Below, in pieces: positions 1 to 64,000 of a stretch of DNA of 64,000 nt. Numbering within the stretch: the stretch's first letter is position 1; each line of letters begins with the position of its first letter. Origin of the DNA: Nitrospira sp. (GTDB lineage Bacteria > Nitrospirota > Nitrospiria > Nitrospirales > Nitrospiraceae); contig JARFXR010000001.1 of the NCBI GenBank assembly GCA_029194535.1, forward strand, positions 186,001-250,000, given 5' to 3'. The notes under the pieces were generated by a model. It worked only from the letters and a program-made list of their open reading frames with translations. It did not search any database and was not told the DNA's origin. The position numbers were made by a program, and so were the translations under genes.

Positions 1-2
1 AC

Positions 3-785
3 AAGCCTCGAGTAACGGCCTTGCATGTTCTGGATATCGCCGCCCTGCGCGCCCCGTTTGTCTCGCAGTCCATGGTAGCCGGGAACGAGCGGTTCATCCA
101 GCAGGAAATCAGGCACATGGAGCGTCGCTCGGCCGAGACCCTCGCCGGAGCGCGTCGGCAGATGCGCGTGCTTCGCCTCAACGGGAAGGCGAAGGAATTG
201 CGGGGGGGCGTCGCGCCGACGATTCTCAAGCAAGCCGCGAACACGCACGGCATGGTCATCGTCGGCAGCCAGGGGCTCGATGCGCTGGACCGTCTGATGC
301 TCGGCAGTATCTCGACCAACGTGCTGCATCATGCGTCCTGCCCCGTGCTGATCGCCAAGACACCCATCAAATCGGTGCGCCGGATCGTTCTGGCTGCCGA
401 CGGATCGGCGTCTTCACGGCAGGCGATGAAATGGCTTCTGACGAAATTCCGCCCGAACGTCTCCACTGATAAGGACGCCCGGACACCGCTCCACATAACG
501 GTGGTTCATGTGATGCCGTTTCTCAAGTATCCGGAACTGAAGGAGGCGGGGAGTCGCCTCGCTGAAGAGCATCGACTCAAGCTGGCCGGCGCGGGCTTTG
601 TCGCCGACGCCGTCTGCCGGTTGGGCAGGCCGGCTGATGAGATTGTGAAGGTGGCCACGGAGCGCCGAACGGACTTGATCGTCATGGGAGCGCAGGGCCT
701 GGGAGCGATCGCCAGGCTGGTGCTGGGTAGCGTATCAACCCGAGTCGCCCAACGATCCTCCATATCGGTGCTGGTGACGAGATGA
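3..785 (+). CDS. Universal stress protein, two Usp domains, 5' end outside window
   Basis: Tandem UspA-type protein, probably an ATP-binding stress protein of the cytoplasm. The reading frame is open to the left edge and already reads as the first Usp beta strand (VTALHVLD), so the start lies before the window; the TTG at 21 is not a convincing start. Two copies of the Usp nucleotide-binding signature are visible: GSQGLDALDRLMLGSIST in the first domain and GAQGLGAIARLVLGSVSTRV in the second. The second domain opens with AADGSASSRQA. The stop is TGA at 783-785. The partner or stress is not evident from the sequence. Confidence 0.85.
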   Translation, partial: KPRVTALHVLDIAALRAPFVSQSMVAGNERFIQQEIRHMERRSAETLAGARRQMRVLRLNGKAKELRGGVAPTILKQAANTHGMVIVGSQGLDALDRLMLGSISTNVLHHASCPVLIAKTPIKSVRRIVLAADGSASSRQAMKWLLTKFRPNVSTDKDARTPLHITVVHVMPFLKYPELKEAGSRLAEEHRLKLAGAGFVADAVCRLGRPADEIVKVATERRTDLIVMGAQGLGAIARLVLGSVSTRVAQRSSISVLVTR

Positions 786-949
786 TCGTCACTGTTCTCT
801 CCCGGGTGCGGTGTGAAGGGAGGAGCCGATGGCACTCCTTCGCAAAAGTCACAGGTGTTAGGTTTTTACAACAACGGCTTGGAATCAAGCATGATCAATT
901 AACCACTATAAAACAATAGTTTACGATACATTCCCGCCAGAATTTCTAT

Positions 950-965
950 TGGCATGTGAGTTGCT
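950..965 (+). promoter_or_regulatory. Sigma-54-like -24/-12 promoter upstream of lpxC
   Basis: TGGCATG-TGAG-TTGCT matches the sigma-54 consensus (TGGCACG-N4-TTGCT) at all but one position, with GG and GC ten bases apart. It ends 28 nt before the lpxC GTG. The tandem TGCCGA dyads seen at the four other sigma-54 boxes in this window are absent upstream, so a different activator would be needed. Chance occurrence cannot be excluded. Confidence 0.5.
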
Positions 966-993
966 GTCTCGACCAGTAGATCGGAGGTGCCAG

Positions 994-1932
994 GTGAGAC
1001 TGCAACAGACCTTAGCCAATACAATAACCTGCACAGGCGTTGGTCTTCACTCAGGCCAACCCGTTACCTTGACCATGAGACCGGCTTCTCCTGATACCGG
1101 CGTCGTCTTTGTCAATCGAAACGGACATGCGGGAGCCTCTCTCGCAGCCACCGTCAAGCATTTGGTCCCGACCGAGCTTTGCACGGCGATCAGCGGCAAT
1201 GGATTTCAGGTCAAGACGATCGAGCATCTCTTGGCGGCACTGGCCGGGCTGAACGTCGACAATGTGTTCGTCGACCTCGATGCGGGGGAAGCGCCGGTCA
1301 TGGATGGCAGCTCCGCTCAGTTCGTGCGCTTGATCCGCTCGGCGGGCTTGGTTTCCCAAGCCAAGCGCCAACCGTACCTGAAGATGACGAGACCTCTTGA
1401 AGTGGTGGACGGGTCGCGTCGGATTCGTATTGAGCCGTCGTCGACGCCGAGAATCACCTATTCCATTCAATACAACCATCCTCTGATTCAGACACAGACG
1501 TACACCTACGAATACTCGGCGGACGCATTCGAGTCGGAGATTGCCGATGCCCGGACGTTCGGGTTCTTGGAGGAAGTCGAAGCCCTATGGGCGCGCGGGC
1601 TTGGGCGCGGCGGCAACCTGGACAACACGGTCGTGTTGTCGAAGGACGGAGTCTTGAACGAATCCGGTCTCCGTTTCGCCGACGAGTTCGTCCGGCACAA
1701 GGTGCTTGACCTGATCGGCGACTTTGCGCTCCTGGGGGTTCCGTTCATCGGTCATCTGATCGCCGACCGCTCAGGACATGCCCTGCACACAAAACTTGTG
1801 AAGCAGATTCTGGATCATCCGGACTGTTGGGTGCTTCTCAACGCCGACCACGGCTTGACGGTTCCCGAGCTTCTTTCCACCGTGTCCTCCTCGCGGCCGA
1901 CCGCTCCTGTGGCGCTCCAAGCCGCTTCCTGA
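994..1932 (+). CDS. lpxC: UDP-3-O-acyl-N-acetylglucosamine deacetylase LpxC
   Basis: Zn-dependent deacetylase for the committed step of lipid A synthesis, cytoplasmic. The product is 312 aa, normal for LpxC. The zinc ligands are in place: H78 in HLLAALAG, H235 and D239 in HKVLDLIGD, with the catalytic H262 in SGHALHTK. Also present are MDGSSAQFV and DARTFGFLEE. I chose the GTG at 994 because CGGAGGT sits five bases upstream and the protein then starts at RLQQTLANTITCTGVGLHSG, as in homologues. An upstream in-frame TTG at 949 would add 15 unconserved residues and would lie within the sigma-54-like box. A hairpin follows the gene. Confidence 0.95.
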   Translation: MRLQQTLANTITCTGVGLHSGQPVTLTMRPASPDTGVVFVNRNGHAGASLAATVKHLVPTELCTAISGNGFQVKTIEHLLAALAGLNVDNVFVDLDAGEAPVMDGSSAQFVRLIRSAGLVSQAKRQPYLKMTRPLEVVDGSRRIRIEPSSTPRITYSIQYNHPLIQTQTYTYEYSADAFESEIADARTFGFLEEVEALWARGLGRGGNLDNTVVLSKDGVLNESGLRFADEFVRHKVLDLIGDFALLGVPFIGHLIADRSGHALHTKLVKQILDHPDCWVLLNADHGLTVPELLSTVSSSRPTAPVALQAAS

Positions 1933-1965
1933 ACACCCCTGTAACAAACCCCATGACCGACCGCC

Positions 1966-1985
1966 CCGCCCCCGCTCGGGGGCGG
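1966..1985 (+). terminator. Hairpin after lpxC
   Basis: CCGCCCCC and GGGGGCGG pair perfectly (8 bp) around a GCTC loop, 33 nt after the lpxC stop. There is no T run after it, so termination is plausible rather than certain. Confidence 0.55.
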
Positions 1986-2034
1986 TCGATTGGTCTGCGT
2001 CGAGATACCGATGAGTGGTGGGATCGTTGGTCGA

Positions 2035-2064
2035 CGTCGGGAACGAGTGGCCTCGTTCCCGACG
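2035..2064. terminator. Perfect 13-bp hairpin, possible bidirectional terminator
   Basis: CGTCGGGAACGAG and CTCGTTCCCGACG pair without mismatch around a TGGC loop. It lies downstream of lpxC on the + strand and 18 nt past the stop of the lysine-rich mini-ORF on the - strand. It lacks a T tract on either side. Confidence 0.5.
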
Positions 2065-2082
2065 CTGGAATCAAGGCGGGAC

Positions 2083-2121
2083 TTACTTCTTTTTCTTCTT
2101 CGCTGCTTTCTTCGTCGCCAA
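2083..2121 (-). CDS. Candidate 12-residue lysine-rich peptide
   Basis: A TTG-started frame encodes MATKKAAKKKKK. It is preceded at 2127-2134 by GGAGGTGA, a full-length match to the 16S anti-Shine-Dalgarno sequence at good spacing, and followed by a perfect 13-bp hairpin. An in-frame GTG at 2130 would give 15 residues (MRVLATKK...). The composition resembles the lysine/alanine-rich tails of bacterial H1-like proteins, but the frame is very short. It may be a leader peptide, a fragment or chance. The strong ribosome site is the main support. Confidence 0.35.
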   Translation of the reverse strand: MATKKAAKKKKK

Positions 2122-2134
2122 GACTCTCACCTCC

Positions 2135-2715
2135 CTTCGTCCTTCAGCCTGTCAGCCCCGGGGATAGACGCGCCCTTCTGCTACTGCTCTACGATGTCGC
2201 CCCCGACGTGAGCGGCGCGTCCCGCTCGCGCCGACTCGTGGAGAATCTCCCATTGCGTTGTGGCCCCGACGCCATTCCGAGCAGGATGAACCCATCGGCG
2301 CCTCGGACGGGCGGCAAGTACCAGCGGCTTCAGCAATCGGTTGAGTGGAAACAATCGGTGGGATCGTGGTCGGCATCTACGCGATCGAGCGTTTCGGCCG
2401 AGTCGCAAAACCGGTCTCGGGGTGCGAAGTCCCGGTTCAGGCGGTGGTGCTGTCGTTGATTTCCTGATAACGGTTCCTACCGAATCATGTTTCACTGCTC
2501 AGCACGAACACGTCTCTCCGCACATTCATTCACGAAACCTTGATCACCGTCTCTGCTTTATAGTCTTGCTCATGAATCAAGTCAATAGAACGAATGCGGA
2601 TCGGAGCCTGCCGCACGATGGAAACCACGAGCGGAGTCGTTCAGATCCGTCTCATGCCGCGCCTGACCCACGGACAGGGATCATTCAAGAACCGTCATGC
2701 TATCATGGGACATTC
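2135..2715. other. Stretch without a confident gene
   Basis: No recognised gene lies between lpxC and the SuhB-like gene. One short + frame at 2345-2467 (GTG start, 40 codons) has natural-looking composition, reading ETIGGIVVGIYAIERFG near its start, but has no ribosome site and is not called. The segment just before 2716 is AT-richer and probably carries the promoter for the next gene, though no clear -35/-10 pair is visible. Confidence 0.4.
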
Positions 2716-3537
2716 ATGCTTCCAGCAGACTCAGAAGACATTCCACCCGACCAATTGATGACGGTGGCGATCGAGGCGGCCAGGCAGGCCGGAGACCTGC
2801 TCCTGGACTACGCCGAGGCCGGCTTCCGCATCGAACACAAGAATCCCATCGACCTCGTCACGGACGCCGACCGTGCGGCCGAGCGATGCATCATCGAATT
2901 GATACGCCGGCGGTTCCCGTCCCATCGGATTCTTGCCGAGGAACAGGGGCCGACCGTCCAAGCCCCTTCCCGTTATCAATGGATTGTCGATCCGCTCGAT
3001 GGAACGACCAACTTTGCCCACAGGTTCCCGTTCTACAGCGTCTCGATCGGTGTGGAGCGCGACGGAATCGGCCTGATCGGCGTCGTCTTCGATCCGACCA
3101 GAAGCGAATTGTTCACGGCCCAAGCCGGCGCCGGGGTGCGTCTCAACGGAACCACCCTGGCCGTCTCGCGCATCACTCACCTGGATCGAGCGCTCTTGGT
3201 TACGGGATTCGCCTATGATATTCGAGAAACCGCCGACAACAATTTGGACCATTTTGCCCGCTTCGCGCTCAAGACGCAGGGGCTGCGTCGAACGGGCAGC
3301 GCGGCCCTGGATCTCTGCTACGTGGCGTCCGGACGATTCGACGGATTCTGGGAAGTGCGATTGAATCCCTGGGACATGGCGGCGGGAATCGTCATTCTCA
3401 CGGAAGCGGGAGGAACCGTCACGGATTTTGTCGGCGGCGCCCATTCGATCTACGGGAAAGAGCTGGTCGCCAGCAACGGGTTGATCCATCAGGCCATGCT
3501 GGAGGTCCTCCGACAAGGCGCACGGCCCCGTTCTTGA
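2716..3537 (+). CDS. suhB: Inositol monophosphatase family protein (SuhB-like)
   Basis: Mg-dependent, Li-sensitive phosphatase of the IMPase/SuhB family, 273 aa, cytoplasmic. The metal-binding motifs are all present: AEEQG, DPLDGTTNFAHRFPFYSVS and WDMAAGIVILTEAGG. Substrate is likely inositol-1-phosphate or a related sugar phosphate; SuhB also has an rRNA antitermination role in enterobacteria, which cannot be judged here. The ATG at 2716 gives the family's usual length. Its ribosome site is weak, and a second in-frame ATG at 2758 is possible. The frame extends far upstream without homology. Confidence 0.88.
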   Translation: MLPADSEDIPPDQLMTVAIEAARQAGDLLLDYAEAGFRIEHKNPIDLVTDADRAAERCIIELIRRRFPSHRILAEEQGPTVQAPSRYQWIVDPLDGTTNFAHRFPFYSVSIGVERDGIGLIGVVFDPTRSELFTAQAGAGVRLNGTTLAVSRITHLDRALLVTGFAYDIRETADNNLDHFARFALKTQGLRRTGSAALDLCYVASGRFDGFWEVRLNPWDMAAGIVILTEAGGTVTDFVGGAHSIYGKELVASNGLIHQAMLEVLRQGARPRS

Positions 3538-3653
3538 CCGAGGCACGGCCGACGGCCGACCTGCTCAAGATCCGGCGCCCGGCTATCATATACAGCGGCA
3601 AGGTCGATGGAGTATGATCGACAGAAATCGGTGGAAGAAAAGGAGTGCGACGT

Positions 3654-3938
3654 ATGGCCAGGTCAGTGCCTCCCTCAGGACAATCGAACGGCAATCCACC
3701 TCAGCCGGACGAAGCCGAATCGCTCGCCACGGAGGTCGAACTGCTTCGGGTTCAGGTCAGCCGCAAGGGATCCCAAGTCGATGCTCAATGGGCGATTCAC
3801 CCGCAGCTCAAACAAGACTTGCTCCCCAACGAATGGCAGGAAGTCGCGGATCTCCTGGGCAAAGTGACCGGCATCGTCGGACGCCGCTTTTCCCAAATCC
3901 TCTCCCAGGCCGACGCGGGTCCGCCCAGCAACGCGTGA
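3654..3938 (+). CDS. Hypothetical protein, 94 aa
   Basis: A small acidic/polar protein that I do not recognise. AAGGAG at 3639-3644 sits nine bases before the ATG at 3654, which decides the start and the frame among three overlapping possibilities. The N-terminal third is Pro/Ser/Asn-rich and looks disordered. A short amphipathic helix (EVELLRVQVSRK) is followed by a second helical stretch (QEVADLLGKVTGIVGRRFSQ). No signal peptide or cysteines. It lies 71 bp before the AhpD-like gene on the same strand. Confidence 0.55.
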   Translation: MARSVPPSGQSNGNPPQPDEAESLATEVELLRVQVSRKGSQVDAQWAIHPQLKQDLLPNEWQEVADLLGKVTGIVGRRFSQILSQADAGPPSNA

Positions 3939-4009
3939 CATTGAAGCCGGGAACCCCGATCCTCTTCTCAGCCTCAACCGTAACCTTCCAATTCAATTAG
4001 GGAGTTGTC

Positions 4010-4342
4010 ATGGACACCTACTACCATCCCCATGATCTCGGAAAGTTCGCCGATATGGGCAAAGGCCACCCCGTCTTGTGGGAAAAATTCATGGCGTACT
4101 ACAGCGCGTGCTTTGCCGAAGGAGCGTTGACGGAACGCGAAAAGGCCCTGATCGCGCTCGCCGTCGCCCACACCGTCCAGTGTCCGTACTGCATCGACGC
4201 CTATACCCAGGCGTCCCTTGAGAAAGGATCGAACATCGAGGAAATGACCGAAGCCGTGCACGTCGCCTGCGCGATCCGCGGCGGAGCCTCGTTGGTTCAC
4301 GGTGTGCAGATGCGGAACGTCGCCGAGAAACTCTCGATGTAA
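4010..4342 (+). CDS. Carboxymuconolactone decarboxylase/AhpD-like protein
   Basis: A 110-aa all-helical AhpD-fold protein with the redox pair CPYC in HTVQCPYCIDAYTQ, preceded by EREKALIALAV. This family reduces peroxides or acts as a thiol peroxidase-like helper. The sequence closely resembles proteins named arsenosugar biosynthesis-associated peroxidase-like, but neither ArsM nor ArsS lies nearby, so that role is unproven. GGGAG lies six bases upstream of the ATG. It converges with the radical SAM gene, ending 10 bp from it. Confidence 0.8.
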   Translation: MDTYYHPHDLGKFADMGKGHPVLWEKFMAYYSACFAEGALTEREKALIALAVAHTVQCPYCIDAYTQASLEKGSNIEEMTEAVHVACAIRGGASLVHGVQMRNVAEKLSM

Positions 4343-4352
4343 CGACCCCGGC

Positions 4353-6206
4353 CTACAGGTAGGGATGCTCGGGGATGGCCAACGTGAAGTACTTCCCGCG
4401 CTCTTCATAAAGGATGCGCCGGGCGGTGAGTTCGGCCAGCACCGGCGCCAAGGGCTCAACATCCGTTTCCCGGACATCACGAGCGAGCGCCGCCTGAATC
4501 TGTTCGAGGCCTTTCGCCGCGTCATTACAAATTTCTATCACCTGCGCCGCCAGACCGTCGTACCGCTTGCGGGTGGGGGACCCGGGTGTTCGCCCGTCAT
4601 ACACCGTCACGTAATTCAGCGCCTTGGAATAGTACAGGAACGGCCGGTCGTTCGACGTATGCAGGCGGCGCCAGCCCTCGATCGCAGAGACCAGCTCCTG
4701 ATAGACATGCGGATCGACCGGCCAGTCGTCCAACTCATACTCGAAATCGTATGCGACCTTCTTCAGGTCGACCTGCCGCGCGTCGTATATATACTCGTAC
4801 GCCGCGCCGGGACCCGTGATCCGCACGCCGTATTCCTGCGGCCTCATGTAATAGGGACTGAACCGCTCAAGCCAGAACTTTCCCGTCGACTCCGGCGGCT
4901 GGAGATGCAGTAACGACGGGATCAAGTCGAGCTGCCGGCGATAGTCCTCGTTCGTCTCGCCCGGAAATCCCAGGAGAATGTTCCAGGACACGGCCACCCG
5001 ATAATAGAAACTCCATTTCAGGCACAGGATGTTCTGCATCGGGGTTACGCCCTTGTCCATCGCCCTCAGCTGGTTAAGGCTTAGAGACTCCAGGCCCGGC
5101 TGCATGCACTTCACCCCGCCGACCGCGAGCGTGCGGATCTGGCTCTTGTGGAGATTGCTCTTGGTTTCGATGAACACGTCCAGATCGCAGTGAGCCGCCG
5201 CGAATTTTCCGAAGAGGTTCTCGACATATTTCATGTCGATGATGTTGTCGACCAGCCTGAACCTGGCCGTGTCGTATCGATGCGAGAGGTAGGTCATTTC
5301 CTGCGCCACCTGCTCCGAAGATTTGGCGCGAAATTTCATGCTCTGCGCGTTCAGACCGCAGAATGTGCAGTGGTGTTTCTCGCCCCACCAGCACCCCCGT
5401 GAGCCCTCATATAGGAGGATGCGGTCCAATCCCTGCGACGATTCTCCCAATTCGGCCAGCAGGCGGTAGTAGTCGTCGTAATCAGGGGGACCCGTCTTGA
5501 CGAAATCGGAGAAGAGCGAGGCATTGGGCGTCAGCCGGATGTCGTTTCCCTCTCGGTACGCGATGCCGCTGGGATATTCCGAGGCCTCCCGGCCCAGCAC
5601 CTTGCGGACCAGGCGGGGAAAACTCTCCTCCCCTTCGCCGACGACCACGTGGTCGATGAACGGAAACGCCCGGAAGTACTCGAGACCCATCTCGCCGTCA
5701 TAATTGGCGCCGCCGAAGACGATCGTGACCGATGGATACAGGTCCTTGATCAGCTTCGCCATGGTCAGGCTGGCCACGTTTTGGTCGAAGGTCGAGGTAA
5801 AGCCCACGAGGCGGTATTGCCCCCAATCGATCGAGGTGAGCGCCTGGGTCAGAAACTGAGGGGCCGTGCGGACGGCCATGTCCTCGAAGTAGCCGAGTGA
5901 ATGCCCGCTCTCCTGCGTGAGCTGCTCGAAGACCGGCTTGAACACTCGCGGATATTCGGCGCGCTTGGGATTGTCGCGAAACAAGAGGTACGAAAAGATC
6001 CACTCTCCGAACAGCGCGCGCTTCTCACAGATCAGTTCATACAGCGGCGTCCCGATCTTGTGAGCGAAGCGGACGTTCAGGTGATGACAGTCAACGGGAA
6101 TGCCCTGCGACTTCAGCAGGGCGGAGAGAGTGCCCAGCTGGATCGAAGGATACTTCGAATAGCTGAACGGCATATTGACGAGTGCCACCTGGGCCTTGTC
6201 GATCAT
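4353..6206 (-). CDS. RiPP-maturation radical SAM C-methyltransferase (B12-binding)
   Basis: A 617-aa enzyme of the cobalamin-binding radical SAM type that methylates unactivated carbons in ribosomally made peptides. Residues 1-200 form the B12-binding domain (VFGGANYDGEMG, VVVGEGEESFPRLV). The 4Fe-4S cysteines are C272, C280 and C283 in GSRGCWWGEKHHCTFCGLN, a CX7CX2C spacing typical of this subfamily rather than CX3CX2C. A C-terminal domain of about 200 residues follows. It starts 33 bp after the pterin dehydratase gene and is probably co-transcribed with it. GAGG lies eight bases before the ATG. No precursor peptide, protease or exporter is visible nearby. Confidence 0.88.
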   Translation of the reverse strand: MIDKAQVALVNMPFSYSKYPSIQLGTLSALLKSQGIPVDCHHLNVRFAHKIGTPLYELICEKRALFGEWIFSYLLFRDNPKRAEYPRVFKPVFEQLTQESGHSLGYFEDMAVRTAPQFLTQALTSIDWGQYRLVGFTSTFDQNVASLTMAKLIKDLYPSVTIVFGGANYDGEMGLEYFRAFPFIDHVVVGEGEESFPRLVRKVLGREASEYPSGIAYREGNDIRLTPNASLFSDFVKTGPPDYDDYYRLLAELGESSQGLDRILLYEGSRGCWWGEKHHCTFCGLNAQSMKFRAKSSEQVAQEMTYLSHRYDTARFRLVDNIIDMKYVENLFGKFAAAHCDLDVFIETKSNLHKSQIRTLAVGGVKCMQPGLESLSLNQLRAMDKGVTPMQNILCLKWSFYYRVAVSWNILLGFPGETNEDYRRQLDLIPSLLHLQPPESTGKFWLERFSPYYMRPQEYGVRITGPGAAYEYIYDARQVDLKKVAYDFEYELDDWPVDPHVYQELVSAIEGWRRLHTSNDRPFLYYSKALNYVTVYDGRTPGSPTRKRYDGLAAQVIEICNDAAKGLEQIQAALARDVRETDVEPLAPVLAELTARRILYEERGKYFTLAIPEHPYL

Positions 6207-6239
6207 CTGGTGCCTCGTGAGATCATCGGTCGCGAGCTC

Positions 6240-6590
6240 TCATGCCGCCGCGTTGCGGGTCGATTCGAATTCCCGATCCGCCTTGGCCGCCATATAGAAA
6301 TCGCTTTCTGTCAGACCGTTGATTTTGTGGGTCCAGATCTCGACCTTGCACTTCCCCCAGGCCAGATACAGGTCGGGATGATGTCCTTCGGCCTCAGCCA
6401 CGGCGCCGACCCTGTTGACGAAGGCGAGAGCTTGCGCAAAATCCTGGAAGGTATAGAGTCGTTCCAGGTGGCCTTGCCCATTCAGAGACCAACCTCCGCC
6501 GAGATCTCTTAACAGACTCTGGACGCGATCGTTGGGAAGGGGCGGGACCCCGCCCCGACAGGGCACACATTTCTGATCTGCGAGTCCCAT
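6240..6590 (-). CDS. phhB: 4a-hydroxytetrahydrobiopterin dehydratase (pterin carbinolamine dehydratase)
   Basis: A 116-aa PCD/DCoH enzyme that dehydrates 4a-hydroxy-tetrahydropterin, normally recycling the cofactor of aromatic amino acid hydroxylases. The catalytic histidine pair is in AEGHHPDLYLAWGK, and the C-terminal TKINGLTESDF-type motif reads HKINGLTESDF. The start is fixed by AGGAGG five bases before the ATG. An N-terminal CVPC pair is typical of the bacterial subgroup. No aromatic hydroxylase is in the window, so the pterin partner is unknown; molybdopterin-related use has been proposed for some relatives. Confidence 0.9.
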   Translation of the reverse strand: MGLADQKCVPCRGGVPPLPNDRVQSLLRDLGGGWSLNGQGHLERLYTFQDFAQALAFVNRVGAVAEAEGHHPDLYLAWGKCKVEIWTHKINGLTESDFYMAAKADREFESTRNAAA

Positions 6591-6651
6591 ATGAGCCTCC
6601 TGCGAACTTGTTATTGTAATGAGGCCTCTTTCTCCAACGCAACCAAGCCGT

Positions 6652-7101
6652 TCACGCTGCTTGCTGGGCAAAGAAGAGTCCCCGGTTGATATCTCCGATG
6701 CTGAGCATGCCGACGAGCCGGCCCTGATCCACCACTGGAATGCGCCGGAAATTCTTCAGACCCATGTACGAAGCGGCTTCGAGGATCGGGCCGCTGGATG
6801 AAATGGTCAATGGATTTCGGCTCATCACCTCCTCGACTTTTTTTGTCAGGATCTCGTGATAGCCCTCCTCCATTTCGAGAAAATCACGGCTGTGAACATT
6901 GTCATGGATATAGTCCCCGTAGTTTGGATAGAGCGGGAGCAGGATGTCTCGCACCGTCACGATCCCGACAAGGCGGTTGTCGCCTTCCACAACCGGGATC
7001 GCGCCGCAATGACGGTTGATCATTTTGATGACGACCGAACGAACCGTATCGGTAGGGAACGCGGAGACAAAACCGCTGGACATGACATCGCGGACGAACA
7101 T
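6652..7101 (-). CDS. Two-CBS-domain protein
   Basis: A stand-alone 149-aa CBS pair that probably senses adenine nucleotides. The first CBS starts at VRDVMSSGFVSAFPTDTV and the second at VEEVMSRNPLTISSSGP. Both end in the usual (I/V)PVV...LVG(I/M)(V/L)(T/S)-type strands. AAGGAGG is well placed before the ATG. No effector domain is attached. The upstream 100 bp is AT-rich and probably holds its promoter. Confidence 0.85.
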   Translation of the reverse strand: MFVRDVMSSGFVSAFPTDTVRSVVIKMINRHCGAIPVVEGDNRLVGIVTVRDILLPLYPNYGDYIHDNVHSRDFLEMEEGYHEILTKKVEEVMSRNPLTISSSGPILEAASYMGLKNFRRIPVVDQGRLVGMLSIGDINRGLFFAQQAA

Positions 7102-7205
7102 GGCATCCTCCTTTGTTGAACAATGAGGAGCGCAGCAGAAAATGAAAAGTATTGTAAACCTACTATTGAACGGGAAACCAGGTGGGGAAACGAGGCTGTC
7201 GTCGG

Positions 7206-8204
7206 CTATTCGGCTTCGTCCGGAGCGCCTCCGGATTTGGCTAAGTCGTCCATTTTCACCTTGTCCGGATTGAATTTTTCAGCGGCTGTAGTCATGCGAT
7301 CCAGCGCCTCGTCGAACGAGATGGCGGGAGCCTCCTTGGGACGGAAGCGGATCGGATTCACTCGGGCCACGACGAAACTCTTGAGGTAGGGGCTGGTCAA
7401 GCCCTTCGCCTTCAACGCTTCCACCTGGCGCACGATCAGGTCGTCCAGCGCAAGCACTGTGCGGGCCCGTTCCCGGCGCGTTTCGATCGCCGTGCGCATC
7501 GGCTTTTTCAAGAATTCATCGACCCGTTTCAATACCGGATGGTAGGCCCCACCGCTGAACCGTGGTCGTTCCTCGTAGCAAAGCCCCAGCGTGATCAACG
7601 ACGGCTCCTCGAATTCCAGGGCGTACATCTCTTCGGAACTGTCCTCGAGCTGGGCCAGCTCCTTGTACATCCGAATCACCTCCAGGGCCTTTTCGCGAAG
7701 GTTATGCGCTTTTTCCGTATTGAGCGCGAGGATTTGATAGGCCGCGGCTGCTTCCGGCACGACGATCGCCACCAGACTCTTGGCTCCCAGCGTCCGCATG
7801 GCGGACAAACGATGGTTGCCGTTCGGGGTCCAGTATTTTGCGGCCTGATTCGGCTTGGGCATTCGCACCGCAATGATCGGATCGAGAAAGCGGCCGATCT
7901 TCCCGATGACGGCCTCGAGCTTTCTCACGTGGGTATCGGAGAGGTTGCGCTGATAGGGCGTCGGCTCGACGAGTTCGATCGGCAACGCCGCCAGCACCAG
8001 CCAGCGGCCTCCGTAGGGCTCCCGATATACCGCCAGCACCTTCCCGCCGTCTTCCTCGATCGTGCGATGCAGCTGCGCAACCTCCCCGGGAGGCGCGGCG
8101 GCCTGCAATTCCACCGCGGCCAGGCCGATCGATGCGCCGGCCGGTCGTTTCCGCCGCTTCACCCCAGCGGAGCCGGAGCCCTTTTTCCCCTTCGCCGTGG
8201 CCAT
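7206..8204 (-). CDS. ParB/Srx-fold nuclease-like protein
   Basis: A 332-aa protein with a basic, disordered N-terminus (lysine/arginine-rich, residues 1-25) followed by a ParB N-terminal-like fold. The key motifs are PYQRNLSDTHVRKL and the nucleotide-binding NGNHRLSAMRTLGA, equivalent to the ParB GERR box region. The C-terminal half is helical and contains no obvious ParB DNA-binding HTH. No parA gene is adjacent, so this is an orphan ParB-like protein rather than a partitioning system. It starts divergently from the APC permease, with both starts close together. Confidence 0.75.
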   Translation of the reverse strand: MATAKGKKGSGSAGVKRRKRPAGASIGLAAVELQAAAPPGEVAQLHRTIEEDGGKVLAVYREPYGGRWLVLAALPIELVEPTPYQRNLSDTHVRKLEAVIGKIGRFLDPIIAVRMPKPNQAAKYWTPNGNHRLSAMRTLGAKSLVAIVVPEAAAAYQILALNTEKAHNLREKALEVIRMYKELAQLEDSSEEMYALEFEEPSLITLGLCYEERPRFSGGAYHPVLKRVDEFLKKPMRTAIETRRERARTVLALDDLIVRQVEALKAKGLTSPYLKSFVVARVNPIRFRPKEAPAISFDEALDRMTTAAEKFNPDKVKMDDLAKSGGAPDEAE

Positions 8205-8289
8205 GGAGCCTATGGTATGCGAGCCGAACGAGAAAGAAAAGCGAGAACGGCTCGAAATCTCACAGCCGCCGGACTACACTGACGAACCC

Positions 8290-9657
8290 ATGAGTCTCTC
8301 ACCGCCTCCGGGCCATTCACCCGATGCTCCTCGGAGGACCATCGGCTGGTTCACCGCCGCCTGTGTCCTCGTGAGCAATATCATCGGGGGCGGGATCTTC
8401 ACGACCACAGGGTTTCTGGCGCGCGACATTGGAGACCCTCTTCTCATGCTGGCTCTCTGGTTCCTCGGCGCGCTGGTCGCACTGGCCGGAGCGACGGCCT
8501 ATGCGGAACTCGGCGCGGCCTATCCGCAGGCAGGCGGAGACTACCTCTATCTCCGAGAGGCCTATGGTGCGTTGCCGGCTTTCTTAAGCGGATGGACGTC
8601 GTTCACGATCGGATTCGGCGCGGCGATCGCCGCATCGTCCGTCGGCTTCGCATCGTATCTCTCGCGCGTGTTGCCGCTCGAAGAACAACAGTCCATCTTC
8701 GAGACCGGCCTCGCATTGGGGCTCGTCTGGTGTCTGACCGCCGTGCATGCCGCAGGCGTGGGCGCCGGGGGTCTGCTTCAACGCCTGCTCACGACAGCCA
8801 AGCTCGCCGCGTTGGGCGTCTTGATCGTTGGTGGATTCCTCTTCGGAAGCGGCGCGTGGGAGCACCTTGCTGTTCGATCGATACCGGCCGGCGCAAGTCT
8901 TGGATCGGCCGCTGTCGCCTTCATCTTCGTGATGTACTGCTATCTGGGGTGGAACGTCGTAGGCTACATCGCGGGTGAAATTGCCGAGCCGACCAGAACC
9001 CTGCCGCGCATCATGATCGGCGGCACGGCGTTCGTCGCCGCCATCTATCTGTCGCTCAATGTGCTCTACCTTTACGCCTTGCCTATGGCGCAATTAGCCG
9101 AACCGCCGATTCTGCCTGTGGCGGAGAAAGCGGCGGCGGCCTTATGGGGCCCGGCGGCCGCCCGGTGGATTGCCCTCTTACTCGCGCTGTCTCTCGCGGG
9201 AGGCGTCAGCGCGATGATGTGGGCCGGACCTCGAGTCTACTGGGCGATGGCGAAGGATGGAGTGCTCTCACCCTGGTTGGCAGGGCTGCACGAGTCCAGC
9301 GCCGTTCCGGTCCGTGCCATGCTGATCCAGGCACTCTGGGCTTCGGTTTTGATCGTGACCGGTACCTTCGAACAACTGGTGATTTACAGCGGAGTCGTCC
9401 TCGCGGCATTCGTACTGTTGGTGCTCGGCGCCGTGATCCGCTTGCGCCGGCACAAACCAGGCTTACCCCGCCCGTACCTCGTGCCGTTCTACCCCTGGCT
9501 GCCCGGAATCTTGATGATCGGCGCCGGAGGACTCGTCGGGAGCAGCATCTTGCAACACCCAATGGAATCCCTGCTCGGCCTGGCCACCGTGCTCGCAGGA
9601 TTGCCGTTCTACCGGATCTGGAGCAAGCTCCGACACGCACGACCAATGCCTTCTTAA
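8290..9657 (+). CDS. APC-superfamily amino acid permease
   Basis: A polytopic inner-membrane transporter of about 455 aa with roughly 12 hydrophobic segments. The first carries the APC substrate-site signature NIIGGGIFTTTGF, followed by AYAELGAAYPQAGGDYLYLREAYG, the consensus of the PotE/amino-acid transporter group split here over two helices. Substrate is not predictable. The ATG at 8290 gives a normal length but has no ribosome site. An in-frame ATG at 8203 would add a charged 29-residue tail overlapping the divergent gene. Confidence 0.85.
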   Translation: MSLSPPPGHSPDAPRRTIGWFTAACVLVSNIIGGGIFTTTGFLARDIGDPLLMLALWFLGALVALAGATAYAELGAAYPQAGGDYLYLREAYGALPAFLSGWTSFTIGFGAAIAASSVGFASYLSRVLPLEEQQSIFETGLALGLVWCLTAVHAAGVGAGGLLQRLLTTAKLAALGVLIVGGFLFGSGAWEHLAVRSIPAGASLGSAAVAFIFVMYCYLGWNVVGYIAGEIAEPTRTLPRIMIGGTAFVAAIYLSLNVLYLYALPMAQLAEPPILPVAEKAAAALWGPAAARWIALLLALSLAGGVSAMMWAGPRVYWAMAKDGVLSPWLAGLHESSAVPVRAMLIQALWASVLIVTGTFEQLVIYSGVVLAAFVLLVLGAVIRLRRHKPGLPRPYLVPFYPWLPGILMIGAGGLVGSSILQHPMESLLGLATVLAGLPFYRIWSKLRHARPMPS

Positions 9658-10321
9658 TCGCCTCGTCAAGATGGTTTTCAACATAGCGGCAGCGAGCGAC
9701 ATGTCGAGCCGTACTTGCTGCAGTCCGGCGAGGGCAAGGGGGGATTGAGCGATGCGACAACGACGTTGGAGAGTATTTTTGCGAGGCGAGAACAGCACGG
9801 GCGACCTAATCCGCTGGTGGGAGGTCGCCCGTGGTCGGCGCTTAGGGCGCCGGATGTCCGGACTTATTGGTCTTGTGTTGATCTTGCGGCCCGCATGACC
9901 CGCGCGATGTCAGGTGATGCAAGCTTCCAGTCGGGGGAGACTGCGTCAATCCCAGGCACTTGAGTTCCTCGTGTTTCGATCGGCTCTCCGGAATGAGTCA
10001 GGCTCACACCCGGTTGGTCTTTGGTGCCCATACGGCACAGCCAGTGGAGAACCGACTAGCACGACCGACGAGAAGCCCGCCCTTGCATTGGCGGGCCTAA
10101 CGGGCCAGGTGGAGTCGCGTCGTCCATACCCACCCTCCTCTCCTGTGAGGTCACCGAGAGACCTGGGTAACAGCCGCGCGGTCTGTTCGATCTCTCGACC
10201 TTCGTAAGCGTTCGGGCCGCGATTTTTTCCTACGCCCATTAGAAAACGATGTCAATGGCCCAAAGCACTTTTTGAGTCTCGCAGTGAACGCATAAGGCAT
10301 GCCACTGTTTCCAGAGCCTGT
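9658..10321. other. Gene-poor stretch with repeat remnants
   Basis: I see no convincing gene here. The part around 9669-9785 resembles a decayed copy of the inverted repeat found at 29311 and 30157 (AGCGATGCGA...ACGACGTTGGAGAGTATTTTT pattern). A short - strand frame near 10125-10054 has a strong ribosome site (GGAGAGGAGGG) but only 23 low-complexity codons. The hairpin at 10075-10096 is listed separately. Confidence 0.4.
10075..10096. terminator. GC-rich hairpin in intergenic region
   Basis: GCCCGCC and GGCGGGC pair perfectly around an 8-nt loop. No T run follows, and no gene ends close by, so the role is uncertain. Confidence 0.3.
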
Positions 10322-10969
10322 TCATTTCCGAAGCTCCAACTTTTTGAAACCGGCCGGCGGGTGAAACAGCCCGTCGTCCAGCCGCTTCGCATCGATTTTC
10401 GTCACCTCGGATCGAGATTCCTCTTTGCCGGTCTCGTCGTAGTCGATCTGCCGGAGCGGGAATCCCCCGTCCTTGAGGAAATCGCGAAACCAGGATGGAT
10501 ATCCGCCACGGGACGAGGCCTCGTCGGCCAGGACCCCGTACAGGGCCGCATTGCTGAGCCCCTTCGCAATGCACAGCTCGCTCATGCTGCCGTCCGACTT
10601 GTCCTTAGCGACATAGCCCTCACAGGAGTAGCCCGCAATCTTCCCATTCTTTCCGGTCTTAGTGACGGTGATGTCGTCCAGAACTGATTTGGCATCCGCC
10701 ACACCCAAGTCCGACCAGATCATGGTCGTGTATGTGTGGTCGTCACGATCGACGAAGAATCCGTCCTTCTTCTTGGCGTCCCAGACGCTGAACTCCGCGT
10801 CGCCGTCGTCGACCCGCATCTTCTCTCCCTTGAAATAAAAAGTCCTGGTCTCCGTCTCGTCGCCCGAGGTTTCCTTGAGCGTAATGACGCCTTCAAACGC
10901 CGCGGCGAACGACGGCATCGCCTGTCCGCACCAGAGCATGACCAACATCGCGATCGTGGCGGTTTTCAT
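10322..10969 (-). CDS. Secreted DUF4412 protein
   Basis: A 215-aa exported protein with a clear Sec signal peptide (MKTATIAMLVMLWCG...PSFA). The mature part has the DUF4412 pattern FEGVITLKETSGDETETRT then FYFKGEKMRVDDG. Function is unknown; the family is predicted to be periplasmic. AAGGA precedes the ATG at 10969. It follows a paralogue (11002-11823) by 32 bp, so the two are probably one transcript. Two cysteines in the mature part (near YSCEGY and ELCIAKG) are at positions also occupied in the paralogue and may form a disulfide. Confidence 0.8.
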   Translation of the reverse strand: MKTATIAMLVMLWCGQAMPSFAAAFEGVITLKETSGDETETRTFYFKGEKMRVDDGDAEFSVWDAKKKDGFFVDRDDHTYTTMIWSDLGVADAKSVLDDITVTKTGKNGKIAGYSCEGYVAKDKSDGSMSELCIAKGLSNAALYGVLADEASSRGGYPSWFRDFLKDGGFPLRQIDYDETGKEESRSEVTKIDAKRLDDGLFHPPAGFKKLELRK

Positions 10970-11001
10970 GGTCGAGTCCTTTCTCGGGGAGACGCTCATT
11001 T

Positions 11002-11823
11002 CTATTGACCGCCTTCCTGCTGCTGCTTCTTCATCCGTTCGCCGAATTGCTTCATCATCTCGGACAGGTCGGGCTTGGCTCCTCCGGTCGAGGCTCCGTC
11101 CTTTCCCGCTCTGCGCTTTTTCATTTCCTCTATTCGCTTCTGAACATCTTCGCCGCCCATGGCCCCCATCATGGCGCCACGGTCCATTTTCTGATATCCG
11201 GCAGGCGCGGCGAACAGCGCGGCGTCCATCGACTTCGCTTCGATGCCGGTCACTTCCGTACGAGTGGTCGCCGTTCCGGTGCTGTCGTATCGGATCGAGC
11301 GCAGCCCGAATCCTCCCTCGTTGATCAGCCGCGTGACCCAAGTCGGTTGCTTCTTCATCGGCTCCATCCAGAAGCTCGCCGTCCGCCCAAACCCCTTCGC
11401 GACACAGATTTCGTGCTTCTCCTTGTCCTCGCCCTTCTCCTTCACGCGCCAGATTTCGCAGGAGCGACCGGCGACCTTGTCCGTCTTCCCCGTGCGCTCC
11501 ACCTCGTAGTCCTCCATGGCCTTGCTGATGCGTTCGCTCTGCTCACCGCCGAGCTTGATCTCCGTATAGGCTTGCCGTTCCGGAAACAGGACGAGCATCG
11601 TCTTGGCCTTCGAGTCGAGAATCATGACATGCGTCCTGCCGTCGGCTCGCGCGCGTTCGATCCGGGCCTTGTCGCCCTTGATCATCCAGTCCATTTTCGC
11701 CGGCTGTTCATCGCCATGAGTCGTGGTCATGTGAAGGACGCCTTCGAAATCCGAGGCCGTTGCCGGTGGTGGTGGGAACCCGGCGGCAATCGTGACGGTG
11801 AAGAGAGCAGCGAGGACACGCAT
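11002..11823 (-). CDS. Secreted DUF4412 protein, longer paralogue
   Basis: A 273-aa exported protein related to the next gene downstream. Signal peptide MRVLAALFTVTIAAGF...ATAS, then SDFEGVLHMTTTHGDEQP and the DUF4412 core with the same two cysteines (RSCEIW, HEICVAKGFG). The C-terminal 55 residues are a charged Lys/Glu/Gln/Met-rich tail (KRIEEMKKRRAGK, FGERMKKQQQEGG), which looks like a coiled or disordered extension absent from the paralogue. GGAGGT precedes the ATG at 11823. A longer frame upstream is unsupported. Confidence 0.8.
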   Translation of the reverse strand: MRVLAALFTVTIAAGFPPPPATASDFEGVLHMTTTHGDEQPAKMDWMIKGDKARIERARADGRTHVMILDSKAKTMLVLFPERQAYTEIKLGGEQSERISKAMEDYEVERTGKTDKVAGRSCEIWRVKEKGEDKEKHEICVAKGFGRTASFWMEPMKKQPTWVTRLINEGGFGLRSIRYDSTGTATTRTEVTGIEAKSMDAALFAAPAGYQKMDRGAMMGAMGGEDVQKRIEEMKKRRAGKDGASTGGAKPDLSEMMKQFGERMKKQQQEGGQ

Positions 11824-11884
11824 ACGACCTCCGTATGGATCAGACAACAGGGGCGGCGTCACGAGTCTACGCCGGGGAGCGCGG

Positions 11885-12703
11885 TTAGACAATCCTCAAC
11901 CGGTTCCAGTCCACATCAGTTGCAGCCGGCGGAGTTCCGAGCTTCATGTCCTCCACCGCCCGGACGACGCGGTCGGCGACCGCCAGATTCCGGTACCATT
12001 TCCGGTTCGCCGGCACGATGTACCAGGGCGCGTGGTCCGTGCTCGTGGCGGACATCACGTCCTCGAACGCTTTCATATAGTCGCTCCAGAGTTTGCGCTC
12101 CTCGATGTCGCCCGAGTCCCACTTCCACCGCTTCTCCGGGTTTCGAATCCTCGCCTCCAGCCGCTTTTTCTGTTCGTCCTTCGAAATGTGGAGGAAGAAT
12201 TTCAGGATGGTCGTGCCGTTGTCGCTCAGCAGATATTCAAACTCTTGAATCTGCGTGAACCGCCGCTTGACCTCCCGTTCGGACACCAGACCGTGCACGC
12301 GTGTGATCAGGACGTCCTCGTAATGGGACCGGTTGAAGATCCCGATGCAGCCTTTCGCCGGCACCTCCTGGTGCACGCGCCACAGGAAATCATGGGCGAG
12401 CTCTTTGGAAGAGGGGGACTTGAAGGACACGACCTTGCAGCCTTGCGGGTTCACACCGGACATCACGCTCCGGATCGTGCCGTCCTTTCCGCTGGTGTCC
12501 ATGCCCTGGAGGATGATCAGGAGTGCGCGCTTCCTATTCGCATAGAGTCGTTCCTGCAGCCGACTGAGCCTTCGAATCAGCTGTCGCGTCTCCGCCTTGG
12601 CAGCGGCCTTGTCGTCGTCATGTTTCTTGTAAGGTCCCGTATCGTCGGGGTCACAAGCGTTCAAATCCAAACGGGAGGCGGCCTTGACGCGATGGAGCTT
12701 CAT
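11885..12703 (-). CDS. ppk2: Polyphosphate kinase 2, class III type
   Basis: A 272-aa PPK2-family enzyme that transfers phosphate between polyphosphate and nucleotides. Walker A is GMDTSGKDGTIRSVMSGVNP and Walker B is IFNRSHYEDVLITRVHG; the lid arginines lie in RIRNPEKRWKW. The N-terminal LDLNACDPDDTGPYKK and the C-terminal HAPWYIVPANRKWYRNLAV match the PPK2 class III / polyphosphate:nucleotide phosphotransferase subgroup, whose members can phosphorylate AMP and ADP. AGGAGA six bases upstream sets the ATG at 12703. Single-gene unit; 61 bp separates it from the DUF4412 gene. Confidence 0.92.
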   Translation of the reverse strand: MKLHRVKAASRLDLNACDPDDTGPYKKHDDDKAAAKAETRQLIRRLSRLQERLYANRKRALLIILQGMDTSGKDGTIRSVMSGVNPQGCKVVSFKSPSSKELAHDFLWRVHQEVPAKGCIGIFNRSHYEDVLITRVHGLVSEREVKRRFTQIQEFEYLLSDNGTTILKFFLHISKDEQKKRLEARIRNPEKRWKWDSGDIEERKLWSDYMKAFEDVMSATSTDHAPWYIVPANRKWYRNLAVADRVVRAVEDMKLGTPPAATDVDWNRLRIV

Positions 12704-12855
12704 GCTGTCTCCTGGCCGGGAGGCCGGCGTGAACGGACCACGCATCCCAGGGAGGGGACTGTCACCCTTCAGCTCGGCGACTGTCCTCGTTGACCCGTAG
12801 AAAACTGGGACAGGCACCGGTTGCGCCGGAGCCAGTCCCCCGCGCGGCTCTGAAC

Positions 12856-12891
12856 GCTGCGCGAAAAATCCTGGCGGACTTTTTCAGCGCC
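12856..12891 (-). terminator. Short copy of the inverted repeat, acting as terminator
   Basis: On the - strand this reads GAAAAAGTCC, a 4-nt loop and GGATTTTTCGC, a hairpin ending in a T run 3 bp past the stop of the FGE-like gene. The arms match the ends of the longer inverted repeats at 29311, 30157, 46401 and 46801. Confidence 0.55.
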
Positions 12892-12894
12892 TTG

Positions 12895-14052
12895 CTAGGG
12901 CTGAGCGGGAACGTCTTGCGCGCAGCGGAAGCCGACGTTGGGATCATGTTCCGTCGGATCTCCCTTCGTGCGGAACGTTGACCTCAGCCGATAGGGGGCA
13001 TTGGTGTAGGATCCTCCGCGTTGCACTTTGGCCGCGCCTTCCGCCGGGCCGCGCGGGTTGATGGCTGGATTCTTGGAGGAGTAGAACTGCTCGTCGTACC
13101 AATCGATCGTCCATTCGTAGAGATTTCCCGCCATGTCGTGGACTCCGTAGGGGCTCTTCCCCTTGTCCCTGTTGCCGATCGCCGAGACCGTGTCGGCTCC
13201 TTCCTTCAATCCGAAGACGGCATGGGCCGGGGTCGGCGTCTCGTTGCCCCAGGGATACATACGGCCGTCGGTCCCACGGGCGGCTTTCTCCCATTCCGCT
13301 TCAGTCGGCAACCGTTTGCCGGCCCAGAGACAGTAGCCCATCGCATCCATCCAGTTGACCCACCGGACCGGTTGATCGATATGCACGACAGGCGTTTCCT
13401 TGTCTTTGAATCCCCACGGCGGCTCGATCTGAATGGCTTCGACGAACTTGGCAAAGCGCCCGTTGGTGACCTCGAACTTGTCGATATAAAAACTGTCGAT
13501 GAAGACCCGATGGATCGGTTGCTCGTCGACGTCTCCCTTGTCGCTCCCCATCGCGAACTCGCCGGCCGGGATCAAGACCATCGGTGCTCCGTCCTTTCCC
13601 GTCATCTCAGCCTGGAGCGGCGGTGCGGGAGCGGGTTTGGACGCGGACGGCGGGGATCCGTTGGCTGGTGCTGTAGCCTTAGTCGGCGGCTTGGGCTCGC
13701 CTTCCGTAGCCTTCGGTTTCGCCGGGGGTGGAGCTGTCGGTGCCGGCGTAGGCGTCTGTGCAGGACCCGGTGTGGATTCGGGCTTCGCCGGACTCGGTTC
13801 CGGCTTTGTCTGGTTCGCTTCCGGCTTTGCTTCCGGCTTTGAAGGAGTCGCTTCTTTTCCGTTCGTCTCGGCGGGAGCAGCCGGTTTCACGGCAGGCTGC
13901 TTGGCTTCGCCCTCCGGCGGTTTGGGTTTTGGCGGAGCAGGCGCTTGAGCTCCTTCTGATTTTGGAGCCGCGGCCTCGTCGGCTTGTACCGCCACAGCCG
14001 TCAAGGCGATTGAGAGCACCACCGTCAGCGTGACGGCCGCCGTTATTCTCAT
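12895..14052 (-). CDS. Secreted FGE/SUMF1-domain protein with Pro/Ala/Lys-rich linker
   Basis: A 385-aa exported protein. Residues 1-25 are a signal peptide. Residues 26-145 are a low-complexity Pro/Ala/Lys/Glu linker. The rest is a formylglycine-generating-enzyme-type domain: MVLIPAGEFAMGSD, RWVNWMDAMGYCLWAGKRLP, TEAEWEKAARG, MAGNLYEWTIDWYD and GFRCA. The cysteine pair that makes true FGE catalytic is missing (the region reads GGSYTNAPYRLRSTFRT), so sulfatase activation is unlikely; many such domains are binding or structural. It is probably anchored or periplasmic. Confidence 0.82.
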   Translation of the reverse strand: MRITAAVTLTVVLSIALTAVAVQADEAAAPKSEGAQAPAPPKPKPPEGEAKQPAVKPAAPAETNGKEATPSKPEAKPEANQTKPEPSPAKPESTPGPAQTPTPAPTAPPPAKPKATEGEPKPPTKATAPANGSPPSASKPAPAPPLQAEMTGKDGAPMVLIPAGEFAMGSDKGDVDEQPIHRVFIDSFYIDKFEVTNGRFAKFVEAIQIEPPWGFKDKETPVVHIDQPVRWVNWMDAMGYCLWAGKRLPTEAEWEKAARGTDGRMYPWGNETPTPAHAVFGLKEGADTVSAIGNRDKGKSPYGVHDMAGNLYEWTIDWYDEQFYSSKNPAINPRGPAEGAAKVQRGGSYTNAPYRLRSTFRTKGDPTEHDPNVGFRCAQDVPAQP

Positions 14053-14074
14053 CGTGTGATCCGGGTCATTCTTC

Positions 14075-14095
14075 TTTCCGGCCGATCAGCCGGAA
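14075..14095. other. Dyad between divergent genes
   Basis: TTCCGGC and GCCGGAA form a 7-bp inverted repeat between the divergently transcribed FGE-like and lipoprotein genes. It could be an operator; no further evidence. Confidence 0.25.
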
Positions 14096-14290
14096 CAAGT
14101 GTTTGACCCCTTCAGGGTACCGAAAGGACCTACAATAAATCTAGGGCCGTCGACCAATCACTGCGAAAATGAAAGACTTTTAACGCAGGCTTGTAGGGAA
14201 TTGCCTACAGGGAGGATACCAAGCGGGACCGATCGAGTGGTACAAGCTATGAGTGCAGCCGGGGTATCGCATCGTGGAGGAATAGTCGGC

Positions 14291-14761
14291 ATGAAGGTTC
14301 ACCGCCCTCTCGCTCCGTATGAACTGATCCTGCTTCTTATCTTCCCATTGACCTCCTGCGTATCGGTGCATGTCGAGCCGTTGACCCACGAAGTGTATCC
14401 TCCCAAGAACGGTCCGGAATCCCTGCAGTGGCTGGAAGCCGAGCCTGAAGCTCCTCATGTGAAATTGGCGCGGATCAGCGCCACGAGTCAGACTGCGGAT
14501 GAAGACGAACTGCGCGAAAAAATTCTGGCCCGTGCCGCAACGCTCGGAGCGGACGCGGTGATCATGGGAAAGTCCGACGTGTTGGAAACCGTCGGGACTG
14601 GGTCTCCCCCGCAATCCACGATGGGACAGGCCGGCGGAAGCACCGGAGGCTGGTGGCCTTTCTATTATGACCGCTGGAGCCTCGCGCAAAGCCCGACTGA
14701 TAAGACGGAATTCACAGAGTACTTATCCGGAACGGCCATACGATACGTGAATGAGAAGTAG
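14291..14761 (+). CDS. Putative lipoprotein, 156 aa
   Basis: Begins with a short basic segment, a hydrophobic stretch (YELILLLIFPL) and a lipobox ending LTSC, so it is predicted to be lipid-anchored. The mature part contains a compact domain (LREKILARAATLGADAVIMGKSD) like that of small YbjQ/DUF4156-type envelope lipoproteins, then a Gly/Trp-rich patch (GGSTGGWWPFYYD). GGAGGA is ten bases before the ATG at 14291. An inverted repeat (TGTAGG-N6-CCTACA, 14191-14208) lies about 80 bp upstream and may be regulatory. Function unknown. Confidence 0.7.
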   Translation: MKVHRPLAPYELILLLIFPLTSCVSVHVEPLTHEVYPPKNGPESLQWLEAEPEAPHVKLARISATSQTADEDELREKILARAATLGADAVIMGKSDVLETVGTGSPPQSTMGQAGGSTGGWWPFYYDRWSLAQSPTDKTEFTEYLSGTAIRYVNEK

Positions 14762-14826
14762 TTGGCCGGTTTGTTCATGGGTCTGGCGAAACATTCACTT
14801 TCGCCTGGTCTCGATGCCGTGACCGC

Positions 14827-15858
14827 TCAAAATCCCACGAACATGCGCCTGATGCCGACTTCGATCATCCAATCATAGGCGCCGGGTAGGTCCCGCCCCC
14901 AGAGCCCGACCCCCGGCCGGAGCCACAATCCCCAATCTTTCTTGAAGCGATAGCCTCCCTCAAATTCCAAGACCATACTGGTTTTTTCCTTCCGCTCCCA
15001 ATCCATTTGACCGACTGCCTCGAGCTGAGTCCACCAGTGGTCCGACCAAATCGTGTTGAACCAACACTGAAGGCGGGACGCGGAGATGTCATTGCGCGAA
15101 GGGTCGCCTCCCACTGAGAACTGGTGCTGGAGCAGCGCGAAGATAAGGGATCCCCACGCAGGGAACACGTGGGCCGTTGCCAGGCCCGGTCCTACCGTGT
15201 ATTTCCCTGTCCCCAATGTGTCTTCCGCCGTGGGGAACGTGAAGTCCATGCCGAGAAAAATCGTATCCGCCGGATCAGAATAGACACGCCCGCCGGCCCG
15301 TACCAACAAGTCGCTCAATCCACGCCGATTGCTTGTGCCGGGCTGGTTAGGATTCGACCACACGTACGGCAGGTCCGCCCGCAGCACAATGTTCTTATGA
15401 TAAGGCACGTCGATGCGACCGACGACATTACTGTTCCGGCCGCCGCCCGCCAGCGCATCGTACCGAAAGAAGGTCTCGACCCGCCCGACGATGGCCGTCG
15501 GGTCGGTCCCCATCCTGGCCGCAATAGCAGACAGGCGCCTAGCTTCCTCCTGCTGCTCGGGAGTCAGCGGCTTCGCTCCGAATCGCCTGACTACCGGACG
15601 CGGTCGGCTCGCTCTCTCATCCTCCGGTCCTGACGTCGCCTCGTCGAGTGGAAGAGCCTGGTCAGTTCCCTGAGAGCCGGCGGCATGACCCTGTTCCTCG
15701 AAGGATGTTCGTTCTCTCTGCTCTGAGGAAGATGACGACTCCTGCGCGAACGACGGCTGGAACGCACTCAAGAGGAACAACCAAATGAGCCAAGCGCCTG
15801 TTCCCGGCAGGCCGGGAAGAATACGGATCGCTCCGGGGCTCTGCACACACTGCGTCAT
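14827..15858 (-). CDS. Putative outer-membrane beta-barrel protein
   Basis: A protein of about 344 aa with a signal-like hydrophobic segment (WLIWLFLLSAFQPSFAQ), a Ser/Glu-rich disordered region and then a C-terminal series of alternating hydrophobic, aromatic-rich strands (VVGRIDVPYHKNIVLRADLP, TIFLGMDFTFP, SMVLEFEGGYRF) ending in phenylalanine. This is the pattern of an outer-membrane barrel similar to the MetA/phenol-degradation transporter group. The start is uncertain, as no ribosome site is visible; an upstream in-frame ATG at 15936 would overlap the next gene by 4 bp. Substrate unknown. Confidence 0.65.
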   Translation of the reverse strand: MTQCVQSPGAIRILPGLPGTGAWLIWLFLLSAFQPSFAQESSSSSEQRERTSFEEQGHAAGSQGTDQALPLDEATSGPEDERASRPRPVVRRFGAKPLTPEQQEEARRLSAIAARMGTDPTAIVGRVETFFRYDALAGGGRNSNVVGRIDVPYHKNIVLRADLPYVWSNPNQPGTSNRRGLSDLLVRAGGRVYSDPADTIFLGMDFTFPTAEDTLGTGKYTVGPGLATAHVFPAWGSLIFALLQHQFSVGGDPSRNDISASRLQCWFNTIWSDHWWTQLEAVGQMDWERKEKTSMVLEFEGGYRFKKDWGLWLRPGVGLWGRDLPGAYDWMIEVGIRRMFVGF

Positions 15859-15932
15859 GCGCTGCCGCCGACAGGTAGTCCGGGGAATTCTGTGGAGACA
15901 TCGCGAGGATGCAGTGTCCAGAATGTTCGACC

Positions 15933-17021
15933 TCAATGAGGTTCAGAGAGGTCCTTCTGCGGTACGCTCAACGATCTGCGAATGTCTTCTACCGGCCTTT
16001 CGAAGTAGTCCCAGGGATCAAAATCTCGCCACATATCCCTGTTCACCCGGCAGCCACGAGCGAAGGCTGCGATCATCTTTTCAGGGTTCGCTTGCAGCGC
16101 CTGCGAGGGAGCGACCGGCGCGACTTGGATGTTCAGATGATACTGGGCCAAACCAAAGAGAATCCCAAAGATAGGATCCTCGAATTGGCAGCCGGCTTGA
16201 AAGGCGGCGATTTCAATCTCCTCCGTCGCCGTCGTCCCGTAGTCGCCGAGAATGTGCAGACAGTCATGTACGACGATGATTTCCGGGGCCGCGCCCTTTT
16301 CGCCAGGATAGGGAAAATTGTTCCGGTGCAGATAGTCCGTAAAGGCCCTGCCGAGTGTTCCGGTCGCATACTGATCCAAGTTCTTGTACTTGGCCGTCAC
16401 GTCAGGGAGTTGAACGCCGGCAAGGGGGAAGAACTGTTTGATCGCCGCGGCGATACCCCCGGACGTGACCGTCTGTCTGATTTTCACGCCCGGCAAGGAT
16501 CTTCTGATAATGTCGATCCTGGCAAGCAAGAGGTGCTTGTTCGCCAACTTCCAGGCCGTTTGTATCGGCCCCAGATCAGCCAGGAGCGCCGCCCCATATC
16601 GCTCAAGTCGAGCAACGGCATGCGTATCCATTTCTCCATCGATACAAGCCGCGACGATCCCGCCCCTGATGATGCGCTCTCTGAACTCCTGTTCGATGGC
16701 GGTTGTTGCAAGTTCTTCCGGAGAAATCCACTCCAACTGTTCCAATACGAAGCCGGTCTTCAAGATATGCTCCTGAACGCCCAGAAGCAGCCGGCGTTGT
16801 AGATCCGACAGCTCTCTGTCCGGTGATCCGATGCACACGGACTTGATCGTGCGCAGACCCGTGCGCGCGACACTCTCTGGGACCGGACTGAGTTTCATGA
16901 GATCGGCGGCTGCCTTCTTGTTTCGGGGAAGTAATCCGGCGGCAAACGCCCCTCCGATACGTGGTACGGGGTCTTGCAGACCACTTGCGCCTGTCGATGG
17001 AGTTTCATCGGCGGCCATCAT
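15933..17021 (-). CDS. TerB-like domain fused to Coq4-like metal-site domain
   Basis: About 362 aa, cytoplasmic. The N-terminal half resembles a TerB-type helical domain (GGIVAACIDGEMDTHAVARLE, the acidic DGE motif). The C-terminal half has HDCLHILGDYGTTATEE, the HDxxH-x11-E metal-binding motif of Coq4, a ubiquinone-synthesis protein. The first of two adjacent ATGs at 17021 is used; no ribosome site is seen, and a perfect 8-bp hairpin (CACCACGG/CCGTGGTG, 17024-17046) sits directly upstream. Whether it acts on quinones is unknown. The Coq4 call rests on the motif and helix pattern only. Confidence 0.6.
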   Translation of the reverse strand: MMAADETPSTGASGLQDPVPRIGGAFAAGLLPRNKKAAADLMKLSPVPESVARTGLRTIKSVCIGSPDRELSDLQRRLLLGVQEHILKTGFVLEQLEWISPEELATTAIEQEFRERIIRGGIVAACIDGEMDTHAVARLERYGAALLADLGPIQTAWKLANKHLLLARIDIIRRSLPGVKIRQTVTSGGIAAAIKQFFPLAGVQLPDVTAKYKNLDQYATGTLGRAFTDYLHRNNFPYPGEKGAAPEIIVVHDCLHILGDYGTTATEEIEIAAFQAGCQFEDPIFGILFGLAQYHLNIQVAPVAPSQALQANPEKMIAAFARGCRVNRDMWRDFDPWDYFERPVEDIRRSLSVPQKDLSEPH

Positions 17022-17216
17022 AGCACCACGGAGCCCACCCGTGGTGGGCCAGTGTCCGAACAGCTTCGACCGGTGAGATGTCCTTCTGATCGTCTTGGTA
17101 GATCCCGGGGTCTCCCGACCTTGCTGCGGGAGCACAGGCAGGCGACTCCCCAGACAGGACTTGCACCCGCAAGATTCCCGGCACATTTTCAAGGGGGGGG
17201 GGCTGAACAATGCAGG

Positions 17217-18485
17217 TCAACGGGACAGGCCGAGTACCACCGATAACGGGATGGCCCATATCCGATCGGCGAGCCGTTCCGCCCGCGGTCCGGTGTGAAT
17301 CAAGATTCCATGAGGCGCGCCTCGCTTATACTCATCCAGGAAGAGACGCAAATGGGCGATATCGCCTGACTGTGGCCGACTCGTCGCCTTGATTTCAACC
17401 GGAACCACGGTTCCTTCCCGCTCGATGACGAAATCCACCTCCGCCCCGCCGGCCGTCCTCCAATACAGCACTTCGGGCTTCGGTGTCACGGATTCCCGCC
17501 AGGTGAGCAGATCGCTGAACACCAACGTCTCAAGCAAAGGGCCGCGCAAGCCGGCCTTGTCCAGGTCAGCCTCGGAGGTGACTCCCGAGAGAAATGCCGC
17601 AAGGCCGCTATCGCAGAAGAAGAGTCGGGGAGTCTTGATCAGCCGCTTCGTGCGATTGACCGCATAGGCGGGAAGCCGATGGAGCAGATAGGACGCTTCC
17701 AGAAGATTGAGGTACCGATGCGCCGTCGGCTGGGATAACCCCACGTCACGGGCCAGCTCAGTCTGGTTGACGAGCGCGCCTGATCGCAGCGCAGCCGCGC
17801 GCATGAGCCGCCGGAAATCGATCAGATTCTCGATCGTCGAAAGAGCCTGGAGATCCCGCTCCAGATACGTGCGAACATACCCATCCAGCCATGCTCGCTG
17901 CACGGACGGCTCCATGTCCAAGACGGTCGGCGGAAACCCGCTCTGCAAGACCCGCTGACCCAGATCCGAGACCGGGGCGTGGGTACCTTCGAATTGCGAC
18001 GGGTCGGCCAAGACTTGCTTCCACTGGCCGACGGTCCCGAGTCCCGCACGTTCCGCTGGGGTAAGGGGATACAACGTCAGGTAGATCGCGCGACCAGCCA
18101 GTGTTTCAGACACAGTGCGGAGCAGTGCAAGATTGGCGGATCCGGAGAGGAGATATCGTCCAAGTTTACGCTCTCGATCCACCGCTCGCTTGATGGCCAG
18201 GAGCAGCTTCGGGCTCCGCTGGATTTCGTCAATGGCGATCGGTCGCTTGCCGAATACCAGGGTCTCAGGCTCTCGCTCAGCCAGATCGAGTACGTCGATG
18301 TCGTCCAGCGTGCGGTAGTCCCGGCCGGACTCGGGAAGTAATTCTCGGATCAGGGTACTCTTTCCCGTCTGTCTGGCCCCAGTCACAATGACCACGGGAA
18401 ACGCCTTGAGCGCGCGGACTACGGTCGCTGTAAGATGCCGGGGGAGTGTGGTTTTATGATCATTCACGCCATGAATGATAATCAT
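17217..18485 (-). CDS. AAA ATPase with DUF4143 domain
   Basis: A 422-aa ATP-binding protein of the COG1373 group. Walker A is VTGARQTGKSTLIRELL, Walker B is PIAIDEIQRSPKLL, with the sensor motif LLSGSANLALL. The C-terminal DUF4143 half includes a winged-helix part (NQTELARDVGLSQPTAHRYL) and a PD-(D/E)XK-like core (AEVDFVIEREG, VPVEIKA). Role unknown; these genes are common in accessory DNA. The ATG at 18485 lies inside a 37-bp palindrome; a GTG at 18467 is an alternative start. No ribosome site is visible. Confidence 0.85.
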   Translation of the reverse strand: MIIIHGVNDHKTTLPRHLTATVVRALKAFPVVIVTGARQTGKSTLIRELLPESGRDYRTLDDIDVLDLAEREPETLVFGKRPIAIDEIQRSPKLLLAIKRAVDRERKLGRYLLSGSANLALLRTVSETLAGRAIYLTLYPLTPAERAGLGTVGQWKQVLADPSQFEGTHAPVSDLGQRVLQSGFPPTVLDMEPSVQRAWLDGYVRTYLERDLQALSTIENLIDFRRLMRAAALRSGALVNQTELARDVGLSQPTAHRYLNLLEASYLLHRLPAYAVNRTKRLIKTPRLFFCDSGLAAFLSGVTSEADLDKAGLRGPLLETLVFSDLLTWRESVTPKPEVLYWRTAGGAEVDFVIEREGTVVPVEIKATSRPQSGDIAHLRLFLDEYKRGAPHGILIHTGPRAERLADRIWAIPLSVVLGLSR

Positions 18486-18498
18486 TCACGGCGTGAAT
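18462..18498. promoter_or_regulatory. 37-bp palindrome overlapping the ATPase start
   Basis: ATTCACGCCATGAATGAT and ATCATTCACGGCGTGAAT are reverse complements with one mismatch, around a single A. It covers the start codon of the DUF4143 ATPase and likely its promoter, so an operator, perhaps autoregulatory, is the simplest reading. Confidence 0.55.
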
Positions 18499-18541
18499 AG
18501 CAACCAAGCCGGCATGTCGATCCGACGGGAGTATCGGGAGT

Positions 18542-18696
18542 CTAGAATCTACCTCAAAATGGGCGTTCCGGTCAGAACTGGTCATGCCCGCGAAAGCGGG
18601 CATCCAGAATGTCCTGAAAAGACTGGATTCCCGCCTGCGCGGGAATGACGACCACAGATTCCATCCCATCATGAAGGAAATTGAGATAGGTTCTAG
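18542..18696. mobile_element. MITE-like element, copy 1
   Basis: A 155-bp unit bounded by inverted ends CTAGAATCTACCTCAAA and TTGAGATAGGTTCTAG. Inside are two hairpins (CCCGCGAAAGCGGG and CCCGCCTGCGCGGG). It is nearly identical over its whole length to the unit at 41889-42044, and half of it recurs at 43441-43507. It encodes no transposase. Confidence 0.8.
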
Positions 18697-18718
18697 TCTC
18701 CTCCGACAACAGAGTCAG

Positions 18719-18961
18719 CTACGCTACATTGAGCGGTCTAGCGCAGAGCACTTCGTCTTCGCGGAGGCCTTCGAGGGCGGAGGCAGAAACAGTGGTAACA
18801 GCGATCGTGTTGCCAACAGCGTTGAAGACTTCGATGGAGTAGCCCTCTGCGCCATCAGGCGCGGTGTGATGGTCCACCAGTTTCACGACGTCGCCCCGTC
18901 GGAGCCGATATTCTGGCAGATCGCGCGTCAACGCCACGTCCGTGTAGAGCTCAAACTTCAT
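18719..18961 (-). CDS. DUF4926 protein
   Basis: An 80-aa protein matching DUF4926: YRLRRGDVVKLVDHH, then GYSIEVFNAVGNTIAVTTV. Small beta-rich proteins of this family usually follow a DUF6883 gene and are suspected antitoxin or immunity partners. Here the upstream partner survives only as a 40-residue C-terminal piece that overlaps this start as ATGA. AAGGGGGTG lies upstream of the ATG. The MITE-like element ends 22 bp beyond the stop. Confidence 0.78.
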   Translation of the reverse strand: MKFELYTDVALTRDLPEYRLRRGDVVKLVDHHTAPDGAEGYSIEVFNAVGNTIAVTTVSASALEGLREDEVLCARPLNVA

Positions 18962-19080
18962 CGTGATGCACCCCCTTTATCGGGAATCAGTGTAACGACC
19001 TTCGTGATGCCCGACAAGTGTTCTGTCATCCAGACGCTGCGAATGGGTAAAGCCACGCCATTTGGGCCAATCAGCGTTCC
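18958..19080 (-). pseudogene. 3' remnant of a DUF6883-type gene
   Basis: A frame of 40 codons reads GTLIGPNGVALPIRSVWMTE and ends TKVVTLIPDKGGASR, the expected C-terminus of DUF6883 proteins, and its TGA overlaps the ATG of the DUF4926 gene. A stop lies directly upstream in this frame and the N-terminal part is gone. Sequence before it belongs to a different gene (next entry), so this is a deletion junction. Confidence 0.6.
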
Positions 19081-19081
19081 T

Positions 19082-19129
19082 CACTTCCGGCAATACCGGC
19101 GTCGTTGCATTGTGGTCGAGATGGATCAT
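19082..19129 (-). pseudogene. 5' remnant of a cysteine desulfurase (NifS/IscS-type) gene
   Basis: ATG-started codons give MIHLDHNATTPVLPEV, the conserved N-terminus of class V aminotransferase cysteine desulfurases. Homology stops after 16 residues, exactly where the DUF6883 remnant begins two bases on. The piece is too short to function. A chance match is unlikely given the signature. Confidence 0.55.
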
Positions 19130-19231
19130 TGCAGGGCGCTTATCCTAGGCACCTGCAGCAGAGAGTGCAAGATTCCCCTCCTTCTGGCGACTTATCAGTA
19201 AATGAGATTGCAAGCGAAAGGAGTGAAATCA

Positions 19232-19417
19232 ATGAGACTCAAATCGAAGCAGAGCGACTGGCTCGATTCGAAAGCAGCGCGCAAGGAACTTAAAGTTTCC
19301 GCCTGCGACCTTTCTCACATCCGTGAAACAGGAGAGCTGCGTTTCCGGAAAGACAGGAATGCCTATCGCTATCTGAAAAAAGATGTGTGGGACTTGAGGA
19401 AGGCCAAGGAGAAGTGA
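19232..19417 (+). CDS. Small basic helix-turn-helix-like protein, 61 aa
   Basis: Encodes a lysine-rich protein with DWLDSKAARKELKVSACDLS, then HIRETGELRFRKDRNAYRYL, the layout of an excisionase/MerR-like winged helix (helix, turn, helix, basic wing). AAAGGAG eight bases upstream sets the ATG at 19232. Such proteins often lie in mobile or accessory regions. No integrase is nearby. Function as a DNA-binding regulator is inferred. Confidence 0.6.
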   Translation: MRLKSKQSDWLDSKAARKELKVSACDLSHIRETGELRFRKDRNAYRYLKKDVWDLRKAKEK

Positions 19418-19469
19418 TTTCCTGATCCTGTGTCCGGATGGAGGAAATTGTCCGAGGTGGCAGAACAGC

Positions 19470-19748
19470 CTATGAACGTCGCTTGCTGAGACGTCTCAGG
19501 CTGTGCAGGTCTCCAACGATGAGGGCTTCCTTTTTTGCTCGACTCCAGTTCTTGAGCTGCCTCTCTCTCCGGATCGCTGCTTCTTCGCTGAGAAATGGTT
19601 CTGAATACACCAACCGGACGGGCCCGCGTTTGAATGTGTACGCGGCTCCTCGGCCTTCGTTATGCACCGTCACGCGACCATGAAGATCCTGCGTCGTGCC
19701 CACATAGAGGCTGCCATCAGCGCAGCGGAGAATGTACGCGTAAAACAT
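19470..19748 (-). CDS. GIY-YIG domain protein (UPF0213/YhbQ-like)
   Basis: A 92-aa single-domain GIY-YIG nuclease fold: FYAYILRCADGSLYVGTTQD carries the YxY...YVG pattern, followed by R in LHGRVTVHNEGRGAAYT and the catalytic E in SEEAAIRRERQLKNWSRAKK. Usual length for the family. The start at 19748 matches homologues; a longer frame upstream runs through repeat sequence. Nuclease activity and target are unknown for most members. Confidence 0.85.
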   Translation of the reverse strand: MFYAYILRCADGSLYVGTTQDLHGRVTVHNEGRGAAYTFKRGPVRLVYSEPFLSEEAAIRRERQLKNWSRAKKEALIVGDLHSLRRLSKRRS

Positions 19749-19843
19749 TGGAACCGGACGCCCCTCGACTCGCTCGACCATTCTCGGAATCGACCTTAAG
19801 CGAAGTCGAAGGGCCGCCTCGTTCCGTCTCGCTCGCTCGGGGC

Positions 19844-19936
19844 ACCATTCGACTCGCAGTGATGGTGTCCTGAGCAATTCCCAGATGGCCTGCCATGAGC
19901 GAGCCCTGAGCTGATCGAAGGGCGAGTCGAATGGTG
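19844..19936. repeat. 93-bp unit with perfect 15-bp inverted ends
   Basis: CACCATTCGACTCGC at the left is exactly reversed as GCGAGTCGAATGGTG at the right. The interior (GAGCGAGCCCTGAGCTGATCG part) resembles widespread short palindromic intergenic repeats. No coding capacity. Confidence 0.6.
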
Positions 19937-20608
19937 GACCCTCTTGCAGCGGGCTCGAACCTTCTTCGAGTCGCAAAGCCCCTGATCCTCTCGTTCGGAC
20001 CGCTTGAACGCCTGTCACGCCCCTTGCGTTCTTCTATTGGATTTAGACTTGAGGTGGCAAGGGGGCGTGCCAGGCGCGTTCTGCCTCGGTCACTCGCCTT
20101 GCAGAGGCGCTGAGGGTCTCTGTCCTCGGGCTTCAGCCCCTAAAGGTCTTCCGCTCCCTGCGGGCCGAGCCCCTCTGGTGCCGCAAGGCTCGAGCCCTCG
20201 GCTTCCGGGCCGCGCAGAACTTTTCGGACTCTGAACCACGCCAGCGAGCGCCGCCCATGTGTCAGCCCCGCCCTGGAGAATCAGGCAAACGACATCAACA
20301 CCAAAGAGTTCGCGGGAGACTGCTTGCGGCAGACTCCCGCACTCCAGACCATGAACGTGTGTGGCTTCGTGGCATGCGCCACCAAGCCCAACCTTTCATT
20401 CACGGCCCTCCACCCACTCGGCAGTCTCAGTCGGGTGACTTCGACAAACCTGGCGGATTCCGCTCGCACCCTTGGTGAGCCCGCCCTCTGGTAAAGCGAG
20501 TGACGCTCGATGTCCCTAGCCCATTGATTTCTTGAGTTATTTGACGTATCTGTCTACCGGCGAATGTCCTGTAAGGCTGCCCTCTAGTAGGAGGCATACT
20601 CTCCAGTC
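19937..20608. other. Stretch without a gene before the helicase
   Basis: About 670 bp with no supported gene. A + frame from about 20278 to 20490 has natural-looking composition (for example NDINTKEFAGDCLRQT, CGFVACATKPNLSF) but no start context and no family I recognise; the opposite strand is also open. AGTAGGAGG at 20587-20595 is the likely, rather distant, ribosome site of the next gene. Confidence 0.35.
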
Positions 20609-23600
20609 ATGTCCTCTGACCTGACCTTTATCACCAACGAGCCCGGCAAGAGCCTCCGTGACCGTTTCGGGGTCTTGCTAGGTCACGGTACGCGGTACTT
20701 CGACTGCTTAGTGGGGTATTTCTTCATCAGTGGCTTTTACAAGCTCTACCCAGCCTTGGAGAAAGTTGAGAAGGTCCGCATCCTCGTCGGACTTCAGACG
20801 GATCGCGCAGCCTACGAACTGCTGGAAAAGGCCAAAGAAAAAGGTGAGCTGCATCTAAAATCTCACGCTTCGGCGAAAGAGCAAGTAACGCAGGATGTCC
20901 TTGCTGAGCTGGCAAAGTCTGCTGATACCACTGAAATCGATACGGGCGTTCACAAGTTCGTCGAATGGATTCGTTCAGGCAAACTCGAAGTCAGGGCGCA
21001 CCCCTCTGCGAACCTGCACGCAAAAGTGTACATCATGACATTTGCGGAGGGTGACCGGGACAAGGGCCGTGTCATCACCGGCTCCAGCAACCTGTCCCAG
21101 TCAGGGCTTCAGGACAATCTGGAATTCAACGTCGAACTCAAGAACAGGTCTGATTACGATTTTGCCATCGAGAACTTCAATGAACTCTGGGCGATGGCAG
21201 TCGATGTCTCCAAACCTTACGAAGACACGGTTATCAACAAGTCGCCCTATGCGCATTTCACACCCTATGAACTCTACCTCAAGTTCCTGTACGAGTACTT
21301 TCAAGGCGAACTCAACCGTCCATCGGAACTGGAGGATATGTATGTGCCCAACGGGTTCAAGAAACTGAAGTACCAGGAGGAAGCCGTTCTGAGTATTCGA
21401 AAGGTCCTCGACGAATATGGCGGAGCGTTCCTCTCCGATGTCGTTGGACTGGGCAAGACCTACATGGCTGCACTGCTCGCCCAGCAGCTTGATGGCCGTT
21501 GCTTAGTCATCGCTCCACCGCATCTGCTCGACAAGAACAATCCAGGCTCATGGCCCAACGTGTTCGGAGACTTCCACGTCCCCCACACGGATTTCGAGTC
21601 CTCCGGAAAACTCGACGCGCTCTTGGAGCGGGACGTTTCCAAGTACACAAACGTCTTCATTGACGAGTCGCACCGCTTCCGCACCGAAACCAACCAGACG
21701 TACGAGATGCTGGCGCAAATCTGCCGAGGCAAACGTGTGATTCTGGTTTCTGCCACTCCGCTTAACAACACGCCGCGAGACATCTTGAGTCAGATTAAGC
21801 TGTTCCAACCCGGGAAGAACAGCTATATACCTAACGTCCGAAATCTCGAAGCATTCTTCTCCAAACTCGAAAAGAATCTGGGCGATCTCGACCGGCAGCA
21901 TGATCGAGAGGAGTACTTCAAGCATGTGAAAGCGAATGCCAAGGCCACGCGGGAGAAGATTTTGAAATACCTCATGGTCCGCCGCACCCGCAGCGAGATT
22001 GTGAAGTACTATGGAGAAGATTTGAGTCGGCAGGGCTTGAAGTTCCCCGATGTGGCCGATCCAAAGCCGCTGTTCTACACGTTCAGCAAAACTGAAAACG
22101 CAATTTTCACCGAGACCATTCGCCTGTTGGTCCAGGAGTTCACATACGCTCGCTACAAGCCATTAACCTATTACGAAGGCAAGCACGAAGAGCGTGAAGT
22201 GCAGAGCCAGCGCAACCTGGCGAAGTTCATGAAAATCCTGATCGTCAAACGTCTGGAAAGCAGTTTCTATGCGTTCCGACTCACGCTCGATCGATTCATT
22301 AAATCCTACGCACGGGTCATCGAGGAGTTCGGCAAAGGCCATGTCTATATCAGCAAACAATATATCAATAAGATTTTTGACCTCCTCGAAAGCGACGATC
22401 AGGAGGCGATCGATCAACTGCTCTCCGAGGATAAGGCCGAAAAGCTAAATGCGAAGGACTTTTCGTCCGGGTTCATCGGCGACTTGAAGAACGACCTCAC
22501 AATCCTCCGTACAATCGAAAAGCACTGGAAGCAAATCTCACGCGATCCCAAGTGGGAGGCGTTTCGTGAAATTCTCATCACCACGAAGGCCCTGAAAGGC
22601 GGCAAACTGATTATCTTCACGGAGTCCAGGGAAACAGCCGAGTATCTCGCAGATCGCATCGCCAATGAGGTCGAGCCCAAGGTGGTACTGTTCACGGGGC
22701 ATTCCGATGACGCCGTTCGCAAGCACGTCATCGCCAACTTCGACGCCAGAGCCTTTCAATCGAAAAACGACTATCGGATCCTTGTATCGACCGAAGTGCT
22801 CTCCGAAGGCGTGAACCTGCACCGATCCAACATCGTCATCAATTATGACATCCCATGGAATCCCACGAGATTGATCCAGCGAGTCGGTCGCATCAATCGC
22901 GTGGATACCAAGTTTGACACGATTCACACCTACAATTTCTTTCCCACCGAAGAGGGCAATGACCTTATTAAGCTGAAAGAAGCGGCTGAGGCCAAGATTC
23001 ATGCGTTCATCGAAATGCTCGGTGCGGATGCGAGACTGCTGACCGAGGGGGAGGAGATCAAGTCGTATGACCTCTTTGCCCAGTTAAACTCTAAGAAGAC
23101 AATCACGGGCGAGGACGGAGAGGAAGACAGCGAACTGGAATACCTCACGGAAATCCGGGAAGTCCGCGACAAGAACCCGGAGCTATTTACGAGGATCAAG
23201 CAGCTTCCGAAGAAAGCTCGATCCTCTAGAATGCTAGAAGCTAACCCTGCTTCAACGATCAATCAACTCCCGGCGTTGCTGACCTATTTCCGTCAGGGCC
23301 GACTCGATAAGTTCTTTGCAGCTCATCCTGGTGCCCATGACGCAATAGAGGTAGACTTCTTTGCCGCTGCACAGATCCTCAAGCCTCATGACACTGCTGA
23401 AGCACGGCAGACCATTTCACAGGACTTCTATGCGCTGCTCGACAAGAACAAAGAGGCTTTCACGGCGGCAACGAGCCCGTCGAACGACGATGCCTCATCC
23501 CAACACAAAGGCGGTGCGAACGATGCCTACATTCTCAAACGTCTCAGGGCCAAAGACATTCGCCACTACCACGGATTCACAGAGGAGGACGAGGAGTATC

Positions 23601-23824
23601 TCCAGCAGGTCGTCCAACTCCTGAACGACGGCGCGCTTCCTCGACCGACCACGAAGAAGGTCGCAGAGGCGCTGAAAAAAGAACTCGAACCCCTAAAGGT
23701 TTTAGGCATCCTTCGGCGAGACATCCCTTCGCAACTGTTCCAGCCCACGCGGGCTCAACGGACGTTCCACGCGCTCAGTCCGCGCGAGGTCATTCTCTCG
23801 TCCTACCTGGTGCAAGCCAAATGA
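20609..23824 (+). CDS. SNF2-type helicase with N-terminal PLD (HKD) nuclease domain
   Basis: A 1071-aa protein. Residues 1-190 are a phospholipase-D-like domain with H137-A-K139 and GSSN at 158-161. An SF2 motor follows: Walker A DVVGLGKT (K283), DESH box at 352-355, SATPLNN, and the C-terminal lobe with STEVLSEGVNLHRSN and QRVGRINR. The C-terminal quarter is unclassified. Its stop overlaps the next gene's ATG (ATGA), so the two are translationally coupled. Read together they look like the restriction half of a restriction-modification system, with PLD as the candidate nuclease. DrmA/DrmB (DUF1998) of DISARM and PglZ/BrxC of BREX are absent. Confidence 0.85.
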   Translation: MSSDLTFITNEPGKSLRDRFGVLLGHGTRYFDCLVGYFFISGFYKLYPALEKVEKVRILVGLQTDRAAYELLEKAKEKGELHLKSHASAKEQVTQDVLAELAKSADTTEIDTGVHKFVEWIRSGKLEVRAHPSANLHAKVYIMTFAEGDRDKGRVITGSSNLSQSGLQDNLEFNVELKNRSDYDFAIENFNELWAMAVDVSKPYEDTVINKSPYAHFTPYELYLKFLYEYFQGELNRPSELEDMYVPNGFKKLKYQEEAVLSIRKVLDEYGGAFLSDVVGLGKTYMAALLAQQLDGRCLVIAPPHLLDKNNPGSWPNVFGDFHVPHTDFESSGKLDALLERDVSKYTNVFIDESHRFRTETNQTYEMLAQICRGKRVILVSATPLNNTPRDILSQIKLFQPGKNSYIPNVRNLEAFFSKLEKNLGDLDRQHDREEYFKHVKANAKATREKILKYLMVRRTRSEIVKYYGEDLSRQGLKFPDVADPKPLFYTFSKTENAIFTETIRLLVQEFTYARYKPLTYYEGKHEEREVQSQRNLAKFMKILIVKRLESSFYAFRLTLDRFIKSYARVIEEFGKGHVYISKQYINKIFDLLESDDQEAIDQLLSEDKAEKLNAKDFSSGFIGDLKNDLTILRTIEKHWKQISRDPKWEAFREILITTKALKGGKLIIFTESRETAEYLADRIANEVEPKVVLFTGHSDDAVRKHVIANFDARAFQSKNDYRILVSTEVLSEGVNLHRSNIVINYDIPWNPTRLIQRVGRINRVDTKFDTIHTYNFFPTEEGNDLIKLKEAAEAKIHAFIEMLGADARLLTEGEEIKSYDLFAQLNSKKTITGEDGEEDSELEYLTEIREVRDKNPELFTRIKQLPKKARSSRMLEANPASTINQLPALLTYFRQGRLDKFFAAHPGAHDAIEVDFFAAAQILKPHDTAEARQTISQDFYALLDKNKEAFTAATSPSNDDASSQHKGGANDAYILKRLRAKDIRHYHGFTEEDEEYLQQVVQLLNDGALPRPTTKKVAEALKKELEPLKVLGILRRDIPSQLFQPTRAQRTFHALSPREVILSSYLVQAK

Positions 23825-26800
23825 ACCGAGACCAAGCGCGCGCGCTCGTCCGGGACACGTTTACCCGCTCGTTCGACAAGGCCGGCTTCCGCAACTTCGC
23901 CATCAACCTCCTCAACAAGTTCGACGAGTCGAAAGCCTTTTTCTGCAACAGCACCTATGTCAAGGATGCCTTCAAGGAGCACGTCTCGCGTTTCGAACGA
24001 CTCGGCACCTACACGTCGCCTGAAAGCGAAAAGCTCGACGTGCTCATCGTGCACCTGACGAACGAATCCAAATTGGAGCGCGCACGCACGGCAATCCGCA
24101 ACTTCGTCGCGGATCATCTTAAACAACATGACAACAAAGACGCCGCGCTCGTCGCCTTCGTTTCACCCACCGAGCAACAGTGGCGGTTCTCGTACGTTAA
24201 GATGGAGTATGCCACGGTTCAGAAGGAGTCCGGCAAGATTGGTGTGGAATCACGCTTGACGCCGGCCCGGCGCTTCTCCTACATCGTCGGCGAAGGCGAG
24301 AGCTGCCACACGGCACAAACCCGCTTTCTCGATTTGCTGCAGGACACGGAGAACAATCCCACGCTCGCGCTAATCGAGGATGCCTTCAGCGTCGAGGCTG
24401 TCACCAAAGAATTTTTCGCCCAATACCGGAAGCTCTTCGAGGACATCAACGCTGGGCTGGACAAGTTGGCAGTGAAAGACAAGGCCATTCGCGACGAGTT
24501 CCAGAAGAAGCACGTCAAGGCCGTGGACTTTGCCAAGAAGCTCATGGGTCAGGTTGTATTCCTGTACTTCCTTCAGAAGAAAGGCTGGCTCGGTGTCGCC
24601 AAGGGAAAGGATTGGGGCACTGGCCCACATGATTTCCTGCGTCGGCTTGCCGGCGGCAAATACGGTTCTTACGAAAACCTCTTCAACGACATCCTCGAAC
24701 CGCTCTTCTACGACACCCTGGCGACCGACCGGGGACACGAGGCCTGGTGCAATCGTTTCCAGTCCCGCATTCCGTTCCTCAACGGCGGTTTGTTCGAACC
24801 GCTTGGCAATTACAACTGGAAGAAGACCGACATCATTCTGCCGAACACACTGTTCACGAATTCTGAGTTCGTCGAGGAGAGCATCACTGGCACAGGCGTC
24901 CTCGACGTGTTCGACCGCTACAACTTCACCGTCAACGAGGCCGAGCCACTGGAAAAAGAAGTGGCCATTGACCCGGAAATGCTTGGGAAGGTCTTTGAAA
25001 ACCTCATCGAGGACAATCGCCGCAAAGGTCTCGGCTCCTATTACACGCCGCGCGAAATCGTCCATTACATGTGTCAGGAAAGTCTCATTAATTACCTCGA
25101 TACCGCGCTCAACACGGCAGAGGAATCTCCCATCCCGACAAATCCCAAACAAACCACGCTTCTCGGCGAGCCAGAACCGGAACAAACCGGACTCAAAACA
25201 ACCGTGCGACGCGAAATAATTTCGCGTGGAGAAATTGAGGCCTTTGTCCATCTCGGCGAACAAGCATCGCTCTTCGAAACCGCACGACTGTCAGGAACCG
25301 TCAGCTACAGACCGCAACTGCCCAAAAGCATCGAGGAGCACGCGCGACTGATTGACGAAAAACTGGCCGACATCACCGTCTGCGATCCTGCCGTCGGATC
25401 AGGAGCCTTTCCGGTGGGAATGATGACGGAGATTGTCCGCGCGCGCTCCGCGCTCACGCCTTACTTCAACGACGTGCACGACCGCACGCCTTACCACTTC
25501 AAGCGCCACGCCATCCAGAACTGTCTGTACGGCGTGGACATTGACCCCGGCGCGGTCGAAATCGCGAAGCTCCGCCTCTGGCTCTCGCTCGTTGTGGACG
25601 AGGAGGACGTGAAACAGATCAAGCCGCTGCCGAACCTGTTCTACAAAGTCGTCACCGGTAACTCGCTGCTAGGCGTGGAGAAGAACCTATTCAACGAACG
25701 GATTTTCCAGCGGCTTGAAGAACTGAAGCCGCGTTACTTCGACGAGCCGGACAAGGACAAGAAAGATCGCTACAAGCAGCAGATTGACGACACCATCCAC
25801 GAACTGACCAACGGCAAGGAGGATTTCGACTTCGAGATTTATTTCTCGGAAGTGTTCCATCGTAAAGGCGGCTTTGATGTGCTGATCGCCAATCCACCGT
25901 ATGGGGCCGACTTGTCGGAATTTGAACGGAGACGACTCGAAAACAAGTTCCCATTTGTCCCAGATTACGAATCATACGATTATTTCATTTGTATTGGACT
26001 GGAGCTACTAACAACTGGAGGATTTGAATGCTTTATTGTGCCAAATACTTGGTTGATAAATCGGTATGCGAAAAGGTTCCGTAATCATTTACTTGAAACG
26101 TACACCATCCTTCGCATCGACGACTGTTCGGATTTTTCTGTATTTGAATCTGCAAATGTCCGTAACACTATAACTATGTTGTCAAAGACGCCTCCGGCTT
26201 CTAATTACGCGCTGCGGCTATCACTGTTTTCCTCATTAAAGGGTCATATTCAGTCCAAGGATGTTGAGTCTAAGGAATTGCGAGTAAGGTTAGATAATTG
26301 GTTAACCTCTTTTTCTGCAGCGGACAGTAAGATTGTGCTAGCGGATAAAATTCGAAACCAGGGGACACCGTTAAGCGATTTTGCTGACAGTTCTCAAGGT
26401 TTAATACCATACGACAAATATCGAGGCCATAATGAATATACGATCAAAAACCGTATATGGCACGCCACTAGGAAGAAAAACAAAACATATCGCCGGGAGT
26501 TACAAGGTAAAGATGTGGACCGATATTTGGTTCAATGGAATGGAGAGACATGGATTAGTTACGGCATTTGGCTGGCTGCCCCTAGAGAGCCACGTTTCTT
26601 TAAATCCGAGCGCATTTTGATACGAGAGATTACAAATCCTCGCATCCTGGCTGGATATACAAAGGAGGAATTTTACAATACACCTTCAATCATAAATGTC
26701 GTTTCATTCAAAAAACTATCTCCTTTCTTCATCCTAGGATTAATTAATTCTCGCCTTCTTTCTTTTTATCATTTCGAAACTTCTCCAAAATCTAAGAAGG

Positions 26801-27033
26801 GACTATTCCCGAAAATCCTTGTTAATGATGTTAGATGTCTTCCCATTAAGGACGTGTCGTCAAAAGTCCAAGCGCCTATTATTGAATTAGTAAAATCAAT
26901 CCTCAAAGATAAGGAACGCGATCCTAGCAGTGATACTACAGATAAAGACCGGGAGATCGACCAGTTGGTCTATGCGCTCTACGGCCTGACGCCGGACGAG
27001 ATCAAGCTCGTCGAGGATAACGCTCAAAGATGA
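23821..27033 (+). CDS. Eco57I-type N6-adenine DNA methyltransferase with C-terminal specificity region
   Basis: A 1070-aa methyltransferase. YYTPREIV at 407-414, the SAM motif DPAVGSGAF at 522-530, GVDIDPGAVEIAKLRLWLS, and the catalytic NPPY at 691-694. After the catalytic motif, residues about 702-1038 are the target-recognition region, including NSRLLSFYHFETSPKSKKG-type sequence as in TaqI-like specificity domains. The first 350 residues are of unknown fold. It overlaps the helicase stop by 4 bp. The recognition part is strikingly AT-rich, unlike the flanks. The obvious role is self-marking for the coupled PLD-helicase. Confidence 0.88.
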   Translation: MNRDQARALVRDTFTRSFDKAGFRNFAINLLNKFDESKAFFCNSTYVKDAFKEHVSRFERLGTYTSPESEKLDVLIVHLTNESKLERARTAIRNFVADHLKQHDNKDAALVAFVSPTEQQWRFSYVKMEYATVQKESGKIGVESRLTPARRFSYIVGEGESCHTAQTRFLDLLQDTENNPTLALIEDAFSVEAVTKEFFAQYRKLFEDINAGLDKLAVKDKAIRDEFQKKHVKAVDFAKKLMGQVVFLYFLQKKGWLGVAKGKDWGTGPHDFLRRLAGGKYGSYENLFNDILEPLFYDTLATDRGHEAWCNRFQSRIPFLNGGLFEPLGNYNWKKTDIILPNTLFTNSEFVEESITGTGVLDVFDRYNFTVNEAEPLEKEVAIDPEMLGKVFENLIEDNRRKGLGSYYTPREIVHYMCQESLINYLDTALNTAEESPIPTNPKQTTLLGEPEPEQTGLKTTVRREIISRGEIEAFVHLGEQASLFETARLSGTVSYRPQLPKSIEEHARLIDEKLADITVCDPAVGSGAFPVGMMTEIVRARSALTPYFNDVHDRTPYHFKRHAIQNCLYGVDIDPGAVEIAKLRLWLSLVVDEEDVKQIKPLPNLFYKVVTGNSLLGVEKNLFNERIFQRLEELKPRYFDEPDKDKKDRYKQQIDDTIHELTNGKEDFDFEIYFSEVFHRKGGFDVLIANPPYGADLSEFERRRLENKFPFVPDYESYDYFICIGLELLTTGGFECFIVPNTWLINRYAKRFRNHLLETYTILRIDDCSDFSVFESANVRNTITMLSKTPPASNYALRLSLFSSLKGHIQSKDVESKELRVRLDNWLTSFSAADSKIVLADKIRNQGTPLSDFADSSQGLIPYDKYRGHNEYTIKNRIWHATRKKNKTYRRELQGKDVDRYLVQWNGETWISYGIWLAAPREPRFFKSERILIREITNPRILAGYTKEEFYNTPSIINVVSFKKLSPFFILGLINSRLLSFYHFETSPKSKKGLFPKILVNDVRCLPIKDVSSKVQAPIIELVKSILKDKERDPSSDTTDKDREIDQLVYALYGLTPDEIKLVEDNAQR
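25925..26935 (+). other. AT-rich insert-like segment = specificity region of the methyltransferase
   Basis: Codon choice changes abruptly about 35 bp after the NPPY codons, from GC-ending to A/T-ending (many aat, att, tta, aaa), and changes back at about 26935 where GACCGGGAGATCGACCAG resumes. The frame is intact throughout. This fits replacement of the target-recognition domain by horizontal exchange. Confidence 0.7.
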
Positions 27034-27138
27034 TCTCGTTGCGGGCGCGGGGTTTACGGTGGGGGTTTCCCGCCTCATGGAAGACAGGATTGATATACTG
27101 AGGCCCTCCGATCCCGGCATGATCTGAACGGACGAGCT

Positions 27139-28356
27139 ATGGCAGCATCAATTCCAGCGATGGTGACTCCAGCCCTACTCAAGTGGGCGCGGAAAGAAAG
27201 CGGTTATGACCCCGAGCCGGCCGCGAAACGGGCTGGTGTGCACGCTGACAAACTTCTTGCGTGGGAACAGGGTGACGCCAAGCCGACGCTGCGCCAGGCG
27301 CAGGCGCTCGCCAAGCTCTATCACCGGCCACTGGGCCTGTTCTTCTTGCCACAGCCTCCTTCGCTTCCTCCACTCGCTGCAGAGTATCGGCGTCTGCCGG
27401 GGATTGAACCAGGGGCGGAATCGCCTGAATTGCGGCTCGCGCTTCGAGTCATGTCTCAACGACGAGAAGTAACGCTTGAGTTGAGCGGTGAATTGGACCA
27501 TACCGTACCGGAGTTCACTGTCGCACTCCATCCATCCGATCCCCCTGTGGCTGCGGGGGCACGGCTGCGGACTGTGCTCGGCATTACTCCAGAGGAGCAA
27601 TTGGAGTGGGCAAATGAATGGCAGGCGTGGAGGAGTTGGCGTGAAGCGGTGGAGCGCATCGGTGCTCTCGTCTTTCAATTTCCCAAGGTTGATCTAAAGC
27701 AAGTGCGGGGTGTGGCACTTCCGATTTTTCCGCTACCCGCCATCGGAATTAACAGCAAGGAGTCTTCGGCTGCCGCGCGTTCTTATACTCTGATGCACGA
27801 GTTGGTGCATGTGGCCCTTGTGTACGGGCATGAGGAGGACGTGGCTCTGCGCGAGCGTCGCAGTGAAGCAAGGTGGCAAGAGATGGAACGCTTTGCCGAG
27901 GAAGTCGCGAGCGCAGTGCTCATTCCTGATGAGATGTTGGGTGGATTCTTGGGGAAGATGTCCGTGGCGCGTGATGCGTGGGACGTGCCCCTGGTGAGGA
28001 AACTGGCCACTGCATTTCGAGTCACGCCGCTGGCGATGGCGACGCGCTTGCGTTCAACCGGTGCATTGACGTGGAACGGCTACAGGTCGTGGAGAGAAAA
28101 ATGGGATGCTTACGTGGACACATTGAAGCCGCGCAAAGGTGGTCCTGTCTCACCAGTGGATAAGACCTTAGGCCGCGCAGGCCGTCCCTTTGCCCAACTG
28201 GTATTGGAAGCATTGGATGCCAACCGAATCACCTCGGTAGATGCCAGTCGATATCTTGACCTTCGTTTTGATTATGTCCAGACCCTTCGTCAGCAGTTGT
28301 TCAAGGGGCCAGGCGGAGGATCCGGGGGATCTGATGGTGGAGACGATGGCGACTGA
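27139..28356 (+). CDS. XRE-type HTH plus ImmA/IrrE metallopeptidase
   Basis: A 405-aa two-domain regulator. The N-terminal helix-turn-helix (PEPAAKRAGVHADKLLAWEQ) is followed by the COG2856 spacer (LGLFFLPQPPSLPPL) and a Zn-peptidase centre H220ELVH224 in LMHELVHVAL, with a downstream glutamate in ERFAEEVASAVLIP. The tail is Gly/Asp-rich. ImmA/IrrE enzymes cleave repressors to switch on mobile or stress genes. It lies 105 bp after the methyltransferase and 17 bp before DUF4411, with which it is commonly paired. No strong ribosome site is visible; the ATG at 27160 is an alternative. Confidence 0.85.
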   Translation: MAASIPAMVTPALLKWARKESGYDPEPAAKRAGVHADKLLAWEQGDAKPTLRQAQALAKLYHRPLGLFFLPQPPSLPPLAAEYRRLPGIEPGAESPELRLALRVMSQRREVTLELSGELDHTVPEFTVALHPSDPPVAAGARLRTVLGITPEEQLEWANEWQAWRSWREAVERIGALVFQFPKVDLKQVRGVALPIFPLPAIGINSKESSAAARSYTLMHELVHVALVYGHEEDVALRERRSEARWQEMERFAEEVASAVLIPDEMLGGFLGKMSVARDAWDVPLVRKLATAFRVTPLAMATRLRSTGALTWNGYRSWREKWDAYVDTLKPRKGGPVSPVDKTLGRAGRPFAQLVLEALDANRITSVDASRYLDLRFDYVQTLRQQLFKGPGGGSGGSDGGDDGD

Positions 28357-28373
28357 AAAGGATAGATCCGCCC

Positions 28374-28847
28374 GTGTACTCCGTTGATACGAGTTTCTTC
28401 ATGGATTGGCAGGCCCGGTATTATCCGCTGGATGTATTCGCGACTTTAAACACACGGATCGAGCAACTCATCAAGACCGGCAACTTCAAAGCCGTTGAGT
28501 TGGTCAAGGAGGAGATCAATGCGATCGGAACGCCTGACCTGAAGACATGGGCTGGCAGCCATAAGACTCTCTTTGCCCCTCTCACCCCCGATGTCCAGCT
28601 CGAAGCCGCCGCCATTGAAGCAAAGTACCCTGACTTGCTGGATGTCAAAAGCCCCCATCAATCGGCTGATGCCTATGTGATTGCATTCGCAAAACTCCAA
28701 AGCGGCATCGTTATCTCGCAAGAGACCTCTGCTCATGAAAAGCGAAATCCCAAGAAGAACCACTACATCCCCGATGTCTGCCGTGACCTCGGCATCCCTT
28801 GCATCAATCTTCTTGGTTTAATGCGGAAAGAGAAATGGAAGTTCTGA
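28374..28847 (+). CDS. DUF4411 protein (PIN-like)
   Basis: A 157-aa protein starting at GTG: YSVDTSFFMDWQARYYP carries the first acidic residue typical of PIN-like nucleases, VKEEI the second, and SADAYVIAFA plus the late HYIPDVCRDLGIPCINLLGL match DUF4411. The family is suspected to be an RNase toxin working with the preceding XRE-ImmA/IrrE gene. Spacing of 17 bp supports one operon. AAGGA lies 13 bases upstream, a little far. It ends about 100 bp from the tmRNA 3' end on the opposite strand. Confidence 0.78.
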   Translation: MYSVDTSFFMDWQARYYPLDVFATLNTRIEQLIKTGNFKAVELVKEEINAIGTPDLKTWAGSHKTLFAPLTPDVQLEAAAIEAKYPDLLDVKSPHQSADAYVIAFAKLQSGIVISQETSAHEKRNPKKNHYIPDVCRDLGIPCINLLGLMRKEKWKF

Positions 28848-28890
28848 ATTTAAGCTTGGTATCAGAAAGTAAAACCACTAGAGGTGTTTA

Positions 28891-28936
28891 TCCGGCGGCG
28901 TCAATGAAGAGAGGCTTCGCCTGATGAGCCGCCGGA
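28891..28936. terminator. Inverted repeat between DUF4411 and ssrA
   Basis: TCCGGCGGC and GCCGCCGGA form perfect 9-bp arms, and GAAG/CTTC pair inside. Beside it CGCAC-GAA-GTGCG (28938-28950) is a second small hairpin directly after the tmRNA CCA end. Convergent genes end here, so a two-way terminator is likely. Confidence 0.55.
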
Positions 28937-28953
28937 ACGCACGAAGTGCGGTT

Positions 28954-29301
28954 TGGTGGAGGCGAGGGGAGTTGAACCCCTGTCCGAAGATCGTCGGCAC
29001 ACCGGATCTACATGTGTAGCCGATAGTTTAAGTTTCGCAGCCACCCACGCCCATCGGCTGGCTTAGAATGGCCGCTAGCCCAGAAAGTTCTCGTCCTCAG
29101 CCGCTGAGCACCGGCGTTGGACCAGCCCGCTGCATCGCGCCATTCCACCCCCGCGGGCCTCAGATGGAACGACGTCACAGCTTATTAAGCTGCGAGTGCC
29201 AGTTCTTGATTGGCAGTTGCATTTTCCCGGAGTTGTACGAGTCCCCGAGAGCTCGACATGCACCGATGGCGTCAGTATCCCCGTCGAAACCGGTCGCCCC
29301 C
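28954..29301 (-). ncRNA. ssrA: Transfer-messenger RNA (ssrA), 348 nt
   Basis: The 5' end GGGGGCG pairs with the 3' CGCCTCC before ACCA (encoded CCA at 28954-28956). The T arm is AGGGG-TTCAACT-CCCCT. The conserved GACCGGTTTCGACGGGG block follows the 5' stem. The tag frame at 29220-29185 starts at the resume codon GCA and reads ATANQELALAA, ending in TAATAA, with the standard LAA protease signal. One-piece tmRNA. It rescues stalled ribosomes with SmpB. A 120-bp repeat starts only 9 bp upstream of the mature 5' end. Confidence 0.95.
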
Positions 29302-29310
29302 CTTTCGTTC

Positions 29311-29430
29311 GGATGCTGAAAAAGGCTTCTGGCTGCGTTCTCACTTCGCTCCGAGGCTCGACGTACATACAACAGTACGCCTCGCCCCTTCGCTCGTTGC
29401 GGCCTTGCCAGAAGACCTTTTTGAACATCC
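29311..29430. repeat. Inverted-repeat element upstream of ssrA
   Basis: A 120-bp unit with ends GGATGCTGAAAAAGGC and its near-complement CTTTTTGAACATCC, and an inner pair GAGGCTCGACGTAC / GTACGCCTCG. Part of the right arm is repeated at 29450-29480. It is related to the copies at 30157, 43352, 46401 and 46801 and occupies the place where the ssrA promoter would be expected. Confidence 0.7.
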
Positions 29431-29672
29431 TTAAAGATCTCCGACGCGGCCTTGCCAGAAGCCATTTTGAACATCCTGTTGCGTCCGACTTCTGCAAGAA
29501 GCCCCAGGCTATCAGCATCTTCTTACAGGTGTTCATGATACCGCATGGGTCAAGGGGATGCCAGGGTGTCGAAGATTGGAAAGCAGAAAAGCCGACTGCT
29601 CATCGAACCTAGCTTGGCGTGCTTGGGGAAGCTGCTGATACTGCTTCCGAAAACGGAGCGTGAACGAAGCCG

Positions 29673-29861
29673 TCAAGCCGTCCGGCGTCTTAGGGCACGC
29701 ACGGTCGCTTGAGCGGTGGGAAACGGCCCCTTGACGCGGCCGCGCTTGACTTCCCCGATCGCCAAGGCCAGTTCTCGATCAATCATGCGTTTCGGAACTA
29801 GGGTAATCGTCCTCCCTTGGACCTTCGCTTCAAGGACATCGCCCACTTCAACGCCGCCTTA
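29673..29861 (-). pseudogene. AbrB/MazE-type antitoxin remnant
   Basis: A 61-codon open segment reads VEVGDVLEAKVQGRTITLVP, then IDRELALAIGEVKRGRVKGP and ends in FPTAQATVRALRRRTA, the C-terminal two thirds of an AbrB-fold antitoxin with its toxin-binding tail. An in-frame TAA at 29859-29861 precedes it, and the true N-terminus (LTIPKxIR-type strand) is absent. No PIN toxin follows. The gene is dead or was truncated by neighbouring repeats. Confidence 0.6.
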
Positions 29862-29896
29862 GGATTTCCCTTTCAGTTGGCACTCAATGACAGCTA

Positions 29897-30022
29897 GTGT
29901 TGTGTCCCAGAAGTTCAGGCAATAATCCGTTCGCCCTGAGACGGTCGAAGGACACCCACTTTCAGGGAGTTCCGTTGATGGTTCGACAGGCTCACCACGA
30001 GCGAGCTTCTGGGGCGCAACAC
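29897..30022. repeat. Palindromic repeat with imperfect 17-bp inverted ends
   Basis: GTGTTGTGTCCCAGAAG and CTTCTGGGGCGCAACAC form the ends, with GGTTCGACAGGCTCACCACG inside, a sequence type found as an intergenic repeat in many genomes. No coding sequence. Confidence 0.55.
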
Positions 30023-30156
30023 CAGGAATTAAGACAAAATGACTTTATCGAACATAAATTCCTGGCTTCGACATGAGTGCATCCCAAACTCATCCTTCCA
30101 ACATACGGTTCCTGGCGAAATCGCATAGCCGCGGCGCGAGACCGGAGCTAAGTCGC

Positions 30157-30278
30157 AGGTTGGTCAAAAGCGTCGTTCGACGAGGCCGCAGCGAGCGAAA
30201 GCCCGAGGCGTACGGTTTTAGGTACGTTGAGGGTTTGAGCGATGCGAGAACGAAGTTGACGGCGCTTTTCAACATCCT
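30157..30278. repeat. Inverted-repeat element at the 3' end of the BT1 gene
   Basis: Ends GGTTGGTCAAAAGCGTC and GGCGCTTTTCAACATCC, with AGGCGTACGGTTTTAGGTACG in the centre. It abuts the stop codon of the transporter gene and in that orientation has a T-rich arm, so it may terminate transcription. Confidence 0.65.
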
Positions 30279-30279
30279 G

Positions 30280-31914
30280 TTACGCGCTCTTGAAGCGGGT
30301 GATCTTCGCAAACACGATCGCGACGAAAGGCAGGGCGAGCCCCAGCGCCAACTGCACGATCAGCAGGTCTCCGAGCTGGCTGTAGTCGGCAGGAGTCTGA
30401 ATAGCTTGTGAAACCTGGTCGCGTACCTCTCTGGTGACGACGAAGACGTCGTTCAGGTACTTCGTCCCGAGCTGGCTCAGCGACAGCGCGAGGTTGGTGA
30501 ACGAGGCCATGACGGCAAAAAACGTCGCCTTGAGGTTGTCCGGCGCGCTATTCGCGATCCAGGCCAGCATCGGGATCATGGAAATCTGGCCGAGCGGCGA
30601 TTCCAGCGCCGTATCGATCAAGGCGATGAAACGCGCGTCGACGATTCCGCCGGTCACCCTCGCTGTCCATTCGTGCAGACCATAGTACATACTGACGATC
30701 GGCAACGTGAGGATCGTCCCGATCACCGTCAGGAATCCCACGACATAGGCGATTGACCGCTCGGCCATGAATCGACGGAACACGAACATGCCCGCCAGGG
30801 TTAATGTGCTGCCGATCAGCGACAACACCGAGAGAAACTGCTGGTCGAACTTCAGGTGATCGATCATCCACCAGGTCGTACCGGGACCGGTACTCGGAAT
30901 CGCACGGAAGATGAAGACGACGACCGCCGTGCCGACCAAGGTGAAGCGTTTGTCCGGTTCCAGTTCGTGCACGAGCCGCGTCATGAGGAAGAGCACGATG
31001 GCCATCGAACCGGCAAAGACGATTTCTTCACTGTAGGGAAACCCGCCGAGTCCGACCGTCAACGTGAACAGCACGAAGGCGAGGCTGCCGCCCAATATCC
31101 ACCAATTCGGCTTCGTCGGTTCGGTTGAGTCCTCTCGTACATGCACCATGTGCTCGGCCTGCTCACGCGAGAAACCCTGCGAGAGGAGGCGCTGCTCTTG
31201 CTGCTGTTGGAGCCACCAGGCCAATCCGACGCCGAGTACTGAGACGAACGGAATCACCAGCGCCATCAGATAGACCTGCTTGTACAGACGAACGAGTTCG
31301 CTCTGTGGCAGGCCTTCCGTGCCGCTGAAGATGTAGACGTTGATCAGCGCCACGATGATCCCGCCACCGATGATCGCGACGCGGCCGAGCGTCTGCATGG
31401 TGGTATGCATCAGCTTGCGTTGCGGTTCATCGAACGACCGGCCTTGGTCGTTGACGCGGGGAACCGCCTCCACCGTCATGGCATCTGCGACCGCGTCTTG
31501 AATGACATAACCGATCGGGGCGAGCAGGGCGCTGATCACAAACCAGGTTTCCGCGGAAACGACCGACGTCATCGCGTCGCGATTGCCGATTAGGGCGGCC
31601 ATGATACCGAGACTGACGGCGAGCAGTCCCGCACCCACGCCGACGAGCCAACTTTTCCAGCGCCAGAGCAGGTCGACCGTATGGCCGATGGGCATCTTCA
31701 GCGCCCAAGGGATGCCGGCCCAAAAGCCGAGCGCGGCCAGGAAGGAGGCAGAGAGCCCGAGGTAGTCTTTGACGAAGAACGTGCCTACGATCCCGGTCAG
31801 ACCGGAAATCCCATAAGCCACGTACACCATCAGCGGCGGTAGATAAGACAGCCGCATCTCGCGTCCGAGCGACAGGATGTTCCGATCGATCCAACTGGTG
31901 AGGTCGTGCAACAT
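30280..31914 (-). CDS. MFS transporter, BT1/folate-biopterin transporter-like
   Basis: A 544-aa inner-membrane protein with about 12 hydrophobic segments and a charged central loop (QQQQEQRLLSQGFSREQAE). GYVIQDAVADAMTVEAVPR after the first helices resembles the D-x-x-x-D-A-x-x-E signature of the BT1 family, which carries folates or pterins in protists and cyanobacteria. The ATG at 31914 lies 14 bp after RidA in the same run. Substrate is not established. The stop abuts a repeat. Confidence 0.72.
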   Translation of the reverse strand: MLHDLTSWIDRNILSLGREMRLSYLPPLMVYVAYGISGLTGIVGTFFVKDYLGLSASFLAALGFWAGIPWALKMPIGHTVDLLWRWKSWLVGVGAGLLAVSLGIMAALIGNRDAMTSVVSAETWFVISALLAPIGYVIQDAVADAMTVEAVPRVNDQGRSFDEPQRKLMHTTMQTLGRVAIIGGGIIVALINVYIFSGTEGLPQSELVRLYKQVYLMALVIPFVSVLGVGLAWWLQQQQEQRLLSQGFSREQAEHMVHVREDSTEPTKPNWWILGGSLAFVLFTLTVGLGGFPYSEEIVFAGSMAIVLFLMTRLVHELEPDKRFTLVGTAVVVFIFRAIPSTGPGTTWWMIDHLKFDQQFLSVLSLIGSTLTLAGMFVFRRFMAERSIAYVVGFLTVIGTILTLPIVSMYYGLHEWTARVTGGIVDARFIALIDTALESPLGQISMIPMLAWIANSAPDNLKATFFAVMASFTNLALSLSQLGTKYLNDVFVVTREVRDQVSQAIQTPADYSQLGDLLIVQLALGLALPFVAIVFAKITRFKSA

Positions 31915-31928
31915 GCAGGGCGTCGTCG

Positions 31929-32315
31929 TCAGGCCGAGACGATCGCGTCCGCTTCGATCTCCACGAGCAGGTCGGGATCGATCAACCGTTTCACTTCGAC
32001 CATCGTCGTGGCCGGCCTGATGGCGCCGAAGATTTCCCCGTGCGCCCGGCCCACCTCCTGCCACTGATCGATGTTCGCCATGTAGATGCGGGTCCGGACC
32101 ACGTCGCTCAACGAGGCCCCAGCCTGCTTGAGCGCCGCTTCAATGGTCTTGAACGTCTGGATCGTCTGCGCATAGGCGTCGCCTTTACCGACCAGCCCCG
32201 ACGGCGTCATGGCTGTCGAGCCGGATACGGATACCGATTGACCGACCCGCACCGCCCGCGAGTAGCCGATCTTGCCTTCCCAGGGACCACCGGTGGAAAC
32301 ATTCTGTCGTGGCAT
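31929..32315 (-). CDS. RidA/YjgF family protein
   Basis: A 128-aa trimeric RidA-type protein; family members hydrolyse reactive enamine/imine intermediates. SVSVSGSTAM, the conserved R of VVRTRIYMANIDQW and RPATTMVEVKRLIDPDLLVEIEADAI are present; the conserved arginine and C-terminal glutamate that bind substrate carboxylate are retained. It follows the 56-aa gene by 18 bp within a minus-strand operon. Confidence 0.9.
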   Translation of the reverse strand: MPRQNVSTGGPWEGKIGYSRAVRVGQSVSVSGSTAMTPSGLVGKGDAYAQTIQTFKTIEAALKQAGASLSDVVRTRIYMANIDQWQEVGRAHGEIFGAIRPATTMVEVKRLIDPDLLVEIEADAIVSA

Positions 32316-32333
32316 GCCAGCTCCTTCTGCTCG

Positions 32334-32504
32334 TTAGCTCAAGGGAATGCGGCGCTTGTTATGGCCCAACCAGGTTGCAAAGGTCGGATCGATCCAGCGC
32401 CCGCGCGCACGCCGGATCGCAAGGTCCGCCAAGGCCGCTTCGATCAATCGCAACCGGCCGAGTTCCCGGTCCTTCACGTTCTTGTCGAAAACGTACCGGC
32501 TCAT
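32334..32504 (-). CDS. 56-aa protein translationally coupled to MBL-ferredoxin gene
   Basis: Starts ATGA-overlapped with the stop of the MBL gene and encodes MSRYVFDKNVKDRELGRLRL, then IEAALADLAIRRARGRWIDP and a short basic end. The first helix is amphipathic and the motif WIDPTFATWLGHNKRR looks structured. It resembles small proteins described only as hypothetical (a possible methyltransferase-like tail), but I cannot name it. The coupling and natural codon use support it being real. Confidence 0.65.
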   Translation of the reverse strand: MSRYVFDKNVKDRELGRLRLIEAALADLAIRRARGRWIDPTFATWLGHNKRRIPLS

Positions 32505-33376
32505 GAGGGCATGACGAGCCGTCGTTCGAGGAGGTCTTCAAGCTTCCTGCGCAAAATGTCCGGCGACAGGCGAACTCGATCTCCATGCCCGGCCAGCACC
32601 CACTCGAACCGGCGATGAAGCAATTTCTCGATCGACCGAATCAACTCTCCGTGGTCCCAGACCAGCGATTGCGGCGCGCCCAGTCGCTCGGAGTCCGGTT
32701 CCCACCAAAGATGGTCGCCGGTAAACAAGAACCGCTCCTTGTACAGAAGCGCTTGTGAGCCCGGCGTGTGGCCCGGTACGGGAATGACGAGAAAATCCGG
32801 CGCGAGCTGCTGTGGTTCCGTTCCATCGACAATCCATTCCGCGCCTGGAACCGCGTCTGCGTCCGCACGGTGGATCAGGCGCTGCGCCCCGAAGTGTTCG
32901 GCGTATCGGCCGGCATCGGCCACGTCGTCTTCATGCGTGAGAAAAATGGTTCTGATGCCGCCCATGCCCTCGAACGCCTCGACCAATTGCTTGAGATAGC
33001 GCGGGGAGTCGATCAGCCAGTTGCCGTCCGGATGTCGGATGAAGAAACTGTTGGCTCCGAAGGACTTCTCCGAATTGAACCCGCAATAAAAGACGCCGTC
33101 TTCCAGATGGAGCGGGAAACTGTTCTTTGCCTGCTGCAAGCGCGCCTGGTCGGTGTCCTCCGTCCCGATTGAGCCGACCGGACAGGCGAGGAGCGCTTGA
33201 TAGGCTTGGTGGATCTGCTCGTCACCCTCCGGCTGGTGCGCGACCGCCGAATACTCGCCGATCTCCTCAAAGCTCTTCGGCGCCAATTGCCGGCAGGTGT
33301 CGCAGTTGATGCACGACACATCCACAAAAAAGTTGCCCGCCACATTGGACTCGAGGCGCTTCTTCCTGTCGGCCAT
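32501..33376 (-). CDS. Ferredoxin-MBL fold hydrolase fusion
   Basis: A 291-aa protein. Residues 1-75 form a small ferredoxin with CINCDTCRQLAP and ACPVGSIG, enough for one 4Fe-4S cluster. The rest is a metallo-beta-lactamase fold with modified metal motif THEDDVADAGRYAEHF, then VPGHTPGSQ, LFTGDHLW and LAGHGDRV. The first metal motif lacks the usual HxHxDH (it has HEDDVAD), as in some redox MBL proteins. The substrate is unknown; electron transfer to or from the MBL site is a reasonable guess. It starts 12 bp after AlkA. Confidence 0.85.
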   Translation of the reverse strand: MADRKKRLESNVAGNFFVDVSCINCDTCRQLAPKSFEEIGEYSAVAHQPEGDEQIHQAYQALLACPVGSIGTEDTDQARLQQAKNSFPLHLEDGVFYCGFNSEKSFGANSFFIRHPDGNWLIDSPRYLKQLVEAFEGMGGIRTIFLTHEDDVADAGRYAEHFGAQRLIHRADADAVPGAEWIVDGTEPQQLAPDFLVIPVPGHTPGSQALLYKERFLFTGDHLWWEPDSERLGAPQSLVWDHGELIRSIEKLLHRRFEWVLAGHGDRVRLSPDILRRKLEDLLERRLVMPS

Positions 33377-33388
33377 GGACTACATTCT

Positions 33389-34039
33389 CTATATTGTGAT
33401 GCCGGGGCTCTCTTTCCCGTTCTTCACCCGATCCGCCGCGCGCCAGAGGTACCAGGAGGCGGCAGTGCGATAGGGCTTCCACCGTTGTCCATATCGTAAC
33501 ATCTCCTTCGGCGTCGGCATCGATCGGCGGCCGTACGCGATTCGAAAGCCGTTTCGTACGCCGAAATCATCCACGGGCAGCACATCAGGACGACCCAGCT
33601 GAAAAATCAAGAGCATCTCGACCGTCCACCTCCCGATCCCCCGAATCGTGATGAGTCGCTCGACGATCGCGTCGTCGTCCAACCGCGCGATGGCGCGACT
33701 CGTCGGCACCGTGCCGTCCAGCGTCTTGGCGGCCAGGTCTCGAAGCGCCAGGGCTTTGGCGCGAGAGAACCCGCATCGCCTGATCCGGCCCGCGTCGAGT
33801 GCGAGCAATTCATCCGGACGAGGGAATCGACGGCGAGGGAACAGCGTGACAAACCGGCGGAGAATACTCTCCGCCGCCTTGTCGTGCAGTTGCTGATACG
33901 CGATCGCCCTCGCCAAAGATTCGAACGGCGACCGTCGGCTCCGCTGTTTCAGCGTGCAGGGCCCGATGTCGCAGATCAATCGCTCCATGACCGGGTCGAC
34001 GAGCGAGAGATGGCGAATCGCGGGTGAACGGCGCGTCAC
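33389..34039 (-). CDS. DNA-3-methyladenine glycosylase II (AlkA-type, HhH-GPD)
   Basis: A 216-aa base-excision glycosylase for alkylated purines. The helix-hairpin-helix reads LITIRGIGRWTVEMLL and the catalytic aspartate is in PVDDFGVRNGF. FESLARAIAYQQLHDKAA is the usual N-terminal helix motif. The GTG at 34039 lies 4 bp after the nitroreductase stop, so it is probably translated by coupling; a longer frame upstream overlaps that gene. It lacks the N-terminal E. coli AlkA domain, like many bacterial members. Confidence 0.88.
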   Translation of the reverse strand: MTRRSPAIRHLSLVDPVMERLICDIGPCTLKQRSRRSPFESLARAIAYQQLHDKAAESILRRFVTLFPRRRFPRPDELLALDAGRIRRCGFSRAKALALRDLAAKTLDGTVPTSRAIARLDDDAIVERLITIRGIGRWTVEMLLIFQLGRPDVLPVDDFGVRNGFRIAYGRRSMPTPKEMLRYGQRWKPYRTAASWYLWRAADRVKNGKESPGITI

Positions 34040-34043
34040 CGGC

Positions 34044-34646
34044 TCACCCGACCAGAGGCGAGACCAGGCCCCACTGTGACGAAAACACAAATTCGCCGAT
34101 CGGCTTACGGTCACGCGGTTTCATCTCACGCTCGCGCAGAAACTCAGGCAGGACCGCCGGGTCGCCCGGATAGCCCACGGCAATCATGGCGACCGGTTCA
34201 TACCCCGGAGGAATCAGGCAGGTCGACCGCGCCCTCTCGACGTCGAAGCCGGCCATCTGATGGGCGACGAGCCCGAGCGCCACCGCCTGCAGGACCAGGT
34301 TTTCTGCCCCCAGCCCCGTATCGTGAAACGCGTGCCGGTTCGGCTTGTCATCGTCCTCAAAATGCAATCCCGCTATCGACAGAATCAACAGCGGGGCACG
34401 ATAGACCCATTTTCGATTGCCCTCATTCAGACATGCCAAGAGCCGATCGTAATCCGTTCCCGCATCGCGGGTTGCAGCCAGGAAACGCCACGGCTGTTCG
34501 TTGTTCGAGGACGGCGCCCAACGGGCGGCTTCGAACAGACTTCGCACTTTCTCCGCTTCCAGGGGTCGTTCGGCAAACGCGCGTGGACTCCAGCGGCGGC
34601 GCAAGCGGTCATGGATGGGGTACTGAGACTCCGCAAGCTTTTCCAT
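34044..34646 (-). CDS. Nitroreductase family protein
   Basis: A 200-aa FMN-dependent oxidoreductase. The FMN phosphate-binding RRRWSPRAF start, ARWAPSSNNEQPWRF and the C-terminal MIAVGYPGDP with following basic tail are typical. DTGLGAENLVLQAVALGLVAHQMAGFD is the family's central helix; only its first half is needed to recognise it. Substrate unknown. It is the second gene after the efflux OMF in the same-direction run. Confidence 0.88.
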   Translation of the reverse strand: MEKLAESQYPIHDRLRRRWSPRAFAERPLEAEKVRSLFEAARWAPSSNNEQPWRFLAATRDAGTDYDRLLACLNEGNRKWVYRAPLLILSIAGLHFEDDDKPNRHAFHDTGLGAENLVLQAVALGLVAHQMAGFDVERARSTCLIPPGYEPVAMIAVGYPGDPAVLPEFLREREMKPRDRKPIGEFVFSSQWGLVSPLVG

Positions 34647-34652
34647 CAGGGT

Positions 34653-34871
34653 TCACGAAGGCTGGATCTGTTCTCCGCACACTTCGCGTTCCGCCTGAAA
34701 CCAGTCCTCGTCGGCCCGGCCCTCTCCGGCGCCCCGCTGAAGATACAGCTCATAGGCGCGCAGCTCGATCTGTTGATGGAGGTCCTGACCATGCAGCCCG
34801 TTCCCGCTGACGCCGAAGATGACGCGTTTGACCCCCGAGGACTCTGGTCGCTTCGTCGTTCGTTTGGACAT
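34653..34871 (-). CDS. DUF2934 protein
   Basis: A 72-aa protein with a basic N-terminus and the DUF2934 motif IELRAYELYLQRGAGEG followed by EDWFQAEREV. Function unknown. AAGGAGG precedes the ATG. It starts 69 bp after the outer-membrane efflux gene and ends 6 bp before the nitroreductase gene. Confidence 0.85.
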   Translation of the reverse strand: MSKRTTKRPESSGVKRVIFGVSGNGLHGQDLHQQIELRAYELYLQRGAGEGRADEDWFQAEREVCGEQIQPS

Positions 34872-34940
34872 GGCTGCCTCCTTACGTGATGGTCATGAAC
34901 CGACCGTTGGTGGGCCTGCGCTTCGCTCCCGACCTAAATC

Positions 34941-36368
34941 TTATCCGGCGCTCTTCTGAGTCGTCGCCCCCGCATTGTCGCCGGCCGTCTCCGGCGACCA
35001 ACCTCCGCCCAACGCCTTGTAGAGCTGGACTACTGAGACGAGATGCAGTCGATGGGTTTCCGTCAGCGACAGCTCCGCCTCAAACAGCGTCCGCCGCGCC
35101 ACCAACACATCCAGATAACTGGCCAGCCCACCCTTGTACCGCAGTTCGGCGAGCCGGAACGCGGAGCGTAACGCATCCACCCGTTGGATCTGCGCTTGAC
35201 GTTGATCTCGGACCGTGCGAACCGCCACGAGGGCGTCCTCGACTTCCCGGAACGCCACCAAGATCGATTGTTCGTACTGCGCCAGGCTCTGTCGCGCGAG
35301 GGCTTCGGAGGCTTCCTGCTGGAATCCCAGAATCTGCGCGTTCAGGAGCGGCCCCGTGATGGTCGGTCCCAAGGCGGCAAAGTCGCTGCCTGGCGTAAAG
35401 AGATTGGTGATCTGGGGGTTCGCGATGCCGAGCAGACCCGTGAGCGACACCTTCGGGAAGCGATCGGCTTTCGCCATGCCGATGCGCGCGGTGGCGGCGG
35501 CGAGGTTCCGTTCCGCCTGCACGATATCCGGCCTTCTCTGGAGCAGTTCGGACGGAAGCCCCGGCGGCACTTCAGGGGGAATCACCTGTTCGGTGAGCGA
35601 GCGTCCTCGCGGGATTTGCTTCGGACTGTGCCCCAACAACACGCTGATCTGGTTTTCCTTCTGGACCATCAGCCGTTCCAGTTCAGCCGTTCTCGCTACC
35701 GCATTGGCCCGCTCCGATTCGAACTGGTCCAGATCGAGCTTGTTGGTCATGCCCTGGCGCAGCCGCGCCTGCGCGATCCGTACCGACTCTTCCCACGATT
35801 TCACCGTCTCCCGAGCAATCTGCAGCTGCATATCGAACTGGAGGAGATCGAAATACGCCTCCGCCACGCCGCTCACGAGCTGGAGCACCACGGCCCGGCG
35901 GCTCTCCTCCTTGGACAGGAGATCCGCACGCGCCGCTTCATTGGACCGGCGAATGCGGCCCCAGATATCGAGTTCCCAGGTCAGATTTCCCTGCAGATAG
36001 TAATTGAACGGGTTGGGAAATCCGGGAAAGGCGAAACTGCTGTTCTTGATCGAGGGGGCGTAGGCCGTCGCCGTCATCTGAGGGGCGAAGTCCATGCGCG
36101 AGATGAACAGACGCGACTGAAACTCTTCGACGCTGGCGATGGCGCGACGAAGGTCCCGATTCTCGTCCAGAGCCGTGCGGACCAGCCGCTGGAGCTCCTC
36201 GTCCTTCAGCAGCTGCCACCACGGCATGTTCGCGATGGAATTGGCGTCGGTCGCGCCTTCCGCCATGCGGAACTTGTCGAGCTGGAGATCGGTCGGCCGT
36301 TCGTAGTCGGGCCCGATCGCGCAGGAGAACATCACCGCTGCCGACAGTACCAGTAGAATCGTCCGCAT
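34941..36368 (-). CDS. Outer-membrane efflux lipoprotein (NodT/OprM type)
   Basis: A 475-aa TolC-family channel. The start MRTILLVLSAAVMFSC ends in a lipobox, and AIGPDYERP follows, as in OprM/CusC. Two coiled-coil hairpin repeats are visible (LSKEESRRAVVLQLVSGVAEA and LARQSLAQYEQSILVAFREVE regions). PPGLPSELLQRRPDIVQAER is the signature shared by this family. The ATG lies one base after the RND stop. With the upstream MFP and RND genes it makes a complete tripartite pump. Confidence 0.92.
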   Translation of the reverse strand: MRTILLVLSAAVMFSCAIGPDYERPTDLQLDKFRMAEGATDANSIANMPWWQLLKDEELQRLVRTALDENRDLRRAIASVEEFQSRLFISRMDFAPQMTATAYAPSIKNSSFAFPGFPNPFNYYLQGNLTWELDIWGRIRRSNEAARADLLSKEESRRAVVLQLVSGVAEAYFDLLQFDMQLQIARETVKSWEESVRIAQARLRQGMTNKLDLDQFESERANAVARTAELERLMVQKENQISVLLGHSPKQIPRGRSLTEQVIPPEVPPGLPSELLQRRPDIVQAERNLAAATARIGMAKADRFPKVSLTGLLGIANPQITNLFTPGSDFAALGPTITGPLLNAQILGFQQEASEALARQSLAQYEQSILVAFREVEDALVAVRTVRDQRQAQIQRVDALRSAFRLAELRYKGGLASYLDVLVARRTLFEAELSLTETHRLHLVSVVQLYKALGGGWSPETAGDNAGATTQKSAG

Positions 36369-36369
36369 G

Positions 36370-39300
36370 TCAGAGTCCCTCCTGCGCGGAGGCCAGTCCC
36401 GGCGGCGCATGCGCCGCGACGGCCTCAGAACGACGAACCGTCAGTTTCCGAATCAACACATAGAAGAGGGGCACGAAGAAAATCGCCAAAAAGGTCGCGG
36501 CGAGCATGCCGCCGAGGACCCCGGTGCCGATCGACTGCCGGCTGGCCGCTCCCGCGCCGGTGGCGAACACCAGCGGCACCATGCCGAAGATGAAGGCCAT
36601 CGACGTCATGATGATCGGACGGAACCGCAGGCGCGCGGCTTCCACCGCAGCCTCGACCAGCGGACGTCCGGCTTCGTACCGCGTGTTGGCGAATTCCACG
36701 ATCAGGATGGCGTTCTTGGCCGCGAGGCCGATCAGCGTGACGAGACCGATTTGGAAATAGATGTCGTTCGTGAGCCCTCGCACCCAGACCGCCGTCAAGG
36801 CCCCAAAAATTGCGAAGGGCACGGCCAGGATGACCGCGAAGGGCACGACCCAACTCTCGAACTGCGCCGCCAGCACCAGAAAGACCATCAGCAGACCGAT
36901 GACGAACACCAGGTTGGATTGACTACCCACCCGGCGTTCCTGAAACGAAATGTTACTCCAGTCGATGGCGTACCCCTCCGGCACCAGGACCTCCTTCGCC
37001 ACCCGGTCCAGCGCTTCGAGCGCCTGTCCCGAACTGTAGCCGGGCGCGGCGCTTCCTAACACGAGCGCCGTGTTGTACCCGTTGAAGTGGTTCACCGGAT
37101 CCGGCCCGCTCTGGTACTCCGTCGTGACGAACGTGTCCAGGGGGACCATGTTCGTGCCCTGCGCGTTGTGTGCGCGGACGTAAATCTTTGAAATGTCCTG
37201 CGGCTTGGATCGAAATTCCGCATCGGCTTCCGTCTGCACGTGGTAGATGCGCCCGAACTTCAGAAAATCGTTGATATAAAACGTCCCGAAATAGGCTTGC
37301 AGCGTGTCGAAAATGTCCGAGATCGGCACGCCGAGCGCCTTCGCCCGTTCACGGTTCACCTGGGCATAGAGCCGGGGGGAGGAGACTCGAAAATTCGTTC
37401 CGACTCGACCGATGGCCGGCTCCTTCTTCGCCCGCTCGATGAACTGCTGCGTCGCGACGGCGAACTTCTTGAAGTCTCCACCGCTCGGATCCTGCAGTTG
37501 CGCCGAGAAGCCTCCGACCGTGCCCACGCCGCGGAGCGACGGGGCGTTGAACGCCAGGAGCAGGGCTTCCGGAATCTTGGCAAACTCCGCGTAGGCCATA
37601 CCGATCAGCGATTGCACGTGGAACTGCGGCTCCTTCCGTTCGTCCCACAGATGCAACGGCACGAACATCGTGGCCGAGTTCGACCCTCTGGTCCCGAACA
37701 CGAAGTTCTGTCCGGACATGGCGTCGGTCGAATGAACAGCCGGGTTCGCCTGGAAAAACCGCTCGATCCGTTCCAACACCGCATCGGTCCGTTGCTTCGA
37801 CGCGCCGTCTGGCAACTGCGCCACCACGATGAAATAGCCTTGGTCCTCCTCGGGCAGGAAGCTGCGGGGAAGGGTGCTGAACATGCCGAACGTCACGAGC
37901 AGTACGAGACCGAACACCAACATCACGCGAAGGGGCCTGACGACCAGTCCCCCGACGATGCTGGTATAGCCATGTTGCGTTCTGCCGAACAGGCGGTCGA
38001 ACCAGATCCAGAACGTTCCCCGTTCGCCATGTCGATGGATCAGCACCATCGCGCACAGTGCGGGGCTGAGCGTGAGCGCGACGAAGCCGGAGACCGTCAC
38101 CGAAATCGCAATCGTGGCGGCAAACTGCTTGTAGAGTTGCCCCGTGATGCCGCCGACGAACCCGACCGGCACGAACACCGAGACCAGCACCAGTACGATG
38201 GCGATGACCGGGGCGGTCACTTCATTCATGGCTCGTTTGGCCGCCTCCTTCGCCGAGACTTTGTCTTCGCGCATGTGCCGCTCGACGTTCTCGACCACCA
38301 CGATGGCGTCATCCACGACGATGCCGATGGCGAGCACCATTCCGAAGAGCGTGATGGTATTGATCGAGAAGCCCAGTGCGTACAGGCCGGCGAACGTCCC
38401 GATCAGGGAGACGGGCACCGCCACCGTGGGGATGATCGTCGCCCGCCAGCTCTGAAGAAACAGATACACGACCAGCACCACCAGGACCATCGCTTCCAGC
38501 AGCGTCTTGACCACTTCTTTGATGGACACTTCGATGAATCTCGTGGTGTCGTAGGGAATGTCGTAGGACACGCCGGGCGGAAAGCTCTTGGCCATCCCAT
38601 CCATCTCAGCCCGCGTCCGTCGCACGGTATCCAGCGCATTGGCTCCGGGCGCCAGAAACGTGACGATGAACGTGGTCGGGCTGCTGTTCCAGCGCCCTTC
38701 GAGCGCATAGGATTGCGCGCCGAGTTCGATGCGGGCGACGTCCTTCAATCGCACGAGAGAGCCGTCGGGAAGGGCGCGCACGATCAACTCTTCAAACTCC
38801 TTCACCTCGGTCAAACGCCCCTTGGTGATGACCGGGATCGTCAACTCGGTGCCTTTGGGCGCGGGTTCTCGGCCGATCGTGCCGGCCGGATAGTCGCGGT
38901 TCTGTTCCCGGATGGTCGCCGCAATGTCCGTCGGGGTCAGGTCCAATTTGGCCATCAGCAGCGGATTCAAGATGATCCGCATGCTGTAATTCTGCTGGCC
39001 GAAGACCATGGCGTCGCCGACCCCCTTGACGCGACGCACGTTATCGACGAGTCTGAGAATCGCATAGTTCGAGAGGAAGACCGCGTCGTGGTTGGGATCG
39101 GTCGATTTGAGGGCGATCACCGCGACCAAATCGGGCGACATCTTCTTGACGTTGACCCCCTGACGAATGACTTCCGGAGGCAGCTGAGGCTCCGCGAGTT
39201 TTTCCCGGTTCTGCGTCTGGACCTGGGCGATGTCCGGATCGGTTCCGATTTCGAAGGTCAGCTTGATCGTGACGTGTCCGTCGTTGCTGCTCGTGCTGTC

Positions 39301-39537
39301 GAAATAGACGAGGTTGTCGATGCCGGGCAGCTGGACTTCGATGGCGCGCGCGACCGATTCCGCGACGACTTCCGCGCTCGCGCCGGGATAGTCGGCATCG
39401 ATCTGAACGACCGGCGGCGTGATTTCTGGAAATTGGGCGATCGGAAGAAACTGAACGGACAACAGCCCCATCACCACGATCACGACGGACACCACGGACG
39501 CCAGAATCGGCCGATCGATGAAGACGTGTGAGATCAC
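36370..39537 (-). CDS. RND multidrug efflux permease (HAE1, AcrB-type)
   Basis: A 1055-aa inner-membrane proton-driven pump. TM1 begins FIDRPILASVVSVVIVVM, the proton-relay aspartates are in IGIVVDDAIVVVENVE of TM4, and the second half repeats the fold (GLAAKNAILIVEFAN). Two large periplasmic loops are present, with TSSNDGHVTIKLTFE and the FGTRGSNSATMFV loop. The start is 3 bp after the MFP stop. Substrate range cannot be read. Placed under the sigma-54 box at 41233. Confidence 0.94.
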   Translation of the reverse strand: MISHVFIDRPILASVVSVVIVVMGLLSVQFLPIAQFPEITPPVVQIDADYPGASAEVVAESVARAIEVQLPGIDNLVYFDSTSSNDGHVTIKLTFEIGTDPDIAQVQTQNREKLAEPQLPPEVIRQGVNVKKMSPDLVAVIALKSTDPNHDAVFLSNYAILRLVDNVRRVKGVGDAMVFGQQNYSMRIILNPLLMAKLDLTPTDIAATIREQNRDYPAGTIGREPAPKGTELTIPVITKGRLTEVKEFEELIVRALPDGSLVRLKDVARIELGAQSYALEGRWNSSPTTFIVTFLAPGANALDTVRRTRAEMDGMAKSFPPGVSYDIPYDTTRFIEVSIKEVVKTLLEAMVLVVLVVYLFLQSWRATIIPTVAVPVSLIGTFAGLYALGFSINTITLFGMVLAIGIVVDDAIVVVENVERHMREDKVSAKEAAKRAMNEVTAPVIAIVLVLVSVFVPVGFVGGITGQLYKQFAATIAISVTVSGFVALTLSPALCAMVLIHRHGERGTFWIWFDRLFGRTQHGYTSIVGGLVVRPLRVMLVFGLVLLVTFGMFSTLPRSFLPEEDQGYFIVVAQLPDGASKQRTDAVLERIERFFQANPAVHSTDAMSGQNFVFGTRGSNSATMFVPLHLWDERKEPQFHVQSLIGMAYAEFAKIPEALLLAFNAPSLRGVGTVGGFSAQLQDPSGGDFKKFAVATQQFIERAKKEPAIGRVGTNFRVSSPRLYAQVNRERAKALGVPISDIFDTLQAYFGTFYINDFLKFGRIYHVQTEADAEFRSKPQDISKIYVRAHNAQGTNMVPLDTFVTTEYQSGPDPVNHFNGYNTALVLGSAAPGYSSGQALEALDRVAKEVLVPEGYAIDWSNISFQERRVGSQSNLVFVIGLLMVFLVLAAQFESWVVPFAVILAVPFAIFGALTAVWVRGLTNDIYFQIGLVTLIGLAAKNAILIVEFANTRYEAGRPLVEAAVEAARLRFRPIIMTSMAFIFGMVPLVFATGAGAASRQSIGTGVLGGMLAATFLAIFFVPLFYVLIRKLTVRRSEAVAAHAPPGLASAQEGL

Positions 39538-39540
39538 CGG

Positions 39541-40725
39541 TTATCCCTGCTTGGTCTGATCAGGAGACGCATCTGCCGGAGACTGTGGCTCCCATGGCAC
39601 AGCCTTGACCGGAGCCCCCGGCCCGATCTTCATCAGTCCGTTGACGACGACCCGCTCGCCGGCCTTGAGGCCCGAGTCGATGAGCCACTGATCTCCTTGC
39701 CAGACCGACGCTTCCACCGGACGAATTTCGATCCGTTCGTCAGGTCCCACGACATACACGAACGGTCCCTGAGGCCCTTGCAACACCGACCGTTGCGGAA
39801 TCAGGACCGCGTTGGGCTTGGCGTCTCCCTTGAACGTGACTTTCACGAACTGTCCCGGCAACAGCGTCCGTTTGGGATTCGGAAAGGTCATGCGCTCGAT
39901 ACGCGAGCCGGTCTCGGTCCGCATGCCCGGCTCCATGAGATCCAGAACTCCCTCGTAGGGATAGGCGGTCCCATCCATGAAGGTCAGGGCGCCGCGCAAG
40001 TCGTAGGCATTCGGATGGGTGATCTTTTTGGCTTCAATGTCATGGGTCCGCTTGAGAAAAAACGCCTCCGGCACGCTTACGACCACATACATCGGATCGA
40101 CGCGGTGAATCACCGTCAATAAGTCCGTTTGGGCCGAGACCAGACGACCCTCGTAATACCGGCTGCGCTCGATCATGCCGTCGATCGGAGCCGTGATGAG
40201 CGTATTGTCGAAATCGAACTGCGCCTTGATAAAATCGGCCTTGGCGCCCTGCAAGGCGGCTTTCGCGGAAAGATCGTCCGCAACCGCGTCATCCACGTCC
40301 TTCTGGCTCACGGCCTGCTCGAGGAGCAGCGGCTTCACCCGCGCCAGGTCCTGCTTGGCCTGCACCACCTTGGCTTCGGCTTGCGCAATCTTGGCCTTGG
40401 CGCTGGCCATCGCAGCCTGGAAGGGGACGGGATCGATCTGGTAGAGCCGAGTTCCTTTTTTGACCTCTCGACCTTCTGTATACATCACGGCCTTCAGGAT
40501 CCCCGTCACTTGTGAGCGGATCTCGACCGGACGGGAGGCTTCCGCCTGTCCGATGAATTCCGGCTCGTCCGGCACCGTCTGTGTGGAGACCGTGATCACC
40601 TCGACTTGAGACAGTTGCTGAGCTGGAGCTGAATCAGCCTGCTCCTTGCACCCCGGCAAGCCGACCATGATCAGCGATGCCGCCCAGAATCCAAACAGTT
40701 GAGTTTTCGGTGAGACCATGGCCAT
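39541..40725 (-). CDS. RND efflux membrane fusion protein
   Basis: A 394-aa periplasmic adaptor. A signal sequence ending in a lipobox (MVGLPGC) is followed by the lipoyl halves (VEIRSQVTGILKAVMYTEG and APIDGMIERSRYYEG), an alpha-hairpin (KAKIAQAEAKVVQAKQDLAR) and a beta-barrel with LLPGQFVKVTF. GGAG lies close before the first of two nearby in-frame ATGs. It follows the small membrane protein by 13 bp. Confidence 0.92.
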   Translation of the reverse strand: MAMVSPKTQLFGFWAASLIMVGLPGCKEQADSAPAQQLSQVEVITVSTQTVPDEPEFIGQAEASRPVEIRSQVTGILKAVMYTEGREVKKGTRLYQIDPVPFQAAMASAKAKIAQAEAKVVQAKQDLARVKPLLLEQAVSQKDVDDAVADDLSAKAALQGAKADFIKAQFDFDNTLITAPIDGMIERSRYYEGRLVSAQTDLLTVIHRVDPMYVVVSVPEAFFLKRTHDIEAKKITHPNAYDLRGALTFMDGTAYPYEGVLDLMEPGMRTETGSRIERMTFPNPKRTLLPGQFVKVTFKGDAKPNAVLIPQRSVLQGPQGPFVYVVGPDERIEIRPVEASVWQGDQWLIDSGLKAGERVVVNGLMKIGPGAPVKAVPWEPQSPADASPDQTKQG

Positions 40726-40738
40726 GTGCTCCAGTTAC

Positions 40739-40873
40739 CTACGATCGTCGCATCCTGCTCGTGATCGACGCGGCCATTCTACTGGCGCGGTGGACCTCCA
40801 GCAAGCCCATGGCCAAGGTGATCGTCAGCACGAAGGCGAGCATCACGAGGAATGACGGCATCAATGGTTCCAT
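40739..40873 (-). CDS. 44-aa single-span membrane protein in the efflux operon
   Basis: Encodes MEPLMPSFLVMLAFVLTITL followed by AMGLLEVHRASRMAASITSR and MRRS: one hydrophobic helix (about residues 5-25) and a basic cytoplasmic tail. GGAG lies eight bases before the ATG. Gaps of 14 bp to the STAS gene and 13 bp to the MFP gene place it firmly in the operon. The size and topology recall small RND accessory peptides such as AcrZ, but there is no clear sequence match. Confidence 0.65.
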   Translation of the reverse strand: MEPLMPSFLVMLAFVLTITLAMGLLEVHRASRMAASITSRMRRS

Positions 40874-40887
40874 GGTCACAACTCCGA

Positions 40888-41205
40888 TCAGTCGAGTCGC
40901 TTTTCACGCGGCCAGGCTGATGCGCTCGTGTCTGCTCCGGTGATTTCATCGACGAGGCATCTCATCAGACAACCCGCAGCAACAAACCTCGCGCCGGTTT
41001 TCCACATTCGAGCCAGGAGCGCCTTCCCTTCCCCATCGACGAAGGTCACGCCCCCCAGGTTGATCACAGTCCGTCTTCGTTGGTGTTCATCCAATCGGCG
41101 CCAATAGGAATCGACCTCCTCGACCCAGGGACCGGCCAAGCGCCCCTCCAACAGGAGGGACATCGACCCGGTCCCTTCACCTGTCTGTTCGGTAATTTTC
41201 AGCAT
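40888..41205 (-). CDS. STAS-like domain protein
   Basis: A 105-aa single STAS-type fold: LLLEGRLAGPWVEEVDSYWR, TVINLGGVTFVDGEGKALLA and a last helix ending KTGARFVAAGCLMRCLVDEI. The position of the usual phospho-acceptor serine/threonine (after the FVD) is G-E-G here, so anti-anti-sigma phosphorylation is doubtful. First gene of the RND operon, 27 nt after the sigma-54 box. Confidence 0.78.
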   Translation of the reverse strand: MLKITEQTGEGTGSMSLLLEGRLAGPWVEEVDSYWRRLDEHQRRRTVINLGGVTFVDGEGKALLARMWKTGARFVAAGCLMRCLVDEITGADTSASAWPREKRLD

Positions 41206-41232
41206 TCCTTATTCCCCCTCACCCAAGGGAAT

Positions 41233-41248
41233 GGCAAGGCTCGTTCCA
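41233..41248 (-). promoter_or_regulatory. Sigma-54 promoter box of the STAS-MFP-RND-OMF operon
   Basis: Reads TGGAACG-AGCC-TTGCC on the - strand, with GG and GC exactly ten bases apart. The STAS start codon is 27 nt downstream. Tandem dyads lie 94 nt upstream. Confidence 0.75.
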
Positions 41249-41342
41249 ATCAGGACGATTGAAACTGCTCCTATAACTTGTTGAAACAACGAGGTGGTTG
41301 GGCGCTTCCGACACCCAGTCTCGTTGAGTGACGAGGGAGACC

Positions 41343-41376
41343 TGCCGATATCCCGGCACAAGCCGAACCATCGGCA
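41343..41376 (-). promoter_or_regulatory. Tandem activator dyads, site D
   Basis: TGCCGA-TATC-CCGGCA (41343-41358) and AGCCGA-ACCA-TCGGCA (41361-41376), centre to centre 18 bp, the same spacing as sites A-C. Likely enhancer for the sigma-54 box at 41233. Confidence 0.7.
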
Positions 41377-41765
41377 GGATTGTGTGGGGTGGGCGAGCCG
41401 CTTCCGGACTCGATTTGCGGCTTACGCGTACGCGTATAGGTGATTTCCAGCATCCTAGGAGTCTGTCAGAGTCATGCGATTCTACTGCGGCAGACGATCT
41501 GCAGGGATCTGCATCGTGCTCGGCCCGAAAACATCCTCAACGTATTCCAGCGGATACGCGTCCGGTTTTTTCGAGCCTTGCGCCGCTCATCTGCCCGCAC
41601 CTCCTTCGCCTCGCATCCACGCCTGTCGCAGCGGCGTATCGGCGGTTGCAGTAGAAGTCATCGTGAATAATCCCGGAGTCCGCAGTTGAATTTGAGCCTG
41701 TGGGTTTGGAAGGGCGATGCGTGCTCCACCAGTCTGGACATCAGCCGATCAGCCCCTGATCGGCT
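41377..41765. other. Gene-free stretch upstream of the efflux operon
   Basis: No supported gene. It contains an imperfect hairpin at 41521-41577 (CGGCCCGAAAAC...GTATTCC / GGATACGCG...TTTTTTCGAGCC), which looks like another intergenic repeat family. Short frames here overlap each other and have no start context. Confidence 0.4.
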
Positions 41766-41839
41766 TGTCATTTCGAACGGAGTGAGAAATCCTCACGCTT
41801 GGAAGCGAGAACAGATTTCTCCCGTTGGTCGAAATGACA
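41766..41839. repeat. 74-bp palindromic repeat
   Basis: TGTCATTTCGAACGGAG and the complementary CGAAATGACA end, with AGAAATC / GATTTCT inside, form a long hairpin. This is a common intergenic repeat type. It lies 49 bp before the second MITE-like element. Confidence 0.6.
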
Positions 41840-41888
41840 TTCGAGGTCAATCTCTCTGTTGCTACTGCGGAATCCGGGATAATGCGGG

Positions 41889-42044
41889 CTAGAACCTATC
41901 TCAAAATGGCTGTTCCGGTCAGAACTGGTCATGCCCGCGAAAGCGGGCATCCAGAATGTCCTGAAAAGACTGGATTCCCGCCTGCGCGGGAATGACGACA
42001 AGAGATTCCATTCCATCATGAATGAAATTTGAGATAGGTTCTAG
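41889..42044. mobile_element. MITE-like element, copy 2
   Basis: A 156-bp unit with inverted ends CTAGAACCTATCTCAAA and TTTGAGATAGGTTCTAG, perfect over 17 bp. The interior is almost identical to copy 1 at 18542. Its right end is directly followed by the stop codon of the ABM-domain gene (42045-42047). Confidence 0.82.
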
Positions 42045-42344
42045 TCAGGCTGATGCCGGCACATCCTCATGGGTAATCCATCGCTCACGAGGGCGGGCGA
42101 GCAACGGGGTCAGTTGCCGGATCGTCTCGGAGTCTTTGTACTTCTCTCGCACCGCGTCGGCGTCCGCAAGGCTCCGCCACTTGGCCAAGGCGATGATGTG
42201 GCCCGGCGCATGCTGATCGACCAGAATCTGATGCGACAAATAGCCGTCAAAGCTCCGCATGTCCGACCAGACCTTGCGAGTGAGTTGCAACCCCTCGGCT
42301 TCAGTGCCTGGCTTCAGCCAGGTATCCCATACCACGGTGATCAT
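42045..42344 (-). CDS. ABM-domain (antibiotic biosynthesis monooxygenase-like) protein
   Basis: A 99-aa dimeric ferredoxin-like fold: MITVVWDTWLKPGTEAEGLQ, SFDGYLSHQILVD and GHIIALAKWRSLADADAVRE. Such proteins are small oxygenases or heme-degrading relatives; without the catalytic Asn/Trp/His set, function is unclear. Its stop codon touches the MITE-like element. First of a cluster of small stand-alone enzymes. Confidence 0.75.
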   Translation of the reverse strand: MITVVWDTWLKPGTEAEGLQLTRKVWSDMRSFDGYLSHQILVDQHAPGHIIALAKWRSLADADAVREKYKDSETIRQLTPLLARPRERWITHEDVPASA

Positions 42345-42418
42345 GCGGACCTCCTACAATCGTGAACCAAACCGCGTACTCGTCCATCTCGCTCGCCATC
42401 AGAATGATAACCAGGCCA

Positions 42419-42784
42419 TCAGACGGCTCTCCGATGGATCGTGATCGAGTTGCCGTCGGGATCGGACACCACAGCCATCCGGCAGACGGGCGTCTCGAAC
42501 GGTTCGAGGACAAAGGGGCACCCGCTCGCTTTTAGACGCACGATCGCCGCGTCGAAGTCGTCGACCTCGAGGCCGACCGACCCTCCGCCGGCGGAGGGCT
42601 TCCATTCCGGCGCTGTATTGCCGATGGCCAACGTGCCCGATCCAATATCATATTCGACGAAGCCCTGATCTTCGTTTCCGAAGAACCGTGACTCTCTGAG
42701 GCCCAACACGCCCTCATGATACTGACGCGCCCGCTTTAAGTCTGTGACGGGGTAACAGGTAAACGCGATTTCAACGACTTTCAT
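42419..42784 (-). CDS. VOC/glyoxalase family protein
   Basis: A 121-aa vicinal-oxygen-chelate protein: VVEIAFTCYPVTDLKRARQY start, GLEVDDFDAAIVRLKASGCP in the middle, and VCRMAVVSDPDGNSITIHRR end. AAGGAGG sets the ATG at 42784. Substrate unknown. Confidence 0.85.
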   Translation of the reverse strand: MKVVEIAFTCYPVTDLKRARQYHEGVLGLRESRFFGNEDQGFVEYDIGSGTLAIGNTAPEWKPSAGGGSVGLEVDDFDAAIVRLKASGCPFVLEPFETPVCRMAVVSDPDGNSITIHRRAV

Positions 42785-42907
42785 ATTTGGCCTCCTTACG
42801 AAATCCGGTATCGGCTGGACCGGCCTCTTCAGACTGGAAAGATCCCCACCCGTGGTTTTGCTGCCCAACGCCAGAGTGAAGCCGCCGCGAAACGCAACGT
42901 GCCACTC

Positions 42908-43291
42908 TCAAATCCGACCGGGGACGCCATGAAACACCTCCGCGGCCACGATCCGGCCGTTCTCATCGAATGTGAAATTCTCAGACACTTTCTTGGTCCT
43001 TCCGTCGATATCGGAGGTGTAGATGATGCCCAGCTCACGATGGACAGGATCCCACAGGATGCGATCCACCGTGAATCGAAGGGAGGTGATGCGCGCCAGT
43101 GCTTCGGTCCAATACTCGCGGAGCGCGCTCTTGCCGCGAACAACGGGTGAGCCCACCACCGCGAGAGCAGTGGGGCTGATAAAGCTGATATCTTCATGGA
43201 AATACTCGAGGACAGTTTCAATGGCGCGACGATTCCACGACTCCGCCCATCGAGTTGCGAATGCCTCACGGTCTTCTCGTGTCATGAGCAT
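42908..43291 (-). CDS. SnoaL/NTF2-like protein
   Basis: A cone-shaped alpha/beta protein of about 127 aa: FATRWAESWNRRAIETVLEY then FHEDISFISP, the usual first helix and strand of the SnoaL-like group, followed by GKSALREYWTEALARI and a beta sheet. The start is uncertain between nearby ATGs. It may be an isomerase/hydrolase-like enzyme or a ligand binder. Confidence 0.72.
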   Translation of the reverse strand: MLMTREDREAFATRWAESWNRRAIETVLEYFHEDISFISPTALAVVGSPVVRGKSALREYWTEALARITSLRFTVDRILWDPVHRELGIIYTSDIDGRTKKVSENFTFDENGRIVAAEVFHGVPGRI

Positions 43292-43351
43292 ATGTCCGCC
43301 CAATGCCAAAGCTCAGCCGCGAGATTCAGGCAGTCCGCTGGAGCACCGCCA

Positions 43352-43430
43352 GCAGGATGCGCAAAAGCCCGTCAGCGGCGTTCTCGCATCGCTCAGAGCC
43401 TCAACGTACGGCCCCGGAAAGAGCTGTTCC
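43352..43430. repeat. Partial copy of the inverted-repeat family
   Basis: CAGGATGCGCAAAAGC, then GCGTTCTCGCATCGCTCAGA and CTCAACGTACGG correspond to one arm and centre of the repeats at 29311 and 30157. The second arm is missing, replaced by the half MITE-like unit that starts 10 bp on. Confidence 0.5.
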
Positions 43431-43440
43431 GACAGCTCAC

Positions 43441-43507
43441 TCTGGATGCCCGCTTTCGCGGGCATGACCAGTTCTCACCGGAACACCCATGTTGAGATAG
43501 GTGCTAG
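43441..43507. mobile_element. Half MITE-like element, inverted, inside a VOC gene
   Basis: Matches copies 1 and 2 in reverse from TCTGGATGCCCGC to the CTAG end (43504-43507), including the CCCGCTTTCGCGGG hairpin. The other half is absent. Its terminal CTAG supplies the TAG stop of the truncated VOC gene. Confidence 0.7.
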
Positions 43508-43680
43508 CCATTTTTGATTTCCGCGTGCCCTACTTTCCATCCGGGGGCCGGGATGCGCATCAGCTCCGTGGCATCGAAGGCTATCTTGTAAAACTCAAGG
43601 GCCTTGGTGGCGCCTCCGACAATCAAATAGGGCGTGGCCCCCTCGTACCCTTCCGGGATTGCCTTAACCTGGCCTGACAT
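43504..43680 (-). pseudogene. VOC (PhnB-like) gene truncated by the half MITE-like element
   Basis: The intact N-terminal 58 codons read MSGQVKAIPEGYEGATPYLI, then VGGATKALEFYKIAFDATEL and MRIPAPGWKVGHAEIKNG, matching the start of PhnB-like VOC proteins of about 150 aa. The frame then runs into the element and stops at once. More than half the domain is lost. The start is the ATG at 43680, with GAGAAGG upstream. Confidence 0.75.
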
Positions 43681-43726
43681 CGGTACCTTCTCGCAAAACA
43701 TGACGAGGCAAGTCACAGCAGTGTCT

Positions 43727-43788
43727 GTCATTTCCGCGAAAGCGGGAATCCAGATCAGGACTGGATTCCGGGTCAAGCCCGGAATGAC
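43727..43788. repeat. Palindromic repeat upstream of the VOC pseudogene
   Basis: GTCATTTCCGCGAAAGCGGG and CCGGGTCAAGCCCGGAATGAC form two joined hairpins with near-inverted ends. It is related in layout to the MITE-like unit interior but not identical. Confidence 0.55.
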
Positions 43789-43872
43789 GAACAGGGCAGA
43801 ACTTATGTCGTTATCTATAAAAGGACGAAAGTCCAGGGTTTTTGCGACACAAGAGCCGCCATCGGCTCTTCT

Positions 43873-44472
43873 CTACTGCTTCCTTGTATAGGCGATCTCT
43901 AAGAACTTCATTTCTTTCTCCTTGCCGTGGGCTCCGTACATCTCGAAGGTCTGGTTGTTGTTATCGACCAGTTTCCAGACGGCTCGATGCGTCATCTTGC
44001 CGCCGCCCGGCTCCGGATGCGAGCCGCGCAGCGTGATCGTTTTGCCGTCGGCGCTCGCCGTGCCTTCCATGATGAAGATGCCCGTGCCCATCGAGTCCAT
44101 CCAAGCCGTGACGTATCTTTTTGTCATGTTGTCGTACGCGTCGATGCCGACGCCGGAGAAGGGTTGGCCCATCATCTGGCTGTGGTATTCCTGGTAGAGA
44201 AACCGCCCCTCCAACAACATCTTCATCTCAGCAGTGCCGGTCGATTCCGTCGGAGGCTTGCCGGGCTCCATCCATTCCTTGGTTTTCGTCGTCCAACTGC
44301 CGGCCAGGCCGGCAAACAGCTTGTGCGGCTCGCCCGGCGTCGCAAGCTGTTTCCAAACTTCCATCATGGCCTGCGGATCCATCGGCTTCTCGTGTTTCTT
44401 CTCTTTCGCCAAAACCGGAGCGGCTCCGATGAGCAGACATAGGGACAGAATCACGGTCGATATCATACGCAT
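43873..44472 (-). CDS. Secreted DUF1579 protein
   Basis: A 199-aa exported protein: signal peptide MRMISTVILSLCLLIGAAPV, then KLFAGLAGSWTTKTKEWMEP, the opening of DUF1579, and FSGVGIDAYDNMTKRYVTAW. Function unknown. AAGGAGG sets the ATG at 44472. It ends the YCII/SRPBCC run and is separated from the next gene by 45 bp. Confidence 0.8.
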   Translation of the reverse strand: MRMISTVILSLCLLIGAAPVLAKEKKHEKPMDPQAMMEVWKQLATPGEPHKLFAGLAGSWTTKTKEWMEPGKPPTESTGTAEMKMLLEGRFLYQEYHSQMMGQPFSGVGIDAYDNMTKRYVTAWMDSMGTGIFIMEGTASADGKTITLRGSHPEPGGGKMTHRAVWKLVDNNNQTFEMYGAHGKEKEMKFLEIAYTRKQ

Positions 44473-44517
44473 GTGCACCTCCTTGGTCTCCTCCGCGTTT
44501 CGCATCCTGCACCTCTG

Positions 44518-45045
44518 TTACGTTTCAACGACTGCCTTCAAATTGGCCAGACCCGCTTCAAAGTCCTTGCCGACCATGTTGTCCATGCTGCAAAAAAGCC
44601 CCATGACTTTCATCATGTAGGGCTGCGGGCCGTACATGGCCCAGGTCACTTCGGTAGAGGCGGCGTTGGGAATCAATGTGAATTCCGCCGTATTGTGGGC
44701 CTCGAATGGTTTCAGGAAGTCCAGCTTGATGAGAATCTTGGACGAGGGAATCGATTCGAGGACTTCCATTCGTCCCGTGCCCACGTCCTTGTTCCCATCC
44801 CATTCAAGCACGGCGCCCTTTCCTTGGGGCGTCCCGCTGTGACTCTTCTTCATCGCCAAGTCTTTCTTCTCCCATGGCGACCAGGACGCCCAGGCGTGGA
44901 GGTCGCTGATGAGCGCAAACACTGTTCCGGGCGGCGCGTTGATGCTCGCCGAGCGTTGGATGCGAAACGTGCCGGGTTTGGTTGCGGCATACATGAGCAT
45001 CCCGGCGATCAACCCGACCGCGATCATGACCATCGCTGCCATCAT
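44518..45045 (-). CDS. SRPBCC (polyketide cyclase-like) protein with N-terminal membrane helix
   Basis: About 175 aa. An N-terminal helix (MVMIAVGLIAGMLMYAATKP) anchors a START/SRPBCC domain: RSASINAPPGTVFALISDLH, WASWSPWEKKD and VTWAMYGPQPYMMKVMGLF. GGAGGG precedes the ATG at 45045, which I prefer over an ATG four codons earlier that would contain the ribosome site. It probably binds a hydrophobic ligand at the membrane. Confidence 0.78.
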   Translation of the reverse strand: MMAAMVMIAVGLIAGMLMYAATKPGTFRIQRSASINAPPGTVFALISDLHAWASWSPWEKKDLAMKKSHSGTPQGKGAVLEWDGNKDVGTGRMEVLESIPSSKILIKLDFLKPFEAHNTAEFTLIPNAASTEVTWAMYGPQPYMMKVMGLFCSMDNMVGKDFEAGLANLKAVVET

Positions 45046-45059
45046 GGGACCCTCCATGT

Positions 45060-45491
45060 CTATCGTTGTTTCGCCTCGACGTGCGCCCGGACACGGTCTT
45101 CCTGCTCCCTCAGTTCGGGGGTGAACGCGGCGCCGAAATCCTCCGCTTCAAACACTTGACGAATTTCGATCTCGGATTCCTCGCCGGGCATCGGATTCGG
45201 ACAGCGCTTGACCCATTCGATCGCCTCTTGTTTCGACTTGCACTGCCAGAGCCAGAAGCCGGCGATCAGCTCTTTCGTTTCGGCGAAGGGTCCGTCGATC
45301 ACGGCTCGCGCCGTTCCGGAGAACTGCACCCGCGCGCCCTTCGAACTCGCGTGAAGCCCCTCGCCGGCAAGCAACAGTCCGGCGTTGGCCAGGTCCTCGT
45401 TGAACTTGCCCATGTCGGCGAGCAGCGTCTCGCTCGGCATGATCCCGGCTTCAGAATTCTTGGTGGCTTTGATGATGATCATGAACCGCAT
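45060..45491 (-). CDS. YCII/DGPF-domain protein
   Basis: A 143-aa YciI-fold protein: MRFMIIIKATKNSEAG start and RAVIDGPFAETKELIAGFWL, which carries the DGPF signature. Such proteins cluster with ECF sigma factor genes in many genomes, but none is here. Function unknown. It is 14 bp upstream of the SRPBCC gene in the same run. Confidence 0.85.
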   Translation of the reverse strand: MRFMIIIKATKNSEAGIMPSETLLADMGKFNEDLANAGLLLAGEGLHASSKGARVQFSGTARAVIDGPFAETKELIAGFWLWQCKSKQEAIEWVKRCPNPMPGEESEIEIRQVFEAEDFGAAFTPELREQEDRVRAHVEAKQR

Positions 45492-45551
45492 TGGAGTGTC
45501 CCCCTTCAGGTTTGGAGTTCTGAGCCGGCCTATTCATACGTGCTTCTATCG

Positions 45552-45917
45552 CTACTCTCCGGGCAACCCTGTGATCCGCCTCAACGGTCGCACCTCGATC
45601 GTGCCGATGCGTCCACCGGGAATCCTGGTGGCGACCCGGACGGCTTCGTGGAGATCCTTCGCATCGATCAGGAAGTAGCCGGCAAGCTGCTCTCTTGTCT
45701 CCACGAACGGCCCGTCGGTCACCAACGGCTTGCCCTCCCGAACTCGAACGATGACGCCTGTCGCCGCGGGCTGGAGCGGCGATGCGTGCACATACTGACC
45801 GTCGGCGTGCAGGTGATGCGTGAGCTGCACGGACTCGTCCAGCATCTGCTGCCGCTCTGTTTCGGGCATTTTGCTGAAGGCCTCTTCGTCATGATGAACC
45901 AGCAACAGGTATCTCAT
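45552..45917 (-). CDS. YCII/DGPF-domain protein
   Basis: A 121-aa YciI-fold paralogue: MRYLLLVHHDEEAFSKMPE, PLVTDGPFVETREQLAGYFL and a terminal GTIEVRPL strand. It is the second of three YCII genes within 4 kb. Confidence 0.85.
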   Translation of the reverse strand: MRYLLLVHHDEEAFSKMPETERQQMLDESVQLTHHLHADGQYVHASPLQPAATGVIVRVREGKPLVTDGPFVETREQLAGYFLIDAKDLHEAVRVATRIPGGRIGTIEVRPLRRITGLPGE

Positions 45918-45939
45918 GAATCCATCTCCATCGGCTCTT

Positions 45940-46356
45940 CTACTTCGCCCGCTCGTTCATTTCCCAAAGCGCGAACTCGTTGCCTTCCGTGTCCCGACAG
46001 ATGACGAAATAGCCCATCCGCGGCACGGCCGTCTTGGACTTGCGGACTTGCCCCCCGAGTTTTTCGACCTTCGTCGCAGCAGCATCCACCGAGGACACGG
46101 GTACGTAGTTGGTAATGGGTTGCTCCGGATGTTTGCGCACCATGAGCCCTCCATCGGGCGTGTCGTCACTACCCCCCGTGTCGATGTGCCAGTAATCGGC
46201 CATTCCGGGAAACAACTTGATGTTCCAGCCGAACAACGAGCTGTAAAACTTCCTCGCGCGCTCTGGATCGTCCGCGGGAATTTCAAACCAGACGATCCTC
46301 GATGCAGGACGGGTGCGCTTCACCGCTTTCGATTTTGCCTTCTTCTGTGTCCCCAT
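45940..46356 (-). CDS. VOC family protein
   Basis: A 138-aa single VOC domain after a lysine-rich N-terminus (MGTQKKAKSKAVKRTRP): IVWFEIPADDPERARKFYSS, LFGWNIKLFPG, and the end GYFVICRDTEGNEFALWEMN. This is the COG3324-type glyoxalase-like group. A Gly/Ala-rich ribosome site precedes the ATG at 46356; a longer upstream frame runs into the repeat. Confidence 0.85.
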   Translation of the reverse strand: MGTQKKAKSKAVKRTRPASRIVWFEIPADDPERARKFYSSLFGWNIKLFPGMADYWHIDTGGSDDTPDGGLMVRKHPEQPITNYVPVSSVDAAATKVEKLGGQVRKSKTAVPRMGYFVICRDTEGNEFALWEMNERAK

Positions 46357-46400
46357 CCTCTCCCCCTTGTGGTTGATCGTTGGTCCGCTCGATGCAGGCT

Positions 46401-46435
46401 GTTCAAAAAGGCCGGCGGCGGCCTTTCTCAGCAAC
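46401..46435 (-). terminator. Minimal inverted repeat acting as terminator of the MoaD-like gene
   Basis: On the - strand, GAGAAAGGCC and GGCCTTTTTGAAC pair around a short loop and end in a T run, 3 bp past the MoaD-like stop. Arms match the ends of the longer repeat family; the centre is deleted. Confidence 0.65.
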
Positions 46436-46438
46436 CTG

Positions 46439-46735
46439 CTATCCGCCCGCCATGGCCCCCACAATCAGAAACGGCTCAGCACCCGTCGCCACCGCATCCG
46501 GCAGCACGCCATCCGGCGAATCATGCGACCGGTCCTGCTCACAGGCAAAGAACCTCACAAAGGCTCGACGCTTGAACGTCACGTGGTCGCGAACCGTCCC
46601 CCGTAACATCGGATAGCGGGCTTCGAGCGCGTCAAGAATCGCGCGCTGCGTCACCGGCCCTTCAATTTCAAGCGTCACCTCGCCGTTGACGCGCGCCAAT
46701 GCTCGCAAATGAGCCGGGAGCACGACTCGAATCAT
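46439..46735 (-). CDS. MoaD/ThiS-type sulfur carrier protein
   Basis: A 98-aa beta-grasp protein ending in the diglycine tail VGAMAGG required for adenylation and thiocarboxylation. [14 protein letters not shown] and [18 protein letters not shown] are the usual strands and helix. No moaE, thiG, thiF or MoeB gene is in the window, so the cognate pathway is unknown. A BNR-repeat protein gene precedes it, 230 bp upstream, with a repeat between them. Confidence 0.82.
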
Positions 46736-46800
46736 TATTCATCCTTCAGAGCTAATGGCGTATAGCCAACGGGACGAACAAGAACTGCCATCATCCCTAC

Positions 46801-46964
46801 GGCTGCTCACAATGGTCGTCCAGCGAAGCCGCAGGGAGCGAATTGAGTGAGGCGTACCCTCCTCACCCTCCCACCCCGAGTTGCAGGAACAACTCTTCCC
46901 CTGTGGAGTACGTCGCAGCGACGGTCGCGACTGAGAACGAAGCTGGCGGCCATTTTCAGCAACC
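46801..46964. repeat. Inverted-repeat element at the 3' end of the BNR gene
   Basis: Ends GGCTGCTCACAATGGTCGTC and GGCGGCCATTTTCAGCAACC, with GGCGTACCCTCC near the centre. It is the longest member of the family (164 bp) and stops 1 bp before the TAG of the BNR-repeat gene. Confidence 0.6.
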
Positions 46965-46965
46965 G

Positions 46966-48147
46966 CTACAAAGTTTGGACCTCGACTGACAACACCGCCG
47001 GCAAATCCCGCACGATCGGCTCCCAGCTGTCGCCGCCTGTAGCTGATCCGTAGACCTGCCCGCCGGTGGTGCCGAAATAGATCCCGCAGGGATCGAGCTG
47101 GTCGACGGCCATGGCATCGCGCAGGATGTTGACGTAGCAATCCCGCTGCGGTAGCCCCTTCGTCAATGCTTCCCACTCGTTACCCCCCGTTTTGCTCCTG
47201 TACACCCGCAGCTTGCCGTCCGGAGGATAGTGCTCCGAGTCGCTCTTGATCGGGACGACGTAGATCGTATTCGGCTCGTGGGCGTGCACGTCGATCGGAA
47301 AGCCGAAGTCGGTCGGCAGATTGCCGCTGATCTCATGCCAGGAGCCGCCCGCATCGTCGCTCCGCATGACGTCCCAGTGCTTTTGCATGAACAGCACGTT
47401 CGATCGTGACGGATGCATGGCGATACGGTGCACACAATGTCCGACATCCGCATCCGGATCGGGCAATTCATACTGGGACTTGAGGCCCTTGTTGATCGCC
47501 CGCCAGGTCTTGCCGCCGTCATCTGTGCGAAAGGCGCCCGCCGCGGAGATGGCAACATACATCCGCCCGGGATCGGTGCGATCGAACATGATGGTATGCA
47601 GGCACATCCCGCCGGCGCCCGGCTGCCACAAAATCCCTTTAACCTCGCGCAGCCCCGCCAACTCGTGCCACGTGCGCCCTCCGTCGGTCGAACGGAAAAG
47701 CGCCGCATCTTCGATCCCGGCATAGACCGTATCGGGGTCGGTGAGCGACGGCTCAAGATGCCACACCCGCTTGAACTCCCAGGGCTTTTGCGTGCCGTCG
47801 TACCACTGGTGTGTCGTGAGGGGTCTGCCGGTCTCGGCGGACGTATCATAAAGAAACATGTTGCTCTCGCCCTTCGGCATGCCATCCGATCCCATGAGGT
47901 CCTCCGGCTTGGTCCCGGGCGCGTTCCAGGTCTTGCCGCCGTCATCCGATCGCTGGATGATCTGCCCGAACCAACTGCTGGTCTGCGAGGCATACAACCG
48001 ATTCGGATCGGCGGGCGAACCCTTGAGGTGATACAGCTCCCAGCCGCCGAAGGAGGGACCGCTCACGTCCCATTTTTTACGCGTTCCATCCGACGTCAGA
48101 ATGAAGGCGCCTTTTTTTGTCCCGACGAGTAATCGCACCTTGCTCAT
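46966..48147 (-). CDS. BNR/sialidase-like beta-propeller protein
   Basis: A 393-aa propeller with several Asp-box repeats: [43 protein letters not shown] and [14 protein letters not shown]. No signal peptide. The sialidase catalytic residues are not recognised, so it is probably a binding or assembly factor of the VPS10/YCF48-like type. Its ATG overlaps the stop of the preceding VOC gene (ATGA), so the two are coupled. Confidence 0.85.
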
Positions 48148-48587
48148 GCCTGGCTCCTTTCGTAGGCTTCCTTCAAGCGGGCGATGTCGATCTTTTTCAT
48201 TTGCAGCATGGCCTGTATCACACGTTGCGATTTCGCGTCGTCCCGGTCGTTCAACATCTCACTGAGAATCGGGGGGATGATTTGCCACGAGACGCCGAAC
48301 TTGTCTTTGAGCCAGCCGCATCTTCCTTCCTCGCCATCGGCGGACAGTTTGTTCCAAAAGTAATCGATCTCCTTCTGCGTCTCGCACCGAACGAAAAACG
48401 AAACGGCTTCCGTGAACTTGAATTGGGGGCCGCCGTTGAGCGCGATAAATTCGACTCCGTCCAGTTGGAAGGTCGCGGACATGGGAGAGAGGCTCTCGAT
48501 CTTGGAATTCTTGAAGACGGCGGTATAGAACTTCGCCGCCTCCTCTGCTTGGCCGTTGAACCATAAGAACGGGGTGATTTTTTGCAT
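48144..48587 (-). CDS. PhnB-like VOC protein
   Basis: A 147-aa protein of the 3-demethylubiquinone-methyltransferase-like VOC group: [40 protein letters not shown] and [16 protein letters not shown]. The enzymatic name is historical; quinone methylation is not implied. It is translationally coupled to the BNR gene by a 4-bp overlap. Confidence 0.88.
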
Positions 48588-48621
48588 GGTGTGCGACTCC
48601 TTCGAATGGAACCGGTGATGG

Positions 48622-48978
48622 CTAGGACGGCAGACCGGGGATCTCGATCACCGGTCGTACTTCGACCGTTCCCTTACGCGCCATGGGGATACGCGCAGCC
48701 ACGGCAATCGCCTCGTCAAGATTGTCCGCCTCGATGAGGAAATATCCGCCCAATTGTTCCCGCGTCTCGGCGAACGGACCGTCGGTGACAAACCGCTTGC
48801 CGTCACGAACCCTGACACTGGTCGCCATCGAGGTCTCGTGGAGAGGGTTGGCGGACACATACTGTCCCTTCAAGTGGAGCTCGTGAGCGAGTTGCGAGGA
48901 TTCCTTGTAGCAATCCTGCCGTTCGGCCTCGCTCAAGCCCGCCTTCTCCTCGAGGTAAATGAGCAACATGTATTTCAT
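48622..48978 (-). CDS. YCII/DGPF-domain protein
   Basis: A 118-aa YciI-fold protein: MKYMLLIYLEEKAGLSEAER and RFVTDGPFAETREQLGGYFL. It is the third YCII paralogue of the cluster and the most upstream. GGAGG lies before the ATG at 48978. Confidence 0.86.
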   Translation of the reverse strand: MKYMLLIYLEEKAGLSEAERQDCYKESSQLAHELHLKGQYVSANPLHETSMATSVRVRDGKRFVTDGPFAETREQLGGYFLIEADNLDEAIAVAARIPMARKGTVEVRPVIEIPGLPS

Positions 48979-49158
48979 CAGGAGGCCTCCGTCCGTTTTT
49001 CCGCATGTCGTGAGATAGTCGTGACGGAGCCCGGAAATCGACATCGGTCTCCCGACCTTCGGCAACCGGACGTAAATGATTGATATCGGAGTGGAAGTGC
49101 GTTTCCCTTGGACCGAGGGCGCGACACTCGCCGCTCAATCGAGTCTCGGCGGCTTGCG

Positions 49159-52100
49159 TTACCCTGTTGCTCCAGCGAGCGCGAGCCGTTCATGGCTGAT
49201 CTCCTCGCTTGCGGGACTCGGCTGATGCTGGGCGGCGATGAGGGAATAGAACACCGGCACGACGAACAGGGTGAAGCACGTCCCGACGGTCATCCCCGTG
49301 ACCAACACCATCCCGATGCTGTTGCGGGCCGCCGCTCCGGGCCCCGACGCCAGCACCAAGGGAAGATGACCGAAGACGGTGGCCGCGGAGGTCATCAACA
49401 CCGGCCGTAGTCTGGTCAACGACGCTTCGCGTACCGCGTCCATCCGCGAAAACCCTTGCGCTTGCAGCTGGTTGGCGAATTCCACGATGAGGATGCCGTT
49501 CTTCGCAATCAGCCCCACCAGAGTGATCAATCCCACCTGCGAATAGATGTTGATCGTCGTGAGGTCGAGGAAGCTGAACACCAGCGCGCCGGAGATCGCC
49601 AGAGGAACCGAGCCGAGCAGGACAATGAGCGGATCGCGGAAGCTCTGGAACTGCGCCGCCAGCACCAGGTAGATCAGGATGACGGCGAACCCGAGCGTGA
49701 CGGTGAGCGCGGAACCCTCCTGACGGATCTGCCGCGACTCGCCCGCGTAGTCGAGAACGACCCCCGGCCCGCCTGCCGCACGCGCCGCAGCCTCGAGAAT
49801 ACGCAGCCCTTCGTCCTTCGTCACTCCCGGCTTGACCCCGCCGAAGATTCGGACGGCATTGCGTTGCTGAAAGCGGTTCAAGGTACGCGGGGCCGTGCTC
49901 GTTTCGATGTGCGTGAACGTCGAGACCGGCACAAGCTGGCCGCCGGGCGTCTTGATCTTCAAGTCCAGGAGCGGATCGACCGTCGCCCGATCTTTATCAC
50001 CGATTTGAGGGATGACCTTGTAACTGCGGTCGAAATAGTTGAACCGGTTGACATAGGCGCCGCCGAGGAGTGTGCCGAGTTCACGACCGACTCCTGCCAG
50101 GTCGAGCCCCAAATCGGCCAGACGTTCCCGGTCCAGGATGACGCGGGCTTCGGGCAGATCGATCTTCAAGTCGGTGTCCACGTACAAGAACCTGCCGCTC
50201 TGCCAACCGGCGCCCAATACGGCTCCGACCGTCTCGAGCATCTGTTGCGGCGGCGCGTCGCTCTGCAACACCAGCTCGACATCGTACTGACCGGGGGTCG
50301 GCAGCGGCGGATCCAGACGAGGAAAGACGCGCAGCCCCGGCACTTGCGACACTGCGCCGTAGACTTCTCCGTACATGGCTTCCGTCGAGCGTGCCCGCGC
50401 GTGCCAATCCTTCGCGACAAGGCCTCCGAAGCCGCCCCAGGCGGTGGTCAACGACCAGGTGAACTCCGTTTCCGGGAAAGCCGTGATGGCGCTCACGATC
50501 TGCAAATGCTCGCGGTTGGTGGCGGCCACGGTAGAATCCGGCGACGCTTCGAAGAACAGACTGATATGGCTCTGATCCTCCACGGGGGCCAGCTCCTGCC
50601 GGGAAAACTGGTACAGCGGCCATGCCGACGCCATGATCAGGAGCGATGCCGCGACGATCCCCCAGCGCATTCGGAATGCGCCGTCGAGCAGTCTCGCGTA
50701 GGCGCGGCGCACGAGTTCGAAACCGCCGTTGACCAAGGAGGTCAGCCGCCCCTGCTCGCCCTGCGGGTGCACGAATCGGGAACTCATGACCGGCGACAGC
50801 GTGACGGCCACAATGCCCGACAACACCACCGCCACGGCGAGGGTGATCGCGAACTCCAGAAAGAGCGAGCCGGTCAAGCCGCCCTGGAAGCCGATCGGTG
50901 TGTAGACCGTCGCCAGGGTGATCGTCATCGCGATGATCGGGCCGATCAGCTCGCGGGCGCCGGCCAGCGCCGCTTCGATCCGCGATTTGCCCAGCCGCAC
51001 ATGGCGCTCCACGTTCTCCACGACGACGATCGCGTCGTCCACAACCAGTCCGACCGACAACACGATGGCGAGCAGCGTCAAGAGATTGAGGCTGAAGCCG
51101 AATGCGAACATGAAGATCGCCGCCCCGACCAGGGAGACCGGCATCGCCACGAGCGGCACCAGCGCCGTCCGCACGGAGCCCATGAAGAGAAACACCACGA
51201 CCGCCACGATCAACACCGTCTCCGAGAGCGTCTTGGTGATCTCCGTCAGCGCGTTTCGCATGAACATCGTGCCGTCCCAGACGAGCCGCATGTCGATGTC
51301 TTTCGGCAGGGTGGGGCGGATCCGTTCCATTTCGTCTCGCAGCCGGTGCGCGACATCGATCTCGTTCGCGCCCGGCACGGGCCAGACTCCGAGATACACG
51401 CCTTCGGCCCGGTTGTACTTCGCGACCATCTCGGCTTCTTCGGCTTCCCGCTCGACCCGCGCGACGTCCTTCAGGCGCACGATGGCTCCGCCGCGATCGG
51501 CGACGATCAGTTCCTCGAACTCGGCGGCCGAGCGCAGGTCCGTGTTCGCGAGCAGATTGACCTGTACCAGGTTCCCCTTCGTCCGGCCGACCGCCGCCAG
51601 GTAGTTGTTCCGCCGGAGCGCCCCTTGCACATCGCCGGGCGACAGGTTGAACGAGGCGAGGCGATCCGGGTCGATCCAGACGCGCATGGCGATCTGGCGG
51701 CCTCCCTCGATCGTCACCCGCTGCACCCCGGACAGCGTGGACAGCTGAGGCTGCAGCGTGCGTGACAGCCAATCGGTGACGGCCGGCACGCCGCGCTCCG
51801 TTGACGTGAAACTGACATAAAAGGACGCATACGGCCGATCGGCGCGTTGCACTTCGACCACCGGCGGCTCGGCTTCCGGAGGCAGCTCGGATCGCACCTG
51901 TTGAAGCCGCGCCGTGACTTCGGCCAGCGCGGCCGTGCTGCTGTGGTTCAATTTCAAATGGACCGTGACGGTGCTGACGCCGGCTCGGCTCGTCGATTCG
52001 ACGTAGTCCACGCCGCCGATCGCAGAGACGACCCGTTCGATCGGAGTACTGAGAAAGCCGCGCACCGTTTCGGCGCCGGCGCCGTAGTAGACGGTCGTGA

Positions 52101-52242
52101 TGATGACTGAGGAGCTCTCGATTTTCGGGTACTGTTGCACCGGCAGAGCCGTCAGGGCCCGCCAGCCTGCGAGCACGATCACCAGGTTGACGACCACGGC
52201 CAGCACCGGATGTTTGATGAATATATCGGTAAACGAGCGCAT
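49159..52242 (-). CDS. RND efflux permease, second system
   Basis: A 1027-aa AcrB/MexW-type pump: TDIFIKHPVLAVVVNLVIVL at TM1, VGLVVDDAIVVVENVERHVR in TM4 with the proton-relay aspartates, and GLIAKNGILIVEFANQL in the second half. It lies 38 bp after its adaptor gene. No outer-membrane channel gene follows, so it may share the OMF of the first system. Both systems have the same type of sigma-54 promoter. Confidence 0.93.
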   Translation of the reverse strand: MRSFTDIFIKHPVLAVVVNLVIVLAGWRALTALPVQQYPKIESSSVIITTVYYGAGAETVRGFLSTPIERVVSAIGGVDYVESTSRAGVSTVTVHLKLNHSSTAALAEVTARLQQVRSELPPEAEPPVVEVQRADRPYASFYVSFTSTERGVPAVTDWLSRTLQPQLSTLSGVQRVTIEGGRQIAMRVWIDPDRLASFNLSPGDVQGALRRNNYLAAVGRTKGNLVQVNLLANTDLRSAAEFEELIVADRGGAIVRLKDVARVEREAEEAEMVAKYNRAEGVYLGVWPVPGANEIDVAHRLRDEMERIRPTLPKDIDMRLVWDGTMFMRNALTEITKTLSETVLIVAVVVFLFMGSVRTALVPLVAMPVSLVGAAIFMFAFGFSLNLLTLLAIVLSVGLVVDDAIVVVENVERHVRLGKSRIEAALAGARELIGPIIAMTITLATVYTPIGFQGGLTGSLFLEFAITLAVAVVLSGIVAVTLSPVMSSRFVHPQGEQGRLTSLVNGGFELVRRAYARLLDGAFRMRWGIVAASLLIMASAWPLYQFSRQELAPVEDQSHISLFFEASPDSTVAATNREHLQIVSAITAFPETEFTWSLTTAWGGFGGLVAKDWHARARSTEAMYGEVYGAVSQVPGLRVFPRLDPPLPTPGQYDVELVLQSDAPPQQMLETVGAVLGAGWQSGRFLYVDTDLKIDLPEARVILDRERLADLGLDLAGVGRELGTLLGGAYVNRFNYFDRSYKVIPQIGDKDRATVDPLLDLKIKTPGGQLVPVSTFTHIETSTAPRTLNRFQQRNAVRIFGGVKPGVTKDEGLRILEAAARAAGGPGVVLDYAGESRQIRQEGSALTVTLGFAVILIYLVLAAQFQSFRDPLIVLLGSVPLAISGALVFSFLDLTTINIYSQVGLITLVGLIAKNGILIVEFANQLQAQGFSRMDAVREASLTRLRPVLMTSAATVFGHLPLVLASGPGAAARNSIGMVLVTGMTVGTCFTLFVVPVFYSLIAAQHQPSPASEEISHERLALAGATG

Positions 52243-52280
52243 GGAGTTATCCCTGGTCCGTCACGGTATTCGTCGTCCGC

Positions 52281-53399
52281 TCAGCCGGCCTGACTCTGTT
52301 GGTTGGAGCCTTCGTGATCCCCGGCGATCGTGACCAGGGCCCCGTCGCGCAGCTTGAAGGATCCGGACGCGGCGACGCGATCGCCGGCCGACAGGCCGCT
52401 TTGGACCACGATCTCATCCCCCACCATGGCGCCGCTCTCAACCTGTCGCACGGAGGCCCTGAGCTTCCCGTCTTTGTCCGGCGCGATCACAAACACCTGG
52501 TCGCCGCCCGGCCCCTTTCTCAGCGCGCTCACGGGAACGGCGACGGCCTTGCGCGGAGAGCCGACCGGAACCCGGACACGCACCGACGCTCCCGGCGCCG
52601 GCCCGTCGGAGGCTCCCTCGATCTTCGCGCGCACCATTTCATTTCTGGTCTCAGGATCGATTCGCGCGTCGAGCGCGACGATCGTGGCGGCGACGGGAGG
52701 TGCGTCGGCCGTGACGAAGACCTCGACGCGCTCTCCGACCCGCAGGCTCGAGGCGACCTGCTGAACGACGGTGAAGTCCACATGGACCGCGTCGTCGACC
52801 CCTTGGAGCGTCGTGAGCCGGCTGCCTTCATTGAGGTATTGTCCCGGATGGACATCCGCCAAACCCACGCGCGCACGAAACGGCGCCCGGATCGTCTTCC
52901 TGGCGATGACGGCCTTGGTACGGGCGATCTGGGCCAATGCGACATCGAGATCCGCGCGCGCCCGGTCCACCTCTTCCTGGGCGGTCGCAAGGTCCCGCCT
53001 TAAGTGCTGCCTGCGCTCGAGCACAGATTTCGCGAGAGCGGCCTGCGCCTGCTGCGCCTTCAAATCCGCCTCCTCCACGGACACGTCGAGCGCGACAAGC
53101 ACAATCCCCTTCTCGACCACTTGGCCGGGGACGAGCCGGACCTCCTGAACGGTGCCGGGAAGCTCGTTGCGCAGGGTAATCGATCGTAAGGCTAAGACAG
53201 TCCCGATCGACGTCGTAGACTGACGATGTTCAAACTCCCTCGCCACGGCAAGGGTCACGGACTCCATCGGCTCGGGCTGTCGCGCGGAAGCCTGGTTACG
53301 ATCCTGTATTGACGCGTACTTCCAGCCGGCCAACCCGACCCCCGTTGCCACAACCATGACGAGGAGCAGCGATGATCCGAACCAGCCATGACGATTCAC
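52281..53399 (-). CDS. RND membrane fusion protein, second system
   Basis: A 372-aa adaptor with an uncleaved or Sec N-terminal helix (WFGSSLLLVMVVATGVGLAG), lipoyl halves (NELPGTVQEVRLVPGQ, IRAPFRARVGLADVHPGQ), an alpha-hairpin and a barrel. GGAGGT six bases upstream sets the GTG at 53399; the longer frame upstream runs through the promoter. It is first gene of the operon, 70 nt after the sigma-54 box. Confidence 0.92.
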   Translation of the reverse strand: MNRHGWFGSSLLLVMVVATGVGLAGWKYASIQDRNQASARQPEPMESVTLAVAREFEHRQSTTSIGTVLALRSITLRNELPGTVQEVRLVPGQVVEKGIVLVALDVSVEEADLKAQQAQAALAKSVLERRQHLRRDLATAQEEVDRARADLDVALAQIARTKAVIARKTIRAPFRARVGLADVHPGQYLNEGSRLTTLQGVDDAVHVDFTVVQQVASSLRVGERVEVFVTADAPPVAATIVALDARIDPETRNEMVRAKIEGASDGPAPGASVRVRVPVGSPRKAVAVPVSALRKGPGGDQVFVIAPDKDGKLRASVRQVESGAMVGDEIVVQSGLSAGDRVAASGSFKLRDGALVTIAGDHEGSNQQSQAG

Positions 53400-53469
53400 G
53401 TGCGACCTCCAACATGCCTGCCGGCGAAAAGAGGGGACCTGCCGGGCCTTCCTGCAGACGGACTGGTAC

Positions 53470-53485
53470 AGCAATGCTCGTACCC
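53470..53485 (-). promoter_or_regulatory. Sigma-54 promoter box of the second RND operon
   Basis: Reads GGGTACG-AGCA-TTGCT on the - strand, GG and GC ten apart. Tandem dyads lie 108 nt upstream. Confidence 0.72.
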
Positions 53486-53593
53486 TGCACGATGAATCAA
53501 GCAAAGGGAGGCTAACCATCGATCAACAAGAGGATTTTTATCCAGAAGCGGAGACCCGCCTGATGGAGCGCGAGCGCTGCGACGAGGCAAATC

Positions 53594-53627
53594 TGCCGAC
53601 ATCTCGGCGCATGCCGACATCTCGGCG
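53594..53627 (-). promoter_or_regulatory. Tandem activator dyads, site A
   Basis: TGCCGA-CATC-TCGGCG (53594-53609) and the identical TGCCGA-CATC-TCGGCG (53612-53627), 18 bp apart. Best-conserved pair of the four. Confidence 0.78.
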
Positions 53628-53799
53628 CGGCGCAAGCCTGTGACTCACTCGCCATGTCTGTTCAGCCGACAGTTTCCACGATGGTCTGGTGGGGCCGAAG
53701 ACATCCAGCCTATCTGCCGGGTATGAAACCGGAAGGCCGCGACCTTAATGCATCTTAAGCTGTTCTAAGGGGTCGCGTCTGGTGGGACACGGGCTCGCG

Positions 53800-54756
53800 T
53801 CAAGCCGCCACGGGATGATTGGTTGAAGCAGGTTCCTGCGCGCGTTCTTCGACTTCCATGGCTCGCCAGGCCTCAACACCGCCCGCGAGCGGCCACACTC
53901 TGGTGAAACCCTTCTCGCGGAGGAGGCGGCCGATCGCGAGGCTTCCCGCGTCGCCCGGGCAATCACAGTAGAGAATCACATCTCGATCCCGAGGAAGATC
54001 GTGACGGCCGGCGACGATCTCCTCGGCTGACAACGGCAATGCCCCAGGGATCCCCGCCTTCTCTCGGCGGGCGCCCAATGGACGCAAATCTACGATGATC
54101 GGCTGCTCTCCCACGCGGAGTTTCTCCCGCACTGTACGGGGGGTGATTCCTGGCACCGGATCTCCGCCGCGATATCGATTGAGGACCCTCAAGACGACAT
54201 AACCGATCGCTCCGACTAGCGCGAGCAATCCGGCGGCGGGCGCAAGACCGGCGCTCACCGACAACGCCCGTTCGAGTTGATCTGTAAACACATATCCTAC
54301 TCCCAGCCCTGTCCCCACCCACAGGACCGTGCCGATCCCGTTGAACAGCAGGAACCGCGACAGGCGCAATCCGACAATGCCGGCGAGGGGAGGGGCGATC
54401 GTGCTCAAACCGGGGACGAACTTCGCGACGATCAGGGAATTGGCGCCGTGACGGCTGAAAAAATCCTCTGTCCGGCGGATGCATGAGGCCGGTTCGATCG
54501 CAATCCGGCAGAGCCAACCCAGCACCTGACGACCGCGCCGCCGACCCAATTCGAACCAGACTTGGTCGCCCGCCAGCGACGCGAGCACGGCTGCGCCGGC
54601 CGCGACGGCCAGGTCCACGTGCCCGGCAGCGGACAAGGCGCCGGCGGCCACCAGAAACGGCACAGCGGGCACCGGTAAGCCGATCTGCTCCGCGAGAACA
54701 GCGACAAAGACGACGATGGCGCCATGTTCCGTCAAGAATCCGACAATGTCATTCAT
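53800..54756 (-). CDS. DedA-family membrane protein fused to a rhodanese domain
   Basis: A 318-aa protein. Residues 1-200 are DedA-like (LAEQIGLPVPAVPFLVAAGA, FVPGLSTIAPPLAG), a family needed for envelope and lipid-carrier homeostasis. The C-terminal 110 residues are a rhodanese fold with active-site ILYCDCPGDAGS, the catalytic cysteine being in a CxC pair. This fusion occurs in several phyla; its chemistry is unknown. It has its own sigma-54 box 62 nt upstream of the ATG. Confidence 0.85.
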   Translation of the reverse strand: MNDIVGFLTEHGAIVVFVAVLAEQIGLPVPAVPFLVAAGALSAAGHVDLAVAAGAAVLASLAGDQVWFELGRRRGRQVLGWLCRIAIEPASCIRRTEDFFSRHGANSLIVAKFVPGLSTIAPPLAGIVGLRLSRFLLFNGIGTVLWVGTGLGVGYVFTDQLERALSVSAGLAPAAGLLALVGAIGYVVLRVLNRYRGGDPVPGITPRTVREKLRVGEQPIIVDLRPLGARREKAGIPGALPLSAEEIVAGRHDLPRDRDVILYCDCPGDAGSLAIGRLLREKGFTRVWPLAGGVEAWRAMEVEERAQEPASTNHPVAA

Positions 54757-54818
54757 CGGCCTCTCCGCGTGTGTTTCGTCCGTGGATTGATCGGCTTTCC
54801 CTCATGGTATTGGGTATT

Positions 54819-54834
54819 GGCAACGAGCATTCCA
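54819..54834 (-). promoter_or_regulatory. Sigma-54 promoter box of the DedA-rhodanese gene
   Basis: Reads TGGAATG-CTCG-TTGCC on the - strand with correct GG/GC spacing. Dyads lie 109 nt upstream. Confidence 0.75.
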
Positions 54835-54943
54835 CAAATCCACCGGCTGAACGGAAGGTCGTAACTCGTTGACACTATGGACAGATGGGATCAGGAACGA
54901 GAGCATCGCTCGGCACGGATCACGCTCGGTTGTGCGGTGCCGA

Positions 54944-54977
54944 CGCCGGGATATCGGCATCTGCCGATGGTTCGGCG
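54944..54977 (-). promoter_or_regulatory. Tandem activator dyads, site C
   Basis: CGCCGG-GATA-TCGGCA (54944-54959, the weaker one) and TGCCGA-TGGT-TCGGCG (54962-54977), again 18 bp apart. Confidence 0.65.
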
Positions 54978-55030
54978 CAGCCCTCTGCCTCTATTCGGCT
55001 TTCAGGTTTGTGCCGGCACCTGGAGGAACA

Positions 55031-55990
55031 TCACGATACGAGCTTCGTCAAAGCCGCATCGAGATCAGGACCATTCGGCAGGGTGATGCAAAACGCGCGT
55101 TCCAGCGTGTCACGCATTTCAGCGACGCTCGCGAGTGCGCGCCGTTCCGTTCCGCCGTTCAAGTGGTGCACGACGAATTCGTTGTTGCGAAGAGCGTAGC
55201 GGCGGTCCGGCGCCGGACGGGCCGCCATCAGTCCGGTCACGAAAATGGATTCTGGATGGTTCGAGAGGTACCAGTTGCTGACCTCGTAATCGGGCAACAG
55301 CTGCTCCTGCAACCCGAAGCGATAGAGCGTCTTCCAATCTCCTTTGATTTTCGCTTGCATCACGAATTCCTCCCCCGCCGGAAGCAGGCGGAAAGGTTCG
55401 TGAGGTGTGGCCTGCTCGATCTCAGGCTCGAGCCGCAGGGGCGCTGTCGGAGTCAAAATTCCGAACCCGACGTCGGCGAGGTACGGCGTTCCCTTCAACT
55501 CGACGAGGAGCAGCATGTGTGAGCGCGGCCTGAGGGCGCCGTCCGGTTCGTTCCATAGGACGCGGGCGGCCAGACCGGTCACTCGGAAGCCGAGGGCCGT
55601 CAGCAGGTGTTTGAGCAGCAGATTCTGCTCGAAGCAGTACCCGCCGCGACGGTCCCGCACAAGCTTTTGTTGGAGCGATTCGAGGCCGAGGGGAACCGGC
55701 CACCTCATCAAGGGGTTCAAATTCTCGAATGCGATGGTCTCGGCATGCCGCAGCTGGATGGCCCGCAATGTGTCGAGCGTCGGTGTGCGGTCTGCGTCAT
55801 AGCCGATCCGCCGGAAGTAGGCTTCCAGATCGATCGTTGCCCGCTCGGTCACCTTCTTCGCCTCGTCAGAATTCTTGGCGTCCTGTATGACGACCGCCGA
55901 CCAGTCTTTCGCGAGCCTCTCTGCGATGCCCCGTCCGATTCCTCGTGACCCGCCTGTGACGATCGCCACCTTGTCTTTTGGGGAACGCAT
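55031..55990 (-). CDS. Arylamine N-acetyltransferase with an SDR N-terminal fragment
   Basis: A 319-aa chimera. Residues 1-48 are the first beta-alpha-beta of a short-chain dehydrogenase (KVAIVTGGSRGIGRGIAERL) ending abruptly. From IDLEAYFRRIGYDADRTP on it is a full NAT with the catalytic triad C (RRGGYCFEQNLLL), H (RPRSHMLLLVE) and D (YLADVGFG). The NAT may start at the in-frame GTG near residue 47. The SDR part lacks the YxxxK active site, so it cannot be an enzyme. Confidence 0.82.
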   Translation of the reverse strand: MRSPKDKVAIVTGGSRGIGRGIAERLAKDWSAVVIQDAKNSDEAKKVTERATIDLEAYFRRIGYDADRTPTLDTLRAIQLRHAETIAFENLNPLMRWPVPLGLESLQQKLVRDRRGGYCFEQNLLLKHLLTALGFRVTGLAARVLWNEPDGALRPRSHMLLLVELKGTPYLADVGFGILTPTAPLRLEPEIEQATPHEPFRLLPAGEEFVMQAKIKGDWKTLYRFGLQEQLLPDYEVSNWYLSNHPESIFVTGLMAARPAPDRRYALRNNEFVVHHLNGGTERRALASVAEMRDTLERAFCITLPNGPDLDAALTKLVS

Positions 55991-56042
55991 CGGTCGCCGT
56001 TCGTCGTTTGAAGGTGTCTGTCAACAGCAATGCTCGGGCCAT

Positions 56043-56639
56043 TTAGAAAACCAGTCCTGCTTGTGAATCGGTAACCTGCGTCAGCTCCCGCTTGAGCGCT
56101 TTGGTCGCAACTGCCCGTCCAGGCCCGGGGTGCCATCCTGTCCTGAACGCACCATTCAACTCCTCTTGAACCAGGCGCGCGATGGCGATGATCCGTTGAT
56201 TGCCCTCATCCGTCCGTCCCGGTTGAACCATCATTCGGTGTCTGGTCAATTCCACGATGAGCCGTCCCATGATCCATTGCGCGCGAGAGGCATGATCCGT
56301 TTCAATTGCTGAATGATCGGCCGACGTCCACAAGGCCGAATTTGCACCGGCCGTCCGATTGGAGACCACGGACAGGTGGTGAACATCATCGACTGCCTTG
56401 CCGTACCGGCTAGGAGGTTGCCTGATCACTGCGTCTTCTACAATCGCCTGGCCTAACAGCGGCTGAATCCATCGCAGGGAAGTCTGAAGCTCCGCCGAGC
56501 GCTTCACCACGATACCGGGGACAGCAGCTCCGACCGAGGTCAGAGTTGAGGTGAAGGAGAAGCATAGGGAAAATGCTCCGACTGCCATCAGGACTCCCCC
56601 GCGTGAGCCGAGTTGCGCGCATTTGAATGTCCAAGTCAT
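56043..56639 (-). CDS. Secreted hypothetical protein, 198 aa
   Basis: An N-terminal hydrophobic stretch (GGVLMAVGAFSLCFSFTST) serves as a signal peptide or anchor. The rest is helical with no motif I recognise; HHLSVVSNRTAGANSALWTS and ARAQWIMGRLIVELTRH-like sequence form its core (as SRAQWIMGRLIVELTRHR). GGAGG lies upstream of the ATG. It has a sigma-54 box 65 nt upstream and lies next to the activator gene, so it is likely an effector of that regulon. Confidence 0.7.
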   Translation of the reverse strand: MTWTFKCAQLGSRGGVLMAVGAFSLCFSFTSTLTSVGAAVPGIVVKRSAELQTSLRWIQPLLGQAIVEDAVIRQPPSRYGKAVDDVHHLSVVSNRTAGANSALWTSADHSAIETDHASRAQWIMGRLIVELTRHRMMVQPGRTDEGNQRIIAIARLVQEELNGAFRTGWHPGPGRAVATKALKRELTQVTDSQAGLVF

Positions 56640-56704
56640 ATGTGGCCTCCCTCCAACGCCTTTCCCTTCGTTCTTGTCATCATGGACTCTTGCCCTGACG
56701 GATC

Positions 56705-56720
56705 AGCAAGGGACGTTCCG
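56705..56720 (-). promoter_or_regulatory. Sigma-54 promoter box of the secreted-protein gene
   Basis: Reads CGGAACG-TCCC-TTGCT on the - strand with correct spacing. Dyads lie 110 nt upstream. Confidence 0.75.
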
Positions 56721-56830
56721 TCGAATCGAACAGTTGCGTGAGGGCCGTAAGTTATAGATCCGACGGGGCAATTAGTCTGCGCGTCGGCACGGGGTTAGAG
56801 CGAGTGAGGTGGGGGTGGAGAGGGATTCTG

Positions 56831-56864
56831 CGCCGACATCTCGGCAGATGCCGACAGGTCGGCG
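56831..56864 (-). promoter_or_regulatory. Tandem activator dyads, site B
   Basis: CGCCGA-CATC-TCGGCA (56831-56846) and TGCCGA-CAGG-TCGGCG (56849-56864), 18 bp apart, ending directly at the stop codon of the activator gene. The whole also forms a long hairpin that could terminate the activator transcript. Confidence 0.75.
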
Positions 56865-59453
56865 CTAGGACGGGCGAGCGATTCCAAGCTTCTGCATCCT
56901 GGATTGCAATGTCGTCCGTTTCATCCCGAGCTTCGCAGCGGCGCCTGAAGGACCGCCGATGGTCCAGCTCGAATCCCGCAACGCCTTCAGAATGTGCTCA
57001 CGTTCCGCTTCCTCAAGCGTACTGATGGACCCATTGCCGGCGTTGATCGGGCGCTTCAGTTCCGACAGTTGCACGAACAGCTCGGAACCGGACGAGAGGA
57101 TCACCGCCCGCTCCAGGAAGTTTTCCAGCTCGCGGACGTTCCCCGGCCACGGATAGGATTGCAGGGCTCTCATGGCTTCCGAGGGGATCGTCTCGATGCG
57201 TTTCTTCATGCGTTGCGCAAACTTCTGCGCGAAGTGCCGAACCAACAAGGGGATATCCTCCGCCCGGTCGCGCAGCGCCGGCACGGTGATCGGAAAGACT
57301 TTCAGTCGATAGTACAGGTCGCTCCGGAATCTCTGATCCTCGACAAGCTGCGCCAGATCGCGGTTTGTGGCCGCGACCACGCGGACATTCACACGAATGG
57401 TTCGCGTGCTCCCCAACCGTTCGAATTCCTGCTCCTGCAACACCCGGAGCAGTTTCACCTGCAACTCCAGCGGAATCTCGCCGACCTCGTCGAGAAAGAG
57501 CGTTCCCCGGTCGGCCAGCTCGAAGCGGCCGATCTTCGTCGCGATGGCTCCGGTGAACGCGCCTTTTTCATGGCCGAACAATTCGCTTTCCAGCAGTCCG
57601 GTCGGAATAGCGGCGCAATTGAGTTTGACGAACGTCCGCTCCTTCCGGTCGCTCAGATTGTGGAGCGCCCGAGCGATCAGTTCCTTCCCGCTTCCCGTTT
57701 CACCCAGGATGAGCACGGTGGAATCGGTCACCGCGACGGTTTGCACCTCTTTGAGGACCCGTTTGAGGGCCGCGCTCTCCCCGACGATTTCCTCGAAATT
57801 GTACTCGGTCTGAATCTCCTCCTGAAGGTAGAGCTTCTCCTCCGCCAACTTGTCCTTCAGCTGGGCGATCTGCTTATAGGCCAAGGCGTTCTCGACGGCG
57901 ATGGAGACCTGTTGCGCAACCTGGCCGAGCAGGTCGACGTCTTCCTGCGTGAATCCGTCATCCTGTCGCCTGCCGATGTTGAGCGCGCCGAGCGTCCGAT
58001 TGTGCGAGAGGAGGGGAACGGAGCAAAACGACTTCACTCCCTGATCCAGCAGGTCCTGCGCGATCGCGGAGGAGGCCGCCATGTCCTTCAGATCCCGTTC
58101 ACGAAACACCGCCGGCTTGCCGGTTGTAATGGCCTGGCAACAGGGCGACTGCGTGCTGTCCTCCGCTTGACCCTCCTCGACGAAGCTTTCGTTCTTGGCG
58201 AAATCCAGCACGTGAATGCGCCAGAGGCGCGTCTCCGGATCGTAGAGCAACAGGCTGGAGCCGTCGTGTTGAACGACCGTGCGCAGACAGGAGCTGACGG
58301 CGGTGAAGAGGTCGTCAAGATCCAGATGGGACACGACCGCGTTGTTCACCTCGAGCAACAACCGTTGGCGATCGCGCTCCCGCGTCAGTTGCCGATGAGC
58401 GGCCTCGGCGCTCTGGTCGTGCAAGACGTTGTCCACGGCGACCGCCACCTGCTTGGCGACTTGCTGCATGAAATCGAGTTCAGACGGCTGATACGTTCTC
58501 CGGTGCAGACTCCCGAAGCCCATCGCGCCCAGCCGGCGTTGCGCCGTCGTCAGCGGAACCGCCGAGAACGTCTGAACCCCGTTCTCGCGGAGGATGGCCA
58601 TCAGCTTTGGGAAGCGGCGTTCTTGCGTGATATCGTTCACCGTCAACGGCTGCTGCGTTTTCCACACCAATCCGCCGGGAGATTCATCAACGGGAGTTTC
58701 GAGCCCTGGACTGATCGTGCTCGGCTCCGAGGTGACCAAGAGCCAGAGCCGCATCGCATCGCGCGACGGCTCGTGGAGGATCACATTGATGTAGTCGAAA
58801 GGCACGATCTCCGGGAGCCGTTCGGCGAGATCCCGCAACAGCTCCGTGAGATCGCGGTGTGAGGCGATGGATTCCGTCACTTGCAGGAGAAGCCTGAGTC
58901 GATCCCGATCATGCGCGAGGTCTTGATGATGCAGGACGTTGTCCACGGCGACCGCCACCTGCTTGCCGACTTCCTGGAGAAATTCCGCGTCCGCTCCGTC
59001 ATAGGCGCCTTGCCGCAAGCTGGCGAACCCCATGGCGCCCAGCCGGCGAACGGCGGTCGTCAGAGGAACGACGCAATAGGAATTGACGCCGTCCTCCCTC
59101 ATCCGTCGAGTCGCCGCGGGCCAGCGTGCCTCCGTGGAAAGATCCGAAACGAGAATCGGTTGCTGCGTGCGCCACACCACTCCAGCGGGCGTCTCCTCGA
59201 TCGGTTCCTCGTGGCCGCCTACCAGATCGGCCGGCACATTCGCCTGAATGGTCTGAAGCCGCATCACGCCGCGCGCGGGATCGTGAAGCGAGAGGGCGAC
59301 GAAATTCACCTGAACGACTCGGGGGAGGCGTTGGGCGAGATCTTTGAAGAGTTCGTGCAGATCTCGGTGGGCGGAAATGGCCTCGGCCACCTCCAAGAGG
59401 GCTTGGTACCGCTCCGCAAGAGTCTCGCAAGGGGAGGCAGCGTCTTGGTCCAT
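56865..59453 (-). CDS. Sigma-54-dependent activator with three GAF domains (FhlA-like)
   Basis: An 862-aa enhancer-binding protein. Three GAF sensor domains occupy about residues 20-185, 195-365 and 375-530; the first two are close repeats (PLTTAVRRLGAMGFASL and PLTTAQRRLGAMGFGSL). The AAA+ domain has Walker A GETGSGKE near 582, the sigma-54 contact loop GAFTGA near 630 and FLDEVGEIPLELQVKLLRVL. A Fis-type HTH ends it (GAAAKLGMKRTTLQSRMQKL). The signal is unknown. It is the obvious regulator of the four sigma-54 promoters with matching dyads in this window. Confidence 0.93.
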   Translation of the reverse strand: MDQDAASPCETLAERYQALLEVAEAISAHRDLHELFKDLAQRLPRVVQVNFVALSLHDPARGVMRLQTIQANVPADLVGGHEEPIEETPAGVVWRTQQPILVSDLSTEARWPAATRRMREDGVNSYCVVPLTTAVRRLGAMGFASLRQGAYDGADAEFLQEVGKQVAVAVDNVLHHQDLAHDRDRLRLLLQVTESIASHRDLTELLRDLAERLPEIVPFDYINVILHEPSRDAMRLWLLVTSEPSTISPGLETPVDESPGGLVWKTQQPLTVNDITQERRFPKLMAILRENGVQTFSAVPLTTAQRRLGAMGFGSLHRRTYQPSELDFMQQVAKQVAVAVDNVLHDQSAEAAHRQLTRERDRQRLLLEVNNAVVSHLDLDDLFTAVSSCLRTVVQHDGSSLLLYDPETRLWRIHVLDFAKNESFVEEGQAEDSTQSPCCQAITTGKPAVFRERDLKDMAASSAIAQDLLDQGVKSFCSVPLLSHNRTLGALNIGRRQDDGFTQEDVDLLGQVAQQVSIAVENALAYKQIAQLKDKLAEEKLYLQEEIQTEYNFEEIVGESAALKRVLKEVQTVAVTDSTVLILGETGSGKELIARALHNLSDRKERTFVKLNCAAIPTGLLESELFGHEKGAFTGAIATKIGRFELADRGTLFLDEVGEIPLELQVKLLRVLQEQEFERLGSTRTIRVNVRVVAATNRDLAQLVEDQRFRSDLYYRLKVFPITVPALRDRAEDIPLLVRHFAQKFAQRMKKRIETIPSEAMRALQSYPWPGNVRELENFLERAVILSSGSELFVQLSELKRPINAGNGSISTLEEAEREHILKALRDSSWTIGGPSGAAAKLGMKRTTLQSRMQKLGIARPS

Positions 59454-59519
59454 AATAAGCGTGCAGTATGGCGCATCGGGCCGGGGCGGCTCAAGAGGCG
59501 GCAGGGTAGTGGGGCGAGG

Positions 59520-59558
59520 ATCGGCCGGGATGCCGAGGAATCGGGCATCCCGGCCGAT
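59520..59558 (-). terminator. Perfect 15-bp hairpin after the secreted repeat-protein gene
   Basis: ATCGGCCGGGATGCC and GGCATCCCGGCCGAT pair fully around a 9-nt loop, 16 bp past the stop at 59575. No T run. It separates this gene from the activator gene downstream. Confidence 0.65.
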
Positions 59559-59574
59559 CTTGACGATGCGCGCG

Positions 59575-60540
59575 TTACGATTTCCAGAGGTTGACGACGG
59601 TCCCTTCTTCGTTCAGTTCGACCGTGATCGTCGATCCCTCCTTGATCGGCTTGGCCTTCACTTCGAGCCGTTCGAGCGGAAACACCTTTTCACCCTCGGG
59701 CGTCCAGAGCTTGATTTCCTTCTTCGTCTTGCCGACGTAAATCAGCTTCCCGGAGATCAGCCGGTGCGCGTTGGCTTTACCCTTCATGTGATGATCGACG
59801 ACCATGTTCTCTTCGTTGACCCACAAGGTAATCTCGTCTCCGACCTTGATGCCGGAAGGGACAGACTTGGCGTTCAGCCGATAGATAGCCGCGGGCGTCT
59901 TCACGACGATGACGCCCGACTGAATCTTCTCCACCGCGCCATGCGCTTGGATACTGTAGCCGGGCTTGGTGCGCGGCTGCTTGTTGAAAGTCAACTCGAC
60001 GTTGAAGCGATGGACGTCGATGACCTTGCCCGCCTCGTTGACCTCGACGGTGACAGGCGTGCCTTCCGCGATGGCAGAGAGCTTGGACTTTCCGGTCTGC
60101 ACGTCGTAGGTCTTTTCGCCTTCGGGCGTCTGCAGTTTGATTTCCGTCTTGTCCGCGGACGTATAGGCAAGATTGCCGGTCACGAACTTATGCGTGTGGC
60201 TCGGGTCTCCCTTCCGGTGGACATCGATGACGGCGTTATTCTCGTTCACCCACATCTCAACTTCCTCACCCGGCTCAAGGCCTTTCGGGAGAACGGGTGA
60301 AGCGACGGTCATTTGGCCCCAAGGCGTCTTGATGACGACATGGGTGCCCTTCACCTTCTCGACAACCCCACTGACTTTCATGTGTGTCGCCGCGCCTTGG
60401 CTATGGCCCTCGTCGGCAAAGCCGTACGGGGTGAGGACCAGGCCGAGGGCGAGCGCCCCCAGCAGGATCGCATTGCGGCCGGCGCTCCATCCCCTGGATT
60501 TTACAGTCAGTATTCGACTCGCATGACTCAAACCGTTCAC
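59575..60540 (-). CDS. Secreted protein with two internal repeats, 321 aa
   Basis: A GTG start with AGGAGGAGG upstream. A signal sequence (NAILLGALALGLVLTPYGFA) precedes two homologous beta-rich halves: SGVVEKVKGTHVVIKTPWGQ ... EVEMWVNENNAVIDVH and HGAVEKIQSGVIVVKTPAAI ... EITLWVNEENMVVDHH. Each half then has an (E/K)IKLxTPEGEK strand. It resembles DUF5666/OB-type envelope proteins but I cannot assign a function. It is transcribed alone. Confidence 0.7.
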   Translation of the reverse strand: MNGLSHASRILTVKSRGWSAGRNAILLGALALGLVLTPYGFADEGHSQGAATHMKVSGVVEKVKGTHVVIKTPWGQMTVASPVLPKGLEPGEEVEMWVNENNAVIDVHRKGDPSHTHKFVTGNLAYTSADKTEIKLQTPEGEKTYDVQTGKSKLSAIAEGTPVTVEVNEAGKVIDVHRFNVELTFNKQPRTKPGYSIQAHGAVEKIQSGVIVVKTPAAIYRLNAKSVPSGIKVGDEITLWVNEENMVVDHHMKGKANAHRLISGKLIYVGKTKKEIKLWTPEGEKVFPLERLEVKAKPIKEGSTITVELNEEGTVVNLWKS

Positions 60541-60617
60541 GATACCCTCCTCCTGGTTGATGGACCAATACGTTCCCGCGTCACGGACCGGCCTGTCTCG
60601 TTGACCTCACTGACTTA

Positions 60618-60647
60618 CTTATATGCCAGCCGACCGTCGGGCTTCAA
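60618..60647 (-). promoter_or_regulatory. Candidate sigma-70 promoter
   Basis: On the - strand TTGAAG (60647-60642) and TATAAG (60623-60618) are 18 bp apart, about 80 bp before the GTG at 60540. A CCGACGGTCGG palindrome lies between the boxes and may be an operator. Confidence 0.4.
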
Positions 60648-60679
60648 CCGAAGACTTGACCGGCGCCGCGACGCTCGGT

Positions 60680-61363
60680 TCAAGATCCGGCGCCGCCGAG
60701 GATCCGGGCGAAACAGTCCGGGTCGAGCAGGTCTCCGATGGCGTCGATGCGCACATCCGGTGGGGGGAACCGGGCGACGGCCTGCGAATCCATCGCATAG
60801 TGGCCCTGTCGGGGGAAGACCGTCGTTACACGGGAGCCCCATATCGCTTTCACGGCCGAGAGGATCCGGACCTTGTCGTCGACCAACACATATCGCTCGG
60901 CCGGAAACCGCCGTTCCACGTCCTCGAGTTCCTGTTCCTTATGAATGTAGATCAGGACGTTCCCGTCGACGGCCCGATGCAGTCCGGACCGCTCCACCTT
61001 CCTCGGTTGGAAGACTACGTCGCCGTCGGAAAGGATCACGGCCTTGCCGATCTCCTTCGCCCGATCGATCGCGTCGAGCGCACCGGGGTACAGGCGGTCC
61101 GCAAACGGGTAGTTGATCAGAAAATGGGACACCGTCAAGAGATGGGGATCGCGCGGATACTCGATGCGATACCGTTGAAGCGCCCCGAGATAGTCGGCAT
61201 ACCCCAGCTCACGGCGCAACTCCTCAAACAGCGCCCAATACCGCTCTTCCCGATCGGGACCGACCTCCCGCACCAGATGCCGGCGCAGGTCCTCCGTTAC
61301 CTGATCGTTGTCGAGCAGCGTGTTGTCCACGTCGAAGAGCAGGACGACCTCGCCTGACGGCAT
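60680..61363 (-). CDS. HAD-family hydrolase
   Basis: A 227-aa phosphatase-like protein: nucleophile motif LLFDVDNTLLDND, motif II VILSDGDVVFQ, and a late acidic loop YVLVDDKVRIL. The cap is helical. Substrate unknown. The start is the ATG at 61363, and it lies 33 bp after the MBL gene. Confidence 0.85.
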   Translation of the reverse strand: MPSGEVVLLFDVDNTLLDNDQVTEDLRRHLVREVGPDREERYWALFEELRRELGYADYLGALQRYRIEYPRDPHLLTVSHFLINYPFADRLYPGALDAIDRAKEIGKAVILSDGDVVFQPRKVERSGLHRAVDGNVLIYIHKEQELEDVERRFPAERYVLVDDKVRILSAVKAIWGSRVTTVFPRQGHYAMDSQAVARFPPPDVRIDAIGDLLDPDCFARILGGAGS

Positions 61364-61396
61364 GATGAACCCCTGCGCGATCCGATGGGATCGCCG

Positions 61397-62320
61397 TTAC
61401 TTCGTCTCTCGTCGCTGCGACAAATAGCGGTACATCCCTTCCACGTTCTCGGGAAACCAGTCGCCGTAGTGCTGCCACCGCTCATACTTGGGAAGCTGCA
61501 CGGCCTTTTTCGCCTCCTCGAGACTCGCCCCCTTCTGCAGTTGTTCCTGCACCGCCGCCCGGAGGTCCTCCAGATAGCCGCGGAACATCCGCACGTGTGC
61601 CTTGTTCCCTATCTTGCCGTGACCGGGCACCAGCCGGTCGAAATCCAATTGCTCGACGCGCTTGAGCGACTCAATCCAGTCGTCCGGATAGTCGCTCTTC
61701 ATCGTGCGGTAGGCGACCGTCTCGACCGGAATGAAATCGACGGCAAAGAGCAGTTTCTGTTCCGGCAGGAGGACCACCAGGCTGTTGTCCGAATGGTTCT
61801 TGCCCGTATAGATCAGCTCGACGTGCTTGCCGCCGAGGTCGATGAACAGGCGATCCGTGAAGGTGAGATCCGGTAGCGGCGTGCGGGGGTCCGCCGCCTC
61901 CCGAATCTTGGCCGTGGCTCCGGCCTGACTGACGAACAGCGCCTGGTCGGCAAAGAGGCTCCCGCCCGTGATGTGATCGTCATGATGATGGCTGTAGATC
62001 ACATAGCGGACCGGCTGATCGGAGTACTTGCCGATCTCTTTCTTGAGCCAGGTCGCCGCCTCGGCGCTGATCGGATCCGTGACGATCACCCCTTTGGGAG
62101 TCGTGATGAAAATGGCCTGGTGGAACTGATGTCGGAACGCGTACACGCCGTCGCCCAGGCTCGTGATCTCGTTCTCCGGACGGCTCTCCTGCCCGAATAC
62201 AGGCCAGCTCTGCCCCAGCAGACCCACGAGCGCCAACATCATAAGTATGCGCCTGGCCACAGCCGGCACACAGGTCGCGCCGTCCCGATTCACCGCCCTC
62301 CGTCTCTCGATGTTCTTCAT
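61397..62320 (-). CDS. Secreted metallo-beta-lactamase-fold hydrolase
   Basis: A 307-aa exported enzyme. The signal sequence (ILMMLALVGLLGQSWPVFGQ) follows a basic N-terminus. Metal motif IYSHHHDDHITGG (HxHxDH), then IYTGKNHSDNSLVV, LFAVDFIPVE and VPGHGKIG. It resembles the SoxH/quinoprotein relay group. AAGGAG five bases upstream sets the ATG at 62320. Substrate unknown. Confidence 0.87.
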   Translation of the reverse strand: MKNIERRRAVNRDGATCVPAVARRILMMLALVGLLGQSWPVFGQESRPENEITSLGDGVYAFRHQFHQAIFITTPKGVIVTDPISAEAATWLKKEIGKYSDQPVRYVIYSHHHDDHITGGSLFADQALFVSQAGATAKIREAADPRTPLPDLTFTDRLFIDLGGKHVELIYTGKNHSDNSLVVLLPEQKLLFAVDFIPVETVAYRTMKSDYPDDWIESLKRVEQLDFDRLVPGHGKIGNKAHVRMFRGYLEDLRAAVQEQLQKGASLEEAKKAVQLPKYERWQHYGDWFPENVEGMYRYLSQRRETK

Positions 62321-62421
62321 AGCCGCTCCTTTACGGTCGTCCTCCATTATGGTTCTCCGCTCTCCCATCACGATCAGGCCGTCGGGCATCCCGATTTCCG
62401 GCTTCCTCCCGTGGACGCTTG

Positions 62422-62850
62422 TCAGGCTCCCAGTTTCGCATCCATCGTAATGGTCGTATTCAGCAGACGTGAGACGGGGCAGCCGGTCTTGGCCGCCGTG
62501 GTCGCCTTCTCCCACGCGGTGGCGTCGGCCTTCGGAACCGTACCCTTCACGTCCAAATGAATCTTGGTGACCGTCCACCCTGCGTCGAGCTTCTCAAATT
62601 GCACCGTGGCGGTCGTTTCGAGTTTCTCCGGTACGAGGCCGGCATTGCTCAACTGCGCCGACAGCGCCATCGTAAAGCAGCCGGCATGAGCCGCCGCAAT
62701 GAGCTCTTCCGGATTCGTGCCCTTCCCGCTTTCGAATCTGGTGCCGAACGAATACTGGGCCTGCGACAGGACACCGCTCTCCGTTGAGACGGTTCCCTTG
62801 CCCGCCTTCAGATCTCCCCGCCACGCGGCGGATGCGCTTCGTTTCATCAT
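62422..62850 (-). CDS. OsmC-family peroxide reductase
   Basis: A 142-aa thiol peroxidase of the OsmC/Ohr fold. The two redox cysteines are in [12 protein letters not shown] and [10 protein letters not shown]. It starts [20 protein letters not shown] as in OsmC. GGAGGAG sets the ATG at 62850. It probably reduces organic hydroperoxides with a lipoyl or thiol donor. Confidence 0.92.
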
Positions 62851-62899
62851 GTTCTCCTCCCTGTCCATCAATGGACTGCGTGGCCCGTCGGCGACGGGC

Positions 62900-64000
62900 T
62901 CATGGTTGTCGATAGCTGATGCGGTAGATCACCCCCGCCAGGTCGTCGGATACCAGGAGCGCGCCGTCGGGCATGACCAGGACGTCGGCCGGGCGCCCCC
63001 AGGCCTGCTGACCGCGCAACCAGCCCTGCGCAAACACGGCATAGGTCGGAGCGCCTTGCTGGTCCCGTGACACGACCGTAATTCGATAGCCGTTTTTCTC
63101 CGTCCGATTCCACGAGCCGTGCTCCGCGATGAAGATTCGGCCCCGGTATTCGGGCGGGAACATCGCGCCGGTATAGAAGCGCATGCCGAGCGACGCCACA
63201 TGAGGGCCAAGCGCCACGGCGGGCGGCGTAAACTCCGGGCAGGAGTGTTTAGCCCCGAACTCCGGATCGGCAATCGTGCCCCCGTGACAATAGGGATAGC
63301 CGAAATGGAGGCCCGCTTTCGGCGCATGATTGAGCTCATCCGGCGGTTGATCGTCGCCGAGCCAGTCACGACCGTTGTCCGTAAACCACAACTCCCGTGT
63401 AGCCGGATCCCAATCGAAGCCGACCGAATTCCGGACGCCGCGGGCGACCACTTCATAGTCTCCGCCGTCCTCGTTGATGCGCGCGATAAGCCCGTACCGG
63501 TCCGGCTCCGGCTCGCAGATATTGCACGGCGCCCCGACCGGGACGTAGAGTTTCCCGTCCGGTCCGAAGGCGATGAACTTCCAGCCGTGCGACCTCTCCT
63601 TCGGAAAGCGGTCCGTGACCGTCACCGCCGCAGGAGGATTCGACAGCCGTTCCTCGATGCCGTCGAACCTCAGGATACGATCGACGGAGGAGACGTAGAG
63701 CGCCCCCTTTCGATAGGCCACGCCCACGGGCATAGGGAGTCCACTGGCGACCGTGAAGACCTGATCGGCCCGCTGGTCTCCATCCTTGTCGACGACCGCG
63801 TACACGTTTCCTTTCTCCTTGCTGCCGACGAAGAGGGTGCCGTTCCGGCCAAGGGTCATGCCTCGGGCATTCGGCACATCGGCCGCATAGATCGCAATCG
63901 TGAAACCCGGCGGGAGCGTGATGCGGTCCAGCGGGAGTGACGCGGCCCCGGCTTGCGTGACGAATAGGCAGAGCCAGACCATCCACCACCAGCGTACGGG
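62900..64000 (-). CDS. PQQ-type glucose/sorbosone dehydrogenase-like propeller, N-terminus at window edge
   Basis: A six-bladed beta-propeller of at least 360 aa with a hydrophobic export signal. The frame stays open beyond the ATG at 63982 to the edge ([20 protein letters not shown]), so the true start may be outside. GSDH motifs: [15 protein letters not shown], GNxC-like [28 protein letters not shown] and [16 protein letters not shown]. Periplasmic sugar or aldose oxidation with PQQ is the family role; the substrate is unknown. Confidence 0.85.

Follow-up and report, generated by a model that had tools for sequence, protein, structure and literature searches.

A TerB-like/Coq4-like fusion protein with a complete Coq4-type metal motif in Nitrospira

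Introduction

What does a Coq4-like metal site do in a member of the Nitrospiraceae, and what does it gain from being joined to a TerB-like domain? The question is raised by a gene in the stretch of 64,000 nucleotides analyzed here (the window), where the open reading frame as given (P0001) occupies 15933..17021 of the minus strand and encodes 362 amino acids. A preliminary description of the sequence had read its C-terminal HDxxH-x11-E motif as the Coq4 metal site and its N-terminal half as TerB-like, and had reasoned that a host making menaquinone instead of ubiquinone would need another substrate for a Coq4-like domain. Coq4 was long a puzzling component of coenzyme Q synthesis, and C1 decarboxylation was assigned to it only recently, according to PMC7615680 and PMC11495197.

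Profile comparisons and a predicted model together show a two-domain protein, in which a TerB-like module is linked to a Coq4-like module with an intact putative metal site. This fusion is a new architecture of the Coq4 kind. No title on a TerB-Coq4 fusion was found in the open-licence literature, as judged by titles, and no Pfam or NCBIfam model covers the whole protein.

Gene Structure and Selection

The frame runs uninterrupted on the minus strand from 17021 to 15933, and the gene is real. Translation probably starts at the ATG at 16898 (residue 42) rather than at 17021, which would give a coding sequence of 321 amino acids (15933..16898, minus strand). This start is preferred because Met42 adjoins the first methionine of most relatives in the alignment and because the predicted model has pLDDT values below 50 at residues 1-4 and 6-33; a search for a clear ribosome-binding site that would decide between the two starts found none. 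The frame is also open further upstream of 17021, up to a TTG at 17210, which makes the gene start uncertain, and a run of C lies at about 17193-17202 within this upstream open frame.

Neither the protein search nor the profile search found a second match in the same genome. A decayed copy of the same subfamily occurs in another genome of the genus (G004), with 74% identity over 97 residues. Comparison of the two over 87 codons (of the 88 aligned, the one that contains a stop was skipped) counted 38 synonymous against 24 nonsynonymous differences and gave an omega of about 0.08, an approximate value given that dS, at 1.6, is near saturation. This shows purifying selection on the window gene, which has accordingly been maintained as a protein during most of the time since its split from the G004 copy.

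Relatives and Phylogeny

A first scan of genome contigs with the single window protein as query returned no matches, and an NCBIfam scan of the protein was likewise empty. Of 61 genomes searched, including that of the window, 12 contained a match, and an alignment-based scan of a species-level genome collection recovered 59 loci. The hosts of these fusion loci are Nitrospira and other Nitrospirota, Myxococcota, Synechococcus, one Rokuibacteriota genome and many Alphaproteobacteria (Reyranella, Enhydrobacter, Methylocystis, Xanthobacter and others); a further locus of the scan is a short deltaproteobacterial fragment. Our reference alignment (A2, n=48) combined the window protein with 14 proteins from the related-genome search and 33 of the 59 loci. 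The remaining 26 loci, which were same-contig duplicates, fragments or additional close relatives, were left out, as was the decayed copy L013.

The distribution of the fusion is patchy. A profile search of the Nitrospiraceae found it in 40 of 175 genomes and in 8 of 22 genera, and in 33 of the 114 genomes with a completeness of 90% or more and a contamination of no more than 5%. Several of the 40 (G003, G254, G258, G277, G318 and G400) carry only fragments or split copies. When the phylum was sampled, all 22 genomes with a match (out of 295) fell within the Nitrospiraceae.

In a tree of the aligned proteins, two clades come from Nitrospira: clade A, and clade B, which is nested in a larger clade of mainly alphaproteobacterial proteins. 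The window protein and three Myxococcota sequences make up a loose group C, the branches of which are long and the placement of which is unsure. The closest relative, from a member of the Polyangia (Myxococcota; L032), is 36-38% identical to the window protein and is joined to it with support of 100/99. Removal of L032 left the window protein grouped with the two other Myxococcota sequences, and an AU test rejected its placement inside Nitrospira clade A (p 0.003). We do not claim a transfer from Myxococcota, given the long branches and the risk of false joins in the tree.

The Coq4-like Domain

The Coq4-like domain, delimited by fold and profile, spans residues of about 205-355 (15957..16409, minus strand). 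It carries the metal motif HDxxH-x11-E as H252, D253, H256 and E268 (16218..16268, minus strand), which aligns with the same motif in 6E12, a solved Coq4 homolog. The motif is complete in all 48 aligned members, and its four ligands are among only ten invariant columns of the alignment. The motif alone is not rare: it arose in 125 of 200,000 shuffles of the window protein, a rate at which two or three motif-bearing proteins would be expected by chance per assumed 4,000 proteins. It carries weight because it is complete in every member and because the region that holds it matches Coq4 structures in both profile and fold. A further histidine, His295 (16137..16139, minus strand), is conserved in 44 of the 47 sequences filled at that column.

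The window protein scores 19.6 bits against the Coq4 family PF05019 (E 6e-4), under the curated cut-off of 22.9 bits, which none of the ten relatives scanned singly reached either. At E<=0.1 the family matches 44 of the 48 members, with a best E of 1.8e-5. The single protein gave only three chance-level matches to the sequences of solved structures. The A2 profile found three matches among all PDB sequences at an E limit of 10, namely 6E12, 3MSQ and 2OU3, and its C-terminal half matched 6E12 at E 1.2e-8 and 3MSQ at E 1.1e-7.

Structure prediction points the same way. The model of the window protein has a mean pLDDT of 84.9 and a pTM of 0.83, and the top three Foldseek hits were chains of 6E12 and 3MSQ (E 7e-4 to 2e-3). 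Structural re-alignment gave Z scores of 11.7 for 6E12 (4.5 A over 145 residues) and 9.6 for 3MSQ (4.1 A over 138), values that, being under about 13, may reflect an arrangement common to helical bundles. The first structure outside Coq4 and TerB follows only at Z 4.3, and it is this gap, together with the independent profile evidence, that makes both domain assignments firm. The comparison with Coq4 that the preliminary description had proposed thus found a Coq4 fold around the motif and no different one, and its reading of the motif as a Coq4 metal site is backed by profile, fold and conservation alike.

The window protein shares with Coq4 (Alr8543, 6E12; Npun02000094, 3MSQ) both the fold and the spacing of the motif. 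It differs in its additional N-terminal domain, in its score under the PF05019 cut-off and in its host family, which lacks the tested ubiquinone genes (see below). Neither solved structure has a histidine at the aligned place of the conserved His295. Since 6E12 and 3MSQ both come from Nostoc, a Coq4 homolog outside the ubiquinone makers is not in itself new.

The TerB-like Domain

The TerB-like helical domain covers residues of about 44-160 (16542..16892, minus strand) and was recognized from fold, from profile and from PF05099 matches in relatives. The window protein itself has no PF05099 match at E<=1 in Pfam; the family lies above its cut-off in six of the ten relatives scanned singly, and a TerB match at E<=0.1 is present in 18 of the 48 members. 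The TerB structure 2OU3 was matched weakly by the N-terminal half of the whole A2 profile (E 0.12). With the N-terminal profile alone it became the top match (E 0.016), followed from E 0.58 by four unrelated ones.

Re-alignment of the whole model gave Z 8.9 for 2OU3 (4.9 A over 140 residues) and Z 8.5 for 2H5N (3.6 A over 114), which we take to be a TerB-like structure. The N-terminal part modeled alone (pLDDT 88.4) again resembled 2H5N at Z 9.2, with the next structure at 4.8, although the Foldseek E-value of this partial model was just 0.16. The absence of 2OU3 from the fold list obtained with the partial model is not evidence against the TerB assignment. Profile and fold therefore bear out the earlier reading of this half.

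The window protein keeps the helical fold of TerB and departs from it in other respects: it lacks a Pfam match, has no ter neighbors, and has an altered first acidic loop (ADGxLDxxE in clade A), a change also seen in the alphaproteobacterial members. No ter families were present among the scanned neighbors of the window gene or of its relatives. DjlA, which presumably contains a TerB part, offers a parallel. NF006948, the model of DjlA-type TerB-DnaJ proteins, matches 4 of the 48 members weakly (best E 0.0028), and these fusions likewise carry TerB as an N-terminal module, but their partner domain is DnaJ, whereas in the window protein it is Coq4-like.

Genomic Context

Clade A was sampled in 29 loci (those more than 50% identical to the reference across the matched region, with the fragment L088 excluded), or 25 distinct loci once four twice-present contigs were removed and with the reference loci counted. 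A gene for a GAF-sigma54 activator accompanies the fusion in 24 of the 25; it is missing in L022, lies downstream in L045 and in some is truncated where the contig ends. An RND pump is encoded in 18 of the 25, in most cases only about 30% identical to the reference pump, and genes for an MFP and an outer-membrane channel (OEP) occur in some. A VTT-rhodanese or DUF3313 gene lies between activator and fusion in many of the loci.

Of the 20 loci examined, 16 have a -24/-12-like (sigma54-like) site 143-186 bp past the activator stop, compared with a background of 0 to 0.05 matches per 300 bp in the same loci; L039, L041, L042 and L044 had no match. The pattern was drawn from the sites first seen and then tested by position, and is in this sense post hoc. 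In single-locus shuffle tests p was <=0.05 in only 8 of the 20, and the site counts because its distance from the activator is nearly constant. These observations suggest a dedicated sigma54 control of the clade A operon. In L017, L021 and most of L033-L055 the site stands ahead of the VTT-rhodanese or DUF3313 gene and the fusion, often with an MFP/RND/OEP operon.

The window copy has a different setting. Like the alphaproteobacterial and Myxococcota loci, it lies outside activator or pump clusters, and no good sigma54-like site was found upstream of it. The clade A context can therefore be extended to the window copy by homology only. Six neighbors of the window gene were tested and had no syntenic match in the other loci, the one exception being a weak DUF4143 hit, and the 369-aa gene downstream has no Pfam or NCBIfam match. 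Directly upstream, at 17217-18485, is an AAA/DUF4143 ATPase that strongly matches the PADLOC candidate PDC-S01 (E 9e-123).

A stretch of low GC content (0.50-0.56 in 2-kb bins) extends from 18600 to 28900, and the window gene lies outside it. It encodes a PLD/SNF2 helicase (20609-23824), a type IIG restriction-modification protein (23821-27033), an HTH and IrrE/M78 protein (27139-28356) and a DUF4411 protein (28374-28847), and it ends at the tmRNA gene ssrA (28954-29301, minus strand). It looks like a defense island at ssrA. The window protein had no match in plasmids, phages, PHROGs or PADLOC, and none in viral contigs by a search sensitive to close relatives only. A role in mobile elements or defense was rejected on the grounds of these missing matches and of the position of the gene outside the defense-like stretch.

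Quinones of the Host Family

The host family, the Nitrospiraceae, includes Candidatus Nitrospira defluvii. Chemical analysis of two cultured species, N. inopinata and N. moscoviensis, rather than of the window's own organism, is reported in PMC12324825 to show methyl-plastoquinones only, with neither menaquinone nor ubiquinone. Two overlapping sets, each of nine genomes of the family, were searched for quinone genes, one for futalosine enzymes and COQ7 and the other for the remaining models. Futalosine enzymes were found in none of nine genomes, and the MenD model stayed under its cut-off in nine of nine; it also matched all 14 control genomes, in seven of them over the cut-off, and the sub-threshold matches are probably other ThDP enzymes. 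The premise of a menaquinone host was thus abandoned, on the strength of these searches and of the quinone chemistry of the two species.

The check for ubiquinone genes that had been proposed argues against a host with a ubiquinone pathway. COQ7 was absent from nine of nine genomes. The Ubi-OHase model remained below its cut-off in nine of nine, yet gave a near full-length match in each (E 1e-28 to 1e-38); at E<=0.001 both this model and that of MenD match every one of the 14 controls, and sub-threshold matches are therefore hardly informative. UbiD was found in none of nine genomes (G000, G001, G004, G007, G016, G017, G024, G026 and G034) with TIGR00148, which was positive in 9 of 14 controls, and PF01977, positive in 10 of 14, had no match over cut-off in the nine and one at chance level (E 0.5). 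The broad UbiA family was over cut-off in all nine, as in all 14 controls, and is not specific. A search of the window's genome for canonical Coq4 (PF05019) found none at E<=0.001; it also missed the window gene and is thus insensitive here.

As the two cultures analyzed contain neither menaquinone nor ubiquinone, the Coq4-like domain probably has a substrate that is not a ubiquinone precursor. This part of the earlier argument stands, and the part that made menaquinone the host's alternative was wrong. The presence of UbiA homologs in all nine genomes with no UbiD over cut-off makes a UbiD-independent decarboxylation conceivable. The negative UbiD result is, however, at odds with a plain UbiD homolog among MpqA-MpqE, the homologs of UbiA-UbiE that PMC13386864 names in the methyl-plastoquinone pathway.

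Proposed Function and Alternatives

The biochemistry of COQ4 offers more than one precedent. The animal protein is described in PMC7615680 as a Zn-dependent C1 decarboxylase in vitro, the metal-site double mutants of which gave no product, and other work assigns a one-step oxidative decarboxylation to human COQ4 (PMC11495197, PMC12938788). As site and fold are shared, the most economical assumption would be a metal-dependent reaction on lipidic or prenylated aromatics. We tentatively favor, at somewhat less than even confidence, an accessory metal-dependent enzyme of the Coq4 type that would act on such aromatics under the regulation of its TerB half. The protein would be soluble or peripheral to the membrane. 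A divalent metal, Zn2+ or Mg2+, would be held by H252, D253, H256 and E268, and a prenylated or other lipidic aromatic compound would lie in the hydrophobic groove of the Coq4 half and lose its ring carboxylate, with or without hydroxylation. Candidate substrates would be an intermediate of the methyl-plastoquinone pathway, a side product related to quinones or an aromatic of foreign origin, and the TerB half may serve as a regulatory or docking module, possibly one responsive to metals.

Nitrospira, Alphaproteobacteria, Synechococcus and Myxococcota are expected to make different quinones. Spread over such hosts and patchy in its presence, the fusion would play an accessory role in the response to envelope or quinone stress, with apparent inducibility in the Nitrospira sister clade, and would not be an obligatory step of the host's quinone pathway. 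Counted against this preferred reading are the missed PF05019 cut-off, the altered acidic loop of TerB and the window copy's lack of activator and efflux neighbors and of an upstream sigma54-like site, as well as the proposal that Coq4 acts mainly as an organizer of the CoQ complex (PMC11495197).

That last proposal lends itself to a non-catalytic reading, in which the Coq4 half binds a quinone or lipid and the TerB half relays a signal or organizes a membrane complex. The Nostoc homolog 6E12 holds Mg2+ and oleic acid, according to PMC9774615, and in the Nitrospira sister clade the fusion adjoins a regulator and VTT-rhodanese or DUF3313 genes, as would suit a sensor or scaffold. A pure binder, however, need not keep four metal ligands invariant in 48 of 48 members, and we consider this reading possible but doubtful. 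The frequent pumps and activators of clade A, with MFP and outer-membrane channel genes in some loci, would also fit an enzyme that detoxifies foreign aromatic or hydrophobic compounds in partnership with the adjoining RND pump. The low identity of most pumps to the reference indicates that they are not one conserved partner, and the window, alphaproteobacterial and Myxococcota copies have no such clusters, which renders detoxification unlikely.

Could the fusion instead replace UbiD as the C1 decarboxylase of methyl-plastoquinone synthesis in the host? Animal COQ4 does carry out this step in the account of PMC7615680, and the combination of UbiA homologs with no UbiD over cut-off by either model leaves room for it. 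The fusion cannot be a general answer to the missing UbiD, because G007 and G017 have neither fusion nor UbiD match, and it is not a core quinone enzyme, because just 40 of the 175 family genomes carry it, several of them in split or partial form. Moreover, MpqA-MpqE either conflict with the UbiD result or make the fusion unnecessary (PMC13386864), and a replacement of this kind appears quite improbable. The split and partial copies, the decayed G004 copy and the long tree branch of the window protein might also mark a functionless gene on its way out, but the open frame, the full set of motif residues and the low omega make this very hard to credit. A bolder form of the preferred enzymatic reading would have the TerB-fused family decarboxylate prenylated hydroxybenzoates or similar aromatics, oxidatively or not, independently of UbiD in hosts with different quinones, with the Nitrospira sister clade forming a sigma54-switched, stress-inducible benzoquinone branch; we regard it as speculative and rather unlikely.

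Implications

The fusion family brings together a full metal site and a TerB module in hosts without the tested ubiquinone genes. Its members are expressible models for the function of the Coq4 fold outside ubiquinone, and they allow one to ask whether this fold can replace UbiD.
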